From Clostridia bacterium (GTDB lineage Bacteria > Bacillota_A > Clostridia > UMGS1883), in assembly GCA_017467965.1 (NCBI GenBank), contig JAFUJZ010000010.1:1-64000 (forward strand): a stretch of DNA of 64,000 nucleotides. Direction: 5' to 3'. Position 1 is the first letter of the stretch; each line of letters begins with the position of its first letter. Positions 1-64,000 of the stretch are shown here, piece by piece. The translations under genes and the position numbers were made by a program. The notes beneath the pieces were generated by a model that saw only the letters and a program-made list of their open reading frames with translations, did not search any database and had not been told where the DNA came from.

Positions 1-54
1 AAGTTTTTCTTCTTTGCTGTGATGAATATTTGTGCCACCTTTAGGTCTTCCCAT
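1..54 (-). CDS. Start of a gene cut by the left edge, possibly a transposase OrfA-like HTH protein
   Basis: On the minus strand an ATG at 54 opens 18 sense codons that run off the window edge (MGRPKGGTNIHHSKEEKL). A TAAGGAG ribosome binding site lies about 8 bases upstream. The basic start and the SKEEKL ending resemble the N-terminus of small helix-turn-helix proteins encoded by IS3-type elements in Clostridia; this is recall of a pattern, not a search result. Only 18 residues are visible, so the identity is tentative and another DNA-binding protein is possible. Confidence 0.4.
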   Translation of the reverse strand, partial: MGRPKGGTNIHHSKEEKL

Positions 55-89
55 ATTTATCAACTCCTTATTTTAATTTTATCATACAA

Positions 90-129
90 AAAGATGGTAG
101 ACACTGTTTTTTTAGTGTCTACCATCTTT
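90..129. repeat. 16-bp perfect inverted repeat, candidate terminator or element end
   Basis: Arms at 90-105 and 114-129 pair perfectly over 16 bp around an 8-base loop rich in T. On the minus strand the stem is followed by a short T run, so it could terminate the leftward secreted-protein gene that ends at 158. It also lies just ahead of the transposase-like start at 54, so it could instead be a terminal or subterminal repeat of an insertion element lying to the left. Confidence 0.6.
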
Positions 130-157
130 ATATCACTTCAGCGTATGCAGTGCTCTT

Positions 158-811
158 TTAAAAATTCAGTGTATAGCTGTCGCAGAGAGGGGAAAGTGAA
201 TTTTTGTCAAACGCGAATGCCTTCGCATAGCTTGCGTTTTCGCATGTGCAATTTATTGCCTCTGTGGGATTTATATGTGCATGAAGAAGCGTGCCCACAT
301 CGTCATAAAAACCCACAAATATGCTCGCGCCCTGGGGCATATAAACGTGGTGCACCAATATATCCGTCTTGTCACCGCTTAGCGTAATAACAGGCGTTGT
401 AATGCCGAACAAAAACCTCTTTACCGTAATGTAAACAGGCATAAATTCCTCTGTTATAATGCCGTCCATGGCGGCAGTGGCAGATTTGGGATAAGCCTTT
501 GCAAGAGCATCCCTCACCTTGAGGTTTTTTCGCAACTTGAATGCTTCTTTAAACGAAACATACATCAAATCGTCAAAATTTTCTTCGGTGAGATCAACGC
601 CTTGTGCAAGAACTTTATCCTCAACGCTTTTCACAAATGTCATAAGCTGTTTGTCCGTTATGCCCAAATCCTTGATTTTGTTTATAAAATCGGGATAGAG
701 AGTGTAGCACTCACGGTATGCACCCTCCTCGTCATAATCAGTGGCGGCTAAAACGGGAAGAGAAGAAAATATAATTATTAATACCAATAAAACAGATAAT
801 ACTCGTTTCAT
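158..811 (-). CDS. Secreted protein of unknown function
   Basis: This 217-residue protein has a clear signal peptide: Lys-Arg near the start, a hydrophobic core VLSVLLVLIIIFSSLPVLA, and likely cleavage after LAA. I recognise no domain in the mature part, which is mixed acidic and basic with a few cysteines (REC near the start, CTC near the end). The ATG at 811 is preferred because GGGTG precedes it at good spacing; an in-frame GTG at 820 would add three residues. The gene reads leftward, downstream of rpmB but separated from it by a terminator. It is probably exported and of unknown role. Confidence 0.7.
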   Translation of the reverse strand: MKRVLSVLLVLIIIFSSLPVLAATDYDEEGAYRECYTLYPDFINKIKDLGITDKQLMTFVKSVEDKVLAQGVDLTEENFDDLMYVSFKEAFKLRKNLKVRDALAKAYPKSATAAMDGIITEEFMPVYITVKRFLFGITTPVITLSGDKTDILVHHVYMPQGASIFVGFYDDVGTLLHAHINPTEAINCTCENASYAKAFAFDKNSLSPLCDSYTLNF

Positions 812-844
812 TATAATCACCCATAAAGTAAAATAAACAAACTA

Positions 845-875
845 ACAAAAAAGCGAGAGGATTTCCTCTCGCTTT
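845..875 (-). terminator. Rho-independent terminator after rpmB
   Basis: Read on the minus strand, an 11-bp stem (arms 864-874 and 851-861) with a 2-base loop is followed by six T. It lies 22 bases past the rpmB stop codon. Confidence 0.9.
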
Positions 876-896
876 CTGTTTCTCTCTCAAATTCGC

Positions 897-1085
897 TTAG
901 ATAGCGCGAACGATCTTTCCGCTGCGAAGGCAACGGCTGCATACATGGAGAGTCTTGGGAGTACCGTTTACAAGGGCCTTTACTGTTCTTACGTTAGCCT
1001 TCCATGTTCTGTTAGAACGACGATGAGAGTGGCTCACCTGGATGCCGAATGTAACACCCTTACCGCATACATCACACTTTGCCAT
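897..1085 (-). CDS. rpmB: 50S ribosomal protein L28
   Basis: This 62-residue basic protein begins MAKCDVCGKG, the typical L28 start, and carries the paired cysteines C4/C7 and a second CSRC pair seen in zinc-binding forms of L28. It is part of the large ribosomal subunit. The reading frame is open further upstream, but the ATG at 1085 has AGGAGG at the right distance and gives the normal family length. The gene is monocistronic, between its own promoter at 1168-1196 and the terminator at 845-875. Confidence 0.97.
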   Translation of the reverse strand: MAKCDVCGKGVTFGIQVSHSHRRSNRTWKANVRTVKALVNGTPKTLHVCSRCLRSGKIVRAI

Positions 1086-1167
1086 ACCAATAAACCTCCT
1101 TAGCCAAAAGTCAAAAATTAAGTCCTGTGCGAGGCACAAAGACCGATTATCAATTAATGCATTGCCT

Positions 1168-1196
1168 ATTGTAGCAAAGAAAATCACAAAATGCAA
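1168..1196 (-). promoter_or_regulatory. SigA-type promoter of rpmB
   Basis: On the minus strand TTGCAT (1191-1196), a 17-base spacer and TACAAT (1168-1173) with a TG extension form a good vegetative promoter. It leaves a leader of about 75 bases before rpmB. Confidence 0.7.
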
Positions 1197-1257
1197 GAGT
1201 TTTTTTAAAAAAATTCAAAAAATATTTTATTTTGTGCCAAACAAAGGGGGAAACTTC

Positions 1258-1286
1258 TTGACGTAGGCTTAAAATAGGTTTATAAT
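1258..1286 (+). promoter_or_regulatory. SigA-type promoter of the leu operon
   Basis: TTGACG (1258-1263), 17 bases, then TATAAT (1281-1286). Transcription should start near 1293, leaving a leader of about 50 bases. That is too short for a leucine T-box or a long attenuator, so regulation is not obvious from this leader. Confidence 0.85.
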
Positions 1287-1345
1287 ATCATAAATATATT
1301 GTCGGATATATTATATAGTAGAAAAATTTTAGGAGGTTTACATAT

Positions 1346-2608
1346 ATGGCACAGACAATGACACAAAAGATTCTGGCGGCAAAAGCAGGTCTTGATTCGG
1401 TAAAGGCGGGCGATCTTGTTTTAATAAACCTTGACCTTGCTATGGCGAATGACGTAACAGGTCCCGTTGCGGTAAATGTTTTCGAAAAGGGCAATCTTAC
1501 TATTTCCGATCCCGACAAGGTGTGCTTTGTTCTTGACCACTTTACACCCACAAAGGATATAAAGAGTGCGCAGAACTGCAAGCAGGTGAGAGAATTTAGC
1601 GAAAAGCACGGCATCAAAAAGTTTTTTGAGGGTGGCTGTGCAGGCGTTGAACACGCACTTTTGCCCGAAATGGGTATTGTTAAAGCAGGTGACGCAGTTA
1701 TCGGTGCAGACAGCCACACATGTACATACGGCGCATTAAACGCATTTTCTACAGGCGTAGGCTCAACTGACATGGCTATCGGCATGAGCAAGGCAAAAGC
1801 ATGGATGAAGGTGCCTTCCGCTATCGGCTTTAACCTTAAGGGTAACTTTAAAAAGGGTGTTTCCGGTAAGGACCTTATTTTGTATATTATCTCTAAAATC
1901 GGCGTTGACGGTGCACTTTACAAGTCAATGGAATTTTTCGGCGACGGTGTAGCATCACTTACAATGGACGATAGGTTTACAATTGCAAACATGGCAATTG
2001 AAGCAGGCGGCAAAAACGGTATTTTTGTTGCTGATGAAAAGACAGTTGCATATATGGAGGAAGCAGGCGTTAAGGAATATACAACATATACTCCCGATAC
2101 TGATGCTCCCTATGAATACGTTATGGATATTGAACTTAGTGAAGTTCCCTTTATGGTAGCTTTCCCGCATCTTCCCTCTAACGGCAAAACAGCCGAAGAA
2201 GCCGAAAGCTTAAAGGTTAAGCTTGACCAGGTTGTAATAGGCTCCTGTACAAACGGCAGAATTACAGACCTTCGCATTGCAGCAGAAGTATTAAAGGGTA
2301 AAAAAGTTAAGGAAAATTTACGTGTTATCGTTATTCCTGCAACTCCCAAAATTTACAAGGAAGCTTTAGCAGAAGGCCTTCTTAACATCTTTATGGATGC
2401 AGGCTGCATTGTATCTCCTCCCACTTGTGGCCCTTGCCTTGGCGGTCATATGGGTATCTTAGCTGACGGCGAGAGAGCAATCGCAACAACAAACCGCAAC
2501 TTTGTAGGCAGAATGGGTCATGTAGACAGTGAGGTTTATCTTGCTTCTCCCCTTGTTGCAGCTACAAGTGCGCTTACAGGCTACATCACAGCTCCTGTAA
2601 TGGACTAA
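1346..2608 (+). CDS. leuC: 3-isopropylmalate dehydratase large subunit
   Basis: LeuC carries the [4Fe-4S] active site that isomerises 2-isopropylmalate to 3-isopropylmalate in leucine synthesis, acting with LeuD. The cluster cysteines are visible at C301 (GSCTNGR), C361 and C364 (TCGPCLGG). The substrate-site motif [10 protein letters not shown] sits near residue 120. At 420 residues it matches the shorter, archaeal/clostridial-type LeuC rather than the roughly 470-residue E. coli form. The ATG has AGGAGG ten bases ahead. It is the first gene of the operon, with leuD following after 24 bases. Confidence 0.96.
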
Positions 2609-2632
2609 TCTATATGGAAAGAGGACTTGAAA

Positions 2633-3121
2633 ATGAACGTAAAAGGTAATGTTTTTAAATATGGCGATAACGTTGACACAGACGTTATCATCCCTGCAAG
2701 ATATCTTAACACCAGTGTTGAAAAAGAGCTTGCGGCACACTGTATGGAGGATATCGACAAAACCTTTGTTACAAAGGTAAATTCAGGCGATATCATGATT
2801 GGTGGCTGGAATTTTGGCTGCGGTTCATCCCGTGAGCATGCTCCTATCGCTATTAAGGCAAGCGGTATTGACCTTATCATTGCAAAGAGCTTTGCACGTA
2901 TTTTCTACCGTAACTCTATCAATATAGGTCTTCCTATTTTAGAGAGCGAGGAATGTGTTAACGAGGCAGAAGCGGGCGATGTAATTTCCGCTGACCTTTC
3001 AAAGGGTATTATCCGTAACGAAACAAAGGGTAAAGAATACACTACAACACCCTTCCCCGAATTTATTCAGGAAATAGTAGAATGTGGTGGTTTGGTTGGT
3101 TATGCACAGCAGAAATTGTAA
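2633..3121 (+). CDS. leuD: 3-isopropylmalate dehydratase small subunit
   Basis: This 162-residue swivelling-domain subunit partners LeuC. It shows the family motifs [16 protein letters not shown] near the start and [10 protein letters not shown] in the substrate loop. The ATG at 2633 is chosen because GAGG lies eight bases before it; the in-frame TTG at 2627 is too close to that site. Immediately after its stop codon comes a 101-bp structured element, not the leuB gene. Confidence 0.95.
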
Positions 3122-3124
3122 TGC

Positions 3125-3225
3125 GGCTGAGTAAAATCGTCCATCTCGTGTTTCTGTTCTCCCTTATGTACACATAGTACACGGCGGTCAAACAGAAACA
3201 TAATCTGAACGATTTTCTTTCAGCC
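3125..3225 (+). repeat. 101-bp structured intercistronic element, copy 1
   Basis: Between leuD and leuB. The nested pairings are GGCTGA/TCAGCC (3125-3130 with 3220-3225), AAAATCGT/ACGATTTT (3133-3140 with 3209-3216), a variable 11-bp helix (3148-3158 with 3191-3201) and a terminal hairpin TGTAC/GTACA (3167-3171 with 3177-3181) with loop ACATA. Copy 2 at 13749-13849 has exactly the same length and the same ends, but a different sequence in the variable helix that still pairs. No T run follows, so it is not a simple terminator. Both copies read in the direction of transcription, so it is probably an RNA structure. Confidence 0.85.
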
Positions 3226-3254
3226 TTAGAAAAAACAGGAATGAGGAATTGAAA

Positions 3255-4313
3255 ATGATAAAAAATATAGCAGTTATTCCCGGTGACGGTATCGGCCCCG
3301 AGGTAGTACGTGAGACAATAAAGGTTTTGGACAAGGTTGCCGAAAAGTTTGGTCATGAATTCAAGTACGAGTATTTACTTGCAGGCGGTTGTTCTATCGA
3401 TGAATATGGCAAGCCCCTCACAGAAGAAACACTTGCAAAGGCAAAGGCATCTGACAGCGTGCTCTTGGGTGCTGTAGGCGGTCCCAAGTGGGAAAATATC
3501 CCCGGCATCCGTCCCGAGCAGGCACTCTTGGGTCTCCGCGGAGGCTTGGGTCTTTATGCAAATTTGCGTCCTGCAGTTATGTATAAGGAGTTAAGCGAGG
3601 CATCTCCCTTGAAGAGTGAAATCATCGGCGACGGTATCGACATTATGATTGTTCGTGAACTTACAGGCGGTATCTACTTTGGTGAAAATGGCAGAAATGA
3701 AGCGGGCGACTGGGCATATGACACTGAAAGCTATTCAAAGGCAGAGGTTGAACGCCTTCTTATCCACGCTTTTGAGATTGCAATGAAGCGCAATAAACAC
3801 GTTACAGTTGTTGACAAGGCAAACGTACTTGAATCCTCACGTTTATGGCGAGAGGTTACACGCGAGGTAGCTCCCCGTTACCCAGAGGTTGAAGTTTCGT
3901 ACCTTTATGTTGACAATGCTTCTATGCAGCTTGTACGTAACCCCCGTCAGTTTGACGTTATTGCAACAAGCAACATCTTCGGCGATATCCTTTCCGACGA
4001 AGCAAGCCAGATTACAGGCTCTATCGGTATGCTTCCCTCTGCATCCTTGGGCGAGGGCACATTTGGCATGTATGAGCCCGTTCACGGTTCCGCTCCCGAC
4101 ATTGCTGGAGAAAACAAGGCAAACCCCTTGGCAACAATCCTCTCGGGTGCTATGATGCTCCGTTATTCCTTCGGTATGCAAAAAGAAGCTGACTGCATCG
4201 AAAATGCAGTAGCAAAGGTTTTGGAAGACGGTATCCGTACAGGCGATATTGCAGGCGGAATGCCCTTTGTAGGCTGCAAAGAAATGGGCGACGCTGTTGT
4301 TGAGAGACTGTAA
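3255..4313 (+). CDS. leuB: 3-isopropylmalate dehydrogenase
   Basis: LeuB oxidises and decarboxylates 3-isopropylmalate with NAD to 2-oxoisocaproate, the third dedicated leucine step. Visible motifs are [10 protein letters not shown] at the start, [16 protein letters not shown] with the catalytic Tyr, VDKANVL with the catalytic Lys, and [11 protein letters not shown] for metal binding, then [14 protein letters not shown]. Length (352) is normal. The ATG at 3255 is preferred over the in-frame TTG at 3249 because GAGG is eight bases upstream. There is no leuA or ilv gene in the window. Confidence 0.96.
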
Positions 4314-4316
4314 GAT

Positions 4317-4823
4317 ATGAAAAATTTATATCCCGACCTTTATGTTGAGAATATAAGCTGCATCACTGCCTCCATGCTCACTAAAATGGGTATGGAGGCT
4401 GTGGTGCTTGATATAGACAATACTTTAGTGCCCCATAATGACCCTAATCCGACTCCTGATGTGGAAAAATTTTTGTCCGACATGCGTCAAGGCGGCATAA
4501 AAATCTGCGTTGTATCAAACAACTGCTACGAAAGGGTCAAGCCCTTTTGTGACAGTATCGGCATAACCGATTTCGTATGCGATGCTTTAAAGCCCAAGGC
4601 ATACGGCTATGTTAAAGCTGCCGAAATCATGCAGGTTGACCCCGAAAAAACAGTTGCTATAGGCGACCAGATTTTTACCGATATCTGGGGCGGTAACAGA
4701 GGGGGACTCTTTACAATACTTGTAAAGCCGATAGATATCTCAACAGAAAATGTATTTATCAAATTTAAACGAATTCTTGAAAAACCTTTTATCAAAAGGA
4801 TAAAAAGAGGCGACAATACATGA
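4317..4823 (+). CDS. yqeG: YqeG-family HAD phosphatase
   Basis: This 168-residue HAD IIIA-type hydrolase has motif I VLDIDNTLVP (nucleophile and acid/base Asp), motif II VVSNN, a Lys in KPKA, and motif IV IGDQIFTDIWGG. The substrate is unknown; the family acts on phosphomonoesters. In Bacillus subtilis yqeG also lies just before the shikimate dehydrogenase gene, which supports the name. It begins three bases after the leuB stop and its last codons overlap the next start by four bases (ATGA), so it is translationally coupled. Confidence 0.85.
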   Translation: MKNLYPDLYVENISCITASMLTKMGMEAVVLDIDNTLVPHNDPNPTPDVEKFLSDMRQGGIKICVVSNNCYERVKPFCDSIGITDFVCDALKPKAYGYVKAAEIMQVDPEKTVAIGDQIFTDIWGGNRGGLFTILVKPIDISTENVFIKFKRILEKPFIKRIKRGDNT

Positions 4824-6163
4824 ACATAACAGGCAAAACAATTCAGCTGGGCGTTATAGGTAACCCTATAGAGCATTCCATATCGCCTCAGCTCCACAAT
4901 ACAATGATTGAAAAAACAGGGCTTGACTACACATATTCTGCCTATAAGGTAAAGCAGGGCGAGGTAGCAAAAGCTCTTGACGGCATGCGTGCATTAAACA
5001 TACGCGGCTTTAATGTGACCATACCCCATAAGGTAACTGCCCATGACCTCTGTGACGAGATTGACCCCTTTGCAAAAAAAATGGGCGCATGTAACACTCT
5101 TGTAAATACAAATGGTGTAATCAAAGGCTATAACACTGACGGCCCGGGCTTTATACGCTCACTTAAATATAAGGGCGTTGACGTTGAAGGTAAATCAGTA
5201 GTTGTTTTAGGTGCAGGCGGTGCGGCACAGGGCGTTTGTATGGCAATGGCTGATGCAGGCGCGAAAATGATAGGCATCATAAACCGTACATACGAAAAAG
5301 CCGAAAAACTGGCAGATAGGATTAATAAATATTATCACTCTGTTGCTCAGGCGTGCTGTGGCTTTATTGGTGCGGATATTATCGTTAACACCACAAGTGT
5401 TGGCATGAATACCGATGAACTGCCTATGGATATTAATTTTGAAAATCTCAAAAAAGATACCGTAGTATGTGACATTGTATATTGCCCTCGCGAGACGGCG
5501 TTTTTGAAAAAAGCGTCTGAGGCAGGGCTTAAGACTGTAGGCGGCATAGGTATGCTCATAAATCAGGCGGTTATCGCCTTTGAGCTTTTTACCGACACTA
5601 AGGTTGACGAGGAAACAATTGATTATCTTTACCGCATGACAGAGCTTGACAAGTCAATTGTTTTAACAGGTTTTATGGGAACTGGCAAATCCACAATCGG
5701 AAAAAGGCTTTGTGCTCTTACGGGGGCTGAGTTTATTGACACGGATTCTGTTATAGAAAAAGAGACAGGCATGGAAATAAAGGACATTTTTGCCCTTTAC
5801 GGCGAAGAGCATTTCCGCGATTTGGAAACAGACGTTATAAAAAAGCTCAAAAATAAAAAGGGTGCAGTAATATCCTTGGGCGGAGGCGCAGTTATAAGAC
5901 GCAGTAATATTGACCTTTTAAGAGAAAACAACATAGTTTTCTGCCTTAGTGCCGATATTGACAAGGTGTTTGAAAACATAGGCGATAACACAACCTCAAG
6001 ACCCCTTTTGTCGGGCAAAACAAAGGAAGAGGCAAAAAAGCTTTTGGATTCAAGGCGTGAAGCATATGCAAACTGCGACTATACGATTTGTGTAACCGAT
6101 TTAAAAAAGGACGAAGCGGCAGACAAAATACTTGAAATTTACATGAACGAAAGTACGAGGTAA
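4820..6163 (+). CDS. aroE-aroK: Shikimate dehydrogenase - shikimate kinase fusion
   Basis: One 447-residue chain joins two consecutive shikimate-pathway enzymes. Residues about 1-275 are AroE: GNPIEHSISPQLHN binds shikimate, NVTIPHK carries the catalytic Lys, and GAGGAAQGV is the NADP-binding loop. Residues about 280-445 are AroK: GFMGTGKSTIG is the P-loop, FIDTD and FRDLE bind shikimate, SLGGGAV follows, and RPLL lies in the lid. The halves are joined by a short linker with no stop or shift. The product would go from 3-dehydroshikimate to shikimate 3-phosphate. Separate enzymes are more usual. Confidence 0.95.
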   Translation: MNITGKTIQLGVIGNPIEHSISPQLHNTMIEKTGLDYTYSAYKVKQGEVAKALDGMRALNIRGFNVTIPHKVTAHDLCDEIDPFAKKMGACNTLVNTNGVIKGYNTDGPGFIRSLKYKGVDVEGKSVVVLGAGGAAQGVCMAMADAGAKMIGIINRTYEKAEKLADRINKYYHSVAQACCGFIGADIIVNTTSVGMNTDELPMDINFENLKKDTVVCDIVYCPRETAFLKKASEAGLKTVGGIGMLINQAVIAFELFTDTKVDEETIDYLYRMTELDKSIVLTGFMGTGKSTIGKRLCALTGAEFIDTDSVIEKETGMEIKDIFALYGEEHFRDLETDVIKKLKNKKGAVISLGGGAVIRRSNIDLLRENNIVFCLSADIDKVFENIGDNTTSRPLLSGKTKEEAKKLLDSRREAYANCDYTICVTDLKKDEAADKILEIYMNESTR

Positions 6164-6167
6164 GGTT

Positions 6168-6839
6168 ATGGGTACTGTCAGAGAGCAGATAGATTTTGTA
6201 AATGACGAAATTAAAAAAGCAAAGGCAAAAAGCAGTTTTACTGAGCCTGTTACGCTCATAGCGGTGACAAAAACCTTTCCTTGCGAAAAAATACAAGAAG
6301 CATATGACGCAGGCTGTCGAACCTTTGGTGAAAACCGCGTACAGGAAATGCTTGAAAAAACAGACTTTTTTCCCGACTGCAGCTGGCACCTTATAGGTCA
6401 TTTGCAGAAAAACAAGGTAAAATACGTTGTGGGCAAAGCTTGTCTTATCCATTCTGTTGACTCCTTTGAGCTTATGGAAGAAATCAACCGCATCGCCTGC
6501 AAAAAGGGCGTTGTTCAGGATGTTCTTTTAGAGGTAAATATATCGGGCGAAATCACTAAATATGGTTTGACAACAGACGAAATAAAAGATATAATAATTA
6601 AGATAGGGGAATTTGGGTCTGTACGCGTTCGCGGACTGATGACCATGGCACCTAAAAGTGACGACCCGGATAGTGTAAGGTGGGTGTTCAAAAGGGCGAG
6701 GGAGCTGTTTGATAAATACAAAGCAGAAATCCCCGATTTTGACATTCTGTCCATGGGCATGAGCGGTGATTACACTGTTGCCGTGGAGGAAGGCGCCACA
6801 ATGGTAAGAGTAGGTTCCCTTATATTCGGAAAAAGATAG
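6168..6839 (+). CDS. yggS: YggS/YlmE-family pyridoxal phosphate homeostasis protein
   Basis: A 223-residue single-domain, alanine-racemase-fold PLP-binding protein. The PLP Lys is in LIAVTKTFP, followed by FGENRVQEM, WHLIGHLQKNK, GLMTMAP and the C-terminal signature LSMGMSGDY. Family members bind PLP and affect vitamin B6 and amino-acid balance without a known reaction. It sits directly before sepF, as ylmE does before ylmF (sepF) in Bacillus and its relatives. Confidence 0.93.
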   Translation: MGTVREQIDFVNDEIKKAKAKSSFTEPVTLIAVTKTFPCEKIQEAYDAGCRTFGENRVQEMLEKTDFFPDCSWHLIGHLQKNKVKYVVGKACLIHSVDSFELMEEINRIACKKGVVQDVLLEVNISGEITKYGLTTDEIKDIIIKIGEFGSVRVRGLMTMAPKSDDPDSVRWVFKRARELFDKYKAEIPDFDILSMGMSGDYTVAVEEGATMVRVGSLIFGKR

Positions 6840-6850
6840 GAGAAGAAGAG

Positions 6851-7306
6851 ATGGCAATTTTAGACACAATAAAAAAATTTGTTTTCCCCGTAATTGATGA
6901 TGAAGATGATGAAATTATGGAAGCAGAGGTAAAGAGTGCTCCCAAAAGTGTGCGCGAGGAGATGCCAGCTCTCAGCCCCGTACCCTCAAAAAGGGCTAAG
7001 GTTGTAAGCATTGGCTCTGGTTCTGCACATAAAATTGTTGTCGTAAAGCTTGACTCAAACAGTGATGTGAAGGTTATTATTGACCACCTCAAGGAAAGAA
7101 CCCCCGTTATTTTTAACATAGCACGTCTTGACCGCGCAGAAGCAACAAGAGCGGTTGACGTTGTTTACGGTGCATCTTACGCTGTTGACGGCAGTATGCA
7201 GAAGGTTAGCAACGATATTTTCGTTGTAACACCTCAGGGCACCGAAATTGCAGGCGATATCTCAGAGCTTGTAGGCAGCGGGGAAGAGTTCTCACTGGAC
7301 ATATAA
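6851..7306 (+). CDS. sepF: Cell division protein SepF
   Basis: This 151-residue protein starts with an amphipathic membrane-binding helix (MAILDTIKKFVFP), then an acidic linker (DDEDDE) and the conserved C-terminal SepF core from about residue 58, with VVKLDS..VKVIIDHLK and GASYAVDGSMQKVSNDIFVVTP. SepF tethers FtsZ to the membrane and organises division rings in Gram-positives. It overlaps no neighbour but abuts ylmH with no gap. The ylmG gene often found between them is absent. Confidence 0.95.
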   Translation: MAILDTIKKFVFPVIDDEDDEIMEAEVKSAPKSVREEMPALSPVPSKRAKVVSIGSGSAHKIVVVKLDSNSDVKVIIDHLKERTPVIFNIARLDRAEATRAVDVVYGASYAVDGSMQKVSNDIFVVTPQGTEIAGDISELVGSGEEFSLDI

Positions 7307-8071
7307 ATGAATAACCGTGAAAAATTTCTTGCCGCGGCAGACAGTGAAATACGCGAAGTATTGGCACGGGTTTTTGACAAAGCTGAGCTTTATAAAAAAA
7401 CCGGACGGGCTATGTTTACGGATTTTCTCTCAGAGAGAGAATACAGCGAGGTTATAAACCGAAAAAAACATATCGACGAAACACCCTTTAAAGCATACGG
7501 CGGTTTTGATGACGCAGGTCGGGTAATGCTTTCGTTTTCGGATTATGACGAGGTTTTCCCCATAAGTGCAATTGTGTGCACGGGACGTGGGATTGGCTCT
7601 TTAAAGCATCCGGATTTTTTGGGCAGTATAATGCACCTTGGCATTGAGCGCAAAAATGTGGGCGACATAATCTGCGAAAACGACCGATGCGTGATATTCG
7701 CCTCTGATAACGTGGCAGAATACATTGCAGATAGCCTTATATCAGTAGGCGGTGTGTTTATAAAATGTGTAGTCGAAAACGCCGAAAACATAACGGTTAA
7801 GCTCAATTTTGAAGAGATAACAGGTACTGTGGCATCATTAAGAGCCGACAGCGTTGTGAGTGTGATGCTTAAGTCATCGCGCAGTAAGGCGGCAGAATAC
7901 ATAGAAGGACAAAAATTTTTCCTCAATCAGGTCATATGCACCAAATGTGATAAGGAAATTAAAGAAAACGATATTATCTCCGTCAGACATCACGGCAAGG
8001 CACGTGTTACTGACGTAAACGGCAGAAGCAAGAAGGGTCGTATATTTATAACCCTTCAAAAATACAGCTGA
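7307..8071 (+). CDS. ylmH: YlmH-family S4-domain RNA-binding protein
   Basis: A 254-residue protein with an N-terminal half of YlmH type (FTDFLSEREY, the GGFDDAGRVML region) and a C-terminal S4 RNA-binding domain at about residues 180-245 (ASLRADSVVSVML, VRHHGKARVTDVNGRSKKGR). YlmH homologues bind stalled 50S subunits carrying peptidyl-tRNA and take part in ribosome rescue. The ATG follows the sepF stop directly. Membership of a division gene cluster is conserved in Firmicutes. Confidence 0.9.
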   Translation: MNNREKFLAAADSEIREVLARVFDKAELYKKTGRAMFTDFLSEREYSEVINRKKHIDETPFKAYGGFDDAGRVMLSFSDYDEVFPISAIVCTGRGIGSLKHPDFLGSIMHLGIERKNVGDIICENDRCVIFASDNVAEYIADSLISVGGVFIKCVVENAENITVKLNFEEITGTVASLRADSVVSVMLKSSRSKAAEYIEGQKFFLNQVICTKCDKEIKENDIISVRHHGKARVTDVNGRSKKGRIFITLQKYS

Positions 8072-8096
8072 ATCTAAAGAAGGGACGGGAAAAAAG

Positions 8097-8591
8097 ATGC
8101 TTACACCTCTCGAATTACAAAAGATTGAATTCAAGAAAAAAATGGGTGGCTATGTACAGTCCGATGTTGATGAGATTTTTGCAGTCATAGCAGGCGATTA
8201 TGAATCCATTTACAAGGAGAACATAAAGCTTCGCGACAGACTTGAGGTTTTGGAAGACCTTGTCAACAAATACAAGAGCATGGAAGACACAATGCGTGAT
8301 ACTCTTATTGTTGCGCAGAAGGCAGCAGATGATTTGAATAAGAGTGCCGTGCAGAAATCCGAAGCAATTATACAGAAAGCGGAAAGTGATGCGGAATTCA
8401 TCCGTGAAAGTGCTCGTGTAACAGCAAATCAGATTTTAAAAGACAAAGAAAAGCTCGCAAACGATTTGTACGCTTACGGTGTACAGATTGATTCAATACT
8501 TGACGCACAAAAGCAGCTTGTAGCGAAAATTATCAATTCAAGGAGTGATAACGATGGATTACAGTCAGACACTGAATCTTCCGAAGACTGA
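8097..8591 (+). CDS. divIVA: DivIVA-domain cell-pole/division protein
   Basis: The 164-residue protein opens MLTPLELQKIEFKKKMGGYVQSDVDEI, matching the DivIVA lipid-binding N-terminus with its conserved Gly-Tyr and DVD. A long coiled coil follows from about residue 35 to 150. DivIVA senses negative membrane curvature and guides division-site or wall-synthesis proteins. The last 38 bases overlap the start of ileS, so the two are coupled. Confidence 0.92.
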   Translation: MLTPLELQKIEFKKKMGGYVQSDVDEIFAVIAGDYESIYKENIKLRDRLEVLEDLVNKYKSMEDTMRDTLIVAQKAADDLNKSAVQKSEAIIQKAESDAEFIRESARVTANQILKDKEKLANDLYAYGVQIDSILDAQKQLVAKIINSRSDNDGLQSDTESSED

Positions 8592-11292
8592 GTTCCCTAT
8601 GAGGGCGTCTCTCCCTCAGCGCGAACCCGAAATTCTCAATAAATGGCTTACAGAGGACCTCTATGGTAAGCTCATGGCACATAACGAGGGCAAGCCTCTC
8701 TTTATTTTGCATGACGGTCCTCCCTACGCAAACGGTGATATGCACATGGGTCATGCGCTCAACAAGACCCTTAAGGACATCATTACACGTTACAAGAATA
8801 TGAGTGGCTTTAAGGCTCCCTATATTCACGGCTGGGACACACACGGTCTCCCTATTGAACGCCAGGCTATCAAAAAATTAGGTATCAACCGCGATCAGGC
8901 AGGCCCTGTTAAATTCCGCGAAACATGCCGTGACTTTGCGCTCGGGTATGTTGAAAACCAGAAAAAGCAGATTCAGCGCCTTGGTTCTATTGGCGACTGG
9001 GACGATATTTATGTAACACTTGACCCCAAGTTCGAAGCTGAACAGATTCGTATTTTCGGCACAATGGCAAAGAAGGGTTACATCTACCGCGGTCTTAAGC
9101 CCATTTACTGGTGTCCCGACTGTGAAACAGCTCTTGCCGAAGCTGAAATCGAATACGCAGAGGATAAGGCAAACTCTATCTACGTTAAGTTCAACGTAAA
9201 GGAAGATAACGGCGTATTTGAAAAAATGGGCATTGATAAAACAAAGGTTTACTTTGTTATCTGGACAACAACTACATGGACACTTCCTGCAAACGTGGCT
9301 ATTTCTCTTAATCCCGATTTTGAATACTCTCTTGTTAAAGCAGGCGAAGAGATTTATGTTGTTGCAACAGAGCTTGTTGAATCTACAATGGCTGCAGGCA
9401 GCATCACAGAATATGAAACTATCGGTACTTTAAAGGGTAGCGAAATGGAATACATCAAGTGCTTCCACCCCTTTATTGACCGTGAAAGTATGATTATCGT
9501 GGGCGACCACGTTACTCTTGACGCAGGTACAGGCTGCGTACACACAGCTCCCGGTCACGGTGTAGAAGACTATATCGTATGCCAGAAGTATAAGGAAATC
9601 CCGATTATTGTTCCTGTTGACTCTAAGGGTTACCTCAATGAGCTCGCAGGCGAATTCAACGGTCTTTTCTACGAAAAGAGTAACGAAAAGATTATTGAAA
9701 GACTTAAGAGTGATAATGCACTTTTTGCTATTACTCCCATTATCCACCAGTATCCTCACTGCTGGAGATGCCATGAGCCTATCGTATTCCGTGCTACAGA
9801 GCAGTGGTTTGCATCCGTTGAAGACATCAAGGAAGCCGCTGTTAAGGAAATCGAAAAGGTAAAATGGATTCCCGGTTGGGGTGAAGATAGAATCAAGAGT
9901 ATGGTTGTTGACCGTAACGACTGGTGTATTTCCCGTCAGAGAACATGGGGTGTTCCGATTCCGATTTTCTACTGCGAAGATTGTAAGAAGCCTCTTGTTA
10001 CAGACGAATCTATCGAAGCTGTTGCAAAACGCTTTGGTGAAAAGGGCTCTATCGCATGGGTTACAGATGACGACATTTTGCCCTCCGGCACAGCTTGTGA
10101 ATGCGGATGCACACGTTTCACAAAGGAAAAGGATATCATGGACGTTTGGTTTGACTCAGGAAGTAGCCACGCAGGCGTTCTTGATGTTAAAAAGTCTCTT
10201 ACTTTCCCTGCTGATGTTTACCTTGAAGGTAACGACCAGTATCGCGGTTGGTTCCAGTCTTCACTTCTCACAAGTGTAGCTGCCCGCGGATGCGCTCCTT
10301 ACAAGACAGTTATTACTCACGGTATGATTGTTGACCAGACAGGCGCAAAGATGAGTAAGAGTAAGGGCAACGGTATTGCTCCCTCCGATATCATCGAAAA
10401 ATACGGTGCTGATATTCTCCGTTTGTGGGTTGTATCTGCTGACTATAAGACAGATATGCGTATCTCAGACGAAATCTTGAAGCAGCTTAGTGAAGCTTAC
10501 AGAAAGATTCGTAATACAGCACGTTTCATCTTAGGCAATATTTCCGACTTTAATCCCGACAATGATATGGTAGCATACTCCGATATGGAAGAGATTGACA
10601 AGTGGGCTCTCGGCGGACTTAATAAGCTTGTTGAAAAGGTTATCTCCGCTTACGAAAGCTATGAATTCCATATGATTTATCACAATATCCACAACTTCTG
10701 TGTTGTAGATATGAGTAATGTTTACCTTGATATTATCAAGGACCGTCTTTACACCCAGAAAGCAGACAGTAAGGCAAGAAGAAGTGCTCAGAGTGCAATG
10801 TATATTATCCTTGACTCTCTCGTAAAGCTTGTAGCACCTTTCCTTTGCTATACTGCTGAAGAAATCTGGAGCTACATGCCTCATAAAGCTTCCTCTGAAA
10901 GCTTCTCCGTTACAATGAATGATATGCCCAAAGTTCTGCCAGAATATGCTGACAGCGCATTGGAAGAAAAGTGGGCTAAGATTCTTACTGTAAGAGAAAG
11001 CGTTCTTAAAGCTCTCGAAGAAGAAAGAGCAAATAAGAGAATCGGTAAGAGCCTTGAGGCAAGTGTTACTATCACAACAACCGAAAACTATGATTTCCTC
11101 AAGAGCATTGAAGATAGCCTCGCAGAAATCTTCATTGTATCTTCCGTAGCGGTTGAAAGTGGCGAAGATAATATTGCTATTACAGCGGCAAAGGGTGCAA
11201 AATGCGAAAGATGCTGGACAGTAAGCGAAACTGTAGGCACAATCGAAAATCATCCTACAATCTGCGCAAGATGTGCTGCTAATTTAGAATAA
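8554..11292 (+). CDS. ileS: Isoleucyl-tRNA synthetase
   Basis: A 912-residue class I synthetase. The HIGH-type motif is HMGHALNK (about residue 67), the editing domain contains WTTTTWTLPAN, and KMSKSKGN (about residue 597) is the second ATP motif. A C-terminal zinc knuckle reads CERCW..CARC. The ATG at 8554 is preferred: AGGAG lies at 8541-8545, while the in-frame GTG at 8545 is inside it. The gene starts inside divIVA, as is common in this cluster. No T-box precedes it, which fits its place within an operon. Confidence 0.96.
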   Translation: MDYSQTLNLPKTEFPMRASLPQREPEILNKWLTEDLYGKLMAHNEGKPLFILHDGPPYANGDMHMGHALNKTLKDIITRYKNMSGFKAPYIHGWDTHGLPIERQAIKKLGINRDQAGPVKFRETCRDFALGYVENQKKQIQRLGSIGDWDDIYVTLDPKFEAEQIRIFGTMAKKGYIYRGLKPIYWCPDCETALAEAEIEYAEDKANSIYVKFNVKEDNGVFEKMGIDKTKVYFVIWTTTTWTLPANVAISLNPDFEYSLVKAGEEIYVVATELVESTMAAGSITEYETIGTLKGSEMEYIKCFHPFIDRESMIIVGDHVTLDAGTGCVHTAPGHGVEDYIVCQKYKEIPIIVPVDSKGYLNELAGEFNGLFYEKSNEKIIERLKSDNALFAITPIIHQYPHCWRCHEPIVFRATEQWFASVEDIKEAAVKEIEKVKWIPGWGEDRIKSMVVDRNDWCISRQRTWGVPIPIFYCEDCKKPLVTDESIEAVAKRFGEKGSIAWVTDDDILPSGTACECGCTRFTKEKDIMDVWFDSGSSHAGVLDVKKSLTFPADVYLEGNDQYRGWFQSSLLTSVAARGCAPYKTVITHGMIVDQTGAKMSKSKGNGIAPSDIIEKYGADILRLWVVSADYKTDMRISDEILKQLSEAYRKIRNTARFILGNISDFNPDNDMVAYSDMEEIDKWALGGLNKLVEKVISAYESYEFHMIYHNIHNFCVVDMSNVYLDIIKDRLYTQKADSKARRSAQSAMYIILDSLVKLVAPFLCYTAEEIWSYMPHKASSESFSVTMNDMPKVLPEYADSALEEKWAKILTVRESVLKALEEERANKRIGKSLEASVTITTTENYDFLKSIEDSLAEIFIVSSVAVESGEDNIAITAAKGAKCERCWTVSETVGTIENHPTICARCAANLE

Positions 11293-11298
11293 ATTTGT

Positions 11299-11333
11299 TT
11301 CGTCACAGAGGGAGGGTATCTTTCTGTGACGAA
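11299..11333 (+). promoter_or_regulatory. Hairpin holding the lspA ribosome binding site and possible start
   Basis: An 11-bp perfect stem pairs 11299-11309 with 11323-11333. Its 13-base loop contains GGAGGG, and the possible GTG start of lspA (11326) is in the 3' arm. There is no T run, so it is not a normal terminator for ileS. It could modulate lspA translation. Confidence 0.55.
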
Positions 11334-11862
11334 CTTCTATGGAGAGATTGTTTTGAACGAAAAACAGACAATAACTAAAAAGCTTTGGATAAAATACGCC
11401 GCATTCGGTCTTGTTGCCGTTATACTTGCCGTGATAGACCAGGTATCGAAATTTTGGTTTGTGGGGAAAGTCGGAGGCGAAGTTTTCAGAAGCATTGAAA
11501 TCATAAAAGGTGTCCTGAATTTTACGTATATTCAGAATAAGGGCGCAAGTATGGGCATACTCCAGGGACAAAGAGTTTTTCTTATACTACTTACCTTTAT
11601 TATCCTTGGTGTGGGTGCGTGGTATTTTAAAAAATACCGCCCCGAAAATAACCTTTTCCTTACGTCCTGCACACTTATCCTTTCAGGTGCGATAGGCAAT
11701 CTTATTGACCGTGCAATGTATGGATACGTGCGTGACTTTATTGATGTTCAGTTTATTGATTTTTATATCTTCAATGTGGCTGATTGCGGCATTGTGATAG
11801 GTGCCGTGCTGCTTGTCATATACGCATTTGTCTCAATGGATGACAACAAAGAAAAGCATTAA
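11326..11862 (+). CDS. lspA: Lipoprotein signal peptidase (signal peptidase II)
   Basis: An integral membrane aspartyl protease that removes signal peptides from prolipoproteins. Four hydrophobic segments are visible, with catalytic Asp motifs GNLIDRAMYG and FNVADCGI. Two starts are possible: GTG at 11326 with GGAGGG nine bases upstream (178 residues), or TTG at 11353 with GGAGAG six bases upstream (169 residues). The shorter form is closer to the usual length. Synteny ileS-lspA-rluD is typical. Confidence 0.93.
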   Translation: MTNFYGEIVLNEKQTITKKLWIKYAAFGLVAVILAVIDQVSKFWFVGKVGGEVFRSIEIIKGVLNFTYIQNKGASMGILQGQRVFLILLTFIILGVGAWYFKKYRPENNLFLTSCTLILSGAIGNLIDRAMYGYVRDFIDVQFIDFYIFNVADCGIVIGAVLLVIYAFVSMDDNKEKH

Positions 11863-11886
11863 AAACGAAAGGTTGTGGGATTTATA

Positions 11887-12807
11887 ATGGACGAAAACAT
11901 CATACTGACCGCAACTGAAACAATGCGAGCAGACAAATATATATCAGAAAACGTTGAATCTATTTCCCGTTCATATGTAAAAAACCTCTTTGATGAAGGC
12001 AAAATAAAGGTGAACGGACAGGTTAAAAGCGCTTCTTACAAGCTAAAAGCAGGGGACGTAATTGAATTTAGCGTCCCCGAGCCTGAAGAAATCGAAGCCG
12101 TACCCGAGGATATCCCTCTTGACATAGTGTTTGAGGATGATAATCTTCTGGTAATTAATAAGCCCCGAGGCATGGTGGTGCATCCTGCACCCGGCAACAG
12201 CTCGGGCACACTCGTAAATGCGGTGCTCTTTCATTGTAAGGGCAATCTTTCGGGCATAAACGGTCATTTCCGTCCGGGGATTGTGCACCGTATAGACAAA
12301 GACACAACAGGACTTTTGGTTGTGGCAAAAACAAACGAGGCGCATCTGTTTTTATCTGACCAGCTTAGTGACAGGTCGCTTTCACGCGAATATTATGCAC
12401 TTGTCCATGGCAATATAAAAGAAGATACTGGCACTATAGATGCACCTATTGCAAGAAGTGACAACGACCGCAAAAAAATGGCTGTCACTTATAAAAACAG
12501 CCGCGAGGCTGTGACGGACTTTTTTGTAGAAAAAAGGTTCGGACTTTATACATTGGTTCGTTGCAAACTGAGAACGGGCCGCACTCACCAGATAAGAGTG
12601 CACATGAAGCATATAGGTCACCCCATTGTAGGGGACAAGACCTACGGTGTAAAAAAAGAGGAGTTTAACTTACCGGGGCAGCTCCTTCATGCGGGAAAAA
12701 TAGGTTTTATTCATCCCGTTACAAAAGAAAAAGTATATTACAGCGCGCCTCTTCCAGAGGATTTTGAAAAGGTGTTAAACCTTTTAGACCAAAGAAGCGG
12801 CAGATAA
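11887..12807 (+). CDS. rluD: RluD-family 23S rRNA pseudouridine synthase
   Basis: A 306-residue enzyme with an N-terminal S4 domain (about residues 12-72) and a pseudouridine synthase domain with the catalytic motif GIVHRIDKDTTGLLV (Asp near residue 137). RluD-type enzymes modify the helix 69 region of 23S rRNA; this member could have another target. The ATG at 11887 is preferred, though an in-frame GTG at 11875 would add four residues. In Bacillus the homologue ylyB lies between lspA and the pyr operon, as here. Confidence 0.9.
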   Translation: MDENIILTATETMRADKYISENVESISRSYVKNLFDEGKIKVNGQVKSASYKLKAGDVIEFSVPEPEEIEAVPEDIPLDIVFEDDNLLVINKPRGMVVHPAPGNSSGTLVNAVLFHCKGNLSGINGHFRPGIVHRIDKDTTGLLVVAKTNEAHLFLSDQLSDRSLSREYYALVHGNIKEDTGTIDAPIARSDNDRKKMAVTYKNSREAVTDFFVEKRFGLYTLVRCKLRTGRTHQIRVHMKHIGHPIVGDKTYGVKKEEFNLPGQLLHAGKIGFIHPVTKEKVYYSAPLPEDFEKVLNLLDQRSGR

Positions 12808-12827
12808 AAGAAAGCGAGGAATAAATT

Positions 12828-13748
12828 ATGCTGTCAGGCAGAAAAGACCTTTTGGGCATTCAGGAACTTTCGAAAGAAGATATTCTCTACATTTTAGACA
12901 AGGCCGTCGAGATGAAAAAAGTTGTTTTATCCGACAATAAGAAAATTGCCGCCATGCAGGGCAAGAGCCTTATAACACTTTTCTACGAAAATTCTACAAG
13001 AACACGAACATCTTTTGAGCTTGCAAGTAAGTATATGGGTGCCTCCAGTGCAAACATTACTGCATCCGGCTCATCTATCCAGAAGGGCGAAAGCCTTATC
13101 GATACGGGTAGAACACTTGACAGCATGGGTACTGATATTATAGTTATCCGTCACAGTGCTGCAGGTGCACCGCACCTTTTGGCAAAGAATGTTAAAGCAA
13201 GCGTTGTAAACGCAGGCGACGGCATGAACGAGCATCCCACACAGGCGCTACTCGATATGTTCACAATCCGTGAAAAGAAGGGCGGATTTGAAGGGTTAAA
13301 GGTTGCAATCATCGGTGACGTTGCTCATTCCCGTGTAGCACGAAGCGACACGTACGCTTTAACAAAGCTTGGTGCAACAGTTTACATTGCAGGTCCTCCC
13401 ACACTTATCCCCCGTGATTTTGAAAATTTAGGTAATGTGGTAATGTGCGAAAGCGTTGAAGAGGCTGTCTTTGAAGCGGATGTTATCATAAACCTCCGTA
13501 TCCAGCTTGAGCGAATGAAGGCTGCGCTTTTCCCCACAGTGAGAGAGTACAGCGAGTTCTTTGGTATGAGCCTTGACCGCCTTAAGCTCGCAAAGCCTGA
13601 TGCGCTCATCATGCACCCCGGTCCCGTAAACCGCGGTATTGAAATTTCTTCTTATGTTGCAGACGGAGAAAATAGCGTTATCAATGAACAGGTTACTAAC
13701 GGTGTATCGGTAAGAATGGCGGTACTGGATATTTTGTGTAACGAATAA
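12828..13748 (+). CDS. pyrB: Aspartate carbamoyltransferase catalytic subunit
   Basis: PyrB joins carbamoyl phosphate to aspartate, the first committed pyrimidine step. The carbamoyl phosphate motif STRTRTSFE (about residues 54-62), HPTQALLD and the C-terminal HPGPVNRG are present. Length (306) is normal. No pyrI regulatory subunit is encoded nearby. The gene follows rluD after 20 bases; the pyrR regulator found at this place in Bacillus is missing. A 101-bp structured element begins at the base after its stop codon. Confidence 0.96.
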
Positions 13749-13849
13749 GGCTGAGTAAAATCGTCCATCTCACGCATTAAATCTCCATTGTGTACACAGA
13801 GTACACTGCAGTCGATTTAATACGCAATCTGAACGATTTTCTTTCAGAC
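13749..13849 (+). repeat. 101-bp structured intercistronic element, copy 2
   Basis: Between pyrB and pyrC. Pairings: GGCTGA/TCAGAC (13749-13754 with 13844-13849, one mismatch), AAAATCGT/ACGATTTT (13757-13764 with 13833-13840), a variable helix (13772-13783 with 13814-13825, 10 of 12 paired) and a hairpin GTGTAC/GTACAC (13790-13795 with 13801-13806) with loop ACAGA. The ends and inter-helix segments CCATCTC and AATCTGA are identical to copy 1 at 3125-3225, whereas the variable helix is rewritten. It ends 41 bases before the pyrC start. Confidence 0.85.
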
Positions 13850-13890
13850 TAAATAAAAATTACCGAATCAATTATAAGGGAGGTAAACTT

Positions 13891-15165
13891 ATGAAATTAC
13901 TTGTAAAAAACGGTCACATTATTGACCTTAAAAACGAAATAGATATGTACGGTGACATCCTTATTTTAGACGGTGTTATTGTACAGATTGCAGAAAAAAT
14001 CGAAGATAGTGAAGCCGAAGTTATTGATGCCGGCGGTATGGTAGTGTCTGCAGGCTTAATCGATATGCACGTACATCTCAGAGAACCCGGCTACGAATAT
14101 AAAGAAGACATCAAGACGGGTACGCAGGCAGCTGTAGCAGGTGGCTTTACATCTGTTTGCTGTATGCCAAATACAAACCCTGTTTGTGACAACGCTACTG
14201 TTGCAAACTTTATAAAGAGCCGTGCCGAAAAGGTAGGCAGTTGCCGAGTTTTCCCTGTAGGAGCAATCACAAAGGGCTTAAAGGGCGAAGAGCTCAGTGA
14301 AATGGGCGAAATGAAAAAAGAAGGCATTGTAGCGGTTTCCGATGACGGCAGACCCGTTGAAAACGGTTCTGTTATGCGTCGTGCACTTCTCTACGCTTCT
14401 CATTTTGACCTTCCTGTAATCAGCCACTGTGAAGAATTATCGCTTCTTGACTCAGGTCATATGAATGATTCCGAAACATGCACACGCCTTGGTTTAAGAC
14501 CGATTGTTCCCGCAGTTGAAGAGGCAATGATTGCCCGCGATATTTTAATCGCAGAGCATGAAGGCAAAAAGGTACACATCGCTCATGTAAGCACAAAGGG
14601 CGGTATTGAATTAATCCGTCAGGCTAAAAAGAGAGGCGTACAGGTTACATGCGAAACAGCTCCTCACTATTTCTCTCTTACAGACGAGGCTGTAGAGGGA
14701 TTTGACACAAATGCAAAGATGAATCCTCCCCTTCGCAGTCAGGACGACGTTGACGCTGTTATCGAGGGTCTTTGTGACGGCACAATCGATGCTATCATCA
14801 CAGACCATGCTCCTCATCATATTGACGAAAAAAATCTTGAATTTGAATATGCGGCAAACGGTATTGTAGGCTTGGAAACTTCTCTTGCACTTAGTATTAC
14901 TTATCTTGTAAAGACGGGCAAAATGACACTGGCTGAAATGCTTTCCAAGATGACATATAATCCTTCAAACATTCTCAATCTCGGACTTGGCGAAATTGCC
15001 CTCGGTGCAATCGCTGACCTTACAATTTTTGACCCCGACGAAATTTGGACAGTAGATGTTAATAAATTCTACTCCAAGAGCAAAAACTCTCCTTATAACG
15101 GATTTACACTCTCGGGCAAGGCTCATATGACAATTGTTGAAGGTAAAGTAATGTACGAAAACTGA
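13891..15165 (+). CDS. pyrC: Dihydroorotase
   Basis: A 424-residue type I dihydroorotase that cyclises carbamoyl aspartate. The metal-binding DMHVHLREPGYEYKED (about residues 55-70), HCEELSLL, HIAHVST and ITDHAPHH motifs are all present, including the His-x-His pair and the late Asp. A GGGAGG ribosome site precedes the ATG. It starts 41 bases after the structured element. Confidence 0.96.
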   Translation: MKLLVKNGHIIDLKNEIDMYGDILILDGVIVQIAEKIEDSEAEVIDAGGMVVSAGLIDMHVHLREPGYEYKEDIKTGTQAAVAGGFTSVCCMPNTNPVCDNATVANFIKSRAEKVGSCRVFPVGAITKGLKGEELSEMGEMKKEGIVAVSDDGRPVENGSVMRRALLYASHFDLPVISHCEELSLLDSGHMNDSETCTRLGLRPIVPAVEEAMIARDILIAEHEGKKVHIAHVSTKGGIELIRQAKKRGVQVTCETAPHYFSLTDEAVEGFDTNAKMNPPLRSQDDVDAVIEGLCDGTIDAIITDHAPHHIDEKNLEFEYAANGIVGLETSLALSITYLVKTGKMTLAEMLSKMTYNPSNILNLGLGEIALGAIADLTIFDPDEIWTVDVNKFYSKSKNSPYNGFTLSGKAHMTIVEGKVMYEN

Positions 15166-15186
15166 TAATAGAAAGGTTGGCATATT

Positions 15187-16107
15187 ATGGATAAGTTAAT
15201 TAAGAAGATAATCGAAAAGGATATGAACCCCACAGTTGCAGGCTTGGACCCCAAGCTTGACTATGTTCCCGATTTTATCAAAATTCCCTGCATGGAAAAG
15301 GCGGGCGATAACCTTATGAAGGGTGCGGCTGATGCACTTTTCGAATTCAACAAGGTATTAATTGACTCTCTTTGCGACATTGTGCCTGCAGTTAAGCCTC
15401 AGAGTGCATACTATGAAATGTACGGCGTAGAAGGTATCATGTGCCTTAACAAGACAATGCAGTATGCCGAAGAAAAGGGCATGTATGTTCTTTTGGACGT
15501 TAAGCGCGGAGATATCGGCGCAACAGCAGAAGCATATAGCGCAGCTTACATCGGTCAGACAGACTACATGGGTAAAAAGGCACGTAGTTTTACACCCGAC
15601 TGCATCACAGTTAACCCCTATCTTGGTACAGACGGCTTAAAGCCCTTTGTAAAGGATTGTAATGAGCATGATAAGGATATTTTCATTCTTGTTAAGACAT
15701 CTAACCCCTCCTCCGGCGAGCTTCAGGATTTAGTAATCGACGGCACACCTATCTACGAAAAGACAGCAGCTATCGTTCGTGAATTGGGTGCTGATTCTAT
15801 CGGCGAATATGGCTACAACCGTGTTGGCGCGGTAACAGGTGCAACATATCCCGAACAGATTAGTAGACTTCGTGAGGTAATGCCCAACACATTCTTCCTT
15901 ATCCCCGGCTATGGTGCACAGGGCGGCAAGGCAGAGGACTGCGCTCTTGCATTTGACAAGAACGGTCTTGGCGGTATTGTTAACTCCTCCCGCGGTATTA
16001 TGTGTGCATACAAGAAGGGTGACTGGAAGCCTGAACAGTTTGGTCTCGCAGCACGTGAAGAAGCTCTCAATATGAAGGAGGCTCTCAAAAAATGTATACT
16101 CAAGTAA
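15187..16107 (+). CDS. pyrF: Orotidine 5'-phosphate decarboxylase, type 2
   Basis: A 306-residue enzyme making UMP from OMP. The catalytic DVKRGDIGATAEAY motif (about residues 100-114) is intact, with VNPYLGTDG and the phosphate-binding GYGAQGG later. The length is that of the longer type 2 family, not the roughly 230-residue E. coli form. Its last 16 bases overlap pyrK. Confidence 0.95.
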   Translation: MDKLIKKIIEKDMNPTVAGLDPKLDYVPDFIKIPCMEKAGDNLMKGAADALFEFNKVLIDSLCDIVPAVKPQSAYYEMYGVEGIMCLNKTMQYAEEKGMYVLLDVKRGDIGATAEAYSAAYIGQTDYMGKKARSFTPDCITVNPYLGTDGLKPFVKDCNEHDKDIFILVKTSNPSSGELQDLVIDGTPIYEKTAAIVRELGADSIGEYGYNRVGAVTGATYPEQISRLREVMPNTFFLIPGYGAQGGKAEDCALAFDKNGLGGIVNSSRGIMCAYKKGDWKPEQFGLAAREEALNMKEALKKCILK

Positions 16108-16838
16108 AATACTGCAAAATAGTAGGCAAAAGAGAAATTGCAAAAAACCAGGTTGAATTACTTCTTGAAAACGAAGTGTTGGCTAAAGAGGCACAGCCCG
16201 GTCAGTTTGTGCATATAAACATCGGCAGCGATAAGCACATATTAAGACGTCCTATCTCCATCTGTGACGCTTATGACAACATCACACGTATTGTGTTTGA
16301 AATTAAAGGCGACGGTACACAGATTTTATCTGAAAAGAATGTAGGCGAAACAATTGACCTTTTAGGTCCTTTGGGTACAGGCTTTACAGTTAAAAAGGAC
16401 GCTAAGGCTGTTGTTTTAGGCGGTGGATTAGGCTCCTTTCCTCTTTTGTATTTGGCAAAGAACCTTACAAATCCCAAGGTATTCTTAGGTTTCCGTGATA
16501 AGGAAATGGTTTGTATGGAAGAGGATTTCTCAGCTTGTGGCGAAACCGTTATCGCAACAGATAACGGCACATACGGCTACAACGGCTTTGCTATCAATGC
16601 GGCCGCAGAAGCTATGGACGACTGCGACATTATCTACGCTTGCGGACCTACACCTATGCTTAAGGCTGTAAAGATGATTGCAGCTGAAAAGGGTATCAAG
16701 GCAGAGATAAGCATGGAACAGAGAATGGGCTGCGGTATCGGTGCATGCCTTGTATGCGTTTGCAAGACAAAGTCCGGCTATGACAAGGTTTGCCAGAAAG
16801 GCCCCGTATTCGATGCGAGTGAGGTGGAATTTGAATGA
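16092..16838 (+). CDS. pyrK: Dihydroorotate dehydrogenase electron transfer subunit
   Basis: A 248-residue FAD and [2Fe-2S] protein that passes electrons from dihydroorotate dehydrogenase to NAD. The FAD motif RPISICD lies near residue 54, the NAD-binding loop GGGLGSFPLLY near residue 110, and the cluster cysteines in CGIGACLVCVCK and KVCQKG near the C-terminus. It overlaps pyrF by 16 bases and pyrD by four, so its stoichiometry with PyrD is probably set by coupling. Confidence 0.95.
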   Translation: MYTQVKYCKIVGKREIAKNQVELLLENEVLAKEAQPGQFVHINIGSDKHILRRPISICDAYDNITRIVFEIKGDGTQILSEKNVGETIDLLGPLGTGFTVKKDAKAVVLGGGLGSFPLLYLAKNLTNPKVFLGFRDKEMVCMEEDFSACGETVIATDNGTYGYNGFAINAAAEAMDDCDIIYACGPTPMLKAVKMIAAEKGIKAEISMEQRMGCGIGACLVCVCKTKSGYDKVCQKGPVFDASEVEFE

Positions 16839-17749
16839 ACACAAAAGTAAATTTTTGCGGTGTTGAATTTGAAAATCCCGTTGTAACAGGCAGTGGTACA
16901 TTTGGCTTTGGGTATGAATATTCCCAGTATTATAATCTGGACGAAATCGGCGGTATAAGTGTTAAGGGCTTAACACTTAAGCCCCGCGAGGGTAACAAGC
17001 CTCCCCGTATTGCTGAGGTTTATGGCGGTATCCTCAACAGCGTAGGTCTGCAGAATCCCGGACTTGAAAACTTTTTAACAAACGATTTGCCCTTTTTAAA
17101 GAGCAAATTCAAAAAGTGTAAAATCATTGCAAACATTGCAGGTAACACAATTGAAGACTATATCGAAATGGGCAAGCTCGTTGGTCAGAGTAATGTTGAC
17201 ATAGTTGAAATGAACATTTCATGCCCCAACGTAAAGCACGGCGGTGTTGCTTTCGGTACAGACTGCAACATGGTGAGTGAAATTACATCAAAGGTTAAGG
17301 AGCAGTGCGATAAGCCGTTGGTAGTTAAGCTTTCTCCCAACGTAACAGACATTGTTGCCATTGCAAAGAGTGCAGAGGCGGCAGGTGCGGATGGGCTCAG
17401 CCTTATCAATACACTTTTAGGCATGAAGATTGACATTAACACACGCCGTCCCATTTTAAACAACAACGTAGGCGGCATGAGTGGTCCTGCAGTTAAGCCT
17501 GTTGCAGTGAGAATGGTGTGGCAGGTTGCAAATGCTGTTAACATTCCCATCATCGGTATGGGTGGCATACAGGACGGAAACGATGCTGTTGAATTTATGC
17601 TTGCAGGCGCAAGCCTTGTTAGCGTAGGTACACAGAACTTTGTTGACCCCTATGCGGCAGTAAAGACAGCTTACGGTATTGAAGAATATATGACAAAGCA
17701 CGGTATCGAGGATGTAAATGAATTAATCGGTGCTGTTAAACCTTGGTAA
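16835..17749 (+). CDS. pyrD: Dihydroorotate dehydrogenase, class 1B catalytic subunit
   Basis: A 304-residue FMN enzyme oxidising dihydroorotate to orotate, partnered by PyrK. Motifs: GSGTFGFGYEY, NSVGLQNPG, NISCPNVKHGG with the class 1 active-site Cys, VVKLSPN, and IPIIGMGGIQDG for phosphate binding. It ends the pyr run; pyrE and carAB are not in the window. A long multi-hairpin region follows before metG. Confidence 0.95.
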   Translation: MNTKVNFCGVEFENPVVTGSGTFGFGYEYSQYYNLDEIGGISVKGLTLKPREGNKPPRIAEVYGGILNSVGLQNPGLENFLTNDLPFLKSKFKKCKIIANIAGNTIEDYIEMGKLVGQSNVDIVEMNISCPNVKHGGVAFGTDCNMVSEITSKVKEQCDKPLVVKLSPNVTDIVAIAKSAEAAGADGLSLINTLLGMKIDINTRRPILNNNVGGMSGPAVKPVAVRMVWQVANAVNIPIIGMGGIQDGNDAVEFMLAGASLVSVGTQNFVDPYAAVKTAYGIEEYMTKHGIEDVNELIGAVKPW

Positions 17750-17785
17750 TAATGGCATATCTGTGGATGTAGTTGTTATACCACC

Positions 17786-17964
17786 TTCGCGAGGGGGCGG
17801 GGAAGAAAGTTCCCCGGATAAAATCGATACGGGAAATCGCATTTTCCGTATCGGAAGTGGCGTTTTTAGGAGCCGTAGGCTCTTGCACGAGAAAATGCCA
17901 CTTTGTACATTGGAAAAAAAGACAGCGAAAAATAAGCGTAAGCGTTTTTTCGCCACGAAAGTGG
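17786..17964 (+). repeat. Multi-hairpin intergenic element, family 2 copy A
   Basis: This 225-base pyrD-metG gap (17750-17974) holds no gene but five hairpins in series. HP1: CGGGGAA/TTCCCCG (17798-17804 with 17810-17816). HP2: a 12-bp stem from CGATACGG (17825-17836 with 17842-17853) with loop TCGCA. HP3: a 12-bp stem (17855-17866 with 17892-17903) enclosing GAGCC/GGCTC (17870-17874 with 17878-17882). HP4: GCGAAAAA/TTTTTCGC (17925-17932 with 17946-17953). HP5: CCAC-GAAA-GTGG (17953-17964). HP1 and HP2 match, with a rewritten HP2 stem, an inverted element downstream of lacZ (63771-63866). Confidence 0.75.
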
Positions 17965-17974
17965 GTTGATACAA

Positions 17975-19924
17975 ATGAGTAAAGGTAAATATTATATTAC
18001 AACTGCCATAGCATATACTTCAGGCAAGCCTCACATTGGCAACAGCTATGAAATTATGCTTGCAGACTCTATCGCAAGATTTAAGAGAAAAGACGGCTAT
18101 GATGTTTTCTTTCAGACAGGAACAGACGAGCATGGTCAGAAAATTGAATTAAAGGCGGCAGATGCAAATGTAACATGTCAGGATTTTGTTGATAATGTTG
18201 CAGGTGTTATTAAAGAGCTTTGGGATATGGTGGACACATCATATGACAAGTTTATCCGTACAACAGACAAGGACCATGAACGACAGGTTCAGAAGATTTT
18301 TAAGAAGCTTTATGACCAGGGCGACATTTATAAGGGTGCTTATGAAGGCTTATACTGCACACCCTGTGAATCCTTCTGGACAGAAAGCCAGCTTGTAGAC
18401 GGTAAGTGCCCTGACTGTGGCAGAGAAGTAAAGCCCGCAAAGGAAGAAGCATACTTCTTTAAAATGAGCAAGTATGCCGACAGACTTATTGAGCACATTA
18501 ACACACATCCCGAATTCATTCAGCCTGTGAGCAGAAAGAATGAAATGATGAATAATTTCCTTATTCCCGGTCTTCAGGATCTGTGTGTGTCAAGAACATC
18601 TTTTAAGTGGGGTATTCCCGTTGATTTTGACGACAAGCACGTTGTATATGTATGGCTTGACGCTCTTACAAACTATATCACAGGTATAGGCTACGATGCA
18701 GATGGCAATTCTTCAGAGCAGTACAAGAAGCTTTGGCCTGCAGATTTGCACCTTATTGGTAAGGATATTATCCGCTTCCATACAATTTACTGGCCTATTT
18801 TCTTAATGGCTCTTGGTGAAGAATTACCCAAGCAGGTATTTGGTCACCCCTGGCTTTTGCAGGGCGACGGCAAAATGAGTAAGAGTCGCGGCAACGTAAT
18901 TTATGTTGACGATCTGGTTAAGCTCTTTGGCGTTGATGCGGTAAGGTATTTTGTTCTCCACGAAATGCCCTTTGAAAACGATGGTGTTATTAGCTGGGAG
19001 CTTATGGTGGAAAGATTCAATTCTGACCTTGTTAATACGTTGGGTAACCTTGTATACAGAACAATTTCCATGACAAACAAGTACTTTGGAGGTACTGTTA
19101 AGAAAACCGGAGTTACAGGCGATATGGACAGTGACCTTAAGGAAACTGTAGCAGCTGCAGCGGGCAAGGTAAAATCAAAAATGGACAGCCTGAGAGTAGC
19201 AGATGCTATCACTGAAGTCTTTACAGCTATAAAGCGTTGTAATAAGTATGTTGACGAAACAGAGCCTTGGGTTCTTGCTAAAGACGAAGCGAATAACGAT
19301 AGATTGAGCGAAGTAATGTACAATCTTTGCGACTGTATAATTACAATCGCAAGTCTCCTTGAACCCTTTATGCCTCGCACTGCAAAGGCTATCAGTGAGC
19401 AGCTTAACTGCCCCTTAAGAAGCTTTGAAGACTGCGAAAAGAGCGGTCTTTATCCTGCAGAGGGCAAGGTGACAGACAGCCCCGAAATGCTCTTTGCAAG
19501 AATTAAGCTTGAAGATATTTTAGCTGAGGTTGAAAAGATTATGGGTGCGCAAAAGCCCAAAGAACCTGAAAAGAAGGCTGTAGAAAAGCCCGAAGCTAAG
19601 GAAGAAATCAGTATTGATGAATTCTGTAAGATGGATTTGAGAGTGGGCACAGTAATAGCCTGCGAAAAGGTTAAAAAGTCCAACAAGCTCTTAAAGTTCC
19701 AGCTTGATTTTGGCTATGAACAGCGTCAGATTGTATCGGGTATTGCAAAGTACTACAACCCCGACGATTTAATCGGCAAGCAGGTTGTAGCAGTTGTTAA
19801 TCTTGCACCGGTCAAGCTTTGCGGTGAATTAAGCCAGGGTATGATTTTGTCTGCTGCAAACGACGAAGAATTAAGCCTTGTTTCTCCCATAGCGGAAATT
19901 GCAAACGGCAGTGAGGTACGATAA
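17975..19924 (+). CDS. metG: Methionyl-tRNA synthetase
   Basis: A 649-residue class I synthetase. HIGN (about residue 18) is the HIGH motif, four cysteines in CTPC and CPDC form the zinc knuckle (about 127-145), and KMSKSRGN (about residue 300) is present. Residues about 540-649 are a fused EMAPII/OB-fold tRNA-binding domain (DLRVGTVIACEKV, QIVSGIAKYYNP, NLAPVKLCGELSQGM). The ATG at 17975 is preferred to the in-frame TTG at 17966. The nearest ribosome-site-like bases (GTGGG) lie in the 3' arm of HP5. No methionine T-box or SAM riboswitch is recognisable upstream. Confidence 0.95.
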   Translation: MSKGKYYITTAIAYTSGKPHIGNSYEIMLADSIARFKRKDGYDVFFQTGTDEHGQKIELKAADANVTCQDFVDNVAGVIKELWDMVDTSYDKFIRTTDKDHERQVQKIFKKLYDQGDIYKGAYEGLYCTPCESFWTESQLVDGKCPDCGREVKPAKEEAYFFKMSKYADRLIEHINTHPEFIQPVSRKNEMMNNFLIPGLQDLCVSRTSFKWGIPVDFDDKHVVYVWLDALTNYITGIGYDADGNSSEQYKKLWPADLHLIGKDIIRFHTIYWPIFLMALGEELPKQVFGHPWLLQGDGKMSKSRGNVIYVDDLVKLFGVDAVRYFVLHEMPFENDGVISWELMVERFNSDLVNTLGNLVYRTISMTNKYFGGTVKKTGVTGDMDSDLKETVAAAAGKVKSKMDSLRVADAITEVFTAIKRCNKYVDETEPWVLAKDEANNDRLSEVMYNLCDCIITIASLLEPFMPRTAKAISEQLNCPLRSFEDCEKSGLYPAEGKVTDSPEMLFARIKLEDILAEVEKIMGAQKPKEPEKKAVEKPEAKEEISIDEFCKMDLRVGTVIACEKVKKSNKLLKFQLDFGYEQRQIVSGIAKYYNPDDLIGKQVVAVVNLAPVKLCGELSQGMILSAANDEELSLVSPIAEIANGSEVR

Positions 19925-19926
19925 AA

Positions 19927-20697
19927 ATGTTATTTGATGTGCATGCACATTACGATGACGAACGTTTTGACGAGGACAGGGACATTATCCTGTCCTCGAT
20001 GCTTGATAACAACGTTGGTCATATTATAAATATTGGATGCGATATTCCCTCAAGCAAGGCAAGTATTGCCTTGGCAGAAAAATATCCCTTTATGTATGCG
20101 GCGGTTGGTTTTCACCCTCACGAAGCGGCAACGGTTCACAAAAAGGACCTTGACGCGATAATTGATTTAGCAAAGCACAAAAAAGTAGTTGCCATAGGCG
20201 AAATCGGTCTTGACTATTACTACGGCAAGGAAACAGAGGAAGTGCAGCGAAAGGTTTTCCGCGAGCAGATTGAGCTTGCAAAAAGTGTAAACCTGCCATT
20301 TCAAGTGCATAACCGTGATTCCACGAGAGACTGCCTGATGATTTTAAAGGAATCAAAAATGGGTGAAAGACGAGGCATGATGCACTGCTTTAGTGAAAGC
20401 AAAGAAACTGCCCGCGAGATGCTTAAATTAGGCATGAAAATATCAATAGGCGGTATTGTAACCTTTAAAAACAACGTGAAAACCGTGGAAGTGGTAAAAT
20501 ATGTGCCTATTGAAGAAATGATGATTGAAACAGACTGCCCGTACCTTGCGCCTGTGCCTTATCGAGGCAAGCGCAACAGCTCGGTGTATGTGCACGCAGT
20601 GGCAGAAAAAATCGCCGAGTTAAAGGGAATGGACGTTGAAGAAGTTGTTGAAATTACGGAGAAAAACGCGAAAGACTTTTTTGATATTAAGGACTGA
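19927..20697 (+). CDS. tatD: TatD-family metal-dependent deoxyribonuclease
   Basis: A 256-residue TIM-barrel amidohydrolase-fold enzyme. Metal ligands are visible in FDVHAHYDD, GEIGLDYYY, VHNRDS, MHCFS and ETDCPYLAP. Family members are DNA exonucleases or repair-associated hydrolases. It begins two bases after metG, the classic metG-tatD arrangement, and is followed after five bases by its linked radical SAM gene. Confidence 0.93.
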   Translation: MLFDVHAHYDDERFDEDRDIILSSMLDNNVGHIINIGCDIPSSKASIALAEKYPFMYAAVGFHPHEAATVHKKDLDAIIDLAKHKKVVAIGEIGLDYYYGKETEEVQRKVFREQIELAKSVNLPFQVHNRDSTRDCLMILKESKMGERRGMMHCFSESKETAREMLKLGMKISIGGIVTFKNNVKTVEVVKYVPIEEMMIETDCPYLAPVPYRGKRNSSVYVHAVAEKIAELKGMDVEEVVEITEKNAKDFFDIKD

Positions 20698-20702
20698 ATA
20701 TA

Positions 20703-21305
20703 ATGAACATTATCGCGTATCCCATAGGGGATAGTTTATATTTGAATTTAACAAATCGTTGTACAAATGCGTGCACCTTTTGTGTGCGCACAACAACAGA
20801 CGGCGGAATGGGCTACGACTTATGGATTGACAAGGAGCCTACTGTTGCCGAAATGGTAGAGGACATTAAGGCAAAGGGCATCGAAAACTACAAGGAATTG
20901 GTGCTTTGCGGTTACGGTGAGCCTACCGAGCGATACGATGATATGCTCGCCGTTTTAAAAGAAATCAAAGCTTATTGTCCCGTACGTGTGAGACTTAACA
21001 CAAACGGTCACGCAAATCTGATTGCAGGTGAAAACGTTACATACAAAATGCAGGGTCTTATTGACATTGTGTCGATATCTTTAAATGCTCCCGATGCAAG
21101 ACGATATAACGAAATCTGTAAATGCCAATACGGCGAACAGGGCTTTTATGCAATGCTTGATTTTGCAAAAGAGGCAAAGAATTATGTGCCAGAGGTTGTC
21201 CTTAGTGTAGTTGATGTTATGGATAAAGAAGATATTGAAGCTTGCCGCAAAATTGCGGAGGATATAGGCGTTAAATTCAGAGTGAGAGAATTTATAACAG
21301 ACTGA
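20703..21305 (+). CDS. TatD-associated radical SAM protein
   Basis: A 200-residue radical SAM enzyme with the [4Fe-4S] motif NRCTNACTFC (C-x3-C-x2-C, about residues 18-25), the GYGEP SAM-contact motif and a short TIM-barrel core. No extra C-terminal cluster domain is present. It matches what I know as the TatD-linked radical SAM family, found beside tatD in many anaerobes and without a known substrate. It is probably co-transcribed with metG and tatD. The shared context suggests RNA or DNA modification or repair, but that is inference only. Confidence 0.85.
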   Translation: MNIIAYPIGDSLYLNLTNRCTNACTFCVRTTTDGGMGYDLWIDKEPTVAEMVEDIKAKGIENYKELVLCGYGEPTERYDDMLAVLKEIKAYCPVRVRLNTNGHANLIAGENVTYKMQGLIDIVSISLNAPDARRYNEICKCQYGEQGFYAMLDFAKEAKNYVPEVVLSVVDVMDKEDIEACRKIAEDIGVKFRVREFITD

Positions 21306-21324
21306 CAAGTAAGGAGGAGTTGGC

Positions 21325-22164
21325 ATGAAAAACACAACGGCTACGTTTGCCCAGATGAAAAAGAACGGCGAAAAGATATCAATGCTTACGGCGTATGATT
21401 ATTCCACTGCAAGATTAGTTGATTCTGCAGGGGTTAATTCTATCCTTGTGGGTGATTCCTTGGGCATGGTAATGCTCGGATATCCCGATTCTACACGTGT
21501 TACCATGGAAGATATGCTCCACCATGTAAAAGCAGTTGTAAGAGGAGTACAAAATGCTCTTGTTGTTGCAGATATGCCCTTTATGAGCTATCAGACAAGC
21601 GTTTATGATGCTGTTAAAAACGCAGGCAGACTTATCCAGGAGGGTGGTGCCGGCTGCGTTAAGCTTGAAGGCGGTGTAGATATTTACGAGCAGATTGAAG
21701 CTATTGTAAAGGCGGGCATCCCCGTGTGCGGTCACGTGGGCTTAACGCCCCAGTCAATAAATGCCTTTGGCGGATTTAAAGTACAGGGCAAAACATTGGA
21801 AACCGCAAAAAAAATAATCGAAGATGCTAAAGCCGTGGAAAAAGCAGGTGCTTTTGCAATAGTGCTTGAGGGTATTCCCGCGCCTTTGGCTGACATAATT
21901 ACAAAGCAGATTACTATACCGACAATCGGAATAGGTGCAAGTAATTCCTGCGACGGTCAGGTACTCGTTTATCAGGACATGCTGGGACTTTACTCAAACT
22001 TTACACCCAAGTTTGTAAAAAAGTTTGCAAATATAGGTGATGCCATGACCGAAGCATTCAAAAAATATGATGAAGAGGTTAAAAACGGCTCTTTCCCCAC
22101 GGAAGAATATACATATAAAATGGACGAAAATGTGTTGAAAGAAATCGAGGCGTATTTAAAATGA
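21325..22164 (+). CDS. panB: 3-methyl-2-oxobutanoate hydroxymethyltransferase
   Basis: A 279-residue enzyme making ketopantoate from 2-oxoisovalerate and methylene-tetrahydrofolate, the first pantothenate step. Motifs: [41 protein letters not shown], and VLEGIP with the catalytic Glu. AAGGAGGAG precedes the ATG. It overlaps panC by four bases. Confidence 0.96.
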
Positions 22165-22997
22165 AAATTTTGACTACAGTTAAGGAAGTACGAGAATACG
22201 TAAAGAGTGCCAAAATGGCAGGCAAAACCGTAGGTTTGGTACCTACTATGGGTTATTTGCATGAGGGACATGCGTCTCTTGTTAAAAAGAGCGTAGCGGA
22301 ATGTGACGTGACTGTTGTGAGCATATTTGTAAATCCCACACAGTTTGCCCCTAATGAGGATTTTGAAGCATATCCCCGCGACCTTGACCACGACGTTAAG
22401 CTTTTAACTGAATGCGGTGCTGACGCGGTTTTCCACCCCGAAGCAGAAGAGATGTATTTTCCCGATGCCACAACAACAATTGTGCCTGATGTTTTATCTA
22501 AAAACCTTTGCGGTAAAACCAGACCCATTCACTTTGGCGGAGTGTGCACAGTTGTAGGCAAGCTCTTCAACATCGTTACACCCGACAAGGCTTTCTTCGG
22601 ACAAAAGGATGCTCAACAGCTTGCCATTATCAAGCGCATGGTGCGAGACTTGAACTTTGGTGTTGAAATTGTGGGCTGCCCCATAATCCGTGAAGAGGAC
22701 GGCTTGGCAAAGAGTAGCCGTAATACATATCTTAATGCTGACGAAAGAAAAGCGGCTTTGTGCCTCTCACAGGCGGTAAAGCTTGGACAGAAATTGGTGT
22801 CAGAGGGAGAAAAGAGCACAAAGGTTATTTTAGATAAAATGATTGAACATATAAATAAAGAGCCTTTAGCCAAAATTGACTATGTTCAGGCAGTTGACAT
22901 GAGCATGCAGGATGTTGACACAATCTGCAGCGAGACACTTTTTGCAATGGCAGTATATATAGGGAAGACACGTTTAATCGATAATTTTATGGTTTAA
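22161..22997 (+). CDS. panC: Pantothenate synthetase
   Basis: A 278-residue ATP-dependent ligase joining pantoate and beta-alanine. [11 protein letters not shown] is the HIGH-like ATP motif (about residues 28-38), followed by [21 protein letters not shown] and KSSRNTYL (KMSKS-like). Length is normal. Middle gene of a complete panB-panC-panD set. Confidence 0.96.
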
Positions 22998-23013
22998 TTG
23001 ATAGGTGATAAAA

Positions 23014-23406
23014 ATGACAATTACAATGTTAAAGGGCAAAATTCACCGTGCCAAGGTGACCCAGGCGGAGATTAATTACATAGGCAGTATTACGGTTGAC
23101 AGCGAGCTACTTGAGGCGGCAGGTATACTTGAATACGAAAAGGTGCAGGTCGTTGATATTACAAACGGCAACCGTCTTGAAACATACACCATTGCAGGTG
23201 AAAAGGGCAGCGGTGTCATATGCCTTAACGGCGCGGCGGCAAAAATGGTTGATGTCGGTGACAGGATAATCATTATGGCGTATGCGCAGATGGATATGGA
23301 GGAAGCTGACGGCTTCAAGCCAAGAGTTGTATTTGTAAACAAAGAAAACAAAATAGTAAAAAAAGCTCATTACGAAAAAGCAGGCGAGCTTTTTGAGGAG
23401 CTGTAA
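23014..23406 (+). CDS. panD: Aspartate 1-decarboxylase proenzyme
   Basis: A 130-residue pyruvoyl enzyme precursor that makes beta-alanine. Self-cleavage is expected at the Gly-Ser bond in NYIGSITVD; the new N-terminal Ser becomes the pyruvoyl group. [10 protein letters not shown] and [12 protein letters not shown] are typical. Start choice: ATG 23014, with GGTG six bases upstream; a GTG at 23005 and an ATG at 23026 are also in frame. Together with panB and panC it supplies pantothenate for CoA. A strong terminator follows directly. Confidence 0.95.
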
Positions 23407-23410
23407 AGCA

Positions 23411-23447
23411 AAGCGGTAAATAAATGTACTTATTTACCGCTTTTTTT
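23411..23447 (+). terminator. Rho-independent terminator after panD
   Basis: A 13-bp stem (23411-23423 with 23430-23442), 6-base loop and a run of seven T (23441-23447). It closes the long rightward biosynthetic block. Confidence 0.93.
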
Positions 23448-23561
23448 GTTTGTAGAACACAAAAAATTAACAAAGTTGTAGTTGCTAAAAAACTTAAGCT
23501 ATGTTAGTATATAATTAGGTATATGTTTAGTGAATTATATATACAGAAAGGATGACTACAC

Positions 23562-26500
23562 ATGAGAATGAAAAAAGTTTTAAGTCTTGTTCTCGCGGTG
23601 GTGATGACGCTGAGCTTTGTGCCGTCAGTTTACGCTGACGATATGGTGCTTGAAAGCTACAGTGTGAATTCTGCTACCACTATTGAAGGTCAGATGCCGA
23701 TTCTGCCTGACAGAGCAACACTTATATTCGAAAACGGTGATGTATTGATTGAATACATCACATGGAATGAGTTTGATGAAAGTCTGTATGCCACGGAAGG
23801 CACCTTTGAGGTAACAGGCGTTACAGAATCAGGCTATGAGGTAAGGACAACTGTTACGGTTGAAAAAAATTCCGATACAGATATTGCCTCCGGTCTTATT
23901 GCATACTATAACTTTGACAACATAGGAACAAGCCCGTCTGTGATTTCTGACGTTTCCGGTAACGGAAACGACGCAACTGTTTTGAATACTGTTGTTGCAG
24001 GCGACGGAGGCTGGTTACAGGGTGCAAATAATACCCTCACGATTACAGATGACGGTATTGCTAATTTCCCCGGTAACACCAATGAATGGTGGAATAATTA
24101 TTTAGGTGCAGCTTTAAAGCTTCCTAATAATATAAACTCCGGTGTTGAAAGCTTTTCCTTCTCTGCATGGATTAAGGCAGACGGAGATTATACATATGCA
24201 AATAACATGACAAGATTTTTCGACTTTGGTAATCTTGGCAGTGGCTCAAATAACGCATATAACAGTATTTTTGCAAGATACACATCCTCCTCGGGACTTC
24301 TTCGCATTCAGGACAGAGACATTAACAAATACCAGGAAGCAACGATTTCATCTCGTCCTTTTACGGATGTTTGGGGCCACTTTGTTTTTACATACGAAAA
24401 AAATGAGGAAACAGGCTATTACGAGACAAAGGTATATGTAAATGGTGAAGTTGTTCCCGAATTTACAACAACTGATGTTTATACACGCGCACTTTCCGAT
24501 TTGGGTACACTCACAGATGTAAATAACGGCTTTTTTATCGGTCGTACTGTATGGGGTGCCACAAATCAGCAGGTTACAGACAACCCTGACTTCAAGGGAC
24601 AGATGGACGAAATCCGTCTTTACTCACGTGGGTTGACAAAAGGTCAGGTGCAGTATATTTACGAGACAACAGCTCCCGTAGGTATGATCGAAATGACAGA
24701 TTACTACGTTGATGATGTAACAACCCTTGCAGGAGACTATCCTCTTTTGCCTGAAACAGTAACTGTTTACTATAATACAGGCGCTGAAAAGGAAATGAAC
24801 GTTACATGGGATGTTATCTCTTCTGACGAATACGCCCAGGAAGGTAGCTTCATGGCAGGTGGATATACAGAAGAGGGTAACTATGTTGAACTTAAAGTTA
24901 TCGTTATAAAGAAGGATGCCTCCACACTTAACGAGGGACTTCTCGCTTATTACACGTTTAACGATGATGCTGAGAACCCCGACACAATTATTGACGCCTC
25001 CGGAAATAATAATAACGCAATTGTACACAATCTTTATCAGGAGGTTTCCTCCCGTTGGGGTAATGTGACTATTGATAAGAAGGTTACTGTTGCCGACGGC
25101 GTATTGTATTTTCCCGGTGCTGTAATAGGCGAAGATGTAGGATTGGGCGGACGCGAAAGAAGCTATTACTACGCAGGCCCTGCAATCCGTATGCCCGACG
25201 GTATTAACGAGGGTGCAGAGGAATTTACATATGCTGCATGGATTTATGCAGACACAGATTACCGCTATGCGTCTTCTCTCCAGAGATTTTTTGACTTTGG
25301 TAACGATGTGAGAGATTCCTTCTTCTTCCGTTATGTTCCCTCGACGGGCGAATCTCGCTTCCAGGACAGAGGTGTGGGCTCAGGTAGTGACGACGCAAAT
25401 TCACTTGTCGCAGCAACCCTTGAGGAGAATCCTTTTGCAGATAAGTGGGCGCATCTTGTTGTAACATATGAAAAGAGCAGTGAAGGTGAATACTACACTC
25501 CTCATATCTATGTTGACGGCGTTGAAAGATACGAGTATGACAATACACTTACAACCCTTACGCGTGCTTTTGGTGATAGTGTATCGTCCTCAAGCTCAAA
25601 CTACGGTATGTGGATTGGTAAAACACAGTGGGCATTTGATTCCTCTCAGGCGGCAAATAACCCCGAGTTCAAAGGTAAAATGGACGAAATCCGTCTTTAC
25701 GACAGAGCTCTTAGTGCAAGTGAAGTAGCTGAACTTTATAATGCAAAGAAACCCTCCGATGTTCCTGTTGATTACGACAGTATGCCTCAGACTAAGATTG
25801 CAATAACAGAGGATGTTGAACTCAGCGGCAAATACCCCTCCACAAATATGAACGGCGAAACACAGATGCTTGTATCATCAAATAACGGTGCGGCATATAC
25901 GCGCTACGGACTGATGAGAACAAGCGATTTATCAGCGGGCGAAATTGCCTCCCTTGCAAACTGTGAGAAGGCAGTTTTGAGCGTTTATGTAACACTTATT
26001 GACAACACAGGTGATAACGAATTCTACTGCTACGGCTTAACAGGCGATAGTAACGATTGGGATGTTGATGCCGTTACATATGAAAATTACACCGACACAA
26101 TAGGCGGCAGTATCACTGATGTGGGAGTTTCTGCAGCAGGCGAGCTTTTAGATACACAGATTGCAACAGGTCAGACAAGGGATTTCTATATGCAGTGGGA
26201 TGTTACTGAGTTTGTGAAGGCACACGCTGCAGAAGGATTTAGTTTCCTTCTTACTTGTGGCAGTGACGTTGCATATATTAATACAAGTGAATCTAATTTG
26301 GAAGGTCAGATGCCCGAAATTATTGTTTATCAGCAGGGCACACCTATCACTGTAAATAGAGTTGACACAGAAGGCAATCAGATTTCCTCTTCTGTTGTTT
26401 ACGGCGTGGCAGGCAGTAGCTATACATATAATGTAGCAGACGCACTTGTAAGCTACAACAATTCAATTTATGTTGTTAATAAAGAGCTTTCCTCTCTTAC

Positions 26501-28577
26501 TGTTGAGTCCGTAACAGGCGAAGATGTAATAGAGGTTGTTTACGAAAAAGCAACAGATATAAGATGTGACAGCGTAAATGTGAGAACATACGTTGGCAAA
26601 GCACCTACACTTCCGAGAGTACTCAATGTTTATGCTGGTAACTATAGTGCACTCTTTGCAGTACAGTGGGAAACAATCGATTCCTCACTCTATGCCCAAA
26701 AGGGTGAATTCACAGTTAAGGGTACTATATTGGGTACAGATGTGACCCTTGATGCAAATGTTGTTGTATTCCCCGAATACAACGGTCAGGTAGGCGGCGA
26801 CTTGGTACTCTATATCTATACTGACGGCGAGCTTTATGAAGAAAAGCGCATCAACAAATCCTATGGTTCATCCTTTACACTTGATACCGGCTACGAAAAC
26901 TACCTCGGCAGCCTTTATGTGCTTGACAATATTACAGGCGATATTGACCAGATTGGTCAGAGCATTGCAATGAACAGTCTCAACCAGCATGTTGAATTGT
27001 ACTATGTAATGAAGGAAGCTATCGAAGGCGATTTAACCGTTAAGATAAAGGCAGACAATTTTGAAGCTACAAGCTATACAATGACAGCGACTGCGAAGGT
27101 TTTGAATACAGAAAAAACAGACGAAACAGTTAAGATTGTTATTGCTGATTACAACGACAATGGTGAAATGACAAATGCTATAACAGAGAGTGAAGTGGTT
27201 GCAAGCAGAACAGGCGAAACGGTAACAATCACAAAGAGTATTGTATATGATGAAGCAAAGCACAAAAACAGCGTTGTATACCTCTGGACAGACGATATGG
27301 AACCCGTGGCAGAAGAGATTTATGTTTGCGATGTTCCCGTATCCGGATATATGTCTGAAGAGGTTTATGCAATGATTCCCACATATGAAAGTGCGGTAAC
27401 AGCTGTAAGAAGTGCAAACGACTACTGGCAGAGTAATTATTCCTACAACACCTGGACAAACGGTATTCACCCGTCATTCTGGGCGAGAGCGGCTTATCAT
27501 ACAGGTAATATGGAAGTTTACAAATTGTTAGGTGATGAAGATTATCTTCAGCACTCTATCGATTGGGCTAATTATAACAACTGGGTAGGCAATCCCTCAA
27601 CTGCAGACCCGAGTCAGTGGACATGGGGTTACAACCAGGATTATAACTCCAGCGCCGTTCTCTTCGGTGACTGGCAGATATGCTTCCAGAGCTATCTTGA
27701 CATGTATGAATTCGGCGTAGAGGATGCAAACCTTGACAGAGTATATGAGGTTATGGACTATCAGATAAGTAAGGATGAAGACGGTTTCTGGTGGTGGGCA
27801 GATGCTCTTTACATGGTAATGCCTGTTATGAGTAAGCTTTATAAGCACACAGGCGATGAAAAGTATCTTGATGCTTTGTATAAGTATTTCAGATACGCTA
27901 AGGAGCTTATGTATGACGGCCCCGGCGGTATCCCGACAAGTAGTGACGGTTATACAACAAGTGCATCTCTTAAAAATGGTGCATATTATTCCGACCCCGA
28001 CAACTACGCATATCTCTTCTATCGTGATGCAAACTACGTATATCCCTTGAACCCCAACTCCGGTCACGAAACGGAAAAGAACTTCTGGGCAAGAGGCGAC
28101 GGTTGGGTATTCGCAGGACTTGCAAAAGTACTTGCCGATATGCCCTCGACTTACGAGCATTATGATGAATTCTACAACACCTATATGGAAATGGCCCCTG
28201 CTATTATCGCTTGTCAGCAGACAGATGAAAATGGCTACGGATTCTGGACACAGAGTATGCTTCAGGATTACCCCAAGGGTACAAACGGTAACGATGAAGG
28301 CTACGAAACAAGCGGTACAGCGTTCTTCACATACGGTTTGTTCTGGGGTATCAACAATGGTCTTCTTGATGAGGAAACTTATCTTGAACCCGCAATCCGT
28401 GCATGGGGATATCTTGAAAACGTAGCACTCCACGATAGTGGTAAGGTTGGCTACGTACAGCCTATCGGTTCCAATGCGACACAGGCAACGCCCTATGATA
28501 CTACACAGGACTTTGGTGTAGGTGCGTACCTCCTTGCAGCCTGCGAAGCTGCACGCTATGCACAAAGCCAGGAATAA
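23562..28577 (+). CDS. Secreted multidomain protein with two LamG domains and a C-terminal GH105/GH88-type hydrolase
   Basis: A 1671-residue exported protein. Signal peptide: about 1-25 (ending VPSVYA). Domain order by eye: Ig-like group 4 (about 27-105); LamG (about 110-367, starting LIAYYNFDN and ending GQMDEIRLYSR); Ig-like (375-450); LamG (460-727); DNRLRE-like (745-923, beta-rich); MucBP-like and Ig-like stretches (925-1260); catalytic domain (about 1275-1671). The last has the unsaturated-uronyl-hydrolase pattern: YHTGNMEVYKLLGD, FWWWADALYMVMP with the likely acid Asp, FWARGDGWVFAG. It should remove unsaturated uronic acid from lyase-made pectin-type fragments. No LPXTG or SLH anchor is visible. 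A TATAAT at 23510-23515 may be the -10 box; I see no good -35. Confidence 0.85.
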   Translation: MRMKKVLSLVLAVVMTLSFVPSVYADDMVLESYSVNSATTIEGQMPILPDRATLIFENGDVLIEYITWNEFDESLYATEGTFEVTGVTESGYEVRTTVTVEKNSDTDIASGLIAYYNFDNIGTSPSVISDVSGNGNDATVLNTVVAGDGGWLQGANNTLTITDDGIANFPGNTNEWWNNYLGAALKLPNNINSGVESFSFSAWIKADGDYTYANNMTRFFDFGNLGSGSNNAYNSIFARYTSSSGLLRIQDRDINKYQEATISSRPFTDVWGHFVFTYEKNEETGYYETKVYVNGEVVPEFTTTDVYTRALSDLGTLTDVNNGFFIGRTVWGATNQQVTDNPDFKGQMDEIRLYSRGLTKGQVQYIYETTAPVGMIEMTDYYVDDVTTLAGDYPLLPETVTVYYNTGAEKEMNVTWDVISSDEYAQEGSFMAGGYTEEGNYVELKVIVIKKDASTLNEGLLAYYTFNDDAENPDTIIDASGNNNNAIVHNLYQEVSSRWGNVTIDKKVTVADGVLYFPGAVIGEDVGLGGRERSYYYAGPAIRMPDGINEGAEEFTYAAWIYADTDYRYASSLQRFFDFGNDVRDSFFFRYVPSTGESRFQDRGVGSGSDDANSLVAATLEENPFADKWAHLVVTYEKSSEGEYYTPHIYVDGVERYEYDNTLTTLTRAFGDSVSSSSSNYGMWIGKTQWAFDSSQAANNPEFKGKMDEIRLYDRALSASEVAELYNAKKPSDVPVDYDSMPQTKIAITEDVELSGKYPSTNMNGETQMLVSSNNGAAYTRYGLMRTSDLSAGEIASLANCEKAVLSVYVTLIDNTGDNEFYCYGLTGDSNDWDVDAVTYENYTDTIGGSITDVGVSAAGELLDTQIATGQTRDFYMQWDVTEFVKAHAAEGFSFLLTCGSDVAYINTSESNLEGQMPEIIVYQQGTPITVNRVDTEGNQISSSVVYGVAGSSYTYNVADALVSYNNSIYVVNKELSSLTVESVTGEDVIEVVYEKATDIRCDSVNVRTYVGKAPTLPRVLNVYAGNYSALFAVQWETIDSSLYAQKGEFTVKGTILGTDVTLDANVVVFPEYNGQVGGDLVLYIYTDGELYEEKRINKSYGSSFTLDTGYENYLGSLYVLDNITGDIDQIGQSIAMNSLNQHVELYYVMKEAIEGDLTVKIKADNFEATSYTMTATAKVLNTEKTDETVKIVIADYNDNGEMTNAITESEVVASRTGETVTITKSIVYDEAKHKNSVVYLWTDDMEPVAEEIYVCDVPVSGYMSEEVYAMIPTYESAVTAVRSANDYWQSNYSYNTWTNGIHPSFWARAAYHTGNMEVYKLLGDEDYLQHSIDWANYNNWVGNPSTADPSQWTWGYNQDYNSSAVLFGDWQICFQSYLDMYEFGVEDANLDRVYEVMDYQISKDEDGFWWWADALYMVMPVMSKLYKHTGDEKYLDALYKYFRYAKELMYDGPGGIPTSSDGYTTSASLKNGAYYSDPDNYAYLFYRDANYVYPLNPNSGHETEKNFWARGDGWVFAGLAKVLADMPSTYEHYDEFYNTYMEMAPAIIACQQTDENGYGFWTQSMLQDYPKGTNGNDEGYETSGTAFFTYGLFWGINNGLLDEETYLEPAIRAWGYLENVALHDSGKVGYVQPIGSNATQATPYDTTQDFGVGAYLLAACEAARYAQSQE

Positions 28578-28591
28578 AGTTTTAATTAAGC

Positions 28592-28622
28592 AAAAAAGCA
28601 ATCCTTAAAGGATTGCTTTTTT
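28592..28622 (+). terminator. Rho-independent terminator after the secreted hydrolase gene
   Basis: A 13-bp stem (28592-28604 with 28610-28622) centred on GCAATCC/GGATTGC, ending in six T. Confidence 0.9.
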
Positions 28623-28666
28623 GTCTCTTACATGATAAAATTAAATAAATGTGGGAAGGTGATAAA

Positions 28667-29368
28667 ATGAAGGCAATTTTATTTGATATGGACGGTACGC
28701 TTCTTCCAATGGATGAAGACGTATTTACAAAAGGATATTTCAAGCTCCTTGCACAAAAACTGTGCCCCTGTGGGATTGAACCCGAAGCTCTTATTGACGC
28801 TGTGTGGGACGGCACAAAGTGTATGTATAAAAATGACGGCAGTAAGACAAACGAACAGGTTTTTTGGAATAGGTTCAGTGAAAAAACAGGTCTTGACAAT
28901 AAACCTTTTTATGACGCATCAAATGATTTTTACCCTAACGAATTTCATCAGGCTAAAAGCTTTGCAAAGGAAAACCCTCTTGCCAAGGTGGCTGTGGAAA
29001 TTGCTCACCAAAAGGCAGACAAGGTTGTGCTTGCAACAAACCCATTGTTTCCTATGACAGGACAAGAAGCACGTATGAGTTGGATGGGGCTTGCTCCGTC
29101 GGACTTTGACCTTGTTACAAGCTATGAAAACTGTTCTTTCACAAAGCCCAATCCCAAGTATTTTGAAAAGGTTTGTGAATATATAGGTGTTGAGCCAAAG
29201 GATTGTCTGATGATAGGCAATAGCGAGGACGAGGATATGCACGCTGCAGCAGCCCTTGGCATAGATACATATCTTGTTGAAGGCTTTGTAAAACCCAGCA
29301 AGGTAAAACCCTATGAGGGCAAGCGTGGCAGTTTTGAGGATATGGTCGAATATTTAAAAACATTATAA
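28667..29368 (+). CDS. HAD-superfamily hydrolase
   Basis: A 233-residue HAD hydrolase with a cap domain. Motif I is LFDMDGTLLPMD, motif II LATNP, the Lys is in FTKPNPKYF, and motif IV is MIGNSEDEDMHAAAALG. These are phosphoglycolate-phosphatase-like or sugar-phosphatase-like features; the substrate cannot be told. The ATG at 28667 has GGGAAGGTGAT upstream; an earlier in-frame ATG at 28649 precedes that site. It lies between two GH105-type genes, so a role in handling a sugar phosphate is possible but unproven. Confidence 0.8.
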   Translation: MKAILFDMDGTLLPMDEDVFTKGYFKLLAQKLCPCGIEPEALIDAVWDGTKCMYKNDGSKTNEQVFWNRFSEKTGLDNKPFYDASNDFYPNEFHQAKSFAKENPLAKVAVEIAHQKADKVVLATNPLFPMTGQEARMSWMGLAPSDFDLVTSYENCSFTKPNPKYFEKVCEYIGVEPKDCLMIGNSEDEDMHAAAALGIDTYLVEGFVKPSKVKPYEGKRGSFEDMVEYLKTL

Positions 29369-29382
29369 AGGAGAGGTATAAA

Positions 29383-30585
29383 ATGGCACTTACGTATGAA
29401 TCCGTAGTTGAAAAAATAAGAAGAGCAGACACTTATTGGCAGAAGAACTTTGACTTTGTTGACTGGAATGGTGGAGCACATCCTGCTTTCTGGGACAAGG
29501 CTGCATACCACACGGGCAACATGGAGGTTTACAAGCTTTTAGGTGACAAGGAACTTTTACAGTACACAATTGACTGGGCGAATTTCTGCAACTGGAAGGG
29601 TAACGATTCAGACGCTGACCCCTCTGAATGGTTCTGGGAATATAATCAGACACAGGGATCTGCCGCTGTTATTTTCGGCGACTGGGAAATCTGCTTCCAG
29701 GTATATATTGACCTTTATAATGCTGGCATTGACGGTGCTACAATTGATAGAGTAATGTATGTTATCAATCATCAGATTGAAAAGGATGTTGACAACTACT
29801 GGTGGTGGGCAGATGCGCTTTACATGGTAATGCCCGTGTTCACAAAGATTTATAAGATGACAGGGGATGAAAAGTACCTTGACGCTCTCTACAAATACTT
29901 CCGCTACGCAAAGGAATTGATGTATGACGGTAAGGGCGGTATTCCCACATCGGCTGACGGCTATACAACAACAGCAAAGATACTTGAGGGTGCGAATTAT
30001 TCAAACCCTGACGATTACAAAAATCTTTTCTTCCGCGATGCAAACTTTGTATACCCCTTAAAGCCCAACCCCGGTCATGAAAATGAAAAGAATTTCTGGG
30101 CAAGAGGTAACGGCTGGGTATTTGCAGGTCTTTGCAAGGTTCTTAGTGATATGCCTACTGACTACAAGCACTATGACGAGTTCCTCACAACCTATAAAGA
30201 AATGGCGCCTGCAATAGCCTCATGTCAGTTGAAGGATAGTGAAGGTAACGGTTTCTGGACACAGAGTATGCTTCAGAATTATCCTACAGGCAATAACAAC
30301 AACGACTACGGCTACGAAACAAGCGGTACAGCCTTCTTTACATATGGCTTCTTCTGGGGTATCAACAACGGTATTTTAGATAAGGAAACTTACCTTGATA
30401 CAGCACTTTCCGGCTGGAAATATCTTAGTGAGGTTGCACTCCACGAAGACGGCAAGGTAGGCTATGTTCAGTACATAGGTTCTAATGCGACCGAAGCTAT
30501 GAGCTATGATACAACACAAAACTTTGGTGTTGGTGCGTTCCTCTTAGCTGCATGTGAAACAGCTCGTTACGTACAGAATAACTAA
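29383..30585 (+). CDS. Cytoplasmic GH105/GH88-type unsaturated uronyl hydrolase
   Basis: A 400-residue single-domain hydrolase without a signal peptide. It aligns end to end with the C-terminal domain of the secreted 1671-residue protein: shared runs include AAYHTGNMEVYKLLGD, WWWADALYMVMPV, KYFRYAKELMYDG, and ending VGYVQ.IGSNAT. The (alpha/alpha)6 family splits unsaturated uronic acids from oligosaccharides (YteR/RhiN-type). GGAGAGG precedes the ATG and the HAD gene is 14 bases upstream, so the two are probably one unit. It would act on imported oligosaccharides, while its paralogue acts outside. Confidence 0.85.
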   Translation: MALTYESVVEKIRRADTYWQKNFDFVDWNGGAHPAFWDKAAYHTGNMEVYKLLGDKELLQYTIDWANFCNWKGNDSDADPSEWFWEYNQTQGSAAVIFGDWEICFQVYIDLYNAGIDGATIDRVMYVINHQIEKDVDNYWWWADALYMVMPVFTKIYKMTGDEKYLDALYKYFRYAKELMYDGKGGIPTSADGYTTTAKILEGANYSNPDDYKNLFFRDANFVYPLKPNPGHENEKNFWARGNGWVFAGLCKVLSDMPTDYKHYDEFLTTYKEMAPAIASCQLKDSEGNGFWTQSMLQNYPTGNNNNDYGYETSGTAFFTYGFFWGINNGILDKETYLDTALSGWKYLSEVALHEDGKVGYVQYIGSNATEAMSYDTTQNFGVGAFLLAACETARYVQNN

Positions 30586-30592
30586 AACTAAC

Positions 30593-30628
30593 AAAAAAGT
30601 CCCGAACATTTTGTTCGGGACTTTTTTT
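30593..30628 (+). terminator. Rho-independent terminator after the cytoplasmic GH105 gene
   Basis: Stem GTCCCGAACA/TGTTCGGGAC (30599-30608 with 30612-30621), extended by A/T pairs and followed by seven T. Confidence 0.93.
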
Positions 30629-30643
30629 GATAAAATTCAAGTA

Positions 30644-30672
30644 TAGACAATTAAAATAGTGTGTGTTATAAT
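30644..30672 (+). promoter_or_regulatory. Strong SigA-type promoter ahead of a structured RNA
   Basis: TAGACA (30644-30649), 17 bases, TATAAT (30667-30672) with a TG extension. Transcription would begin near 30679, at the first bases of the long hairpin. Confidence 0.75.
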
Positions 30673-30677
30673 AAAAA

Positions 30678-30848
30678 TTGCCACACAAGTTAATAATGTA
30701 TCATATAAGATTGGTGTAGTTTTTGTTTTCGGCAAAAATGTACGCTCTTTTTTCGTATACCAATTTTATATGGTTAGAAACTTGTGTGGCAACATGTGGG
30801 CTGTACATTTTTCGGTGTGTGGTCTATATGGCTGCACACTTTTTTATT
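30678..30848 (+). ncRNA. Candidate structured small RNA or leader with long hairpin and pseudoknot
   Basis: The 333-base gap 30586-30918 holds no supported gene. An outer helix pairs 30678-30691 with 30779-30792 (14 bp, perfect), and an inner helix pairs 30702-30715 with 30759-30772 (14 bp, one wobble). In the loop, AAAAATGTAC (30734-30743) is complementary to GTACATTTTT (30803-30812) downstream of the stem, which would form a 10-bp pseudoknot. A 6-bp hairpin (GTGTGT/GCACAC) then precedes a T run at about 30841-30845. It could be an independent RNA or the leader of the gene at 30919. I recognise no known RNA family. Confidence 0.6.
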
Positions 30849-30918
30849 TGTAAGAAGGGAGGATAGTGTAGCAATAACAAAGCTTGCAGCCTAAAAATAT
30901 ACGAAAGAAGGAATAAAT

Positions 30919-31371
30919 ATGTTTACTAACACAATGATGGGACATTTGCACTGCCCTCAGTGCAAAGCGACGACTATTTCACCTGTTACCGAGTCAAGTG
31001 TTAACGGTGCTTTTACAACAGGCAGAGGACATATGGCTGCAACAACAGTTTCCAACACTCACAGAAATTATTGGATGTGTTCTACTTGCGGAACAAAATT
31101 CCGTAATATTCAGAACCTTGAGGAAGAAATTGCAAAAACAAAGAAAAATCCTATAATCTGTGCAGTAGTGGCTGTTATTGCTGCAATTTTGTGTATAGAT
31201 TGTGTCTTCAAGATAATAGGAAATCCGTTTTTGATTTTCTTTGCAGGATCTTTTGCTTTTGTTTGTGCTATAACTGCAATAGTATGTCTCTGCTTTGTAT
31301 TTGTATATAACGGCAGATTGAAAAAGATGAAAAACGAGTTAGAGTATCTCAAATTTAACTGCTTTAACTAA
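30919..31371 (+). CDS. Small zinc-ribbon membrane protein of unknown function
   Basis: A 150-residue protein with an N-terminal zinc ribbon (HCPQC near residue 13 and MCSTCG near residue 54), a short basic/acidic helix, two transmembrane segments (about 79-98 and 103-127) and a short charged tail. No function is recognised. GAAGGA precedes the ATG. Its only upstream promoter appears to be that of the structured RNA at 30644-30672, so the RNA may be its leader. A shared terminator separates it from the convergent PstS-like gene. Confidence 0.7.
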   Translation: MFTNTMMGHLHCPQCKATTISPVTESSVNGAFTTGRGHMAATTVSNTHRNYWMCSTCGTKFRNIQNLEEEIAKTKKNPIICAVVAVIAAILCIDCVFKIIGNPFLIFFAGSFAFVCAITAIVCLCFVFVYNGRLKKMKNELEYLKFNCFN

Positions 31372-31374
31372 GAA

Positions 31375-31410
31375 AAAAAGCTGATGAAACATTTGTTTCA
31401 TCAGCTTTTT
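31375..31410. terminator. Bidirectional terminator between convergent genes
   Basis: A 16-bp stem (31375-31390 with 31395-31410) with a 4-base loop and A/T runs on both sides. It serves the zinc-ribbon gene on the plus strand and the PstS-like gene on the minus strand. Confidence 0.9.
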
Positions 31411-31411
31411 C

Positions 31412-32353
31412 TTAGTTTACGGGGACATAGCCGGCATCTTCAATTATTTTGCTGCCTCTTTCTGAGAGCACCAGTTCAACCCATTTTTTTGTATTTTCAT
31501 CGGCATCCGACCTTGTTACGATAAATCCGTTGGTGAAAATTGGGTATTCGCCGTTTTTAATTGTTTCGATTGTAGGCTTAACGCCGTCTATTGAAAGCAT
31601 TTTGATTGTGTCACGCTTGTACATTGTGTTTACATAGTAAAAGTAGGAATATCCAATAGCGTCCTTGGCATTGTTATACTCAGCTACCGCGTCAATCAAT
31701 TCGCCCATTTCGCTCTGTACTTGCTCAAGAGGCGGCTGCATAATGGTTTTATCCTTCATAACCAAACTGAGCATTGCCGTCTGACTGCCTGAGCCGATAG
31801 GTCTCTGATAGGGAATAATAGAAGCATCCTCACCGCCTACCTCCGACCAATTGGTAATTTCGCCTGTGTAGATTTTCTGTACCTGGTCAAAGGTGAGGTT
31901 GTCGACATCATTTTCGCTGTTTACGATAAAAACAAAGGCGGAGCTTGTAGCAGGGATAATATTTAATTCAACACCTTGCGCCTTGGCGTAAAGCTTATCC
32001 TCTTCGCTGATTTCCGCAGCAAAGATTACATCAACCTTGCCGTCAATCAGGTTATGATAAACCTCACTTGAACGTGTTGTGGTGTATTCAAAGTCTAAAT
32101 CAGCCTCGGGGATACCCAAAAAGTCAGATGCTATTGAATCTACAAGCGGATGAATAGCAAGGGATGCGTCAACTGTAGGATAGTTATCAAGGGTGAAAAC
32201 ACTCTCGGGTTTGTCGGGTGTGTCAACCTTGGGTTCGGTGGGGGGCGTGGGGGTGTTTTCTGGTGCGGTTGATGATTTGTACCACCACACACAGCCGATA
32301 GCAATTAAAAGCATAATAACCACGGCTGTAACAATTGCAATAGTTTTTTTCAT
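31412..32353 (-). CDS. PstS-like substrate-binding protein, membrane-anchored
   Basis: A 313-residue exported protein. The N-terminus has a hydrophobic segment ending AIGC (C21), a possible lipobox, followed by a Pro/Thr-rich linker. The rest has the periplasmic-binding-protein type II fold of phosphate-binding proteins: AIHPLVDSIAS, FAAEISEEDKLYA, the PstS-type IYTGEITNWSEVGG and RPIGSGSQTAM. Phosphate or another anion is the likely ligand. No pstC, pstA, pstB or phoU is in the window, so it may be a sensor or orphan binding protein. It lies 15 bases after the DUF3298-like gene. Confidence 0.8.
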   Translation of the reverse strand: MKKTIAIVTAVVIMLLIAIGCVWWYKSSTAPENTPTPPTEPKVDTPDKPESVFTLDNYPTVDASLAIHPLVDSIASDFLGIPEADLDFEYTTTRSSEVYHNLIDGKVDVIFAAEISEEDKLYAKAQGVELNIIPATSSAFVFIVNSENDVDNLTFDQVQKIYTGEITNWSEVGGEDASIIPYQRPIGSGSQTAMLSLVMKDKTIMQPPLEQVQSEMGELIDAVAEYNNAKDAIGYSYFYYVNTMYKRDTIKMLSIDGVKPTIETIKNGEYPIFTNGFIVTRSDADENTKKWVELVLSERGSKIIEDAGYVPVN

Positions 32354-32368
32354 TACGTTATCCTCCTG

Positions 32369-33913
32369 TCAGTCAAAAATTTTAAGCAATGATTTGTCAA
32401 AGTTGTCGAGCCGCATTGTAACCGTGTAGTCTTCCCATGATGGGAAGGAGGCTATAATCTTTGTATACTCTAACTTGAGCGACATTTCATCAATAAGAGA
32501 GTCGATATCCTTAGGCAAATTATTTTGATAGGATAATCTTTCCCGGACAAGCTCTTCGATAGAATTAATAGCTGTCTCGTCATCAAAGAATAAGTCCTTT
32601 ACGGAAGTATATTCTTCGCCAGTGATATAGTTATAAAGATAAGAAGTAGTCTTAGTTTCAAGATGTACGCCTTCGGGCAATTCGTCCTCGAAAAGATAAG
32701 CACCGCCACGCATAGCAAAATACTCATAGCGATAGGTTTCGGTGATTAAATCCTTGAAGGATTCTTCATACACTTTAAGTGGCATTGAATAAATATATAC
32801 GGAGTTACTTATATTTACAAGGTTTGAAAACGTATTATACCATGTTCCGTTTTCGTACTTTGAATCTACATAAAGATTGCTGTTTGGCTTGAACAATACC
32901 ATGTAGAAGGTATCGGGATTATTTTGCGCCTTCTTGCGGTAGTCCTTGATGAGTTCATAGAACTTTTCGTACATATTCTCTTTAAGCTCGGTATACTTTT
33001 CTACCTTTTCTTCGTCAAAGCCTTCTTCGTTTCGGGGAATATAGTCATGACCTGCGGTAAAGTCGTACCACATATTGTCTTCTAAATATCCGTATTCAAT
33101 TTGCTCAAATATATCATACTGGCATGGTGAGCAGGTGAAAAGATTTTTGAAGTTTTCGTATTCGCCTGTATAAAGCTCATCCTCGGTAAGAAATTTTGAA
33201 TAAATAGTTATACTGTCATGATAATCAATCATTCGTGCGTCTGCCATGCTGTCGCCGGAGTAAAATAGTATTGATACCGGGCTGAATGCAAATCTTTTGT
33301 TGTCGGATTCCATGTAGGATTTAACGAGCTTTACAAGCTTTTCTTCATTGGGAGAAACGATAAAAGTTTCGCTGTCATAGTTGCCGTACATTACAGTCGA
33401 TTTATAAAAGCTTGAACGAACTATGTCCAAAAGGTCTGTATCTTTAAAAAACAAATCCTCAAGCTTGAGTTCACTGCCGTCTATAAGATTGTAGTTAAAA
33501 TAAACGATGTCACTGTAGGGCTGATAATCAAACCCTACGTTAAATGATATTGAAACAACGTTCGAAAAATTTGCATATGTGTAAAAATTTGCGTAGTTTA
33601 TAGCGTCATGTTTGTCAAGGAGCTGATGTGCTTTAGCGTACATATCATCGTTGATTTTCTTTTGAACAGATGTATCCTTAAGGCCTTTAATTTGGGGTAT
33701 AGATATTTCCACATCTCCGATTTTTTCAGTCAGTGAATCAATCAAAATGGGGTTTGTGTCGTATGTGCCGTAAAGGTCAATCGGTTTTTCAACCGGAATA
33801 AAGGCAGTGGGAGGGGCAGGCTGGTTTTGAGATATACTCCAATAGGTTATGCCAATGCAAACTGCCGCAAAAACAAATACAATGCAGGTAAGTATAATAA
33901 TGAGCTTTTTCAT
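32369..33913 (-). CDS. Membrane-anchored DUF3298-like extracellular protein
   Basis: A 514-residue protein with one N-terminal membrane segment (MKKLIIILTCIVFVFAAVCIG) and a large outer part. The stretch at about residues 50-145 (IPQIKGLKDTSVQKKINDDM and YFNYNLIDGSELKLEDLF) resembles the DUF3298/DUF4163 fold of anti-sigma factor RsiV and related proteins; a similar pattern recurs near the C-terminus (SYLYNYITGEEYTSVKDLFF). No catalytic motif is recognised. The ATG at 33913 has AAGGAG upstream; the frame stays open to 34000 but that region holds the upstream terminator. Confidence 0.7.
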   Translation of the reverse strand: MKKLIIILTCIVFVFAAVCIGITYWSISQNQPAPPTAFIPVEKPIDLYGTYDTNPILIDSLTEKIGDVEISIPQIKGLKDTSVQKKINDDMYAKAHQLLDKHDAINYANFYTYANFSNVVSISFNVGFDYQPYSDIVYFNYNLIDGSELKLEDLFFKDTDLLDIVRSSFYKSTVMYGNYDSETFIVSPNEEKLVKLVKSYMESDNKRFAFSPVSILFYSGDSMADARMIDYHDSITIYSKFLTEDELYTGEYENFKNLFTCSPCQYDIFEQIEYGYLEDNMWYDFTAGHDYIPRNEEGFDEEKVEKYTELKENMYEKFYELIKDYRKKAQNNPDTFYMVLFKPNSNLYVDSKYENGTWYNTFSNLVNISNSVYIYSMPLKVYEESFKDLITETYRYEYFAMRGGAYLFEDELPEGVHLETKTTSYLYNYITGEEYTSVKDLFFDDETAINSIEELVRERLSYQNNLPKDIDSLIDEMSLKLEYTKIIASFPSWEDYTVTMRLDNFDKSLLKIFD

Positions 33914-33940
33914 GTTAATCAACTCCTTAAACTTGCGAAT

Positions 33941-33968
33941 AAAAAACGGCATCTGCCACGCAGATGCC
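33941..33968 (-). terminator. Rho-independent terminator after the sugar ABC ATPase gene
   Basis: On the minus strand, GGCATCTGC/GCAGATGCC (9 bp, 33960-33968 with 33948-33956) is followed by GTTTTTT. A smaller GCGC hairpin lies at about 33978-33994. It separates the ATPase from the DUF3298-like gene, which has no obvious promoter of its own, so partial read-through is likely. Confidence 0.85.
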
Positions 33969-34003
33969 ATTTTGGGTCTGCGCCTTTTGCGCAGTTGCAT
34001 TTT

Positions 34004-35122
34004 TTAGTTTGTGATAACTCTTTCTGTTTCCTTGTCGAAAAGGTGAATCTTTTCGGGGTCGAAAGCAACCTTGATAACGTCGCCGCGGCGAGCTGTTGTT
34101 GTGGGCTTAACGCGAGCTGTCATGTTGATGCCGTCGATTGTAAGGAAGAGGAATGTTTCAGCACCCATCATTTCTGTTACGTCAACAGATGCTTCAACAA
34201 TGTTACCTGCGTACTTTTCAAGAGAATCAGCATCATCGTAAAGGTCTTCGGGACGGATACCAAGAGTAACAACCTTACCTACATAACCGTCTTCAACAAC
34301 CTTAGCTGCTCTTTCAGCAGAAAGCTTAATCTGCTTGCCTTCGCCAAATTCAACGCATACGCCGTCGTTGCCGTTCTTGATAACCTTAGCTTCGCAGAAG
34401 TTCATCTGGGGAGATCCGATGAAGCCTGCTACGAATACGTTGCAAGGATCATCATAAAGTGTCTGAGGAGTATCAACCTGCTGGATGAAACCGTCCTTCA
34501 TAACAACGATTCTTGTACCCATTGTCATAGCTTCTGTCTGGTCATGAGTAACGTAGATGAATGTTGTCTGGAGTCTCTGGTGGAGCTTTGTGATTTCAGT
34601 TCTCATCTGTACACGAAGCTTAGCATCGAGGTTGGAGAGAGGTTCGTCCATCAAGAATACCTTGGGTTCACGAACGATAGCACGACCGAGCGCAACTCTC
34701 TGTCTCTGACCACCGGAAAGAGCCTTAGGCTTTCTTTCGAGAAGATGTTCAATATCAAGGATACGAGCTGCTTCATGAACTCTCTTGTTGATTTCTTCCT
34801 TGGGAGTCTTACGAAGCTTAAGACCGAATGCCATGTTTTCAAATACGGACATATGAGGATAAAGAGCATAGTTCTGGAAAACCATTGCAATATCTCTGTC
34901 CTTGGGAGCGATGTCGTTAACGAGACGATCGCCGATGTAAAGTTCGCCTTCTGTGATTTCTTCCAAACCTGCAATCATACGGAGAGTTGTGGACTTACCG
35001 CAACCGGAAGGACCAACCATGATGATGAATTCCTTATCCTTGATTTCAAGATTGAAGTCATGTACGGCTGTTACACCGCCGGGATATCTCTTGTAAATGT
35101 GCTTAAGTGACAAACTTGCCAT
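34004..35122 (-). CDS. msmX: Sugar ABC transporter ATP-binding protein, MsmX/UgpC type
   Basis: A 372-residue ATPase of the CUT1 carbohydrate-import class. Walker [10 protein letters not shown], signature [14 protein letters not shown], Walker [13 protein letters not shown] and the switch His in THDQ are intact, followed by a C-terminal TOBE/regulatory domain (about 240-372). No permease or binding protein gene is nearby. Such lone ATPases often serve several sugar importers, as MsmX does in Bacillus. It has its own promoter at 35180-35208 and AGGAGG before the ATG. Confidence 0.9.
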
Positions 35123-35147
35123 GAATAATTACCTCCTAAAATTTAAA

Positions 35148-35163
35148 AGCAGTATGTACTGCT
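35148..35163. promoter_or_regulatory. 16-bp palindrome in the msmX leader, candidate operator
   Basis: AGCAGTA and TACTGCT (7+2+7 bases) form an inverted repeat about 10-25 bases downstream of the predicted msmX transcription start. A repressor site or a small RNA hairpin are both possible. Confidence 0.5.
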
Positions 35164-35179
35164 CATATCTTATACATGT

Positions 35180-35208
35180 AGTATAGCACAAACAAAAGTT
35201 TTTGCCTA
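35180..35208 (-). promoter_or_regulatory. Promoter of the sugar ABC ATPase gene
   Basis: On the minus strand TAGGCA (35203-35208), 17 bases, TATACT (35180-35185) with a TG extension. Confidence 0.65.
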
Positions 35209-35278
35209 TGCACCAAATCACCAAAATTGAAAAATTATATTTGTGACTATTGTATAGAAAACAGTCCTTGACAGGCCA

Positions 35279-35959
35279 TTAAAGCTCGCCGCCAATTATG
35301 TCAACCTCTTCTTTTGTCAAAAAACGATACTCCCCAAGCCCCAATGACGGGTCAAGCGGAAGCGATGCAAAGGATATTCTCTTTAAATATATTACCTTGT
35401 TGCCCACACTTTCAAACATCTTTTTGACCTGGTGAAATTTTCCCTCCACAATTGTGATAACACATTCACGCTCATTTTGCTGTTCAATTTTTGAAGGTCG
35501 GGTTACATAACCGCCTATGTCAACCCCTCGCTCAATTGTAAGCTTGTCCGAATCGGAAAGCGGCTTTTCAAGACGGGCAAAATATTCCTTGCCCACTTTT
35601 TTTGAAGGAGAGAGTAGGTTGTGGGCTGTTTGTCCGTCGTTTGTGAGGAGCAAAAAGCCCTCGGTGTCAATATCGAGTCTGCCTGCAGGAAAAAGGTCAT
35701 ATCGGGCAAAGTTTTCAGGCAACAAATCCAAAACGGTTTTTTGCCGTTTGTCATCGGTTGCGCTGATGTAGCCTTGGGGCTTATTCATCATAAGGTAAAT
35801 AAACTTTTTGTATTCAACCTTTTTGCCGTCTACAAAAAGCTCATCTTCTTCACTTACGTTTGCGCCTGCATCCTTTATTATTACCCCGTTAACGGAAACG
35901 AGCCCCTTTTTTATTAAATTTTTTGATTCCTTCCGTGTGATACCTATTGCATCTGACAC
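35279..35959 (-). CDS. RsuA-family pseudouridine synthase with a displaced start
   Basis: A 226-residue small-subunit-type rRNA pseudouridine synthase: S4 domain at the N-terminus, KPQGYISA, the catalytic GRLDIDTEGFLLLTND (Asp near residue 95) and GKFHQVKKM. The usual family start is M-RLDKL-. Here RLDKL is encoded in frame just upstream of the first legal start (GTG at 35959), and the codon before it (35975-35977) is AGG, not ATG, although AGGAG at 35985-35989 lies seven bases before it. Either the start was mutated or misread, or translation begins at GTG with a clipped S4 domain. Confidence 0.85.
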   Translation of the reverse strand: MSDAIGITRKESKNLIKKGLVSVNGVIIKDAGANVSEEDELFVDGKKVEYKKFIYLMMNKPQGYISATDDKRQKTVLDLLPENFARYDLFPAGRLDIDTEGFLLLTNDGQTAHNLLSPSKKVGKEYFARLEKPLSDSDKLTIERGVDIGGYVTRPSKIEQQNERECVITIVEGKFHQVKKMFESVGNKVIYLKRISFASLPLDPSLGLGEYRFLTKEEVDIIGGEL

Positions 35960-36000
35960 AAGCTTATCTAATCTCCTGCTGTTTCTCCTGTGGGTTTAGT

Positions 36001-36363
36001 TTACATCAGCGGAGTCATGAAACCATCCAGATTTACACTGGATATATCTCCGCCGATAATTTCGCCCTTGTATACTATAATATTTGCATTTGCCTTTCCG
36101 AAGGGATGATTTGTAAGAGAATATGTATACATGGTGCACGTTTTTCCCTTGAAGGGAGCAAGGTTATAGCCTGCCTCCTTCTGGATTTCGTTGTAATTAT
36201 TATACACCATATCAAACTCAATTGGAAGTGTAAATGTTTTTTTGGTGTATTCTTCTTCAAAGTCATAGTCCAAAGAAGACAGAAACGAGGTCAAGTCGGG
36301 CTTGGTGAAGGCAGAGAGTATTAAAATAGAAGCAAGAATAAAAAGAAATATCAATTTTTTCAT
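36001..36363 (-). CDS. Secreted DUF4830-like protein
   Basis: A 120-residue protein with an N-terminal signal or anchor segment (MKKLIFLFILASILILSAF). The mature part has the pattern I associate with DUF4830: YNEIQKEAGYNLAPFKGK, then a YTYSL strand, and the ending IIGGDISSVNLDGFMTPL. No function is known. It is 11 bases upstream of the ribosome site of the RsuA-type gene, so the two are probably co-transcribed. Confidence 0.7.
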   Translation of the reverse strand: MKKLIFLFILASILILSAFTKPDLTSFLSSLDYDFEEEYTKKTFTLPIEFDMVYNNYNEIQKEAGYNLAPFKGKTCTMYTYSLTNHPFGKANANIIVYKGEIIGGDISSVNLDGFMTPLM

Positions 36364-36411
36364 ATTAAACTATATGCAGAGGTACTTTGCTCTTATTCCT
36401 GCAATGCTGAC

Positions 36412-36445
36412 AAAAAAATAAAAGCACCTGCATTGCAGATGCTTT
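36412..36445 (-). terminator. Terminator after rpsR
   Basis: On the minus strand AAAGCATCTGC/GCAGGTGCTTT forms an 11-bp stem with one wobble, followed by a T-rich run (plus-strand A run at 36412-36422). Confidence 0.85.
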
Positions 36446-36484
36446 TGAATTTTTTTGTGGTCTGCGCGTTTAGCGACAGTGTTT

Positions 36485-36730
36485 TTAGTCAGCGCTGTAA
36501 GGAATAAGAGCGATATGTCTTGCTCTCTTGATAGCTGTTGTAAGCTGTCTCTGGTGCTTAGCGCATGTACCTGTGATTCTTCTGGGAAGAATCTTTGCTC
36601 TTTCGGATACGAAGCGACGAAGCTTTGCTACGTCCTTGTAATCAATATGAAGAACCTTATCGGCACAGAACTGGCAAACCTTCTTCTTAGCCTTACGGTT
36701 TCTGAATGTCTTTTCGGACTTTTCTGTCAT
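36485..36730 (-). CDS. rpsR: 30S ribosomal protein S18
   Basis: An 81-residue basic protein with the S18 core [45 protein letters not shown]. It pairs with S6 on the 30S platform. Third gene of the rpsF-ssb-rpsR operon, 18 bases after ssb. The CxxC and later Cys suggest a zinc-binding form. Confidence 0.97.
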
Positions 36731-36748
36731 AGCTGTATACCTCCCTTT

Positions 36749-37192
36749 TTAAAATGGTAAATCATCATCAGTTCCCAAAGGTGAGATAGGATCAGGAAGA
36801 TTGCCGAAAGGCGAATCGTTGAATACGGGTGCTGCATCCATACCGGATGAGTAAGATGAGCTCTGAGCACTCTTCTTGGATTCAACAAAATATGTCCTAT
36901 CTACAACAACATCCGTTGCGTAACGGTTGTTGCCGTCGTTATCTTTCCAGGAACGGGTCTGAATACTTCCCTCAACGCAAATAAGATTGCCCTTCTGGAA
37001 GTACTTAGAAATAAATTCGGCGGTCTGTCTCCAGGCAACACAGTTAATGAAGTCTGTCTGTCTTTCGCCGCCAGCACTCTGATAGTTACGGTCAACTGCA
37101 AGGGAAAACGAGCAAGTCGATGTGCCCTGGGGAGTTGAACGAAGCTCAGGGTCGCGTGTAAATCTGCCAATCAAAATAACTTTGTTTAACAT
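36749..37192 (-). CDS. ssb: Single-stranded DNA-binding protein
   Basis: A 147-residue SSB. The OB fold spans about residues 1-105 (MLNKVILIGRFTRDPELR, FINCVAWRQTAEFISKY, VVVDRTYF). A flexible linker leads to the acidic tail DDDLPF, which recruits repair and replication proteins. It is located between rpsF and rpsR, as in most Firmicutes. Confidence 0.97.
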   Translation of the reverse strand: MLNKVILIGRFTRDPELRSTPQGTSTCSFSLAVDRNYQSAGGERQTDFINCVAWRQTAEFISKYFQKGNLICVEGSIQTRSWKDNDGNNRYATDVVVDRTYFVESKKSAQSSSYSSGMDAAPVFNDSPFGNLPDPISPLGTDDDLPF

Positions 37193-37206
37193 TTCCGCTC
37201 CTCCGA

Positions 37207-37503
37207 TTATTCTTCGACTCTGATAACTATTGTTCTGAGAACGCCTTCAGTAATACCGTAAATTCTCTCAAGTTCCTTGGGGAATTCGGGATTAGCTGTG
37301 AACTTTACAAGTGTGTAGTGACCTTCTGTCTTGTAGTCGATAGGATAAGCAAGTCTTCTCTTACCCCATACGTCAACGCTTTCAACTGTACCGTTAGCCG
37401 CGATAAGGCTCTGGAACTTTTCGGAAAGAGAAGCAATCTTTTCTTCCTCGAGTGCAGCGTCAAGAACAAAAATGGTTTCATACTTGTTTGTGATTACTGC
37501 CAT
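37207..37503 (-). CDS. rpsF: 30S ribosomal protein S6
   Basis: A 98-residue S6 with YETIFVLDAALEEEKI, VWGKRRLAYPIDYKTEGHYTL and RTIVIRVEE. AAGGAGGTG precedes the ATG. First gene of the rpsF-ssb-rpsR operon, from the promoter at 37589-37618. The leader carries two hairpins that may be the binding site for S6:S18 autoregulation. Confidence 0.97.
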   Translation of the reverse strand: MAVITNKYETIFVLDAALEEEKIASLSEKFQSLIAANGTVESVDVWGKRRLAYPIDYKTEGHYTLVKFTANPEFPKELERIYGITEGVLRTIVIRVEE

Positions 37504-37528
37504 TTTTTACACCTCCTTATGGTCTCTG

Positions 37529-37584
37529 GCCCCGTACATATTACGGAGCAAGGAATTGCGGATGGGATTTTGTTTTCCGCAATT
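37529..37584 (-). promoter_or_regulatory. Two-hairpin rpsF leader, candidate S6:S18 autoregulatory site
   Basis: On the minus strand, hairpin 1 pairs AATTGCGGA with TCCGCAATT (37576-37584 and 37554-37562), and hairpin 2 pairs GCTCCGTA with TACGGGGC (37542-37549 and 37529-37536). rpsF leaders in many bacteria bind S6:S18 through a CCG-containing motif. CCG is present in hairpin 2, but I cannot confirm the full consensus. Confidence 0.4.
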
Positions 37585-37588
37585 ATTG

Positions 37589-37618
37589 ATTATAGCCCGA
37601 AAACCACCAAAATGTCAA
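37589..37618 (-). promoter_or_regulatory. SigA-type promoter of the rpsF operon
   Basis: On the minus strand TTGACA (37613-37618), 18 bases, TATAAT (37589-37594): both hexamers are consensus. Confidence 0.9.
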
Positions 37619-37816
37619 TAGATTTTTTAAAAGTTTTTTCCTAAAAAAGGGCTAAAACAAAAGTTTGTGCAAAATGCACATTTTGAGTGTGTAGATTTGT
37701 ACAAAAAATCAAAAGGAAATCAAATTATTTTTGTCGAAAATATACAAATAAGTGAGTGTCGTATATGATTACGGCAGACAATTTAAAACTATATTACATA
37801 AATGGAGGACAGAAAA

Positions 37817-39862
37817 ATGAAAGTGTATGAAGGAAAAGACATCAGAAACGTTGCCCTGGCAGGCCATTCGGGCTCCGGTAAAACAGAGTTTATTGAAGCG
37901 GCTCTGTTTAAAGCCGGAGTGACTGACAGATGGGGTAAGGTAAGCGAAGGCAACACAGTTTGTGACTACGACGCAGAAGAAATCAAGCGTCAGATGAGCG
38001 TTAACTGTACAGTAGCACCTTTTAACTGGAGTACTGCAAAAATTGCCGACACAAAGGTAAACCTTATCGACACGCCCGGTTATTTTGACTTTGTGGGCGA
38101 TGTTAAGAGTGCAGTAAGAGTTGCTGACAGCGTGCTTATCGTTATCAACGGCCGTGAAGGCGTTGAAGTTGGTGCTGAATTTGCATGGCAGTATGCAACA
38201 GAGCAGGGTAAGCCCAAGATGATTTTTGTAAATAACATGGACGATGATGATGTATCATTCCGTGAAACACTTACACTTTTAAGAGATAAATTCGGTACAA
38301 GTATTGCACCTTTCCGTGTTCCCACTCGTGAAGATGGTCACCTTACAGGCTATGTAAACATCGTTTCCGGTAAGGCATATTCCGTTAAGGGCGAAACTGA
38401 AATGGAAGTTCCGATCCCTCATAAGTACCTCGCAAGCTATGAAGGATATCATGATATATTGGTAGAAGCAGCCGCAATGAGTGACGATGACCTTATGGAA
38501 AAGTACCTTGGCGGTGAACAGATTAGTGACGAAGAGATGCGCGGCGCACTTAAAAAGGGTGTTAAAGCAGGTGACATCGTTCCCGTATACGGCGGTAGCG
38601 CAACAAGCGGTTTTGCTATCCGTTCCATTATGGATGCAATCCTCAAGTATCTTCCTTCTCCCGTTGAAACTAACAATGAAGTTGTTGACTGCGATCCTTC
38701 CGGTCCCGCTTCTCTTATCACATTCAAGACCATTGCCGACCAGTACGTTGGTAAGATTTCTATGTTTAAGGTAGCAAGTGGTGTTGTAAAGAGCGACTCC
38801 GCCCTCTACAATCCCCGTACAGGTGAAACAGAAAAGATTGGTAAACTCTATGTAATGTGCGGTAAAAAGCAGGAAGAAGTAAGTGAACTCCATGCAGGCG
38901 ATATCGGTGCTGTTACAAAGGTTAATAACCTTAAGACAGGCGATACGCTCTGCGAAAAGGGCAGCGATATTGAGCTTGAAGGCATTGTGTTTGCAAAGCC
39001 CATGCTTTCTATGGCAATCCGTCCTATGGCTAAGGGCGACGAAGAAAAGATCAATGCTTCTCTTGCTCGTCTTATGGAAGAAGACCCCACATTTACAGTT
39101 GAACAGAATAATCTTACAGGTCAGATGATTCTCTCCGGTAAGGGCGAACAGCACCTTGACATCATCTGCTCTAAGCTTAAGAGCAAGTTTGGTATCGGTG
39201 TTGACCTTATCGTTCCCAAGGTTGCATACCGTGAAACTATCAAGAAAACAGTTACAGTTCAGGGCAGACACAAGAAGCAGTCCGGCGGTCACGGTCAGTT
39301 TGGTGATGTTTGGATTGAATTCTCCCCCAGTGGTGAAGAGGGTCTCACATTTGACCAGCGAGTTGTGGGCGGTGCAGTTCCCAAGAACTTCTTCCCCGCT
39401 GTTGAAAAGGGCTTGCAGGAATGTATGGGTGAAGGCGTTCTCGGTGGTTTCCCCGTAACAGGTATCAAGGCAGTATTGACAGACGGTAGCTATCACCCCG
39501 TTGACTCCTCCGAAATGGCGTTCAAGATTGCAGCATCCATTGCGTTCAAGGAAGGTACAGCTCAGGCTCAGCCCGTTCTTTTGGAACCTATCGGCAAGCT
39601 TAAGGTTACAGTTCCCTCCAAGAAAATGGGCGATATCATCGGTGACCTCAACAAACGTCGCGGCAGAATTCTTGCCATGAACGAAATCGGCAACAACAAG
39701 GGCGAAGTGGAAGCCGAAGTTCCCATGAGCGAAATGACCCGTTATGCAATCGATCTTCGTTCCATGACAAAGGGCCGCGGTCAGTTTGACTTTGACTTTG
39801 AACGTTATGAAGAAGTACCCGCACAGAATGTAGCTAAGATTTTGGCAGATAGAAATAGATAA
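37817..39862 (+). CDS. Atypical elongation factor G-like translational GTPase
   Basis: A 681-residue protein with full EF-G architecture: G domain, domain II, and III-V (GRHKKQSGGHGQFGDV, then the domain IV/V ending VPMSEMTRYAIDLRSMTKGRGQF). The G motifs differ from canonical EF-G: G1 is GHSGSGKTEF, the switch I RGIT is replaced by RQMSVNCT, G3 is DTPGYFDF (no catalytic His) and G4 is NNMD in place of NKMD. This fits the second, EF-G-like family of Firmicutes rather than the main factor. The ATG at 37817 is chosen because GGAGG (37804-37808) follows the earlier ATG at 37802. Confidence 0.88.
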   Translation: MKVYEGKDIRNVALAGHSGSGKTEFIEAALFKAGVTDRWGKVSEGNTVCDYDAEEIKRQMSVNCTVAPFNWSTAKIADTKVNLIDTPGYFDFVGDVKSAVRVADSVLIVINGREGVEVGAEFAWQYATEQGKPKMIFVNNMDDDDVSFRETLTLLRDKFGTSIAPFRVPTREDGHLTGYVNIVSGKAYSVKGETEMEVPIPHKYLASYEGYHDILVEAAAMSDDDLMEKYLGGEQISDEEMRGALKKGVKAGDIVPVYGGSATSGFAIRSIMDAILKYLPSPVETNNEVVDCDPSGPASLITFKTIADQYVGKISMFKVASGVVKSDSALYNPRTGETEKIGKLYVMCGKKQEEVSELHAGDIGAVTKVNNLKTGDTLCEKGSDIELEGIVFAKPMLSMAIRPMAKGDEEKINASLARLMEEDPTFTVEQNNLTGQMILSGKGEQHLDIICSKLKSKFGIGVDLIVPKVAYRETIKKTVTVQGRHKKQSGGHGQFGDVWIEFSPSGEEGLTFDQRVVGGAVPKNFFPAVEKGLQECMGEGVLGGFPVTGIKAVLTDGSYHPVDSSEMAFKIAASIAFKEGTAQAQPVLLEPIGKLKVTVPSKKMGDIIGDLNKRRGRILAMNEIGNNKGEVEAEVPMSEMTRYAIDLRSMTKGRGQFDFDFERYEEVPAQNVAKILADRNR

Positions 39863-39878
39863 TTTTTAACAGATAAGC

Positions 39879-39914
39879 AAAAACCTTCGTACTTTTTGGT
39901 ACGGAGGTTTTTGT
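39879..39914 (+). terminator. Rho-independent terminator after the EF-G-like gene
   Basis: A 14-bp stem (39879-39892 with 39899-39912, one wobble) with a T-rich 3' arm running into TTTTTG. Confidence 0.9.
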
Positions 39915-39947
39915 TTGATGAAATTATGTAATAAGTGTAAAAATATA

Positions 39948-39976
39948 TTGAAGAAATGATTAAAACATGATATAAT
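39948..39976 (+). promoter_or_regulatory. SigA-type promoter of recJ-rel
   Basis: TTGAAG (39948-39953), 17 bases, TATAAT (39971-39976) with a TG extension. Confidence 0.8.
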
Positions 39977-40040
39977 AAATCATAATTGTATCTGTTTTTT
40001 AGTATGGGGTATCCTTCGGGATTGGAGAAAGGAGAAAACA

Positions 40041-42035
40041 ATGGCAATAACGACAAAGCGTTGGTTTTATCCTGCGGAAGACGCAGACGAAAATATCATA
40101 TACGCTTACGGGAAGCTTTTGGGGATAACTCCCTTGGTGGCAAAGGTTCTCATAAATCGCGGCATTACCGATGCGGGCGATGCAAAAGGTTTTATTGAAC
40201 GAAGCGTGGAATCCTTGCATTCACCTTTTCTTATCAATGATATGGACAAGGCTGTAGAGCGCATCAACAAAGCTATCGAGAACAAAGAAAAAATAACTAT
40301 CTACGGCGACTATGACGTGGACGGTATTACAAGTACTGCTATTATGGTGTCGTTTCTTAAAAAGAACGGCGCTGTTGTGAATGCGTATATTCCCGACAGA
40401 CAAAACGAGGGCTACGGCGTAAACCGCGAAGCTATCGAAAAAATTGTCGAGGACGGCACAAAGCTTATCATAACCGTTGATACCGGTATTACAGCGTGGG
40501 AAGAGGTTAACTTCGCCCGCGAGCACGGTATAGATGTTATCATAACAGATCATCATGAATGTAAGGACATTGTGCCTGAAGCTATAGCTGTTATCAATCC
40601 CAAGCGAAACGACTGTACATATCCTTTCAAAGACCTTGCAGGTGTTGGTGTTGCGTTCAAGCTTATATGTGCGCTTTCGAAGGGTGATGCTAAGGAAATC
40701 CTTGATGAGTATTCAGATATTATAGCTCTGGGCACCATTGCCGACGTTGTAAGTCTTACAGGTGAAAACCGCGTTATTGCAGGCAGAGGACTTGAAAAGC
40801 TCAAGACAAACCCAAATCTTGGCTTAGGTGCGGTTATACGTACCATAGGCTCAAACCCTAAGTGGAACAGCTCTGCCGTTGTCAGCTACTCCATTGCACC
40901 CCGAATCAATGCGGCAGGTCGTATGAGCTCTGCCATGACAGCTGTAAACCTTCTCCTCACAAAGGATGAGAGAGAAGCCGAAGAGCTGGCTATGGAGCTT
41001 GACCGCGAAAATAAAGAAAGACAAAATCAGGAGAGTGTTATATTTGAAGAAGCACTCGAGATGCTCCGTGACGAAAAGCACGCAGATAAAAAGGTACTTA
41101 TATTGGCAAAGCGCGGCTGGCATCACGGCATTATCGGTGTTGTTGCATCAAGAATATGCGACAAATTCCAGAAAAGCTGTATATTGATTTCCATAGAAGA
41201 TGACAAGTGCAAATCCTCTGGCAGAAGTATGGGCGGCATCAATCTTTTTGAAGGTTTGTCCGGCTGTGCCGACATACTCGAAAACTTTGGCGGACACGCA
41301 TATGCCGCAGGCTTTGCAATCCGTGAGGAAAATATCGCAGAGCTTGACAGACGTCTTAACGAGTACGCAAAGGCTGTGTTGCCTGCACGTATAACAAGAG
41401 ATATATACATTGATGCAAAGGTGGAAATCGGCGATATTACCATTTCAACCGTTAAGGAAACCGAAGTTTTGGGTCCCTACGGTGTTGGCAACAAAATGCC
41501 CACCGTTGCATTGGAAAACGTAAGAATTGCCGATATCAAAACCCTGTCCGAGGGTAAGCATTGCCGTATTCTGGCTGAAAAGAACGGCAAAAAGCTTGAA
41601 GTTATAGCGTTTGGACGAAGCAAAATCGCAACTGATTTTATGGTTGGCGATATTGTGGATATTGCAGGCGAAATGAATATAAACATCTACAACGGTCAGT
41701 CACGTGCTCAGCTTATATTGGAGGATATAAAGCTCTCGGGTGAAGCCGTGCCTCAAAGAGAGGATTTTGTGGATGTTTTCAGATACTTAAGAGCACAGGG
41801 CGAGGTTGTCGAAGGCGATATAATGAATATTGCAAGACACCTTGGTGCAAGCCTTAACCGTGTTATCACACAGGAAAAACTGGAAAATATTATTCTGGTA
41901 TTTGAAGATGTTAAAATATTGGAATACTCAGTAAGAGGCGACAATATAAAAATCAGACTTTTGCCCACCGAAAAGGGGACAAAGATTAATATTACTGCAA
42001 GCGATGTGTATAAGGAACTTTGCCAAGGTCTGTAA
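40041..42035 (+). CDS. recJ: Single-stranded-DNA-specific exonuclease RecJ
   Basis: A 664-residue DHH-family 5'-3' exonuclease. Motifs: GDYDVDGITSTA (about residue 90), VDTGITA, TDHHEC (DHH), GTIADVVSL, and the DHHA1 part with GGHAYAAGF. An OB-fold C-terminal region follows (GVGNKMPTVALENV). The role is recombination and mismatch repair. GAAAGGAG precedes the ATG. rel begins 12 bases after its stop, so the two are co-transcribed. Confidence 0.94.
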   Translation: MAITTKRWFYPAEDADENIIYAYGKLLGITPLVAKVLINRGITDAGDAKGFIERSVESLHSPFLINDMDKAVERINKAIENKEKITIYGDYDVDGITSTAIMVSFLKKNGAVVNAYIPDRQNEGYGVNREAIEKIVEDGTKLIITVDTGITAWEEVNFAREHGIDVIITDHHECKDIVPEAIAVINPKRNDCTYPFKDLAGVGVAFKLICALSKGDAKEILDEYSDIIALGTIADVVSLTGENRVIAGRGLEKLKTNPNLGLGAVIRTIGSNPKWNSSAVVSYSIAPRINAAGRMSSAMTAVNLLLTKDEREAEELAMELDRENKERQNQESVIFEEALEMLRDEKHADKKVLILAKRGWHHGIIGVVASRICDKFQKSCILISIEDDKCKSSGRSMGGINLFEGLSGCADILENFGGHAYAAGFAIREENIAELDRRLNEYAKAVLPARITRDIYIDAKVEIGDITISTVKETEVLGPYGVGNKMPTVALENVRIADIKTLSEGKHCRILAEKNGKKLEVIAFGRSKIATDFMVGDIVDIAGEMNINIYNGQSRAQLILEDIKLSGEAVPQREDFVDVFRYLRAQGEVVEGDIMNIARHLGASLNRVITQEKLENIILVFEDVKILEYSVRGDNIKIRLLPTEKGTKINITASDVYKELCQGL

Positions 42036-42047
42036 GGGGGCATCTGT

Positions 42048-44216
42048 ATGGAAAGAGAAAAAGCTACAATTGAAAAAATTATAGCAAGGGTGAAAGAGTA
42101 TAACCCTACAGCCGATACCGAGCGTATTATGAACGCATACAATCTCTGTGTAGAAGCCCACGGAGATCAGCTTCGTAACAGTGGTGAGCCGTACTACATT
42201 CATCCGTTGGAGGTATCGTATATATTAGCTGACATGGAGCTTGACTGCGATACTGTTATAGTGGGGCTTTTGCATGACGTTATTGAGGATACTCCCTACG
42301 GCTATGAAAAAGTAAAAAGTGAATTCGGCGAGCAGGTGGCATACCTTGTAGAGGGTGTTACAAAGCTTGAAAAAATCAAGTCCACCTCCCGTGAAGAAGC
42401 TCAGATAGAAAACCTCCGCAAAATGATACTTGCAATGGCGAAGGACATCCGCGTTATCCTTGTAAAGCTTGCGGACCGTCTTCATAATATGCGCACAATG
42501 AAGTTTATGAGCGAGGCAAAGCAGAGAGAAAAATCTCACGAAACACTTGAGGTTTATGCACCCTTGGCGCATAGGTTGGGTATTTCAAAAATCAAGAGTG
42601 AGCTTGAAGATTTGTCTATCAAATATCTTGACAGTGTAGGTTATTACGAAATCGTCGAAGGCTTAAAACAGAAAAAAGGCGAAAGAGAAGAATATGTAAC
42701 ACTTATTAAAGATACTTTAGGCAGCAAGCTGCAGGATATGAATATTAATGCTCATATCTCGGGCAGAGCAAAGCATATTTACTCAATTTACAGAAAAATG
42801 TATTCTCAGGGTAAAACTTTGGATGAAATATACGACCTTTTTGCAGTGCGTATCATAGTTGATGACGTTACCGAGTGTTACAGTGCGCTTGGTATGGTGC
42901 ATGAATTGTATAAGCCTATTCCCGGCAGATTTAAGGACTATATTGCAATGCCCAAGCCCAACATGTATCAGTCACTACACACAACCTTAATAGGCCCCAC
43001 AGGTCAGCCCTTTGAAGTGCAGATAAGAACATGGGACATGCACAAGGTTGCAGAGCAGGGTGTCGCAGCCCACTGGAAATATAAAGAAGGCATTTCGGGC
43101 GAAACCAACCAGGACGAAAAGCTTGCGTGGGTACGCCAGTTATTGGAAGTGCAGAGCGAAGCAACAGACTCTGAGGATTTCATGAAGAGCCTTAAAATTG
43201 ACCTTTTTGCCGACGAGGTATTTGTGTTCACACCTCGTGGAGACGTTGTCAGCCTGCCGCTGGGTGCAACGCCTATTGACTTTGCTTTCTACATCCATAC
43301 GGCAGTAGGCTACAAAATGGTTGGTGCAAAGGCAAATGCTCGTATTGTGCCTCTTGATTATCAGCTCAAAAACGGCGATATTGTAGAGATTATTACGACA
43401 AGCCAGGTAAAAGGCCCCAGCCGAGACTGGCTCAATATTGTAGAAACAGCTCATGCGAGGAGTAAAATCAACGCCTGGTTTAAGAAAGAAAACAGAGAGA
43501 TTAACGTTGAAAAGGGTCGCGAGGCTGTTGAACGTGAAATTAAAAAGCTTAATCTTAATCCCCATGACCTTCTCAAGAGCGAATATATCGAGCCTGTAAC
43601 CCGTCGATATGGCTTCAACACCTTGGAGGATGCTTACTCTGCGGTGGGCTACGGCGGTATCACGGCGGTAAAGATTGCTGTCAGACTTCGTGAATATGCA
43701 ATTAATGATTTGGATATTCAGATTGAGGACAAGATTCCTGTTACAGAGCAGAAAAAGAGCAACAAGCCCTCTAACGGCATTGAGGTTGAGGGTGTTGACA
43801 ACTGTCTTGTGAGGCTCTCCAAGTGCTGTAACCCCGTACCCGGGGACGAAATTATCGGATTTATAACCCGAGGCAGAGGCGTGAGCGTACATCGCATAAG
43901 CTGCGTTAATATTCACGAGGACAAGCTCGATGATGAATCGAAGGCGCGCAGAATTCGCTGTAACTGGGCGGACGGAATCAATCTTAAATATAATGGTGAG
44001 CTGCACATTGAATGTGCTGACAGAAAGGGTATTCTTGCGGATATTGCTTCCGTTGTTGCTGAAAATCAGATTAACATCGTATCGGCAATTTCCAACCCGC
44101 CAAAAGCAAAGGTTGCAGTTATCAATCTGCAGGTTGAGGTTGCAAGCCGTGAACAGCTTAATACCCTTACAAAGAAACTGTATAGGGTTCCCGGCATTTT
44201 GGACATCAGAAGTTAA
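42048..44216 (+). CDS. rel: Bifunctional (p)ppGpp synthetase/hydrolase
   Basis: A 722-residue long RSH protein. The hydrolase domain has intact HD motifs (YYIHPLEVS, GLLHDVIEDT, and LADRLHNMRTM), so degradation should be active. The synthetase shows AKHIYSIYRKM, FAVRIIV and YQSLHTTLIGP. TGS (about residues 385-445, VFVFTPRGDVVSLP), the helical/zinc region (CCNPVPGDEIIGF) and a C-terminal ACT domain complete it. It sets the stringent response. A terminator lies at 44259-44286. Confidence 0.95.
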   Translation: MEREKATIEKIIARVKEYNPTADTERIMNAYNLCVEAHGDQLRNSGEPYYIHPLEVSYILADMELDCDTVIVGLLHDVIEDTPYGYEKVKSEFGEQVAYLVEGVTKLEKIKSTSREEAQIENLRKMILAMAKDIRVILVKLADRLHNMRTMKFMSEAKQREKSHETLEVYAPLAHRLGISKIKSELEDLSIKYLDSVGYYEIVEGLKQKKGEREEYVTLIKDTLGSKLQDMNINAHISGRAKHIYSIYRKMYSQGKTLDEIYDLFAVRIIVDDVTECYSALGMVHELYKPIPGRFKDYIAMPKPNMYQSLHTTLIGPTGQPFEVQIRTWDMHKVAEQGVAAHWKYKEGISGETNQDEKLAWVRQLLEVQSEATDSEDFMKSLKIDLFADEVFVFTPRGDVVSLPLGATPIDFAFYIHTAVGYKMVGAKANARIVPLDYQLKNGDIVEIITTSQVKGPSRDWLNIVETAHARSKINAWFKKENREINVEKGREAVEREIKKLNLNPHDLLKSEYIEPVTRRYGFNTLEDAYSAVGYGGITAVKIAVRLREYAINDLDIQIEDKIPVTEQKKSNKPSNGIEVEGVDNCLVRLSKCCNPVPGDEIIGFITRGRGVSVHRISCVNIHEDKLDDESKARRIRCNWADGINLKYNGELHIECADRKGILADIASVVAENQINIVSAISNPPKAKVAVINLQVEVASREQLNTLTKKLYRVPGILDIRS

Positions 44217-44220
44217 AATA

Positions 44221-44252
44221 ATTCGTAATGCGTAATTCGTAATGCGTAATTA
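44221..44252. repeat. Short tandem repeat after rel
   Basis: A 14-base unit containing ATTCGTAATGCGTA is repeated about 2.3 times just past the rel stop. It lies directly ahead of the terminator stem. No function is evident. Confidence 0.75.
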
Positions 44253-44258
44253 CAGGAG

Positions 44259-44286
44259 AACGCAATCCGTAAGGATTGCGTTTCTT
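44259..44286 (+). terminator. Rho-independent terminator after rel
   Basis: Stem AACGCAATCC/GGATTGCGTT (44259-44268 with 44273-44282), loop GTAA, then a short T-rich tail. The tail is weak, so some read-through into the next gene is likely. Confidence 0.75.
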
Positions 44287-44305
44287 GATTAAATGGAGAA
44301 TAGAG

Positions 44306-44911
44306 ATGAAGATACGTAAACTTGTTTTGGGTGCTTTAGGCACAAACTGCTATGTTTTAGGCGATAAAAATGTTGCATTGGTAGATGCGGCGGCAAATGC
44401 TGACGGCATAATCAAATATCTTGAAAGTGAAAACCTTGTTTTAGAGGCAATACTTGTGACGCACGGTCATTTTGACCATGTTATGGCACTTAGTGAATTG
44501 CGTGAAAAAACAGGTGCAAAGGTATATATGCACAAGGACGATATCCCCATGTTGGGAAGTTTGGAAAAAAGCCTCGGCTTTATGACAGGCGATACCCCAA
44601 ATGAATGTGAAATCGACGTAGTGCTTTCGGGCGGGGAGGAAATCACCTTTGGCGATGACAAGGTATCTGTAATGCACACGCCGGGTCATTCACAAGGCTC
44701 TGTAAGCTATATAGGCTCGGGCTTTGTAGCAAGCGGTGACCTTATTTTTAAGGAAAGCATAGGCAGATATGATTTTGGTAGCTACTGTAGCGAAATGGCA
44801 TCAATAAGGAAGCTTTTGGCATCTATAGAATCCGATACTGTCATCCTGCCGGGACATGGTGAGGAAACCACCAAGGCGTATGAATTGGAGAATAATCCGT
44901 ATCTTAAATGA
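44306..44911 (+). CDS. Metallo-beta-lactamase fold hydrolase (YqgX/glyoxalase II-like)
   Basis: A 201-residue enzyme with the metal motif THGHFDH (about residue 55), then HTPGHSQGSVSY, SGDLIFKESIGRYD and the final LPGHGEET. These fit a hydroxyacylglutathione-hydrolase-like MBL protein; the natural substrate is unknown. The ATG at 44306 has GGAGA six bases upstream, whereas an in-frame TTG at 44276 lies inside the terminator. It precedes hemZ, an arrangement often seen after rel in Clostridia. Confidence 0.85.
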   Translation: MKIRKLVLGALGTNCYVLGDKNVALVDAAANADGIIKYLESENLVLEAILVTHGHFDHVMALSELREKTGAKVYMHKDDIPMLGSLEKSLGFMTGDTPNECEIDVVLSGGEEITFGDDKVSVMHTPGHSQGSVSYIGSGFVASGDLIFKESIGRYDFGSYCSEMASIRKLLASIESDTVILPGHGEETTKAYELENNPYLK

Positions 44912-44942
44912 TGCGGAGTTTGATTTGAAGTGGTGAATAGTA

Positions 44943-46343
44943 GTGGAGATTATAACAATAGGTCATGATGCGGAAAACGGCGTAAGGCAGATAATGCAGC
45001 TTTTCTTTTCGCTTAGTGATGATGTAAAAGTCGTAAGCTGTTTAGAAGAAAACAAGGCAAGTGCCACGATAACCGCCCATGGCAAAACTGCATCCGGCGA
45101 GGCGATTTGTGCATCGGATGAAAAGCTTTATGTTACCAATGCGATTAAAAAATCGGTTTTTTATGCAGCAAAAAAGCTTTCTGATATGCCGGCTCCTTGG
45201 GGTATATCCACGGGTATACGCCCTGCAAAAGGAGCGCGCAAAATGCTTGGAAGGTACACTGACGAGGAAATTTTAAATCACCTCATGGACGAATACCTTA
45301 TGGATACAGGGAAAGCACATCTTGCACTGGATGTTGCAAAAAGTGAGGAAAAAATCCTCTCCTCGATGCCTCATAATTCCGTAAGCTTATACGTAGGTAT
45401 ACCCTTTTGCCCGTCAAGATGTGCTTACTGCTCTTTTATAAGTCAGGCGACAGAGCACAACAAAAAGTATATAGCACCTTACGTGGAAATCCTCATAAAG
45501 GAGATTGCGCACACCTCAAAAATAATAAAAAGCCTTGGAATGAAGGTTGATACAGTTTATTTCGGAGGCGGTACTCCTACGGCTATTGATACACACCTTT
45601 TGGAAAAAATCATATCAGCCATGTATGATAAATTCGATTTGGAAAACATACGCGAGTTTACCGTGGAGGCAGGCAGACCTGACACCTTCACAAAAGAAAT
45701 GACCGATATGTTAAAGAGACAAGGCGTGGGCAGGATTAGTATTAATCCCCAAACCATGCACAACGCTACCCTTGAAAAAGTTGGCAGACGCCACAGCGTT
45801 GAAGATGTTTACAACGCCTTTTATCTTGCAAGGCAATCGGGTATAGAAAGCATCAACGCTGACCTTATCGCGGGACTTCCGGGTGAGGATGAAAAAATGA
45901 TTGAAGAGTCCGTTTCAAAAATCCTTGGACTTAATCCCGATGCAGTAACGGTGCATACTTTATATATGAAGCGGGCAGCAGATTTGATTGGAGATTTTGA
46001 ACAGATACGTTTTGCCACAAACACCGCAAAAATGGTAGACAAATGCGCATCGATGCTGACCCAAAGGGAGATTTATCCCTATTATATGTACAAACAGCGC
46101 AATACGCTGGGCAATCTTGAAAACGTAGGCTATGCAAAGCATGGTCACGAGAGCCTTTACAACGTATATATCATGGAAGAGGTACAGCCCATTGTGGCAC
46201 TTGGTGCAGGAGGCTCAACCAAAATGGTTAAGGGTGAGTGCATTGAGAGAGTTTATAATCCAAAGGATGCGGCAGACTATGTAAACCGCATAGATGAGGT
46301 TTTAAAAAGAAAAGATATGTTTTTAAAATTTTATGATAAATAA
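44943..46343 (+). CDS. hemZ: HemZ-type radical SAM protein (coproporphyrinogen dehydrogenase-like)
   Basis: A 466-residue HemN/HemZ-family protein. The [4Fe-4S] motif is GIPFCPSRCAYCSF (about residues 155-166), with YFGGGTPTAI, EAGRPD, RISINPQTM and LIAGLPGED later. Family members oxidise coproporphyrinogen III or act in other haem-related chemistry; no other haem genes are in the window, so the reaction here is uncertain. Translation probably starts at GTG 44943 with a weak ribosome site. Confidence 0.85.
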   Translation: MEIITIGHDAENGVRQIMQLFFSLSDDVKVVSCLEENKASATITAHGKTASGEAICASDEKLYVTNAIKKSVFYAAKKLSDMPAPWGISTGIRPAKGARKMLGRYTDEEILNHLMDEYLMDTGKAHLALDVAKSEEKILSSMPHNSVSLYVGIPFCPSRCAYCSFISQATEHNKKYIAPYVEILIKEIAHTSKIIKSLGMKVDTVYFGGGTPTAIDTHLLEKIISAMYDKFDLENIREFTVEAGRPDTFTKEMTDMLKRQGVGRISINPQTMHNATLEKVGRRHSVEDVYNAFYLARQSGIESINADLIAGLPGEDEKMIEESVSKILGLNPDAVTVHTLYMKRAADLIGDFEQIRFATNTAKMVDKCASMLTQREIYPYYMYKQRNTLGNLENVGYAKHGHESLYNVYIMEEVQPIVALGAGGSTKMVKGECIERVYNPKDAADYVNRIDEVLKRKDMFLKFYDK

Positions 46344-46355
46344 GGAGGATGTAAA

Positions 46356-46715
46356 ATGGCATTTATTGATGAAATCAAAGAAAAAGCAGGCGACGTTGCA
46401 CAGATTGCGGGCAAAAAGGTCGGAGAGGCATACAGCCTTACAAAGGTGAAAATGGCAATTGTAGACAAAAGAAGCGGATTGAGAACGCTTTATAAGGAAC
46501 TCGGAGAAATCACATACCAAGGCTACAAAAACGGTGCCGAGGATATCAATGCAATTGAAGACAAGGTTGCAGAGATTGACCTTGCACTTGAAGGCATTGA
46601 AGAGCTCAAGGCTGAGTACAGAAAAATCAGAAATATCATAATGTGTCCCGCATGTCATGCAGAGATTGAAGCTGATTCTAATTTCTGCCCTAAGTGCGGA
46701 GAAGAAATAGGCTAA
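46356..46715 (+). CDS. Small zinc-ribbon protein of unknown function
   Basis: A 119-residue soluble protein: an N-terminal helical part (about 1-85, mostly charged, possible coiled coil) and a C-terminal zinc ribbon with MCPACHAEI and FCPKCGEEIG. AAGGAGGATG precedes the ATG, 12 bases after hemZ. No function is recognised. The stop codon lies within the first of three tandem repeats that lead into the terminator. Confidence 0.75.
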   Translation: MAFIDEIKEKAGDVAQIAGKKVGEAYSLTKVKMAIVDKRSGLRTLYKELGEITYQGYKNGAEDINAIEDKVAEIDLALEGIEELKAEYRKIRNIIMCPACHAEIEADSNFCPKCGEEIG

Positions 46716-46727
46716 AAATAGGCTAAA

Positions 46728-46762
46728 AATAGGCTGTTGCATTAGGCAACAGCCTATTTTTT
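46728..46762 (+). terminator. Rho-independent terminator after the zinc-ribbon gene
   Basis: Stem AATAGGCTGTTGC/GCAACAGCCTATT (46728-46740 with 46746-46758), then six T. Confidence 0.93.
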
Positions 46763-46850
46763 GTTAATAAAATGTTCATATGTTAGAGACGATATTATCA
46801 CTCTCGTACATTATCATAAAATAAATATGATAAATGAATGGAGGATTATC

Positions 46851-48722
46851 ATGAAAAGCTTTTTTAAGAAAAAATGGGTAAAGAGAGTTATATCCATTAT
46901 ATTGGTTGTAGCTCTCGTTGTTACGGGGGTTTTTGTGTGGAAACACTTTGCCTCAAAGCAGGAGGTTCTCGGAACAGAGGTTACTGCGATTGTAACAAGA
47001 CGTAACATTACAAATTCCGTAACAGGATCAGCTTCGGTGGAAGCGTATGAAACATACGACATTGTTGCCACAGTAAGCGGCGAAATACTCGAATGTAACG
47101 CCGAAATCGGTGACTGGGTTGAAGAAGACCAGGTGTTGTATAAGTTTGATACAGAATCCAGTGAAAACAAAATAAAAGATAACCAGAACAGCGTGGAGGA
47201 AGCTCTTTTAAGTCTTGAGTCTGCCCACGAAGCAGTGGAAAACCTCACAATAAAGGCCCCCGCTTCGGGCATGATAACAAATCTTGCTCTTAAAAAGAAT
47301 TCAGACGCATCAGGCAAAGCGTGCACTATAACCGACAATACATATGTTACGGCAACAGTGCCTGTACCAACATCTGCAGTTGGTAACATAAAGATAGGCG
47401 ATAGTGTAACCGTTGGCGTTGAAAAATACATGATATCCCTTACAGGTATTGTTGAAGACGTTTTGACATCTTCCTACGCATCCAAGGGTGGTTCAATGGT
47501 AACAAATGTCGAAATCAGAGTTGATAATCCGGGAAGTATGGCAGAGGGTACTTTCGGCTTTATCACAGTGCATACAAGTGCCGGTGATATCGAAGGCGCA
47601 GAAGCTGTTGCACTTAATTATCCCGACCCGATAGATGTTAAAATTGAACAGTCGGGAACGGTTAAAACAGTTTATGTGAAAAATACTGACTGGGTAAACG
47701 AAGGCGATGTAATTGCAGTGCTTGAAAACAGTGATGTTAACACAAGACTCAGAAGCGCCGAAATCACATACGAAAAGCGTCTTACCGAGCTCAGCGATGC
47801 AAAAAAAGAACTTGAAGAATATATCCTCACATCTCCTATTGCAGGTGAAGTATTGGCAAAAGAAGACTATAAGGCAGGCGAAAAGGTAACAGCAGGACAA
47901 AACGGCGGTACTACGCTGATGACTATTGCTGATACCACAAAAATGAAATTTACAATAAATATTGACGAACTCGACGTATCAAAAATCAGCGTTGGACAGA
48001 ACGTGTCAATAACAACAGATGCAATTGAAAATGCACGTTTTACAGGTGTTATTGAGACTGTTTCCATGCTTGGTACATCAAGTAACGGTGTAACAGTTTA
48101 TCCTGTTGTTGTAAGAATTGATAATCCTCCCGAGGCTCTTTTGCCCGGCATGAATGTAAATGCGGAGATTGTTGTTGAATCGGTACAGAATGTTATTGCT
48201 GTGCCTGCTGATGCTGTAAGCTACTATGACGGAGCATATTATGTAACAGTAATAGGTGAAGCAGTAGGCATTGAAGACACAGGCGAGACTGCAGGCGGTA
48301 TGACTCAGGGACGCCCCATGGACGGTGAGATGCCCACAGGCGGAATGCCTGAAGGTGAAATGCCCGAAGGTGAAATGCCTACAGGCGATATGTCCCAGCG
48401 GAGCAATAGAGGCGGACAGAGCGGCAATCGTGCAGGCGGAAACAAAAGCATGAACAATGGGGCAAACACTCAAGCAGAAATTGAGCAAAAGCTTTATGAT
48501 GAACCTATTCAGGTACAGGTTAAGACAGGTATCTCCGACGATGATTATATAGAGATTACCGAAGGCTTAGAGGTAGGTCAGATTATAAGCTACATTATTT
48601 CGAGCTCTGAAAGTTCTCAGATGGGAATGATGGGCGGCGGTATGATGGGCGGCGGTATGCCCGGCGGCGGTGGCGGAATGCCCGGCGGCGGTGGTATGGG
48701 CGGACGCCCCGGTGGAAGATGA
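46851..48722 (+). CDS. MacA/HlyD-type membrane fusion protein with Met/Gly-rich tail
   Basis: A 623-residue adaptor of an ABC efflux system. One membrane segment (about residues 14-31), then a barrel-sandwich/lipoyl half (DIVATVSGEILECNAEIGDWV), a coiled-coil stretch, and a second similar half (YVKNTDWVNEGDVIAVLENSD; LTSPIAGEVLAKEDYKAGE). A low-complexity insert has repeated GEMP units (about 485-515), and the tail is almost only Gly, Met and Pro with a final Arg. AGGATTATC precedes the ATG; the longer open frame upstream lacks a ribosome site. It belongs with the ATPase and permease that follow. Confidence 0.85.
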   Translation: MKSFFKKKWVKRVISIILVVALVVTGVFVWKHFASKQEVLGTEVTAIVTRRNITNSVTGSASVEAYETYDIVATVSGEILECNAEIGDWVEEDQVLYKFDTESSENKIKDNQNSVEEALLSLESAHEAVENLTIKAPASGMITNLALKKNSDASGKACTITDNTYVTATVPVPTSAVGNIKIGDSVTVGVEKYMISLTGIVEDVLTSSYASKGGSMVTNVEIRVDNPGSMAEGTFGFITVHTSAGDIEGAEAVALNYPDPIDVKIEQSGTVKTVYVKNTDWVNEGDVIAVLENSDVNTRLRSAEITYEKRLTELSDAKKELEEYILTSPIAGEVLAKEDYKAGEKVTAGQNGGTTLMTIADTTKMKFTINIDELDVSKISVGQNVSITTDAIENARFTGVIETVSMLGTSSNGVTVYPVVVRIDNPPEALLPGMNVNAEIVVESVQNVIAVPADAVSYYDGAYYVTVIGEAVGIEDTGETAGGMTQGRPMDGEMPTGGMPEGEMPEGEMPTGDMSQRSNRGGQSGNRAGGNKSMNNGANTQAEIEQKLYDEPIQVQVKTGISDDDYIEITEGLEVGQIISYIISSSESSQMGMMGGGMMGGGMPGGGGGMPGGGGMGGRPGGR

Positions 48723-48749
48723 CAGTTGAGCTGAAAGGAGACCGACTAT

Positions 48750-49445
48750 ATGATTAAGATAGAAGATATGTACAAAATATACCAGGTCGGCGACGTTGAG
48801 GTAAGAGCTTTAGACGGTGTCAGTCTTCATATAAAGCCAAAGGAGTTTGTCAGCATTATCGGCCCTTCCGGCTCGGGTAAGTCTACTCTTATGAATATGA
48901 TAGGCTGTCTTGATACACCCACAAGCGGAAAATACTATATTGACGGAGTAAGCGTTGAAAACATGAGCGAAAATGACCTAGCAAGGCTCAGAAATCAAAA
49001 AATCGGATTTATATTTCAGGTTTACAATCTTTTAAGCAAGCTGACAGCTCTTGAAAATGTAGAACTTCCCCTTATATATCAGGGAATACATGCAGCCGAA
49101 AGACGTGAAATGGCTATAGAGGCTTTAAAAAGGGTAGGCATGGAGGAAAGAATGCTCCATAAACCCAAAGAGCTCAGCGGCGGTCAGCAACAGAGAGTTG
49201 CAATTGCGCGTGCACTTGCCTCCCGCCCGCCACTCATACTGGCGGATGAACCCACAGGTGCGCTGGATTCAAAAAGCGGTATTCAGGTAATGGAAATGTT
49301 AAACGAAATACACTCTGAGGGTAATACCGTTGTACTCATAACCCACAACTCCGACATTGCCCGTCAGGCGCAACGAGTAATACGAATTGCCGACGGCCGC
49401 ATCACAAGTGATACAACCAATACAAAGGAGGTTGTTTGTGAATGA
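48750..49445 (+). CDS. MacB/LolD-type ABC transporter ATP-binding protein
   Basis: A 231-residue ATPase with Walker A GPSGSGKST, signature LSGGQQQRVAIARAL, Walker B LILADEPTGALD and switch THNSD. The class powers mechanotransmission-type exporters of peptides, antibiotics or lipoproteins. Its last bases overlap the permease start (ATGA). Confidence 0.93.
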   Translation: MIKIEDMYKIYQVGDVEVRALDGVSLHIKPKEFVSIIGPSGSGKSTLMNMIGCLDTPTSGKYYIDGVSVENMSENDLARLRNQKIGFIFQVYNLLSKLTALENVELPLIYQGIHAAERREMAIEALKRVGMEERMLHKPKELSGGQQQRVAIARALASRPPLILADEPTGALDSKSGIQVMEMLNEIHSEGNTVVLITHNSDIARQAQRVIRIADGRITSDTTNTKEVVCE

Positions 49446-50635
49446 CATTATGGATGAATTTTAAAATGGCAATTTCCTCGGTGTGGTCGAGCAAAGTGCG
49501 TTCTTTTCTGACAATGCTCGGTATTATTATAGGTGTTGCGGCAGTTATTGTGCTGGTGAGCATGGTTTCGGCATCTACAAAGAGCATGAAAACCCAACTT
49601 GAGAGCATGGGTACAAATCTTATAACGGTAAATATAGTAAACCGTGGCTGGGGCAGCGGCAGAAGTGTTTCAGTTGAGGAAATAGAATCGGTTTGTGAGC
49701 AGAACTCTGCTTATATTTCTGCATGCTCACCTGTCGTTTCATCAAGAGCGACAGTTAAGTACGGCGGAGAAAACATGACAAGCTCACTGATGGGTGTTAA
49801 TTCAAATTATACTGAGATACGTAACCGTGAGGCTGTAAGCGGCAGGTTCTTTACCGATGCTGATATCGAAACAAGAAACAGCGTTTGCGTAATAGGTCAG
49901 TATGTTGTAAACGAAGTTTTCGGAGGCAGAGATGCCGTTGGTCAGCAGGTTAAAATCAATGGTGAAATGTTTACGGTTATAGGCGTGCTTGACCAAAAAA
50001 GCTCCAATGCTACCTCAGGCGGTGACGATGATGTTGTTATGATGCCTTACACAAAAGCACAGAGGCTTATAAGAAACAGTGGTATTACATCTTTTGTGGT
50101 AAGTGCTGTAAGCAGTGATTATACATCTGTTGTAACTGCAGTGCTTGAAAACTTTTTATACAAAAAATTCAAGAACGAAAACTATTATACCGTAACAGAC
50201 AATGCGTCAACGATTGAATCTATCGACGAGGCACTTGCACCAATGGCGGCATTGGCGGCAGGTATTGCAGGTATTTCGCTTATAGTTGCAGGTATCGGTA
50301 TTATGAACATAATGCTTGTAACCGTAACAGAGAGAACCCGTGAAATCGGTATAAGAAAATCAATCGGCGCCAGAACCGGTACTATACTGATGCAGTTTTT
50401 GATTGAAAGTGCTGTTATAAGCGGCATCGGAGGTATTTTCGGAATTGTGTTGGGCGTCGCGGGAAGCGCAGGGCTAAGTACCATGCTAGATTTGCCGGTT
50501 CTGACCATATTTGAACAAATGGGCACTATTATAGGTTCCTTCCTGTTCTCTGTGGCAATGGGTATAGGCTTTGGTCTTTATCCTGCAAGGCGGGCAGCAA
50601 AGCTTAATCCCGTAGACGCATTACGATTTGAGTAA
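49442..50635 (+). CDS. MacB/FtsX-type ABC transporter permease
   Basis: A 397-residue permease with one N-terminal membrane helix (about 21-42), a large outer MacB-periplasmic-core-like domain (45-260) and three C-terminal helices of FtsX type, including the motif VTERTREIGIRKSIGARTGTI. It forms a tripartite-like set with the adaptor and the ATPase. The exported substrate cannot be inferred. Confidence 0.93.
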   Translation: MTLWMNFKMAISSVWSSKVRSFLTMLGIIIGVAAVIVLVSMVSASTKSMKTQLESMGTNLITVNIVNRGWGSGRSVSVEEIESVCEQNSAYISACSPVVSSRATVKYGGENMTSSLMGVNSNYTEIRNREAVSGRFFTDADIETRNSVCVIGQYVVNEVFGGRDAVGQQVKINGEMFTVIGVLDQKSSNATSGGDDDVVMMPYTKAQRLIRNSGITSFVVSAVSSDYTSVVTAVLENFLYKKFKNENYYTVTDNASTIESIDEALAPMAALAAGIAGISLIVAGIGIMNIMLVTVTERTREIGIRKSIGARTGTILMQFLIESAVISGIGGIFGIVLGVAGSAGLSTMLDLPVLTIFEQMGTIIGSFLFSVAMGIGFGLYPARRAAKLNPVDALRFE

Positions 50636-50681
50636 AACTGATTTTGAAGTGAAAAAGAAATTAGGCTAAAGGAGTAAATTT

Positions 50682-52949
50682 ATGATAAAGAAAATAACGG
50701 CATTGGTTATTGTGTTGTGCTTATCTCTTTCAACCTTTGTTTGTGCGGCAGAATTTTCCGACGTTACAGACAAAAATGAGTACAGCGAAGCAATAAGCGT
50801 GCTTACAAAGCTGGGAATCCTCTCCGGCATGGGCGACGGAACCTTCATGCCCGAGGGCACACTTACCCGTGCACAGTTTGCAAAAATAGCTGTAACTGTC
50901 ATGGGCAAAACCGATGAAGCCGCAACAAAAACAAGTGCGTTCAGCGATGTTAAGAGCTCCGATTGGTATTCGGGCTATGTAAATGTTGTGGCAAACGAAG
51001 GCATTATAACAGGCTATCCTGACGGCTCATTCGGTGCAAATGACTCTGTTACATATGCACAGGCAATTACCGTGCTTATAAGACTTTTAGGCTATGACGG
51101 TGCAGATGTGGGCTACAAGTGGCCTATGGGATATATCGATAAGGCAGAAGCACTTTCCATTACAAATGGCTTGGATTTTAACGCAAACGATATTATAGAC
51201 AGAAAAACAACTGCACTTATTATCTACCGTGCACTTTTCACTAATATGAAAGGTACAAAGCAAAAGCTTATTGCAGGCATGGATAAAACGGTTTTTGAGG
51301 ACTGCATAATAGTTGCAACAAGCTCTGACAGTACGGCAATATTGTCGCATCAGGTTAAGACAAACGAAGGCGTGTTCACCTTTGATGAAAATAATCTGAA
51401 TATGGAAGAGTACGCAGGCTGTAAGGGTACATTGGTTGTAGATGACAACATGGAGGTTATTTGCTTTGTACCCGATAACGAAATATCCGAAAAAGAATAT
51501 ATTGTTGCGGCGGCATATAACGAGGGCGGCACAAAAAATGTGACAGTCCTTGACGAGAGCGGTTCAAGCGTCACAATAGGCGAAAACACAACCGTGTATT
51601 ATCGCGGAGGAGTATATACTGCAAGCGTACTCACAAGCGGCATAAACCCCGGAAGCTCGGTAAAGGTATTTAACAAAAACGGTGCAATACAGCATGTGTT
51701 TGTAGATGAATATAACTATCAGGGACCCAAGGTAGTACTTTCGACGAGTAATGTTGAAAGAATGTTTGCCTATGATAATATAAACACTCTCAAGGTGGTA
51801 AGAAAAGGCTTTGCAGCAGAGATGGATGACATTGAGCTTTATGACGTGCTTTATTACTCCGACAGAACAAACACTCTTTACGCTTATGCCGACCGCGTAA
51901 CAGGCATGTATGAAAAGGCATATCCCATGAAGAGTAACGTGACAAAGGTTACAGTATCGGGAAAAGAATATAATCTCGCGACACTTGATGCAATCAACAA
52001 GCTTAATGAAAGTGACGGCGCATTCAAAATTGGTGACAGAGTTACACTTCTTTTGGGCGAAACAGGTGATGTTGTTGATGTTGTAAACCTTACGGAAAAG
52101 GATGTATCTATGTACGGCGTCATAACAGGAAGTGGCAAGGAAATTTCCGATGATGAAGATGCCTTGGGCAGAACAGAATATTACGTTACAATTATGCACG
52201 CATCGGGAAACGAGGTTAAATACAACACTTCCGATGACAGATACTCGGAAAAGATAGGAAAATTCTGCAGTATTGATTTTGAAAACTCATATGCTGTGCT
52301 CACGTTTCCATCTGCAGTAACAAGGGTGGGCACTATTGACAAAGACAGTAAAACTCTCGGTGACGTAAAGTTTGCGGCAGAGTTCGGAATTCTGGAATAC
52401 ACAGGCACAGACGAAAAACCCGTAATAACACCCGTAACCATAGAAGAGCTTGACGGAGTTAAAATAGCAAAAAGTGACGTAAAGCATGCAGAGATTAACA
52501 AAAAAGGCGAGATTGTTGTGCTGTATATTGACTCTGTGACAGGCAATAGCGCGATTTATGGCATAATAATAGAGGCTCCGGACAAAGAGACCGGAATTGG
52601 CAACTACGTATTGCTGAGCCAAAAGACGGAATATACCGTAAGCGGAAAATACACATCATATGCAAAAGGTGACTGCGTAAGCTACAATGCAGGTGAAATG
52701 AAGCATATGACACGCGTTGCCACGGGTACTGTAATAGAAGGCTATATCGACAACCTCGTTACAATGAGCGGCAAAACATATACTCTTGCAGACGATGTGG
52801 CAGTGTATGTTTCATCATATAAGGACGAAGCAAAAACGGTGTCTGTCCTTGATGCGCTCAATTATTCGGGAAAAGTGGTTTTCTATTCGGATAAAAGCGT
52901 AAGTGAGGGCGGAAAAGTCAGAGTTATAAGCATTGTTGACAATAACTGA
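50682..52949 (+). CDS. Surface protein with S-layer homology domains
   Basis: A 755-residue secreted protein. Signal peptide about 1-22 (ending VCAA). Three SLH domains follow: about 23-70 (FSDV..A..LTKLGILSGMGDGTFMPEGTLTRAQFAKI), 85-135 (WYSGYVNVVANEGIITGYPDGSFGAND) and 140-185 (KWPMGYIDKAEALSI). SLH domains bind pyruvylated wall polymers. The remaining roughly 560 residues are beta-rich with repeats of no recognised family. AAAGGAG precedes the ATG. It follows the efflux permease after 46 bases and may be read with it. Confidence 0.88.
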   Translation: MIKKITALVIVLCLSLSTFVCAAEFSDVTDKNEYSEAISVLTKLGILSGMGDGTFMPEGTLTRAQFAKIAVTVMGKTDEAATKTSAFSDVKSSDWYSGYVNVVANEGIITGYPDGSFGANDSVTYAQAITVLIRLLGYDGADVGYKWPMGYIDKAEALSITNGLDFNANDIIDRKTTALIIYRALFTNMKGTKQKLIAGMDKTVFEDCIIVATSSDSTAILSHQVKTNEGVFTFDENNLNMEEYAGCKGTLVVDDNMEVICFVPDNEISEKEYIVAAAYNEGGTKNVTVLDESGSSVTIGENTTVYYRGGVYTASVLTSGINPGSSVKVFNKNGAIQHVFVDEYNYQGPKVVLSTSNVERMFAYDNINTLKVVRKGFAAEMDDIELYDVLYYSDRTNTLYAYADRVTGMYEKAYPMKSNVTKVTVSGKEYNLATLDAINKLNESDGAFKIGDRVTLLLGETGDVVDVVNLTEKDVSMYGVITGSGKEISDDEDALGRTEYYVTIMHASGNEVKYNTSDDRYSEKIGKFCSIDFENSYAVLTFPSAVTRVGTIDKDSKTLGDVKFAAEFGILEYTGTDEKPVITPVTIEELDGVKIAKSDVKHAEINKKGEIVVLYIDSVTGNSAIYGIIIEAPDKETGIGNYVLLSQKTEYTVSGKYTSYAKGDCVSYNAGEMKHMTRVATGTVIEGYIDNLVTMSGKTYTLADDVAVYVSSYKDEAKTVSVLDALNYSGKVVFYSDKSVSEGGKVRVISIVDNN

Positions 52950-52955
52950 AAATAA

Positions 52956-52996
52956 GAGAAGTGATTGCGATTTTCCGCAATCACTTCTTGTTTTTT
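52956..52996 (+). terminator. Rho-independent terminator after the SLH gene
   Basis: Stem AGAAGTGATTGCG/CGCAATCACTTCT (52956-52968 with 52975-52987) with a T-rich tail. Its 3' end overlaps the -35 box of the mutS promoter. Confidence 0.9.
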
Positions 52997-53015
52997 ATGT
53001 GCGGTTATGATATAA
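52987..53015 (+). promoter_or_regulatory. SigA-type promoter of the mutS-mutL-miaA-hfq unit
   Basis: TTGTTT (52987-52992), 17 bases, TATAAT (53010-53015) with a TG extension. The -35 box uses the T tail of the upstream terminator. Confidence 0.8.
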
Positions 53016-53044
53016 TTTTAATATTAATGGCGGGAGGGAAAACC

Positions 53045-55618
53045 ATGGCAGAAATGACTCCAATGATGAAGCAATACCTTCAGATTAAAGAGGAAAATAA
53101 AGACGCGATTCTTATGTTCCGTTTGGGCGATTTTTACGAGATGTTCTTTGACGATGCAGTAACCGCTTCAAAGGAACTTGAGCTCACTCTTACAGGACGT
53201 GACTGCGGTCAGGAAAAACGTGCACCCATGTGCGGTGTGCCTTTTCATGCTGCACAAACATATATCACACGCCTTGTTGCAAAGGGCTACAAGGTTGCCA
53301 TTTGCGAGCAGGTGGAAAACCCTGCCGAGGCTCAGGGTATTGTAAAAAGAGAAGTTATCAGAACTGTCACTCCCGGTACAAATCTTGACGAAGGTGTTGT
53401 AAACAGTCAGAACACTAATTACATTGCATCAATTTTGCGTAAAGGTGAAAAGAACGCTGTTGTATTTGCCGATGTTGCATCGGGTGATCTTGCGGCAACG
53501 GTTATTGAACAGGATGAATCTGCAAGTCTTCTTGTAAATGAGCTTGCAAGATTTTCACCAGTTGAAATTGCCCTCGGCGGCGACGCTTGCAACAATAAAA
53601 GAATAACCCAATATATCGAAACTGCAACAAATGCCCTCTGCTTTACCTTTGACGAGGAAGAGGTGCAGAAAAACGCAAAAGCTACTGTTGCATCACAGCT
53701 GAGAAACTATGGCGAAATCGAAGATGAGCTTCTCATGACGGCTGTTGGTGCTATTATTGCATATATCAAAGAAACCCAGAAGGGTCAGCTTCCGCATATG
53801 AGGGATATATCCATATATTCGGCAGGTCAGTTTGTTGAGATTGATGCCGCAACAAGACGCAATCTTGAGCTTACCGAGACTATGCGCGACAAGCAAAAGA
53901 GAGGCTCATTGTATGGAGTGCTGGATAAAACAAAAACGGCAATGGGTTCAAGAACTATCAAAAACTGGATACTTCGTCCCCTTGTAAATGCCGTACATAT
54001 TACAAACAGGCTTGACGCCGTTGAAGAAATGGTAAACAATCTTCCCCTAAGAGAGGATTTGTGTGAGTATATTTCCTCTGTGTGGGATGTGGAGCGTCTT
54101 ATGGCACGTGTGAGCCTCAAAATGGCTAACGCAAAGGATCTTGCGGCACTGAGGAATTCTTTCCGTGAATTGCCCGCGATAAAAAAACTCCTTGGTGAAT
54201 GTAGATGCGTGTATCTCTCGTGCCGCGAAGGCAGGATTGACCCGCTGGAGGATATATATAATCTCCTTGAAAATGCGATTGTGGAAGAGCCTCCCATATC
54301 ATTAAGAGAGGGCGGCATCATAAAGCCCGGCTTTGATGAAGAGATTGACCGTCTCAAATCTGCATCCGCATCGGGCAGGGAGTTTATAGCATCTTTAGAG
54401 GCAAAGGAAAGAGAGCGTACAGGCATCAAAAACCTTAAGGTGGGATTTAACAAGGTTTTCGGCTACTATATTGACGTAAGTCGTGGCAATCTTGACAAAG
54501 TGCCCGAGGATTATATCAGAAAACAAACTCTTGTTAATAACGAACGATTTATTACACTTGAATTAAAAGAGGCAGAAAGTGCTGTTTTGGGCGCACAGGA
54601 AAGGCTTGTAGAGCTTGAATACGACGCTTTTGTAAAGGTGAGAGATAAAGTTGCCGACGCCCTTGAAAGGATTACACAGACAGCAAAGGCTGTGGCAGAG
54701 GTCGATGCAATATGTGCTCTTGCCACTGTAGCCGTTAAAAATAATTACAAGAAGCCTGTTGTCAACATGACAGGCAGTATCTGCATTACAGATGGCAGAC
54801 ACCCTGTTGTAGAACGCATATCAAAGGGCGTGTTTGTACCAAACGATACCAACCTTGACCATGAGGATAATCTTGCAATGATTATCACAGGACCTAACAT
54901 GGCAGGTAAGAGTACATACATGAGGCAGAATGCCCTTATCGTGCTTATGGCACAGATAGGCTCTTTTGTGCCCGCGTCAAGCTGCTCTGTAGGCGTTGTG
55001 GATAAGATATTTACACGTATAGGCGCTTCCGATGACTTAACACGCGGACAGAGTACCTTCATGCTTGAAATGAGCGAGGTAAGCTATATCCTTTCTAACG
55101 CCACAAAGAAAAGCCTTATAATACTTGATGAAATCGGCCGCGGTACATCAACCTTTGACGGACTTAGCATTGCGTGGGCTGTAATGGAATATATTGCAAA
55201 AAAGATTAAGGCAAAAACACTTTTTGCCACCCATTACCATGAGCTTGCAGTGTTGGAAAACGAGCTTAATGGAGTTAAAAACTTTAATACCGCCTGCAAA
55301 AAACGTGGTGATGATATAACATTCCTCCGTAAAATCGTGCCCGGGTCTGCTGACCAGAGCTACGGTATCGAGGTTGCGCTTTTGGCAGGTGTTCCAAATC
55401 CCGTTGTAAAGCGTGCGAAAGAAATCTTGGCACGTGTCGAAAACGGAGAGGCAGAAGATGTCTCGCCTCAAAAGCCCAAGGAAGAAACAATGCAGCTTGG
55501 CTTTAGCCTGTCAAACCCTGTTGTGGACGAGCTGAAAAAACTTGACCCGACAATTTTAACACCTATTGAAGCGATGAATAAATTGTACGAATTAAGTCAG
55601 AAGGCAAAGAATATGTAG
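53045..55618 (+). CDS. mutS: DNA mismatch repair protein MutS
   Basis: An 857-residue MutS. The mismatch-reading motif LGDFYEMFFDDA (Phe-x-Glu near residue 25) is intact. The core clamp, P-loop GPNMAGKSTYMRQ (about residue 617), Walker B LIILDEIGRGTSTFDG and the ATPase His in THYHE are visible. GGGAGGG precedes the ATG at 53045; the frame extends upstream without a start signal. It recognises mispairs and passes them to MutL. Confidence 0.97.
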   Translation: MAEMTPMMKQYLQIKEENKDAILMFRLGDFYEMFFDDAVTASKELELTLTGRDCGQEKRAPMCGVPFHAAQTYITRLVAKGYKVAICEQVENPAEAQGIVKREVIRTVTPGTNLDEGVVNSQNTNYIASILRKGEKNAVVFADVASGDLAATVIEQDESASLLVNELARFSPVEIALGGDACNNKRITQYIETATNALCFTFDEEEVQKNAKATVASQLRNYGEIEDELLMTAVGAIIAYIKETQKGQLPHMRDISIYSAGQFVEIDAATRRNLELTETMRDKQKRGSLYGVLDKTKTAMGSRTIKNWILRPLVNAVHITNRLDAVEEMVNNLPLREDLCEYISSVWDVERLMARVSLKMANAKDLAALRNSFRELPAIKKLLGECRCVYLSCREGRIDPLEDIYNLLENAIVEEPPISLREGGIIKPGFDEEIDRLKSASASGREFIASLEAKERERTGIKNLKVGFNKVFGYYIDVSRGNLDKVPEDYIRKQTLVNNERFITLELKEAESAVLGAQERLVELEYDAFVKVRDKVADALERITQTAKAVAEVDAICALATVAVKNNYKKPVVNMTGSICITDGRHPVVERISKGVFVPNDTNLDHEDNLAMIITGPNMAGKSTYMRQNALIVLMAQIGSFVPASSCSVGVVDKIFTRIGASDDLTRGQSTFMLEMSEVSYILSNATKKSLIILDEIGRGTSTFDGLSIAWAVMEYIAKKIKAKTLFATHYHELAVLENELNGVKNFNTACKKRGDDITFLRKIVPGSADQSYGIEVALLAGVPNPVVKRAKEILARVENGEAEDVSPQKPKEETMQLGFSLSNPVVDELKKLDPTILTPIEAMNKLYELSQKAKNM

Positions 55619-55645
55619 GGGCGATTCACGAATCGCCCGTAAGGC
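55619..55645. repeat. REP-like palindrome between mutS and mutL
   Basis: GGGCGATTC and GAATCGCCC (about 55620-55639) form a 9-bp inverted repeat with a 2-base centre, starting at the base after the mutS stop. Its right flank (TAAGGCGGTG) supplies the mutL ribosome site. Similar palindromes are frequent in gut clostridial genomes as far as I recall. Confidence 0.65.
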
Positions 55646-55654
55646 GGTGAAAAC

Positions 55655-57553
55655 ATGGGAAAAATTAATGTTTTAGATAAAAACGTAGCAGAAAAAATTG
55701 CTGCGGGTGAGGTTGTGGAAAGACCTGCAAGCGTTGTAAAGGAGCTTATAGAAAACAGCTTTGACGCCATGGCTACAAGCGTTACCGTGGAAATCGAAAA
55801 AGGCGGTACAAGCTATATCCGTGTGACAGACAACGGAACAGGTATAATGTCTGATGATGTGGCGACTGCATTTTTAAGGCACGCTACAAGCAAAATAAAA
55901 GAAGAAAAAGATTTGGAAAGCATATTGACTTTAGGCTTCCGTGGCGAAGCACTTTGCTCAATTTCAGCTGTGAGCCGTACAGAGCTTATCACTCGTACAG
56001 AAAGTGAAAGCATGGGTACATACATGGTTGTTGAGGGTGGCGAAACAAAGGAGTACAATCAGACCGGTGCGCCCTTGGGCACAACTATCACTGTGCGTAA
56101 TCTGTTTTTCAACACACCTGCCAGGATGAAATTTATGAAAAAGGACGCAACTGAGGCAGGCTATATAACAGATATTTGCCAAAGAGCGGCACTTAGTCAT
56201 CCGGAGGTTTCGTTCCGATACATCCGTGACGGAAAGGATATTTTCTTTACACCAGGCGACAATACTCTCAAAAATACTGTAAGAGCAATTTTCGGCAAGG
56301 ATATTTCAAGTGCTATGACCGAGGTGGAAAAGACAGACGGAGTGTACCGTATAACAGGTCTTACGGGTACAAACAAGCTGTCGCGACCCAATCGTAATAT
56401 GCAGTACTTTTTTGTGAACGGAAGGCTTGTAAAGAGCAATCTTTTGTCCCTTGCGATGAACGAGGCATATAAAAATGAGCTTATGGTCGGGAAATTTCCT
56501 GTGTGCGTGCTTGATGTGAACTTGCCTTACGATATGGTGGATGTAAACGTACATCCTGCAAAAACCGAGGTAAAATTCATAAGCGAAGAAGAGGTATACC
56601 GCAGTGTGATTTTTGCAGTCAGAGATGCACTCAACAAGGTTAATTCGCACAAAAACGAATTCCGTGCACAGTCAAACGCTTTTCGTCTTGCGGTTGAAAA
56701 TACAAAGGGAGAGCAGACAGCGTTAAAAACAAGCACGCCTGTTCCTAAAACCTTTGAAATAAAAAAAGATACAAAACCTATTTTTACTCCCGTGAAAAAA
56801 GAGGAAAAGCCCTCTGTTTTTAAGCCGGTAGAGAAAAAGAAGGTAAGCGTATCTACTCCCGAGGCACTGCCCGAAAGGAAAATAGAAACCCTCACTGCAA
56901 GAGAGGATTTTGTTCCTTTAACAAAAACTGAACCCGAAAAGGTAATTACACCAGTACAGGAGGAAAAAGTCCCCGTAACGGTTGAAATTCCTGATTTCAG
57001 AATTGTGGGACAGCTTTTTGCAACTTATATAATCATCGAGAGAGATAATGAGATGATAATGATTGACCAGCATGCAGCACATGAGAGAATAAACTACGAA
57101 AAAATAAAGAACCAAGGCTGTATGAAGCAAACTGTTTTGATGCCTGTTACGGTTAATCTTACCGCAAAGGAAAAGGCTGCGTGGGAGGAGAACCGTGATT
57201 TTCTCGAAACTGTCGGCTTTGAAACAGATGATTTCGGGCAGGATAGCATTATTGTCAGAGCTTTTCCGTCGGATGTGGATTTTTCGGACGGAGAGGATTT
57301 GGTTGTAGAGCTGATTTCGTCCTTAATGGGTGAAGGCAAAGGCGAAATAAGCTATCTGAGGGACAAAGCGGTTTATACCATTGCCTGCAAGGCGGCTATA
57401 AAAGCCAACAAGGTTTTGTCCGAAAAGGAAATGGAACAGCTTGTCAAAGAGGTTTATATGGCGGAGGGTATATCTACCTGCCCTCACGGAAGACCTATTT
57501 TTGTTAAAATGACAAAATACCAGATTGAAAAAATGTTTAAAAGGATTGTCTGA
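55655..57553 (+). CDS. mutL: DNA mismatch repair protein MutL
   Basis: A 632-residue MutL. The GHKL ATPase half has VVKELIENSFDA, DNGTGI and GFRGEALCSI. A Pro/Lys/Glu-rich linker spans about residues 340-435. The C-terminal endonuclease half shows MIDQHAAHERINYE (DQHAx2Ex4E), ACKAAIKANK and CPHGRP, so it should nick DNA as in other bacteria without MutH. Its stop overlaps the miaA start by one base. Confidence 0.96.
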   Translation: MGKINVLDKNVAEKIAAGEVVERPASVVKELIENSFDAMATSVTVEIEKGGTSYIRVTDNGTGIMSDDVATAFLRHATSKIKEEKDLESILTLGFRGEALCSISAVSRTELITRTESESMGTYMVVEGGETKEYNQTGAPLGTTITVRNLFFNTPARMKFMKKDATEAGYITDICQRAALSHPEVSFRYIRDGKDIFFTPGDNTLKNTVRAIFGKDISSAMTEVEKTDGVYRITGLTGTNKLSRPNRNMQYFFVNGRLVKSNLLSLAMNEAYKNELMVGKFPVCVLDVNLPYDMVDVNVHPAKTEVKFISEEEVYRSVIFAVRDALNKVNSHKNEFRAQSNAFRLAVENTKGEQTALKTSTPVPKTFEIKKDTKPIFTPVKKEEKPSVFKPVEKKKVSVSTPEALPERKIETLTAREDFVPLTKTEPEKVITPVQEEKVPVTVEIPDFRIVGQLFATYIIIERDNEMIMIDQHAAHERINYEKIKNQGCMKQTVLMPVTVNLTAKEKAAWEENRDFLETVGFETDDFGQDSIIVRAFPSDVDFSDGEDLVVELISSLMGEGKGEISYLRDKAVYTIACKAAIKANKVLSEKEMEQLVKEVYMAEGISTCPHGRPIFVKMTKYQIEKMFKRIV

Positions 57554-58470
57554 TGAAAAATATTATTGTAATAGCAGGTGCAACTGCGTCGGGTAAAACA
57601 AGCCTTGCAATACGCCTTGCAAAGGCACTTGACGGCGAGGTTGTATCGGCTGATTCGATGCAGGTTTATAAAAATATGGACATAGGCACGGCAAAGCCAG
57701 ATTTGGACGAAATGGATAACGTGCCGCATCATATGCTGTCCGTGGCGGACCCGACCGACAGCTACAGCACAAAGGATTTTGTGGAAGGGGCAAAAAAAGC
57801 TATCGAGGATATTATCTCCCGAGGCAAAATGCCGATAGTGGCAGGCGGCACTGGGATGTATCTTGATGTTTTGACAGGCAGAATGGATTTTGACGCTCCC
57901 GCAAGCGATTCAAAAGTAAGAGAAGAGCTGACCGCACTTTACGAAAACGAGGGACTTGATGCCTTATACGAGGTTTTCCTCAAAGAAGCTGGCGAGTATG
58001 AGGGTAAAATCCACAAGAATGACGTCAAAAGAGTAATGCGTGCAATCGAAAGAGCACGAAGCGGGTTTAAAAAAGGCGATAAAACTACAGAAAATGAGTA
58101 TAATTCTATATGGTTTGCTATTGATATTGACAGGGATAAATTGTATAATAGAATAGACAAGCGAGTGGATATTATGCTGGAAAAAGGTCTTATCGATGAG
58201 GTAAGGCGAGTGATAGAGCCTGTCCGCGACAAATGCAGCACATCTCTTCAGGGGATTGGCTACAAAGAGGTGCTTATGTACTTCGACGGGCAGCTGTCGT
58301 ATGATGAAATGACGGAAATAATAAAAAAGCGTTCGCGCAATTATGCAAAGCGTCAGCTCACATGGTTCCGCCGCAATAAAGACATACACTGGCTTAACGC
58401 AGACAATGCCTTTTGTGAGGCAATTGATATAATACATATGAAAGGTGATTTACATGAAAACAGCAACTAA
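57553..58470 (+). CDS. miaA: tRNA dimethylallyltransferase
   Basis: A 305-residue enzyme adding a dimethylallyl group to A37 of tRNAs that read UNN codons. P-loop [41 protein letters not shown] and [15 protein letters not shown] are present. It is coupled to mutL, and its 3' end overlaps hfq by 17 bases; the miaA-hfq order is widely conserved. Confidence 0.96.
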
Positions 58471-58702
58471 TTTACAGGACGTATTTTTGAACCAGGTACG
58501 AAAGGACCGCACTCCCATAACTATTTTCCTTGTTAACGGATATCAGCTCAGGGGTGTTGTAAAGGGTTTTGACAACTATATTATTATTCTCGATTCCGAA
58601 GGCAAGCAGCAAATGGTTTACAAGCATGCTGTTTCCACAATCAGCCCTCTCGTGCCCGTGAGATTTGTAGCGGCAGAAACGGATGAGAGTGTAGATGGCT
58701 AA
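58454..58702 (+). CDS. hfq: RNA chaperone Hfq
   Basis: An 82-residue Sm-like protein. Sm1 ([39 protein letters not shown], partial runs) and Sm2 with YKHAVSTI are intact. The ATG at 58454 has AAAGGTGAT upstream; an in-frame GTG at 58445 lies within it. Hfq may help base-pairing of small RNAs such as the candidate at 30678-30848, which is inference only. It overlaps the next gene by eight bases. Confidence 0.96.
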
Positions 58703-59897
58703 AAAGCGAAACAAGATAATTATTGCAGTTCTTGTTTTTGCGGCTGTGGTGTTTGTGATTAACGCCTGCAGAGCGGAATTTTCGCCTTATAAAAAGGAAC
58801 TTGCCAAAACCGGTACGTATGTGGAATCAGTTGAGGCAGATGCGCTTATAATCCGTGATGAAACCGTTCTTGAAAAAGGAACGTCGGGCGTTTTGAAATC
58901 AGAGGTTGCCGAGGGAGAAAGGGTCAAAGCCTTTGCTCGTCTCGGTGCCATAGTAGCGGGCGATATTGACAGTGCAAAAATGAACGAACTCAATGAGCTT
59001 AATATGGAGATTGAGGTGTTGTCGCAGGCTGTGGGCGATGCAGGGCTGCTTGCAATCGATGACAGTAAAGTTGACACAACACTTGATACCACTATCGAAA
59101 ACTTACGATATAGCGTGGCTAAAAACGATTCGGGTACTGCTGTGGATTTATGCAACAATGTGCGTATTCTTACCGAGCGAAAAGCAGGCGTAACAACCAC
59201 CAGCGAAGCTCAACAGGAGCTTGAAGCACTTATTGCACGCCGTGACAGCGTGGCAGAATCCTTGGGTGGCTCTCACAGAGCAATATATGCTCCCGAAGCG
59301 GGGCTCTACAGCGCACACATGGACGGTCTTGAAACAGTGCTCACTTTTGATAATATCAAAAATATTACCCCCACGCAGATTGATTCGTATTTTGAAAAAA
59401 TTAAATCTTATAAGCCGCAGGGCCCGTGTAAAGTTATAAACAACTATAAATGGTATATTGTTTTTAATCTTACTGAAGCTGAATGCGAAGGCCTCCGCAC
59501 AGGAAAAACCTACGGCGTGATTTTTACAGATCTCGGCGAGGCAGAAACTGAAGGTGTAATCACCAACATATCCAAAAAGGACAAGGACGGCAGATGCGCC
59601 GTAACCATGGAATTTGATGAGCATGTTGACAATTTCACCGTAGAGAGGGAAACTCGGGTACAGATTATAAAAGAGAAATACTCGGGTATCTATATTCCGA
59701 GAAGTGCAATAAGAGTTGACAGTGTGCACGGTGTACAGGGTGTATGGGTGCAAAATGAAGTAGAACTTGAGTTCCGTAGTATTGTTGAAGTTTACCGTGA
59801 TGATGAGTTTGTACTGGCTAAAGAAAATGCCGACGGACAGGGTGACTACAAAAACATTGCCCTTTATGACGGTATTGTTCTTAACCCGGATAAATAA
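58695..59897 (+). CDS. HlyD-like membrane-anchored protein of unknown function
   Basis: A 400-residue protein with one N-terminal membrane segment (about 8-22), an early barrel-sandwich-like stretch ([28 protein letters not shown]), a coiled-coil region (about 95-190) and a C-terminal beta-rich part with [12 protein letters not shown]. It resembles the HlyD/CusB-type adaptor fold seen in clostridial division-related clusters, but no transporter is next to it. The start overlaps hfq (ATG in GATGGC), and recO follows after 14 bases. Confidence 0.7.
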
Positions 59898-59911
59898 GCG
59901 GGGTCAAAAAT

Positions 59912-60643
59912 ATGAATGAACCTTTAAAACTGGAAGGCATAGTGGTAAGAAGTGCTCCCTTGGGTGATAACGACAAAATGCTCACTGTGCTCACAAGAGA
60001 AAAAGGCGTCATAAGCGTTTCGGCGAGAGGCGTTAAAAGCCTTAAAAACAAAAACAGCCAAGGAGTTCAGCCTCTTTGCTATTCAGACTTTGTCCTCCGT
60101 GACAAAGGAGATGTGTATTCTCTTGTATCGGCAGACGTAAAGGAAAGCTTTTACTCATTACGTGAAAATGTTGAGGCACTTTCCTACGGAGTGTATTTTG
60201 CGCAGTTGGCAGCATTTGTTGTAGGACGTAACAATCCTGCAGAGGATGAAATAAAGTTACTTCTTAACAGCCTGTATCTTTTGGGCAAAAACCCCGAAAG
60301 GTGCTTTGTGCTCTGTGCAGCGTTTGAACTTAAAATCTGTGAATATGCAGGCTTTGCACCATATGTTGAATCCTGCATGTGCGGCTCTGAGGGCGACTGG
60401 TTTGACACTCAAACAGGTGAATGTGTATGCAGTATGCACACTACGCCCACTTCCAAGAGGATATCAAAGAGTGCAAAAGCGGTTTTTGAGTATGTGCAGA
60501 ATGTTTCCCTCAAAGAAGCACTTACCTTTGATACTCAAAAGGAAATCGCAACAGAGGTCAGCTTTCTTGCTGAAGAGTTTTTAACCTGTCAGCTGGGAAA
60601 GCTTCCGAAAAGTCTCGATTATATTAAAAAAATAATATATTAA
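59912..60643 (+). CDS. recO: DNA repair protein RecO
   Basis: A 243-residue RecO: N-terminal OB fold (EGIVVRSAPLGDNDKMLTVLT and GVISVSARGVKS), a helical middle and a zinc site (CMCGSEGDWF and CVCSMH). It helps load RecA on gaps with RecR. GGGGTC precedes the ATG. lacZ starts 25 bases after its stop with no terminator between them. Confidence 0.95.
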   Translation: MNEPLKLEGIVVRSAPLGDNDKMLTVLTREKGVISVSARGVKSLKNKNSQGVQPLCYSDFVLRDKGDVYSLVSADVKESFYSLRENVEALSYGVYFAQLAAFVVGRNNPAEDEIKLLLNSLYLLGKNPERCFVLCAAFELKICEYAGFAPYVESCMCGSEGDWFDTQTGECVCSMHTTPTSKRISKSAKAVFEYVQNVSLKEALTFDTQKEIATEVSFLAEEFLTCQLGKLPKSLDYIKKIIY

Positions 60644-60668
60644 TTTCCAAAAGGAAGGAATGATAATA

Positions 60669-63600
60669 ATGAAAGAAAAGTTTGTCTATCAGGCACCCTG
60701 TAACGGTTATCCTGAATGGAACAACAATCCCGAAATCACGCATATCAATGCGCTTCCTGCCCGTGCTACAATGGTAGCATACGACACAGAGGCTGAGGCA
60801 AAGGCGCTTAATCGTGATGCTTCAAAGCGCAAGGTGAGCCTTAACGGAATGTGGAAATTTAATTTTGCTACAAATCCCGCCCTTGCTCCCTCAGACTTTT
60901 ATAAGACAGATTACTCAGTAGCCGACTGGGATGATATAAAAGTGCCTGCCAACTGGCAGACAGAGGGCTATGACTACCCTCAGTATACAAACACACGTTA
61001 TCCCTGGAGCGAAGCTGAACCCAAGCTGCGCCCGCCATATGCACCCGAGGGCTATAACCCCGTGGGTAGCTATGTTACAACATTTACCCCCTCTGACTGG
61101 GACGGTGTAAGTCCTGTTACTATCCATTTTGCAGGTGTTGAGTCTTGTTATTACCTTTGGGTAAACGGTGATTTTGTAGGCTTTAGCAAGGACACCTTCT
61201 CACCTCATGAATTTGACATTACTCCCTACATAACAAAGGGTGAAAACAAGATTGCGGTTAAGGTGCTTCGCTGGTGCGACGCTTCTTGGCTTGAAGACCA
61301 GGACTTCTGGCGTTTGGCAGGTATTTTCCGTGAGGTTTATGTTGAATACACAAACCGTGTGGCAATTTATGATGTTTTCTCTAAAACAGAGCTTAATGAT
61401 ACCTTTGACAAGGCTCAGCTCAATGTTGACGTAACTGTACGCAACTACGAAAACGTAAAGAAGAATACTACTGTTTACGTATCCCTTTACGACGGCGAAG
61501 AGGTTGTTCTTGACCGCGTTGCATGCCCTGTTTCTCTTTCGGGTGAGGATTTTGACAAGGTTACTGTAACTGCAGAGGTTAATAATCCCAAGCTTTGGAG
61601 TGCAGAATATCCCAACCTTTATACAATCGTTGTTTCTCTTTCCGAGGACGGAAAGGAAACACACTACGTATCTGCCCGTGTTGGTTTTGTAAAGTACGAA
61701 ATCAAAAATGGTCTTATGCTTGTTAACGGTAAGGAAATCATGTTCAAGGGCGTTAACCGTCATGACTTCACATGTGACCACCTCAGAGCAACGGATTATG
61801 ATGATTTAATGCACTCTGTGCTCATGATGAAAAAGTACAACATCAACTCAGTAAGAACAAGCCATTATCCCAACAATACTCTTTGGTATGAGCTTTGTGA
61901 CGAATACGGCTTGTACATGATTGACGAAACAAACCTTGAAACTCACGGTACATGGCATTATGGACAGAGAGAAGAAGAGGAAACTCTTCCGGCATCCCGT
62001 CCCGAATGGCGTGAAGCCGTTGTTGACAGAGCAAACGGCATGGTTATGCGAGACAAGAATCATCCTTCCATTTGTATGTGGTCGCTCGGTAACGAATCCT
62101 TCGGCGGTCAGAACTTTATCGAAATGCGTGAGCATATCTTAAGTTTGGACACAAGCCGTGTTATTCACTACGAAGGTACTTGCCATTTCCGTCGTTTTGA
62201 ACATGCAACAGACGTTGAAAGTGAAATGTATACACGTCCCTGGAACGTTTTGGGCAATATCAACCGCAACAACGACAAGCCCTTTATACTTTGTGAATAT
62301 TCTCACGCTATGGGCAACTCCTGCGGCGGCTTACATGACTACTGGAAATTGTTCTATACATATCCTTCACTTCAGGGCGGCTTTATCTGGGACTGGATTG
62401 ACCAGGCTATCAGAACAACATCTTCCGAAGGAAAAGAATACCTTGCATACGGCGGCGACTTTGGTGACACGCCTAACGACGGCACATTTGCAGGTAACGG
62501 TTTACTCTTTGCTGACGGTGCTATCACACCTAAGCTTATCGAAACAAAGAAATGCTATCAGAATATGTGGTTCAAGGATGCTGATATCATAAACGGCAGA
62601 GTAAGAATTCACAACCAGCATCTTTTCACAAACCTTTCTGAATATGACTTTAAATACAAGATTGAAGTTAACGGCGAAGTAATTGGTGAAGGCGAATTTA
62701 CATGTGATGTTCAGCCTCTTACAAAGAAGGTTGTTTCCATGGGCTTTACAGTTCCCGAGGAAAGAGATAGTGAATACGCAATCACAGTATCTGCTCATCT
62801 CAAGAACGACACTCTCTGGGCTGAAAAAGGTCACGAGGTTGCATTTGAGCAGTTTGTTCTTCCTTATAATAAGAAGGCAGAAGCTGTTATCGAAAATACA
62901 GGCGCAGTTAACTGTGAAGAAACAGAAGAAAACGTTACTCTCAGCGCAAACGGCGTAAAGGTAGTGTTTGATAAGTCCACAGGTAATATGGTAAGCTACT
63001 CGGTTGACGATAAGGAAATGCTTTATGCTCCCGTAAGTCAGAACTACTGGAGAGCTATGACTGATAACGACAAGGGTGCACGTCTTTATAAGAGAAGCGC
63101 ATGCTGGCGTGAAGCCGGCAACAACGCTGAGCTTGTAAACATGGAAATCCGTGAAGGCAGCGGTGCTGTTATCGTTGAATGCGAATACACCGTGCCCACA
63201 GATAAGGAGTCCAAGAGCAAGTTTACATACGTTATGACAGGCGATGGTAAGCTTAATGTAGGCGGCAACCTTACACCTCAGATTATGGATGCTGACATCC
63301 CCTGCGTGGGTATGATGATTCCTATGCTTCTTGAATATGACGTAATGAACTATTATGGATTTGGGCCTCATGAAAACTACATTGACAGAAATGTATCTGC
63401 TAAGCTTGGTATTTATTCAAACACTATTGAAGAGCAGAGAACTCATTACCTCGTACCTCAGGAAAACGCAAACAAGACAGGCGTAAGGTGGGTTGAATTT
63501 GTAAATAAGGCAGGCAAGGGTATCAGAATAGATGCCGATGACGCACTTGAGATTTCACCCTCCTATTACACACCTATCGAAACAGAAGGCTATGACCATG

Positions 63601-63761
63601 ACTACAAGCTTCCTGAACCCGTGAAAGCAGTTTACAAGGTTAATTGCCGTATGATGGGTATAGGCGGCGACGACTCATGGGGTAGCCGTCCTCTTGTTCA
63701 GTACAAGAACCAGACAAACTGGGAATATAACTATACATTTGTTATAAGCCCTGTCAGATAA
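60669..63761 (+). CDS. lacZ: Beta-galactosidase, GH2 family
   Basis: A 1030-residue LacZ-type enzyme. The N-terminal sugar-binding domain starts YPEWNNNPEITHINALPARA, and the TIM-barrel core has the acid/base Glu at residue 476 (WSLGNESFG) and the nucleophile Glu at residue 543 (ILCEYSHAMGN). The C-terminal small-chain domain is present (QNYWRAMTDNDKG, YYGFGPHENYIDR). It has no signal peptide, so it is cytoplasmic and hydrolyses imported beta-galactosides. The ATG at 60669 is preferred to that at 60660 for ribosome-site spacing (AAAGGAAGGA). Confidence 0.96.
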   Translation: MKEKFVYQAPCNGYPEWNNNPEITHINALPARATMVAYDTEAEAKALNRDASKRKVSLNGMWKFNFATNPALAPSDFYKTDYSVADWDDIKVPANWQTEGYDYPQYTNTRYPWSEAEPKLRPPYAPEGYNPVGSYVTTFTPSDWDGVSPVTIHFAGVESCYYLWVNGDFVGFSKDTFSPHEFDITPYITKGENKIAVKVLRWCDASWLEDQDFWRLAGIFREVYVEYTNRVAIYDVFSKTELNDTFDKAQLNVDVTVRNYENVKKNTTVYVSLYDGEEVVLDRVACPVSLSGEDFDKVTVTAEVNNPKLWSAEYPNLYTIVVSLSEDGKETHYVSARVGFVKYEIKNGLMLVNGKEIMFKGVNRHDFTCDHLRATDYDDLMHSVLMMKKYNINSVRTSHYPNNTLWYELCDEYGLYMIDETNLETHGTWHYGQREEEETLPASRPEWREAVVDRANGMVMRDKNHPSICMWSLGNESFGGQNFIEMREHILSLDTSRVIHYEGTCHFRRFEHATDVESEMYTRPWNVLGNINRNNDKPFILCEYSHAMGNSCGGLHDYWKLFYTYPSLQGGFIWDWIDQAIRTTSSEGKEYLAYGGDFGDTPNDGTFAGNGLLFADGAITPKLIETKKCYQNMWFKDADIINGRVRIHNQHLFTNLSEYDFKYKIEVNGEVIGEGEFTCDVQPLTKKVVSMGFTVPEERDSEYAITVSAHLKNDTLWAEKGHEVAFEQFVLPYNKKAEAVIENTGAVNCEETEENVTLSANGVKVVFDKSTGNMVSYSVDDKEMLYAPVSQNYWRAMTDNDKGARLYKRSACWREAGNNAELVNMEIREGSGAVIVECEYTVPTDKESKSKFTYVMTGDGKLNVGGNLTPQIMDADIPCVGMMIPMLLEYDVMNYYGFGPHENYIDRNVSAKLGIYSNTIEEQRTHYLVPQENANKTGVRWVEFVNKAGKGIRIDADDALEISPSYYTPIETEGYDHDYKLPEPVKAVYKVNCRMMGIGGDDSWGSRPLVQYKNQTNWEYNYTFVISPVR

Positions 63762-63770
63762 CACTCAAAC

Positions 63771-63866
63771 GCGGACTAACGTCCTTCAGCACTTTCGGCA
63801 GACTGAATGCGATTAAGTCTGCCGATTACATTCGGGGAACCTTCTTTCCCGAACCCTTCGCGATTA
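63771..63866 (-). repeat. Multi-hairpin intergenic element, family 2 copy B (inverted)
   Basis: The gap after lacZ holds three hairpins: GGAC/GTCC near 63773-63784, CGGCAGACT/AGTCTGCCG (63796-63804 with 63816-63824) and TTCGGG/CCCGAA (63831-63836 with 63848-63853). Read on the minus strand, the order TCGCGAAGGG, GGGAA..GTTCCCCG, AATCG-arm-AATCGCATT-arm-CG, AAGTG matches copy A (17786-17964), but the arms differ and still pair. There is no T run, so it is not a normal lacZ terminator. Confidence 0.75.
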
Positions 63867-63883
63867 TGAAAAAACAGGGTTTG

Positions 63884-63911
63884 TTGACAGTTTGTTTACA
63901 AATAGGATAAA
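63884..63911 (+). promoter_or_regulatory. Candidate promoter of the gene at the right edge
   Basis: TTGACA (63884-63889), 16 bases, GATAAA (63906-63911). The -35 is consensus; the -10 is weak. Confidence 0.5.
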
Positions 63912-63965
63912 TTTTCATATATATGTGTATAGTAAAATGTGAAAAAATACCATGGGAGAAGAATG

Positions 63966-64000
63966 ATGAAAATAGAATGGAAAACCTGTTTTAAAATCGG
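63966..64000 (+). CDS. Start of a gene cut by the right edge, possibly a membrane transporter
   Basis: An ATG at 63966 (or 63963) preceded by GGGAG opens MKIEWKTCFKI- before the window ends. The start resembles that of AI-2E/PurR-like permeases in Clostridia, from memory only. With 12 residues no firm call is possible. Confidence 0.35.
   Translation, partial: MKIEWKTCFKI

Follow-up and report, generated by a model that had tools for sequence, protein, structure and literature searches.

Between leuD and leuB, in a stretch of clostridial DNA of 64,000 nucleotides (the window in what follows), lies an element of 101 bp that recurs between pyrB and pyrC with several blocks shared to the base and one helix almost wholly rewritten, which raises the question of what keeps a structure whilst its sequence changes, and on which strand. 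The best reading of the evidence assembled below, with a probability of roughly 0.6, is a non-autonomous mobile hairpin, REP/ERIC-like and of the small intergenic palindrome kind.

Two copies in the window

The initial annotation described two elements of exactly 101 bp at 3125-3225 and 13749-13849, and both the coordinates and the length are borne out (Table 1). It also held that their ends and linkers are shared base for base; this stands for GGCTGAGT, AAAATCGT, CCATCTC, AATCTGA and ACGATTTT, but the outermost 3' ends are one base apart (TCAGCC and TCAGAC). The helix that it placed at element positions 24-34 and 67-77 pairs on the plus strand as claimed, with 10 Watson-Crick pairs and one wobble in copy 1 and 9 of 11 pairs in copy 2, or 10 of 12 if the next pair is counted. 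On the minus strand copy 2 pairs at 11 of 11 positions, because its two plus-strand failures turn into G.U wobbles, and copy 1 at 10 of 11, because its plus-strand wobble turns into A.C. Fold energies for the minus versus the plus strand are -51.0 versus -39.3 kcal/mol in copy 1 and -44.1 versus -27.7 kcal/mol in copy 2; none of 200 shuffles matches the fold of either copy on either strand, the z-scores for copies 1 and 2 being -5.6 and -4.3 on the plus strand and -8.4 and -7.0 on the minus strand.

The covariance model finds only these two places in the window, mismatch-free matches to the shared 15-base blocks are likewise confined there to copies 1 and 2, and the pair ranks third among the direct-repeat families of the window. 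Two other direct repeats (D1 at 27653-28277 and D2 at 29664-30288, 72-74% identical and 2011 bp apart) fall within open reading frames 23562-28577 and 29383-30585. The gene orders are leuC-leuD-copy 1-leuB and pyrB-copy 2-pyrC. To call the first element a copy after leuD was therefore correct, but leuD is not the sole host gene of the family; elements of unrelated subtype also lie behind leuD-like genes in genomes G001 (L198) and G034 (L269).

No known riboswitch, T-box or terminator had been recognised in the element, and Rfam, in which no RNA family matches it above chance, agrees: the whole window gives no match at the gathering threshold, copy 1 gives SNORA69 only (15 bits, E 3.2, where the gathering score is 47), and in 11 loci nothing matches over an element itself. 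A blastn search with copy 1 for a plasmid or phage origin returned no match, and a search of a literature collection found no description of this hairpin family.

Table 1. Coordinates in the window of the two hairpin copies, their parts and the adjoining genes
Feature	Position	Strand	Remarks
leuD	2627..3121	+	TAA 3 nt ahead of copy 1
Copy 1 of hairpin element	3125..3225	- (folded strand, antisense to leuD/leuB)	model 105.8 bits on -, 37.5 on +
Copy 1 outer stem arm	3125..3130	-	partner 3220-3225; fold and covariation (helix 1, 90.8% of cells paired)
Copy 1 core, minus-strand 3' side, GAGATGGACGATTTT	3133..3147	-	one GA of the tandem G.A motif
Copy 1 variable inner helix, first arm	3148..3158	-	partner 3191-3201
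Copy 1 apical hairpin, TGTAC-ACATA-GTACA	3167..3181	-	GTAC...GTAC in 59/96 copies
Copy 1 variable inner helix, second arm	3191..3201	-	partner 3148-3158
Copy 1 core, minus-strand 5' side, AAAATCGTTCAGATT	3202..3216	-	other GA of the tandem G.A motif
Copy 1 outer stem arm	3220..3225	-	partner 3125-3130; fold and covariation
leuB	3249..4313	+	listed ORF; ATG at 3255
pyrB (aspartate carbamoyltransferase)	12828..13748	+	TAA abuts copy 2 directly
Copy 2 of hairpin element, pyrB/pyrC junction	13749..13849	- (folded)	model 104.6 bits on -, 30.4 on +
Copy 2 core, minus-strand 3' side	13757..13771	-	shared 15-base block
Copy 2 core, minus-strand 5' side	13826..13840	-	shared 15-base block
pyrC (dihydroorotase family)	13891..15165	+	follows copy 2

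A family whose structure is kept on the antisense strand

A scan for the core pattern over one genome per GTDB species returned eight stretches, five of which (L123, L124, L126, L127 and L128) are hairpins of this kind; their assemblies are titled Clostridia or Ruminococcus, with a single one titled Saccharibacteria. The remaining three and one match in a viral contig were judged by their fold to be chance and left out (L121, L122, L125 and L129, four of the nine pattern matches). The covariance model matches all five source genomes, with 15, 7, 12, 38 and 3 matches, counts that include a few opposite-strand duplicates. At E <= 0.001 it matches 8 of 21 genomes of one family and 57 of 95 of one Clostridia order, the weakest of the matching genomes resting on matches near E 1e-4, and 2 of 61 genomes of the Saccharibacteria family have a match, the starting genome among them. 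In a sample of the phylum, with 10 candidates scored per genome, at least one of 398 genomes scored, namely G004 itself, a figure that is an underestimate because G004's own count dropped from 31 to 10 under the same scoring. The 187 model matches in the fetched loci reduce to 155 places, 153 of them distinct, in 39 genomes including the window. The covariance-model search that the initial annotation had proposed thus yields well over 100 further copies in related genomes, with variable helices that pair; the two of 101 bp are members of a genuine family with many copies, large in gut Clostridia and apparently not described before.

As delimited by the model, 136 of the 155 copies are 100-103 nt long. 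With the structure taken from copy 1, a MAFFT alignment of 7 sequences has 93.4% of its cells paired, against 38-50% in slid controls, and double changes in 14 of 31 pairs. In 96 copies, whose alignment was fitted to the covariance model and is hence biased towards it, 92.9% of pair cells pair, against 37-44% in slid controls, and both sides change in 29 of 31 pairs; none of 500 shuffles attains the observed paired-cell share. All six pairs of the outer stem (helix 1) vary on both sides in these copies, so that across the family its sequence is rewritten and its pairing kept, and the terminal arms differ among copies (GGCTGA, GTTTGA, GTCTGA, GTGTGG). Selection on structure, which had been argued from a helix replaced with its pairing kept, is strongly supported by covariation on this scale. 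The relatives include metagenome-assembled genomes, which might suggest chance similarity or an assembly artefact, but the copies come from many separate genomes and the shuffles fall short of the observed pairing, and this explanation is refuted. Inside the stem a GA/GA core motif is present in 70 of the 96 copies, several of those that lack it having a Watson-Crick pair in place of a G·A, and GTAC-loop-GTAC caps 59 of the 96.

Evolution keeps the structure of the minus strand, which runs antisense to the genes. This strand folds better in 146 of 147 distinct copies of 96-105 nt with RNA parameters and in 144 of 147 with DNA parameters, the mean fold being -48.3 kcal/mol for the antisense versus -33.2 for the gene strand. 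Its core, approximately CAGATTG ... GTGAGATG, sets tandem G·A pairs beside U·G/G·U pairs; the same positions on the plus strand are mismatches, and the tandem G·A and wobble core is exclusive to the minus strand. In 58 copies of less than 70% identity, isolated wobbles with Watson-Crick neighbours were counted outside the core: 46 favour the antisense strand and 19 the gene strand, the split being 23 to 5 in the outer part and 23 to 14 in the inner helix, so that the inner helix alone is weak evidence for the strand.

The wobbles bear directly on a processing or stability hairpin of the mRNA strand, comparable to the effects of REP and ERIC on upstream mRNA. Such a hairpin would be well placed directly behind operon stop codons, and the gene strand does still fold at about -33 kcal/mol, but the G.U pairs of the minus strand are A.C on the mRNA (columns 24-29 with 89-94), and a function on the gene strand should favour the opposite wobble pattern, which counts against this quite improbable reading. 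Among the three options offered by the initial annotation, an intercistronic element on the mRNA strand becomes less likely because it is on the antisense strand that evolution keeps the structure; the mobile palindromic element is the option favoured by empty sites, near-identical copies and presence or absence in close relatives.

Gene junctions, empty sites and recent spread

Orientation at gene junctions is fixed, and helices are rewritten yet paired on the antisense strand. Among 137 copies classified from crude ORF calls, the folded strand is antisense at 109 co-directional junctions and sense at 4, the rest lying between convergent (12) or divergent (12) genes. Flanks of 450 nt or more on either side are available for 138 copies; for these the same crude calls give an ORF of at least 120 codons that ends within -60 to +25 nt in 95 cases on the antisense side, as against 21 on the other. 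Of the 95 scored stops, 91 fall within -12 to +13 nt of the element edge, with 18 exactly abutting and 30 at least 5 nt inside the element, whose left end on the gene strand often gives TGA or TAA stops (GTTTGAATAA). In co-directional spacers longer than 90 nt (n=40) 18 elements hug the upstream gene versus 4.7 expected if placement were uniform, the corresponding figures being 3 of 9 versus 0.8 in convergent and 0 of 10 versus 1.0 in divergent spacers. On the downstream side, an SD-like motif with an ATG follows within 60 nt on the gene strand in 90 of 151 copies, as against 4 of 148 in the mirror control, and an SD match occurs in the 18 nt just before the element in 24% versus 5-13% further off. 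In the Saccharibacteria genome G002, 4 of 7 matches lie directly behind tRNA-Ile, tRNA-Ala, tRNA-Asn or RNase P RNA. A test of orientation relative to replication found a non-negative GC skew of the gene strand in 105 of 109 cases; orientation set by replication was not adopted, as this result is confounded by gene skew.

The copies are many and dispersed, and a junction that has the element in one genome can be cleanly empty in a relative. The gltB-gltD junction of G001 has the element inserted between its native GGAGG and the ATG, with a new GAAGGGAATG stretch behind it; GAAGGGA, which follows the insertion, is the substitute for the separated GGAGG. In G032, with flanks 91-96% identical to those of G001, a plain spacer of 16 nt runs from stop to ATG with no element. 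Of 30 fetched gltB-gltD loci 2 carry the element and 28 do not, as judged by eye from the junction sequences. At window copy 2 the native SD seems to be kept downstream of the element, so that an SD swap is not universal among insertions.

Neither leuD-leuB nor pyrB-pyrC gives a model match in the fetched relatives (0 of 5 at each), several of which have other, unrelated repeat-like sequences at the same spot, and these junctions seem open to several element families. Relatives seen here include L308 (G016), L309 (G003) and L310 (G017) for leuD-leuB and L328, L329 and L330 for pyrB-pyrC; among the unrelated sequences, repeat-like or palindromic, that follow these stops directly are AGTGCAGAATTAAGGAGCAAATTTTG..., GGGACACGCCTG...GGCATGTCCCG and CTCCCTCAGTCGCCTTCGGCGACAGCTCCCTC.

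Recent spread is seen in G068, where, the query locus apart, a unit of ~138 bp is matched 17 times (79-100% identity, with 10 matches at >=95%) and includes a shared 32-nt module that is SD plus ATG on the gene strand. Thirteen of these copies were seen with flanks, at differing junctions, though L250 and L245 2682 share a flank and some copies lie at contig ends. No offset gives a consistent target-site duplication in 147 copies, and a guide-like match of elements to their flanking sequence was looked for and not found.

Where different genomes have an element at the same junction, four pairs are mutual best matches among the 155 copies: L145/L208, L138/L212, L135/L164 (the L135 contig stops shortly behind the element) and L170/L179. 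For the first three, similarity is higher in the element than in its coding flanks, at 101/103 versus 75% and 72%, 90/102 versus 65% and 78%, and 100/102 versus 78%, and this could be selection in place; in L170/L179 it is not (86/103 versus 87%). The gltB-gltD elements of G001 and G043 are mutually best-matching. For L138/L212 separate insertion or transfer is preferred over descent because the site is empty in G032 and other fetched loci, and independent arrivals of one element type at a shared junction in different species are possible, gltB-gltD being a candidate example. Purifying selection in place at gltB-gltD was considered and is unsafe, as G032 and 27 other fetched loci have no element. 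Other shared junctions (L154/L265, window copy 2/L158 and L199/L267) hold unrelated subtypes.

The main rival is an RNA that acts in place, in which transcription running antisense into the 3' end of a gene would give transcripts that fold into the stable hairpin and are stopped or cut there, whilst the sense mRNA, which folds poorly, is read through. It would account for the strand-asymmetric pairing, with the stronger mean fold of the antisense strand (-48.3 versus -33.2 kcal/mol), for the fixed orientation and for the position at gene 3' ends, and the G002 matches right behind tRNA genes or RNase P RNA (4 of 7) and the three junctions at which the element outconserves its flanking genes are also in its favour. 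However, a scan of the window for the sigma-70 consensus, the promoter type within its scope, found no promoter-like site ahead of the minus-strand hairpin; T-rich tracts lie downstream of the hairpin on both strands; G032 lacks the element at gltB-gltD despite its closeness to G001; and an intrinsic terminator needs neither a near-fixed length nor a conserved inner motif. On this balance we consider an in-place RNA unlikely.

Mechanism and relation to known elements

If the family is a mobile hairpin, an enzyme may read the folded minus strand, as RNA or single-stranded DNA, by its shape rather than its terminal sequence, the probable cues being the stem, the tandem G.A plus U.G/G.U motif and the apical GTAC hairpin, and insertion would proceed without target duplication. 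Between the stop codon of one operon gene and the start codon of the next, an insertion can leave both genes working, which would explain why surviving copies sit there, the left end of the element often offering a stop for the upstream gene and an SD-like site often following its right end. It is possible, if rather doubtful, that this amounts to a new class of element, for which the shape of a single strand, DNA or RNA, is all that is recognised and whose entire sequence can therefore drift compensatorily; it would home to operon translation-initiation junctions and replace the ribosome-binding site there.

Y1 transposases and reverse transcriptases were tried as drivers and set aside, being undetected in several copy-rich genomes, although this absence is weak evidence because assemblies may be incomplete. 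The Y1 transposase domain PF01797 is present in 49 of the 95 genomes of the order, among them the copy-free G029, G094 and G117, and was undetected in the copy-rich G001, G034, G058, G059, G063 and G068, whose assemblies are maybe incomplete. A retroelement, in which minus-strand RNA is copied to DNA and then inserted, would fit the RNA-like covariation through G.U and the lack of a consistent target duplication, and in the genus of G068 RVT_1 (PF00078) was detected in 5 genomes out of 16, including the copy-rich G004, G059 and G071; its non-detection in the copy-carrying G068, G063, G058 and G060 (20, 32, 16 and 13 matches) stands against this very improbable origin. Beside the first 75 copies, a search for an autonomous partner recognised nothing among the listed recurrent clusters other than housekeeping genes and frames that run through the elements.

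The passages on REP in PMC2817692 and PMC3733652 describe dispersed imperfect palindromes of 20-40 bp, mainly downstream of coding regions, with a conserved GT(A/G)G head; according to the relevant part of PMC2817692 they can form stem-loops when single-stranded, and according to that of PMC3733652 their ends often give a stop codon. The hairpin family resembles REP in lying downstream of genes and in being able to supply a stop, as the 30 of 95 scored stops inside the element indicate. Unlike REP it is ~101 bp long (mostly 97-105 nt as delimited by the model), its helices are all rewritten around a conserved inner noncanonical motif, and it has almost one orientation; no conserved GTAG or GT(A/G)G head was found in 151 tallied copies, and unlike REP/RAYT several copy-rich genomes have no detected Y1 transposase.

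Nearer in size are ERIC/IRU, RUP, Correia and other MITE-like repeats, which the sections of PMC2229807 drawn on here describe as ~100-155 bp, mostly intergenic and non-autonomous, with orientation-dependent effects on mRNA for ERIC and functional terminal inverted repeats for RUP. The hairpin family is likewise small, mostly intergenic and non-autonomous, and is set apart from them by these descriptions: unlike those of RUP as portrayed in that account, its ends vary in sequence whilst their shape is kept, and unlike a MITE it has neither conserved terminal inverted repeats, 6 of 6 outer-stem pairs being variable, nor a consistent target-site duplication in 147 copies.

A folded antisense strand also brings to mind single-strand recombination sites. 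The attC sites of integrons form a hairpin of the bottom strand with variable arms at gene ends, and their own ends have the R-box form GTTRRRY / RYYYAAC. An attC-type site would agree with a one-strand hairpin, antisense to the gene and located at its end, with variable arms; the terminal arms, however, vary between copies and have no R-box at the inspected ends, and the window copies are single insertions in housekeeping operons outside any cassette array, which leaves this the least probable of the mobile alternatives.

Small mobile palindromes are usually defined by sequence, whereas this family is defined by the structure of one strand, and clustering by sequence would have difficulty in grouping its diverged copies, so that elements of this sort may be undercounted. 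The family offers a natural experiment in which an insertion into an operon is made harmless by a stop on one side and a ribosome-binding site on the other, as well as a clear target in the search for a transposition enzyme that reads shape, and it cautions that strong intergenic covariation need not imply a regulator on the mRNA strand.

Longer versions of 143-145 nt occur at L195 2090-2234 and 4490-4633 (G001) and L218 1501-1643 (G032), both L195 copies having an added palindromic stretch with GGACACTTTGTGTCC near the apex, and head-to-tail triple arrays with a period of ~103 nt occur at L191 1697-2003 (G004) and L237 8711-9013 (G059). A promoter-like TTGACT-N17-TATAAT and a native-looking GAGGTGACATG precede the element at L245 2682-2784 (G068), with a short frame, ATG AAA GTT TGA, left ahead of the hairpin. 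Between the element and the SD-like site, L165, L171, L173 and L175 (G006) as well as L172, L174 and L176 (G014) have another, small GC-rich hairpin, with the sequence CCGCCGCnnnnGCGGCGG or nearly so, and several G086 copies have an analogous GTGCC...GGCAC hairpin.
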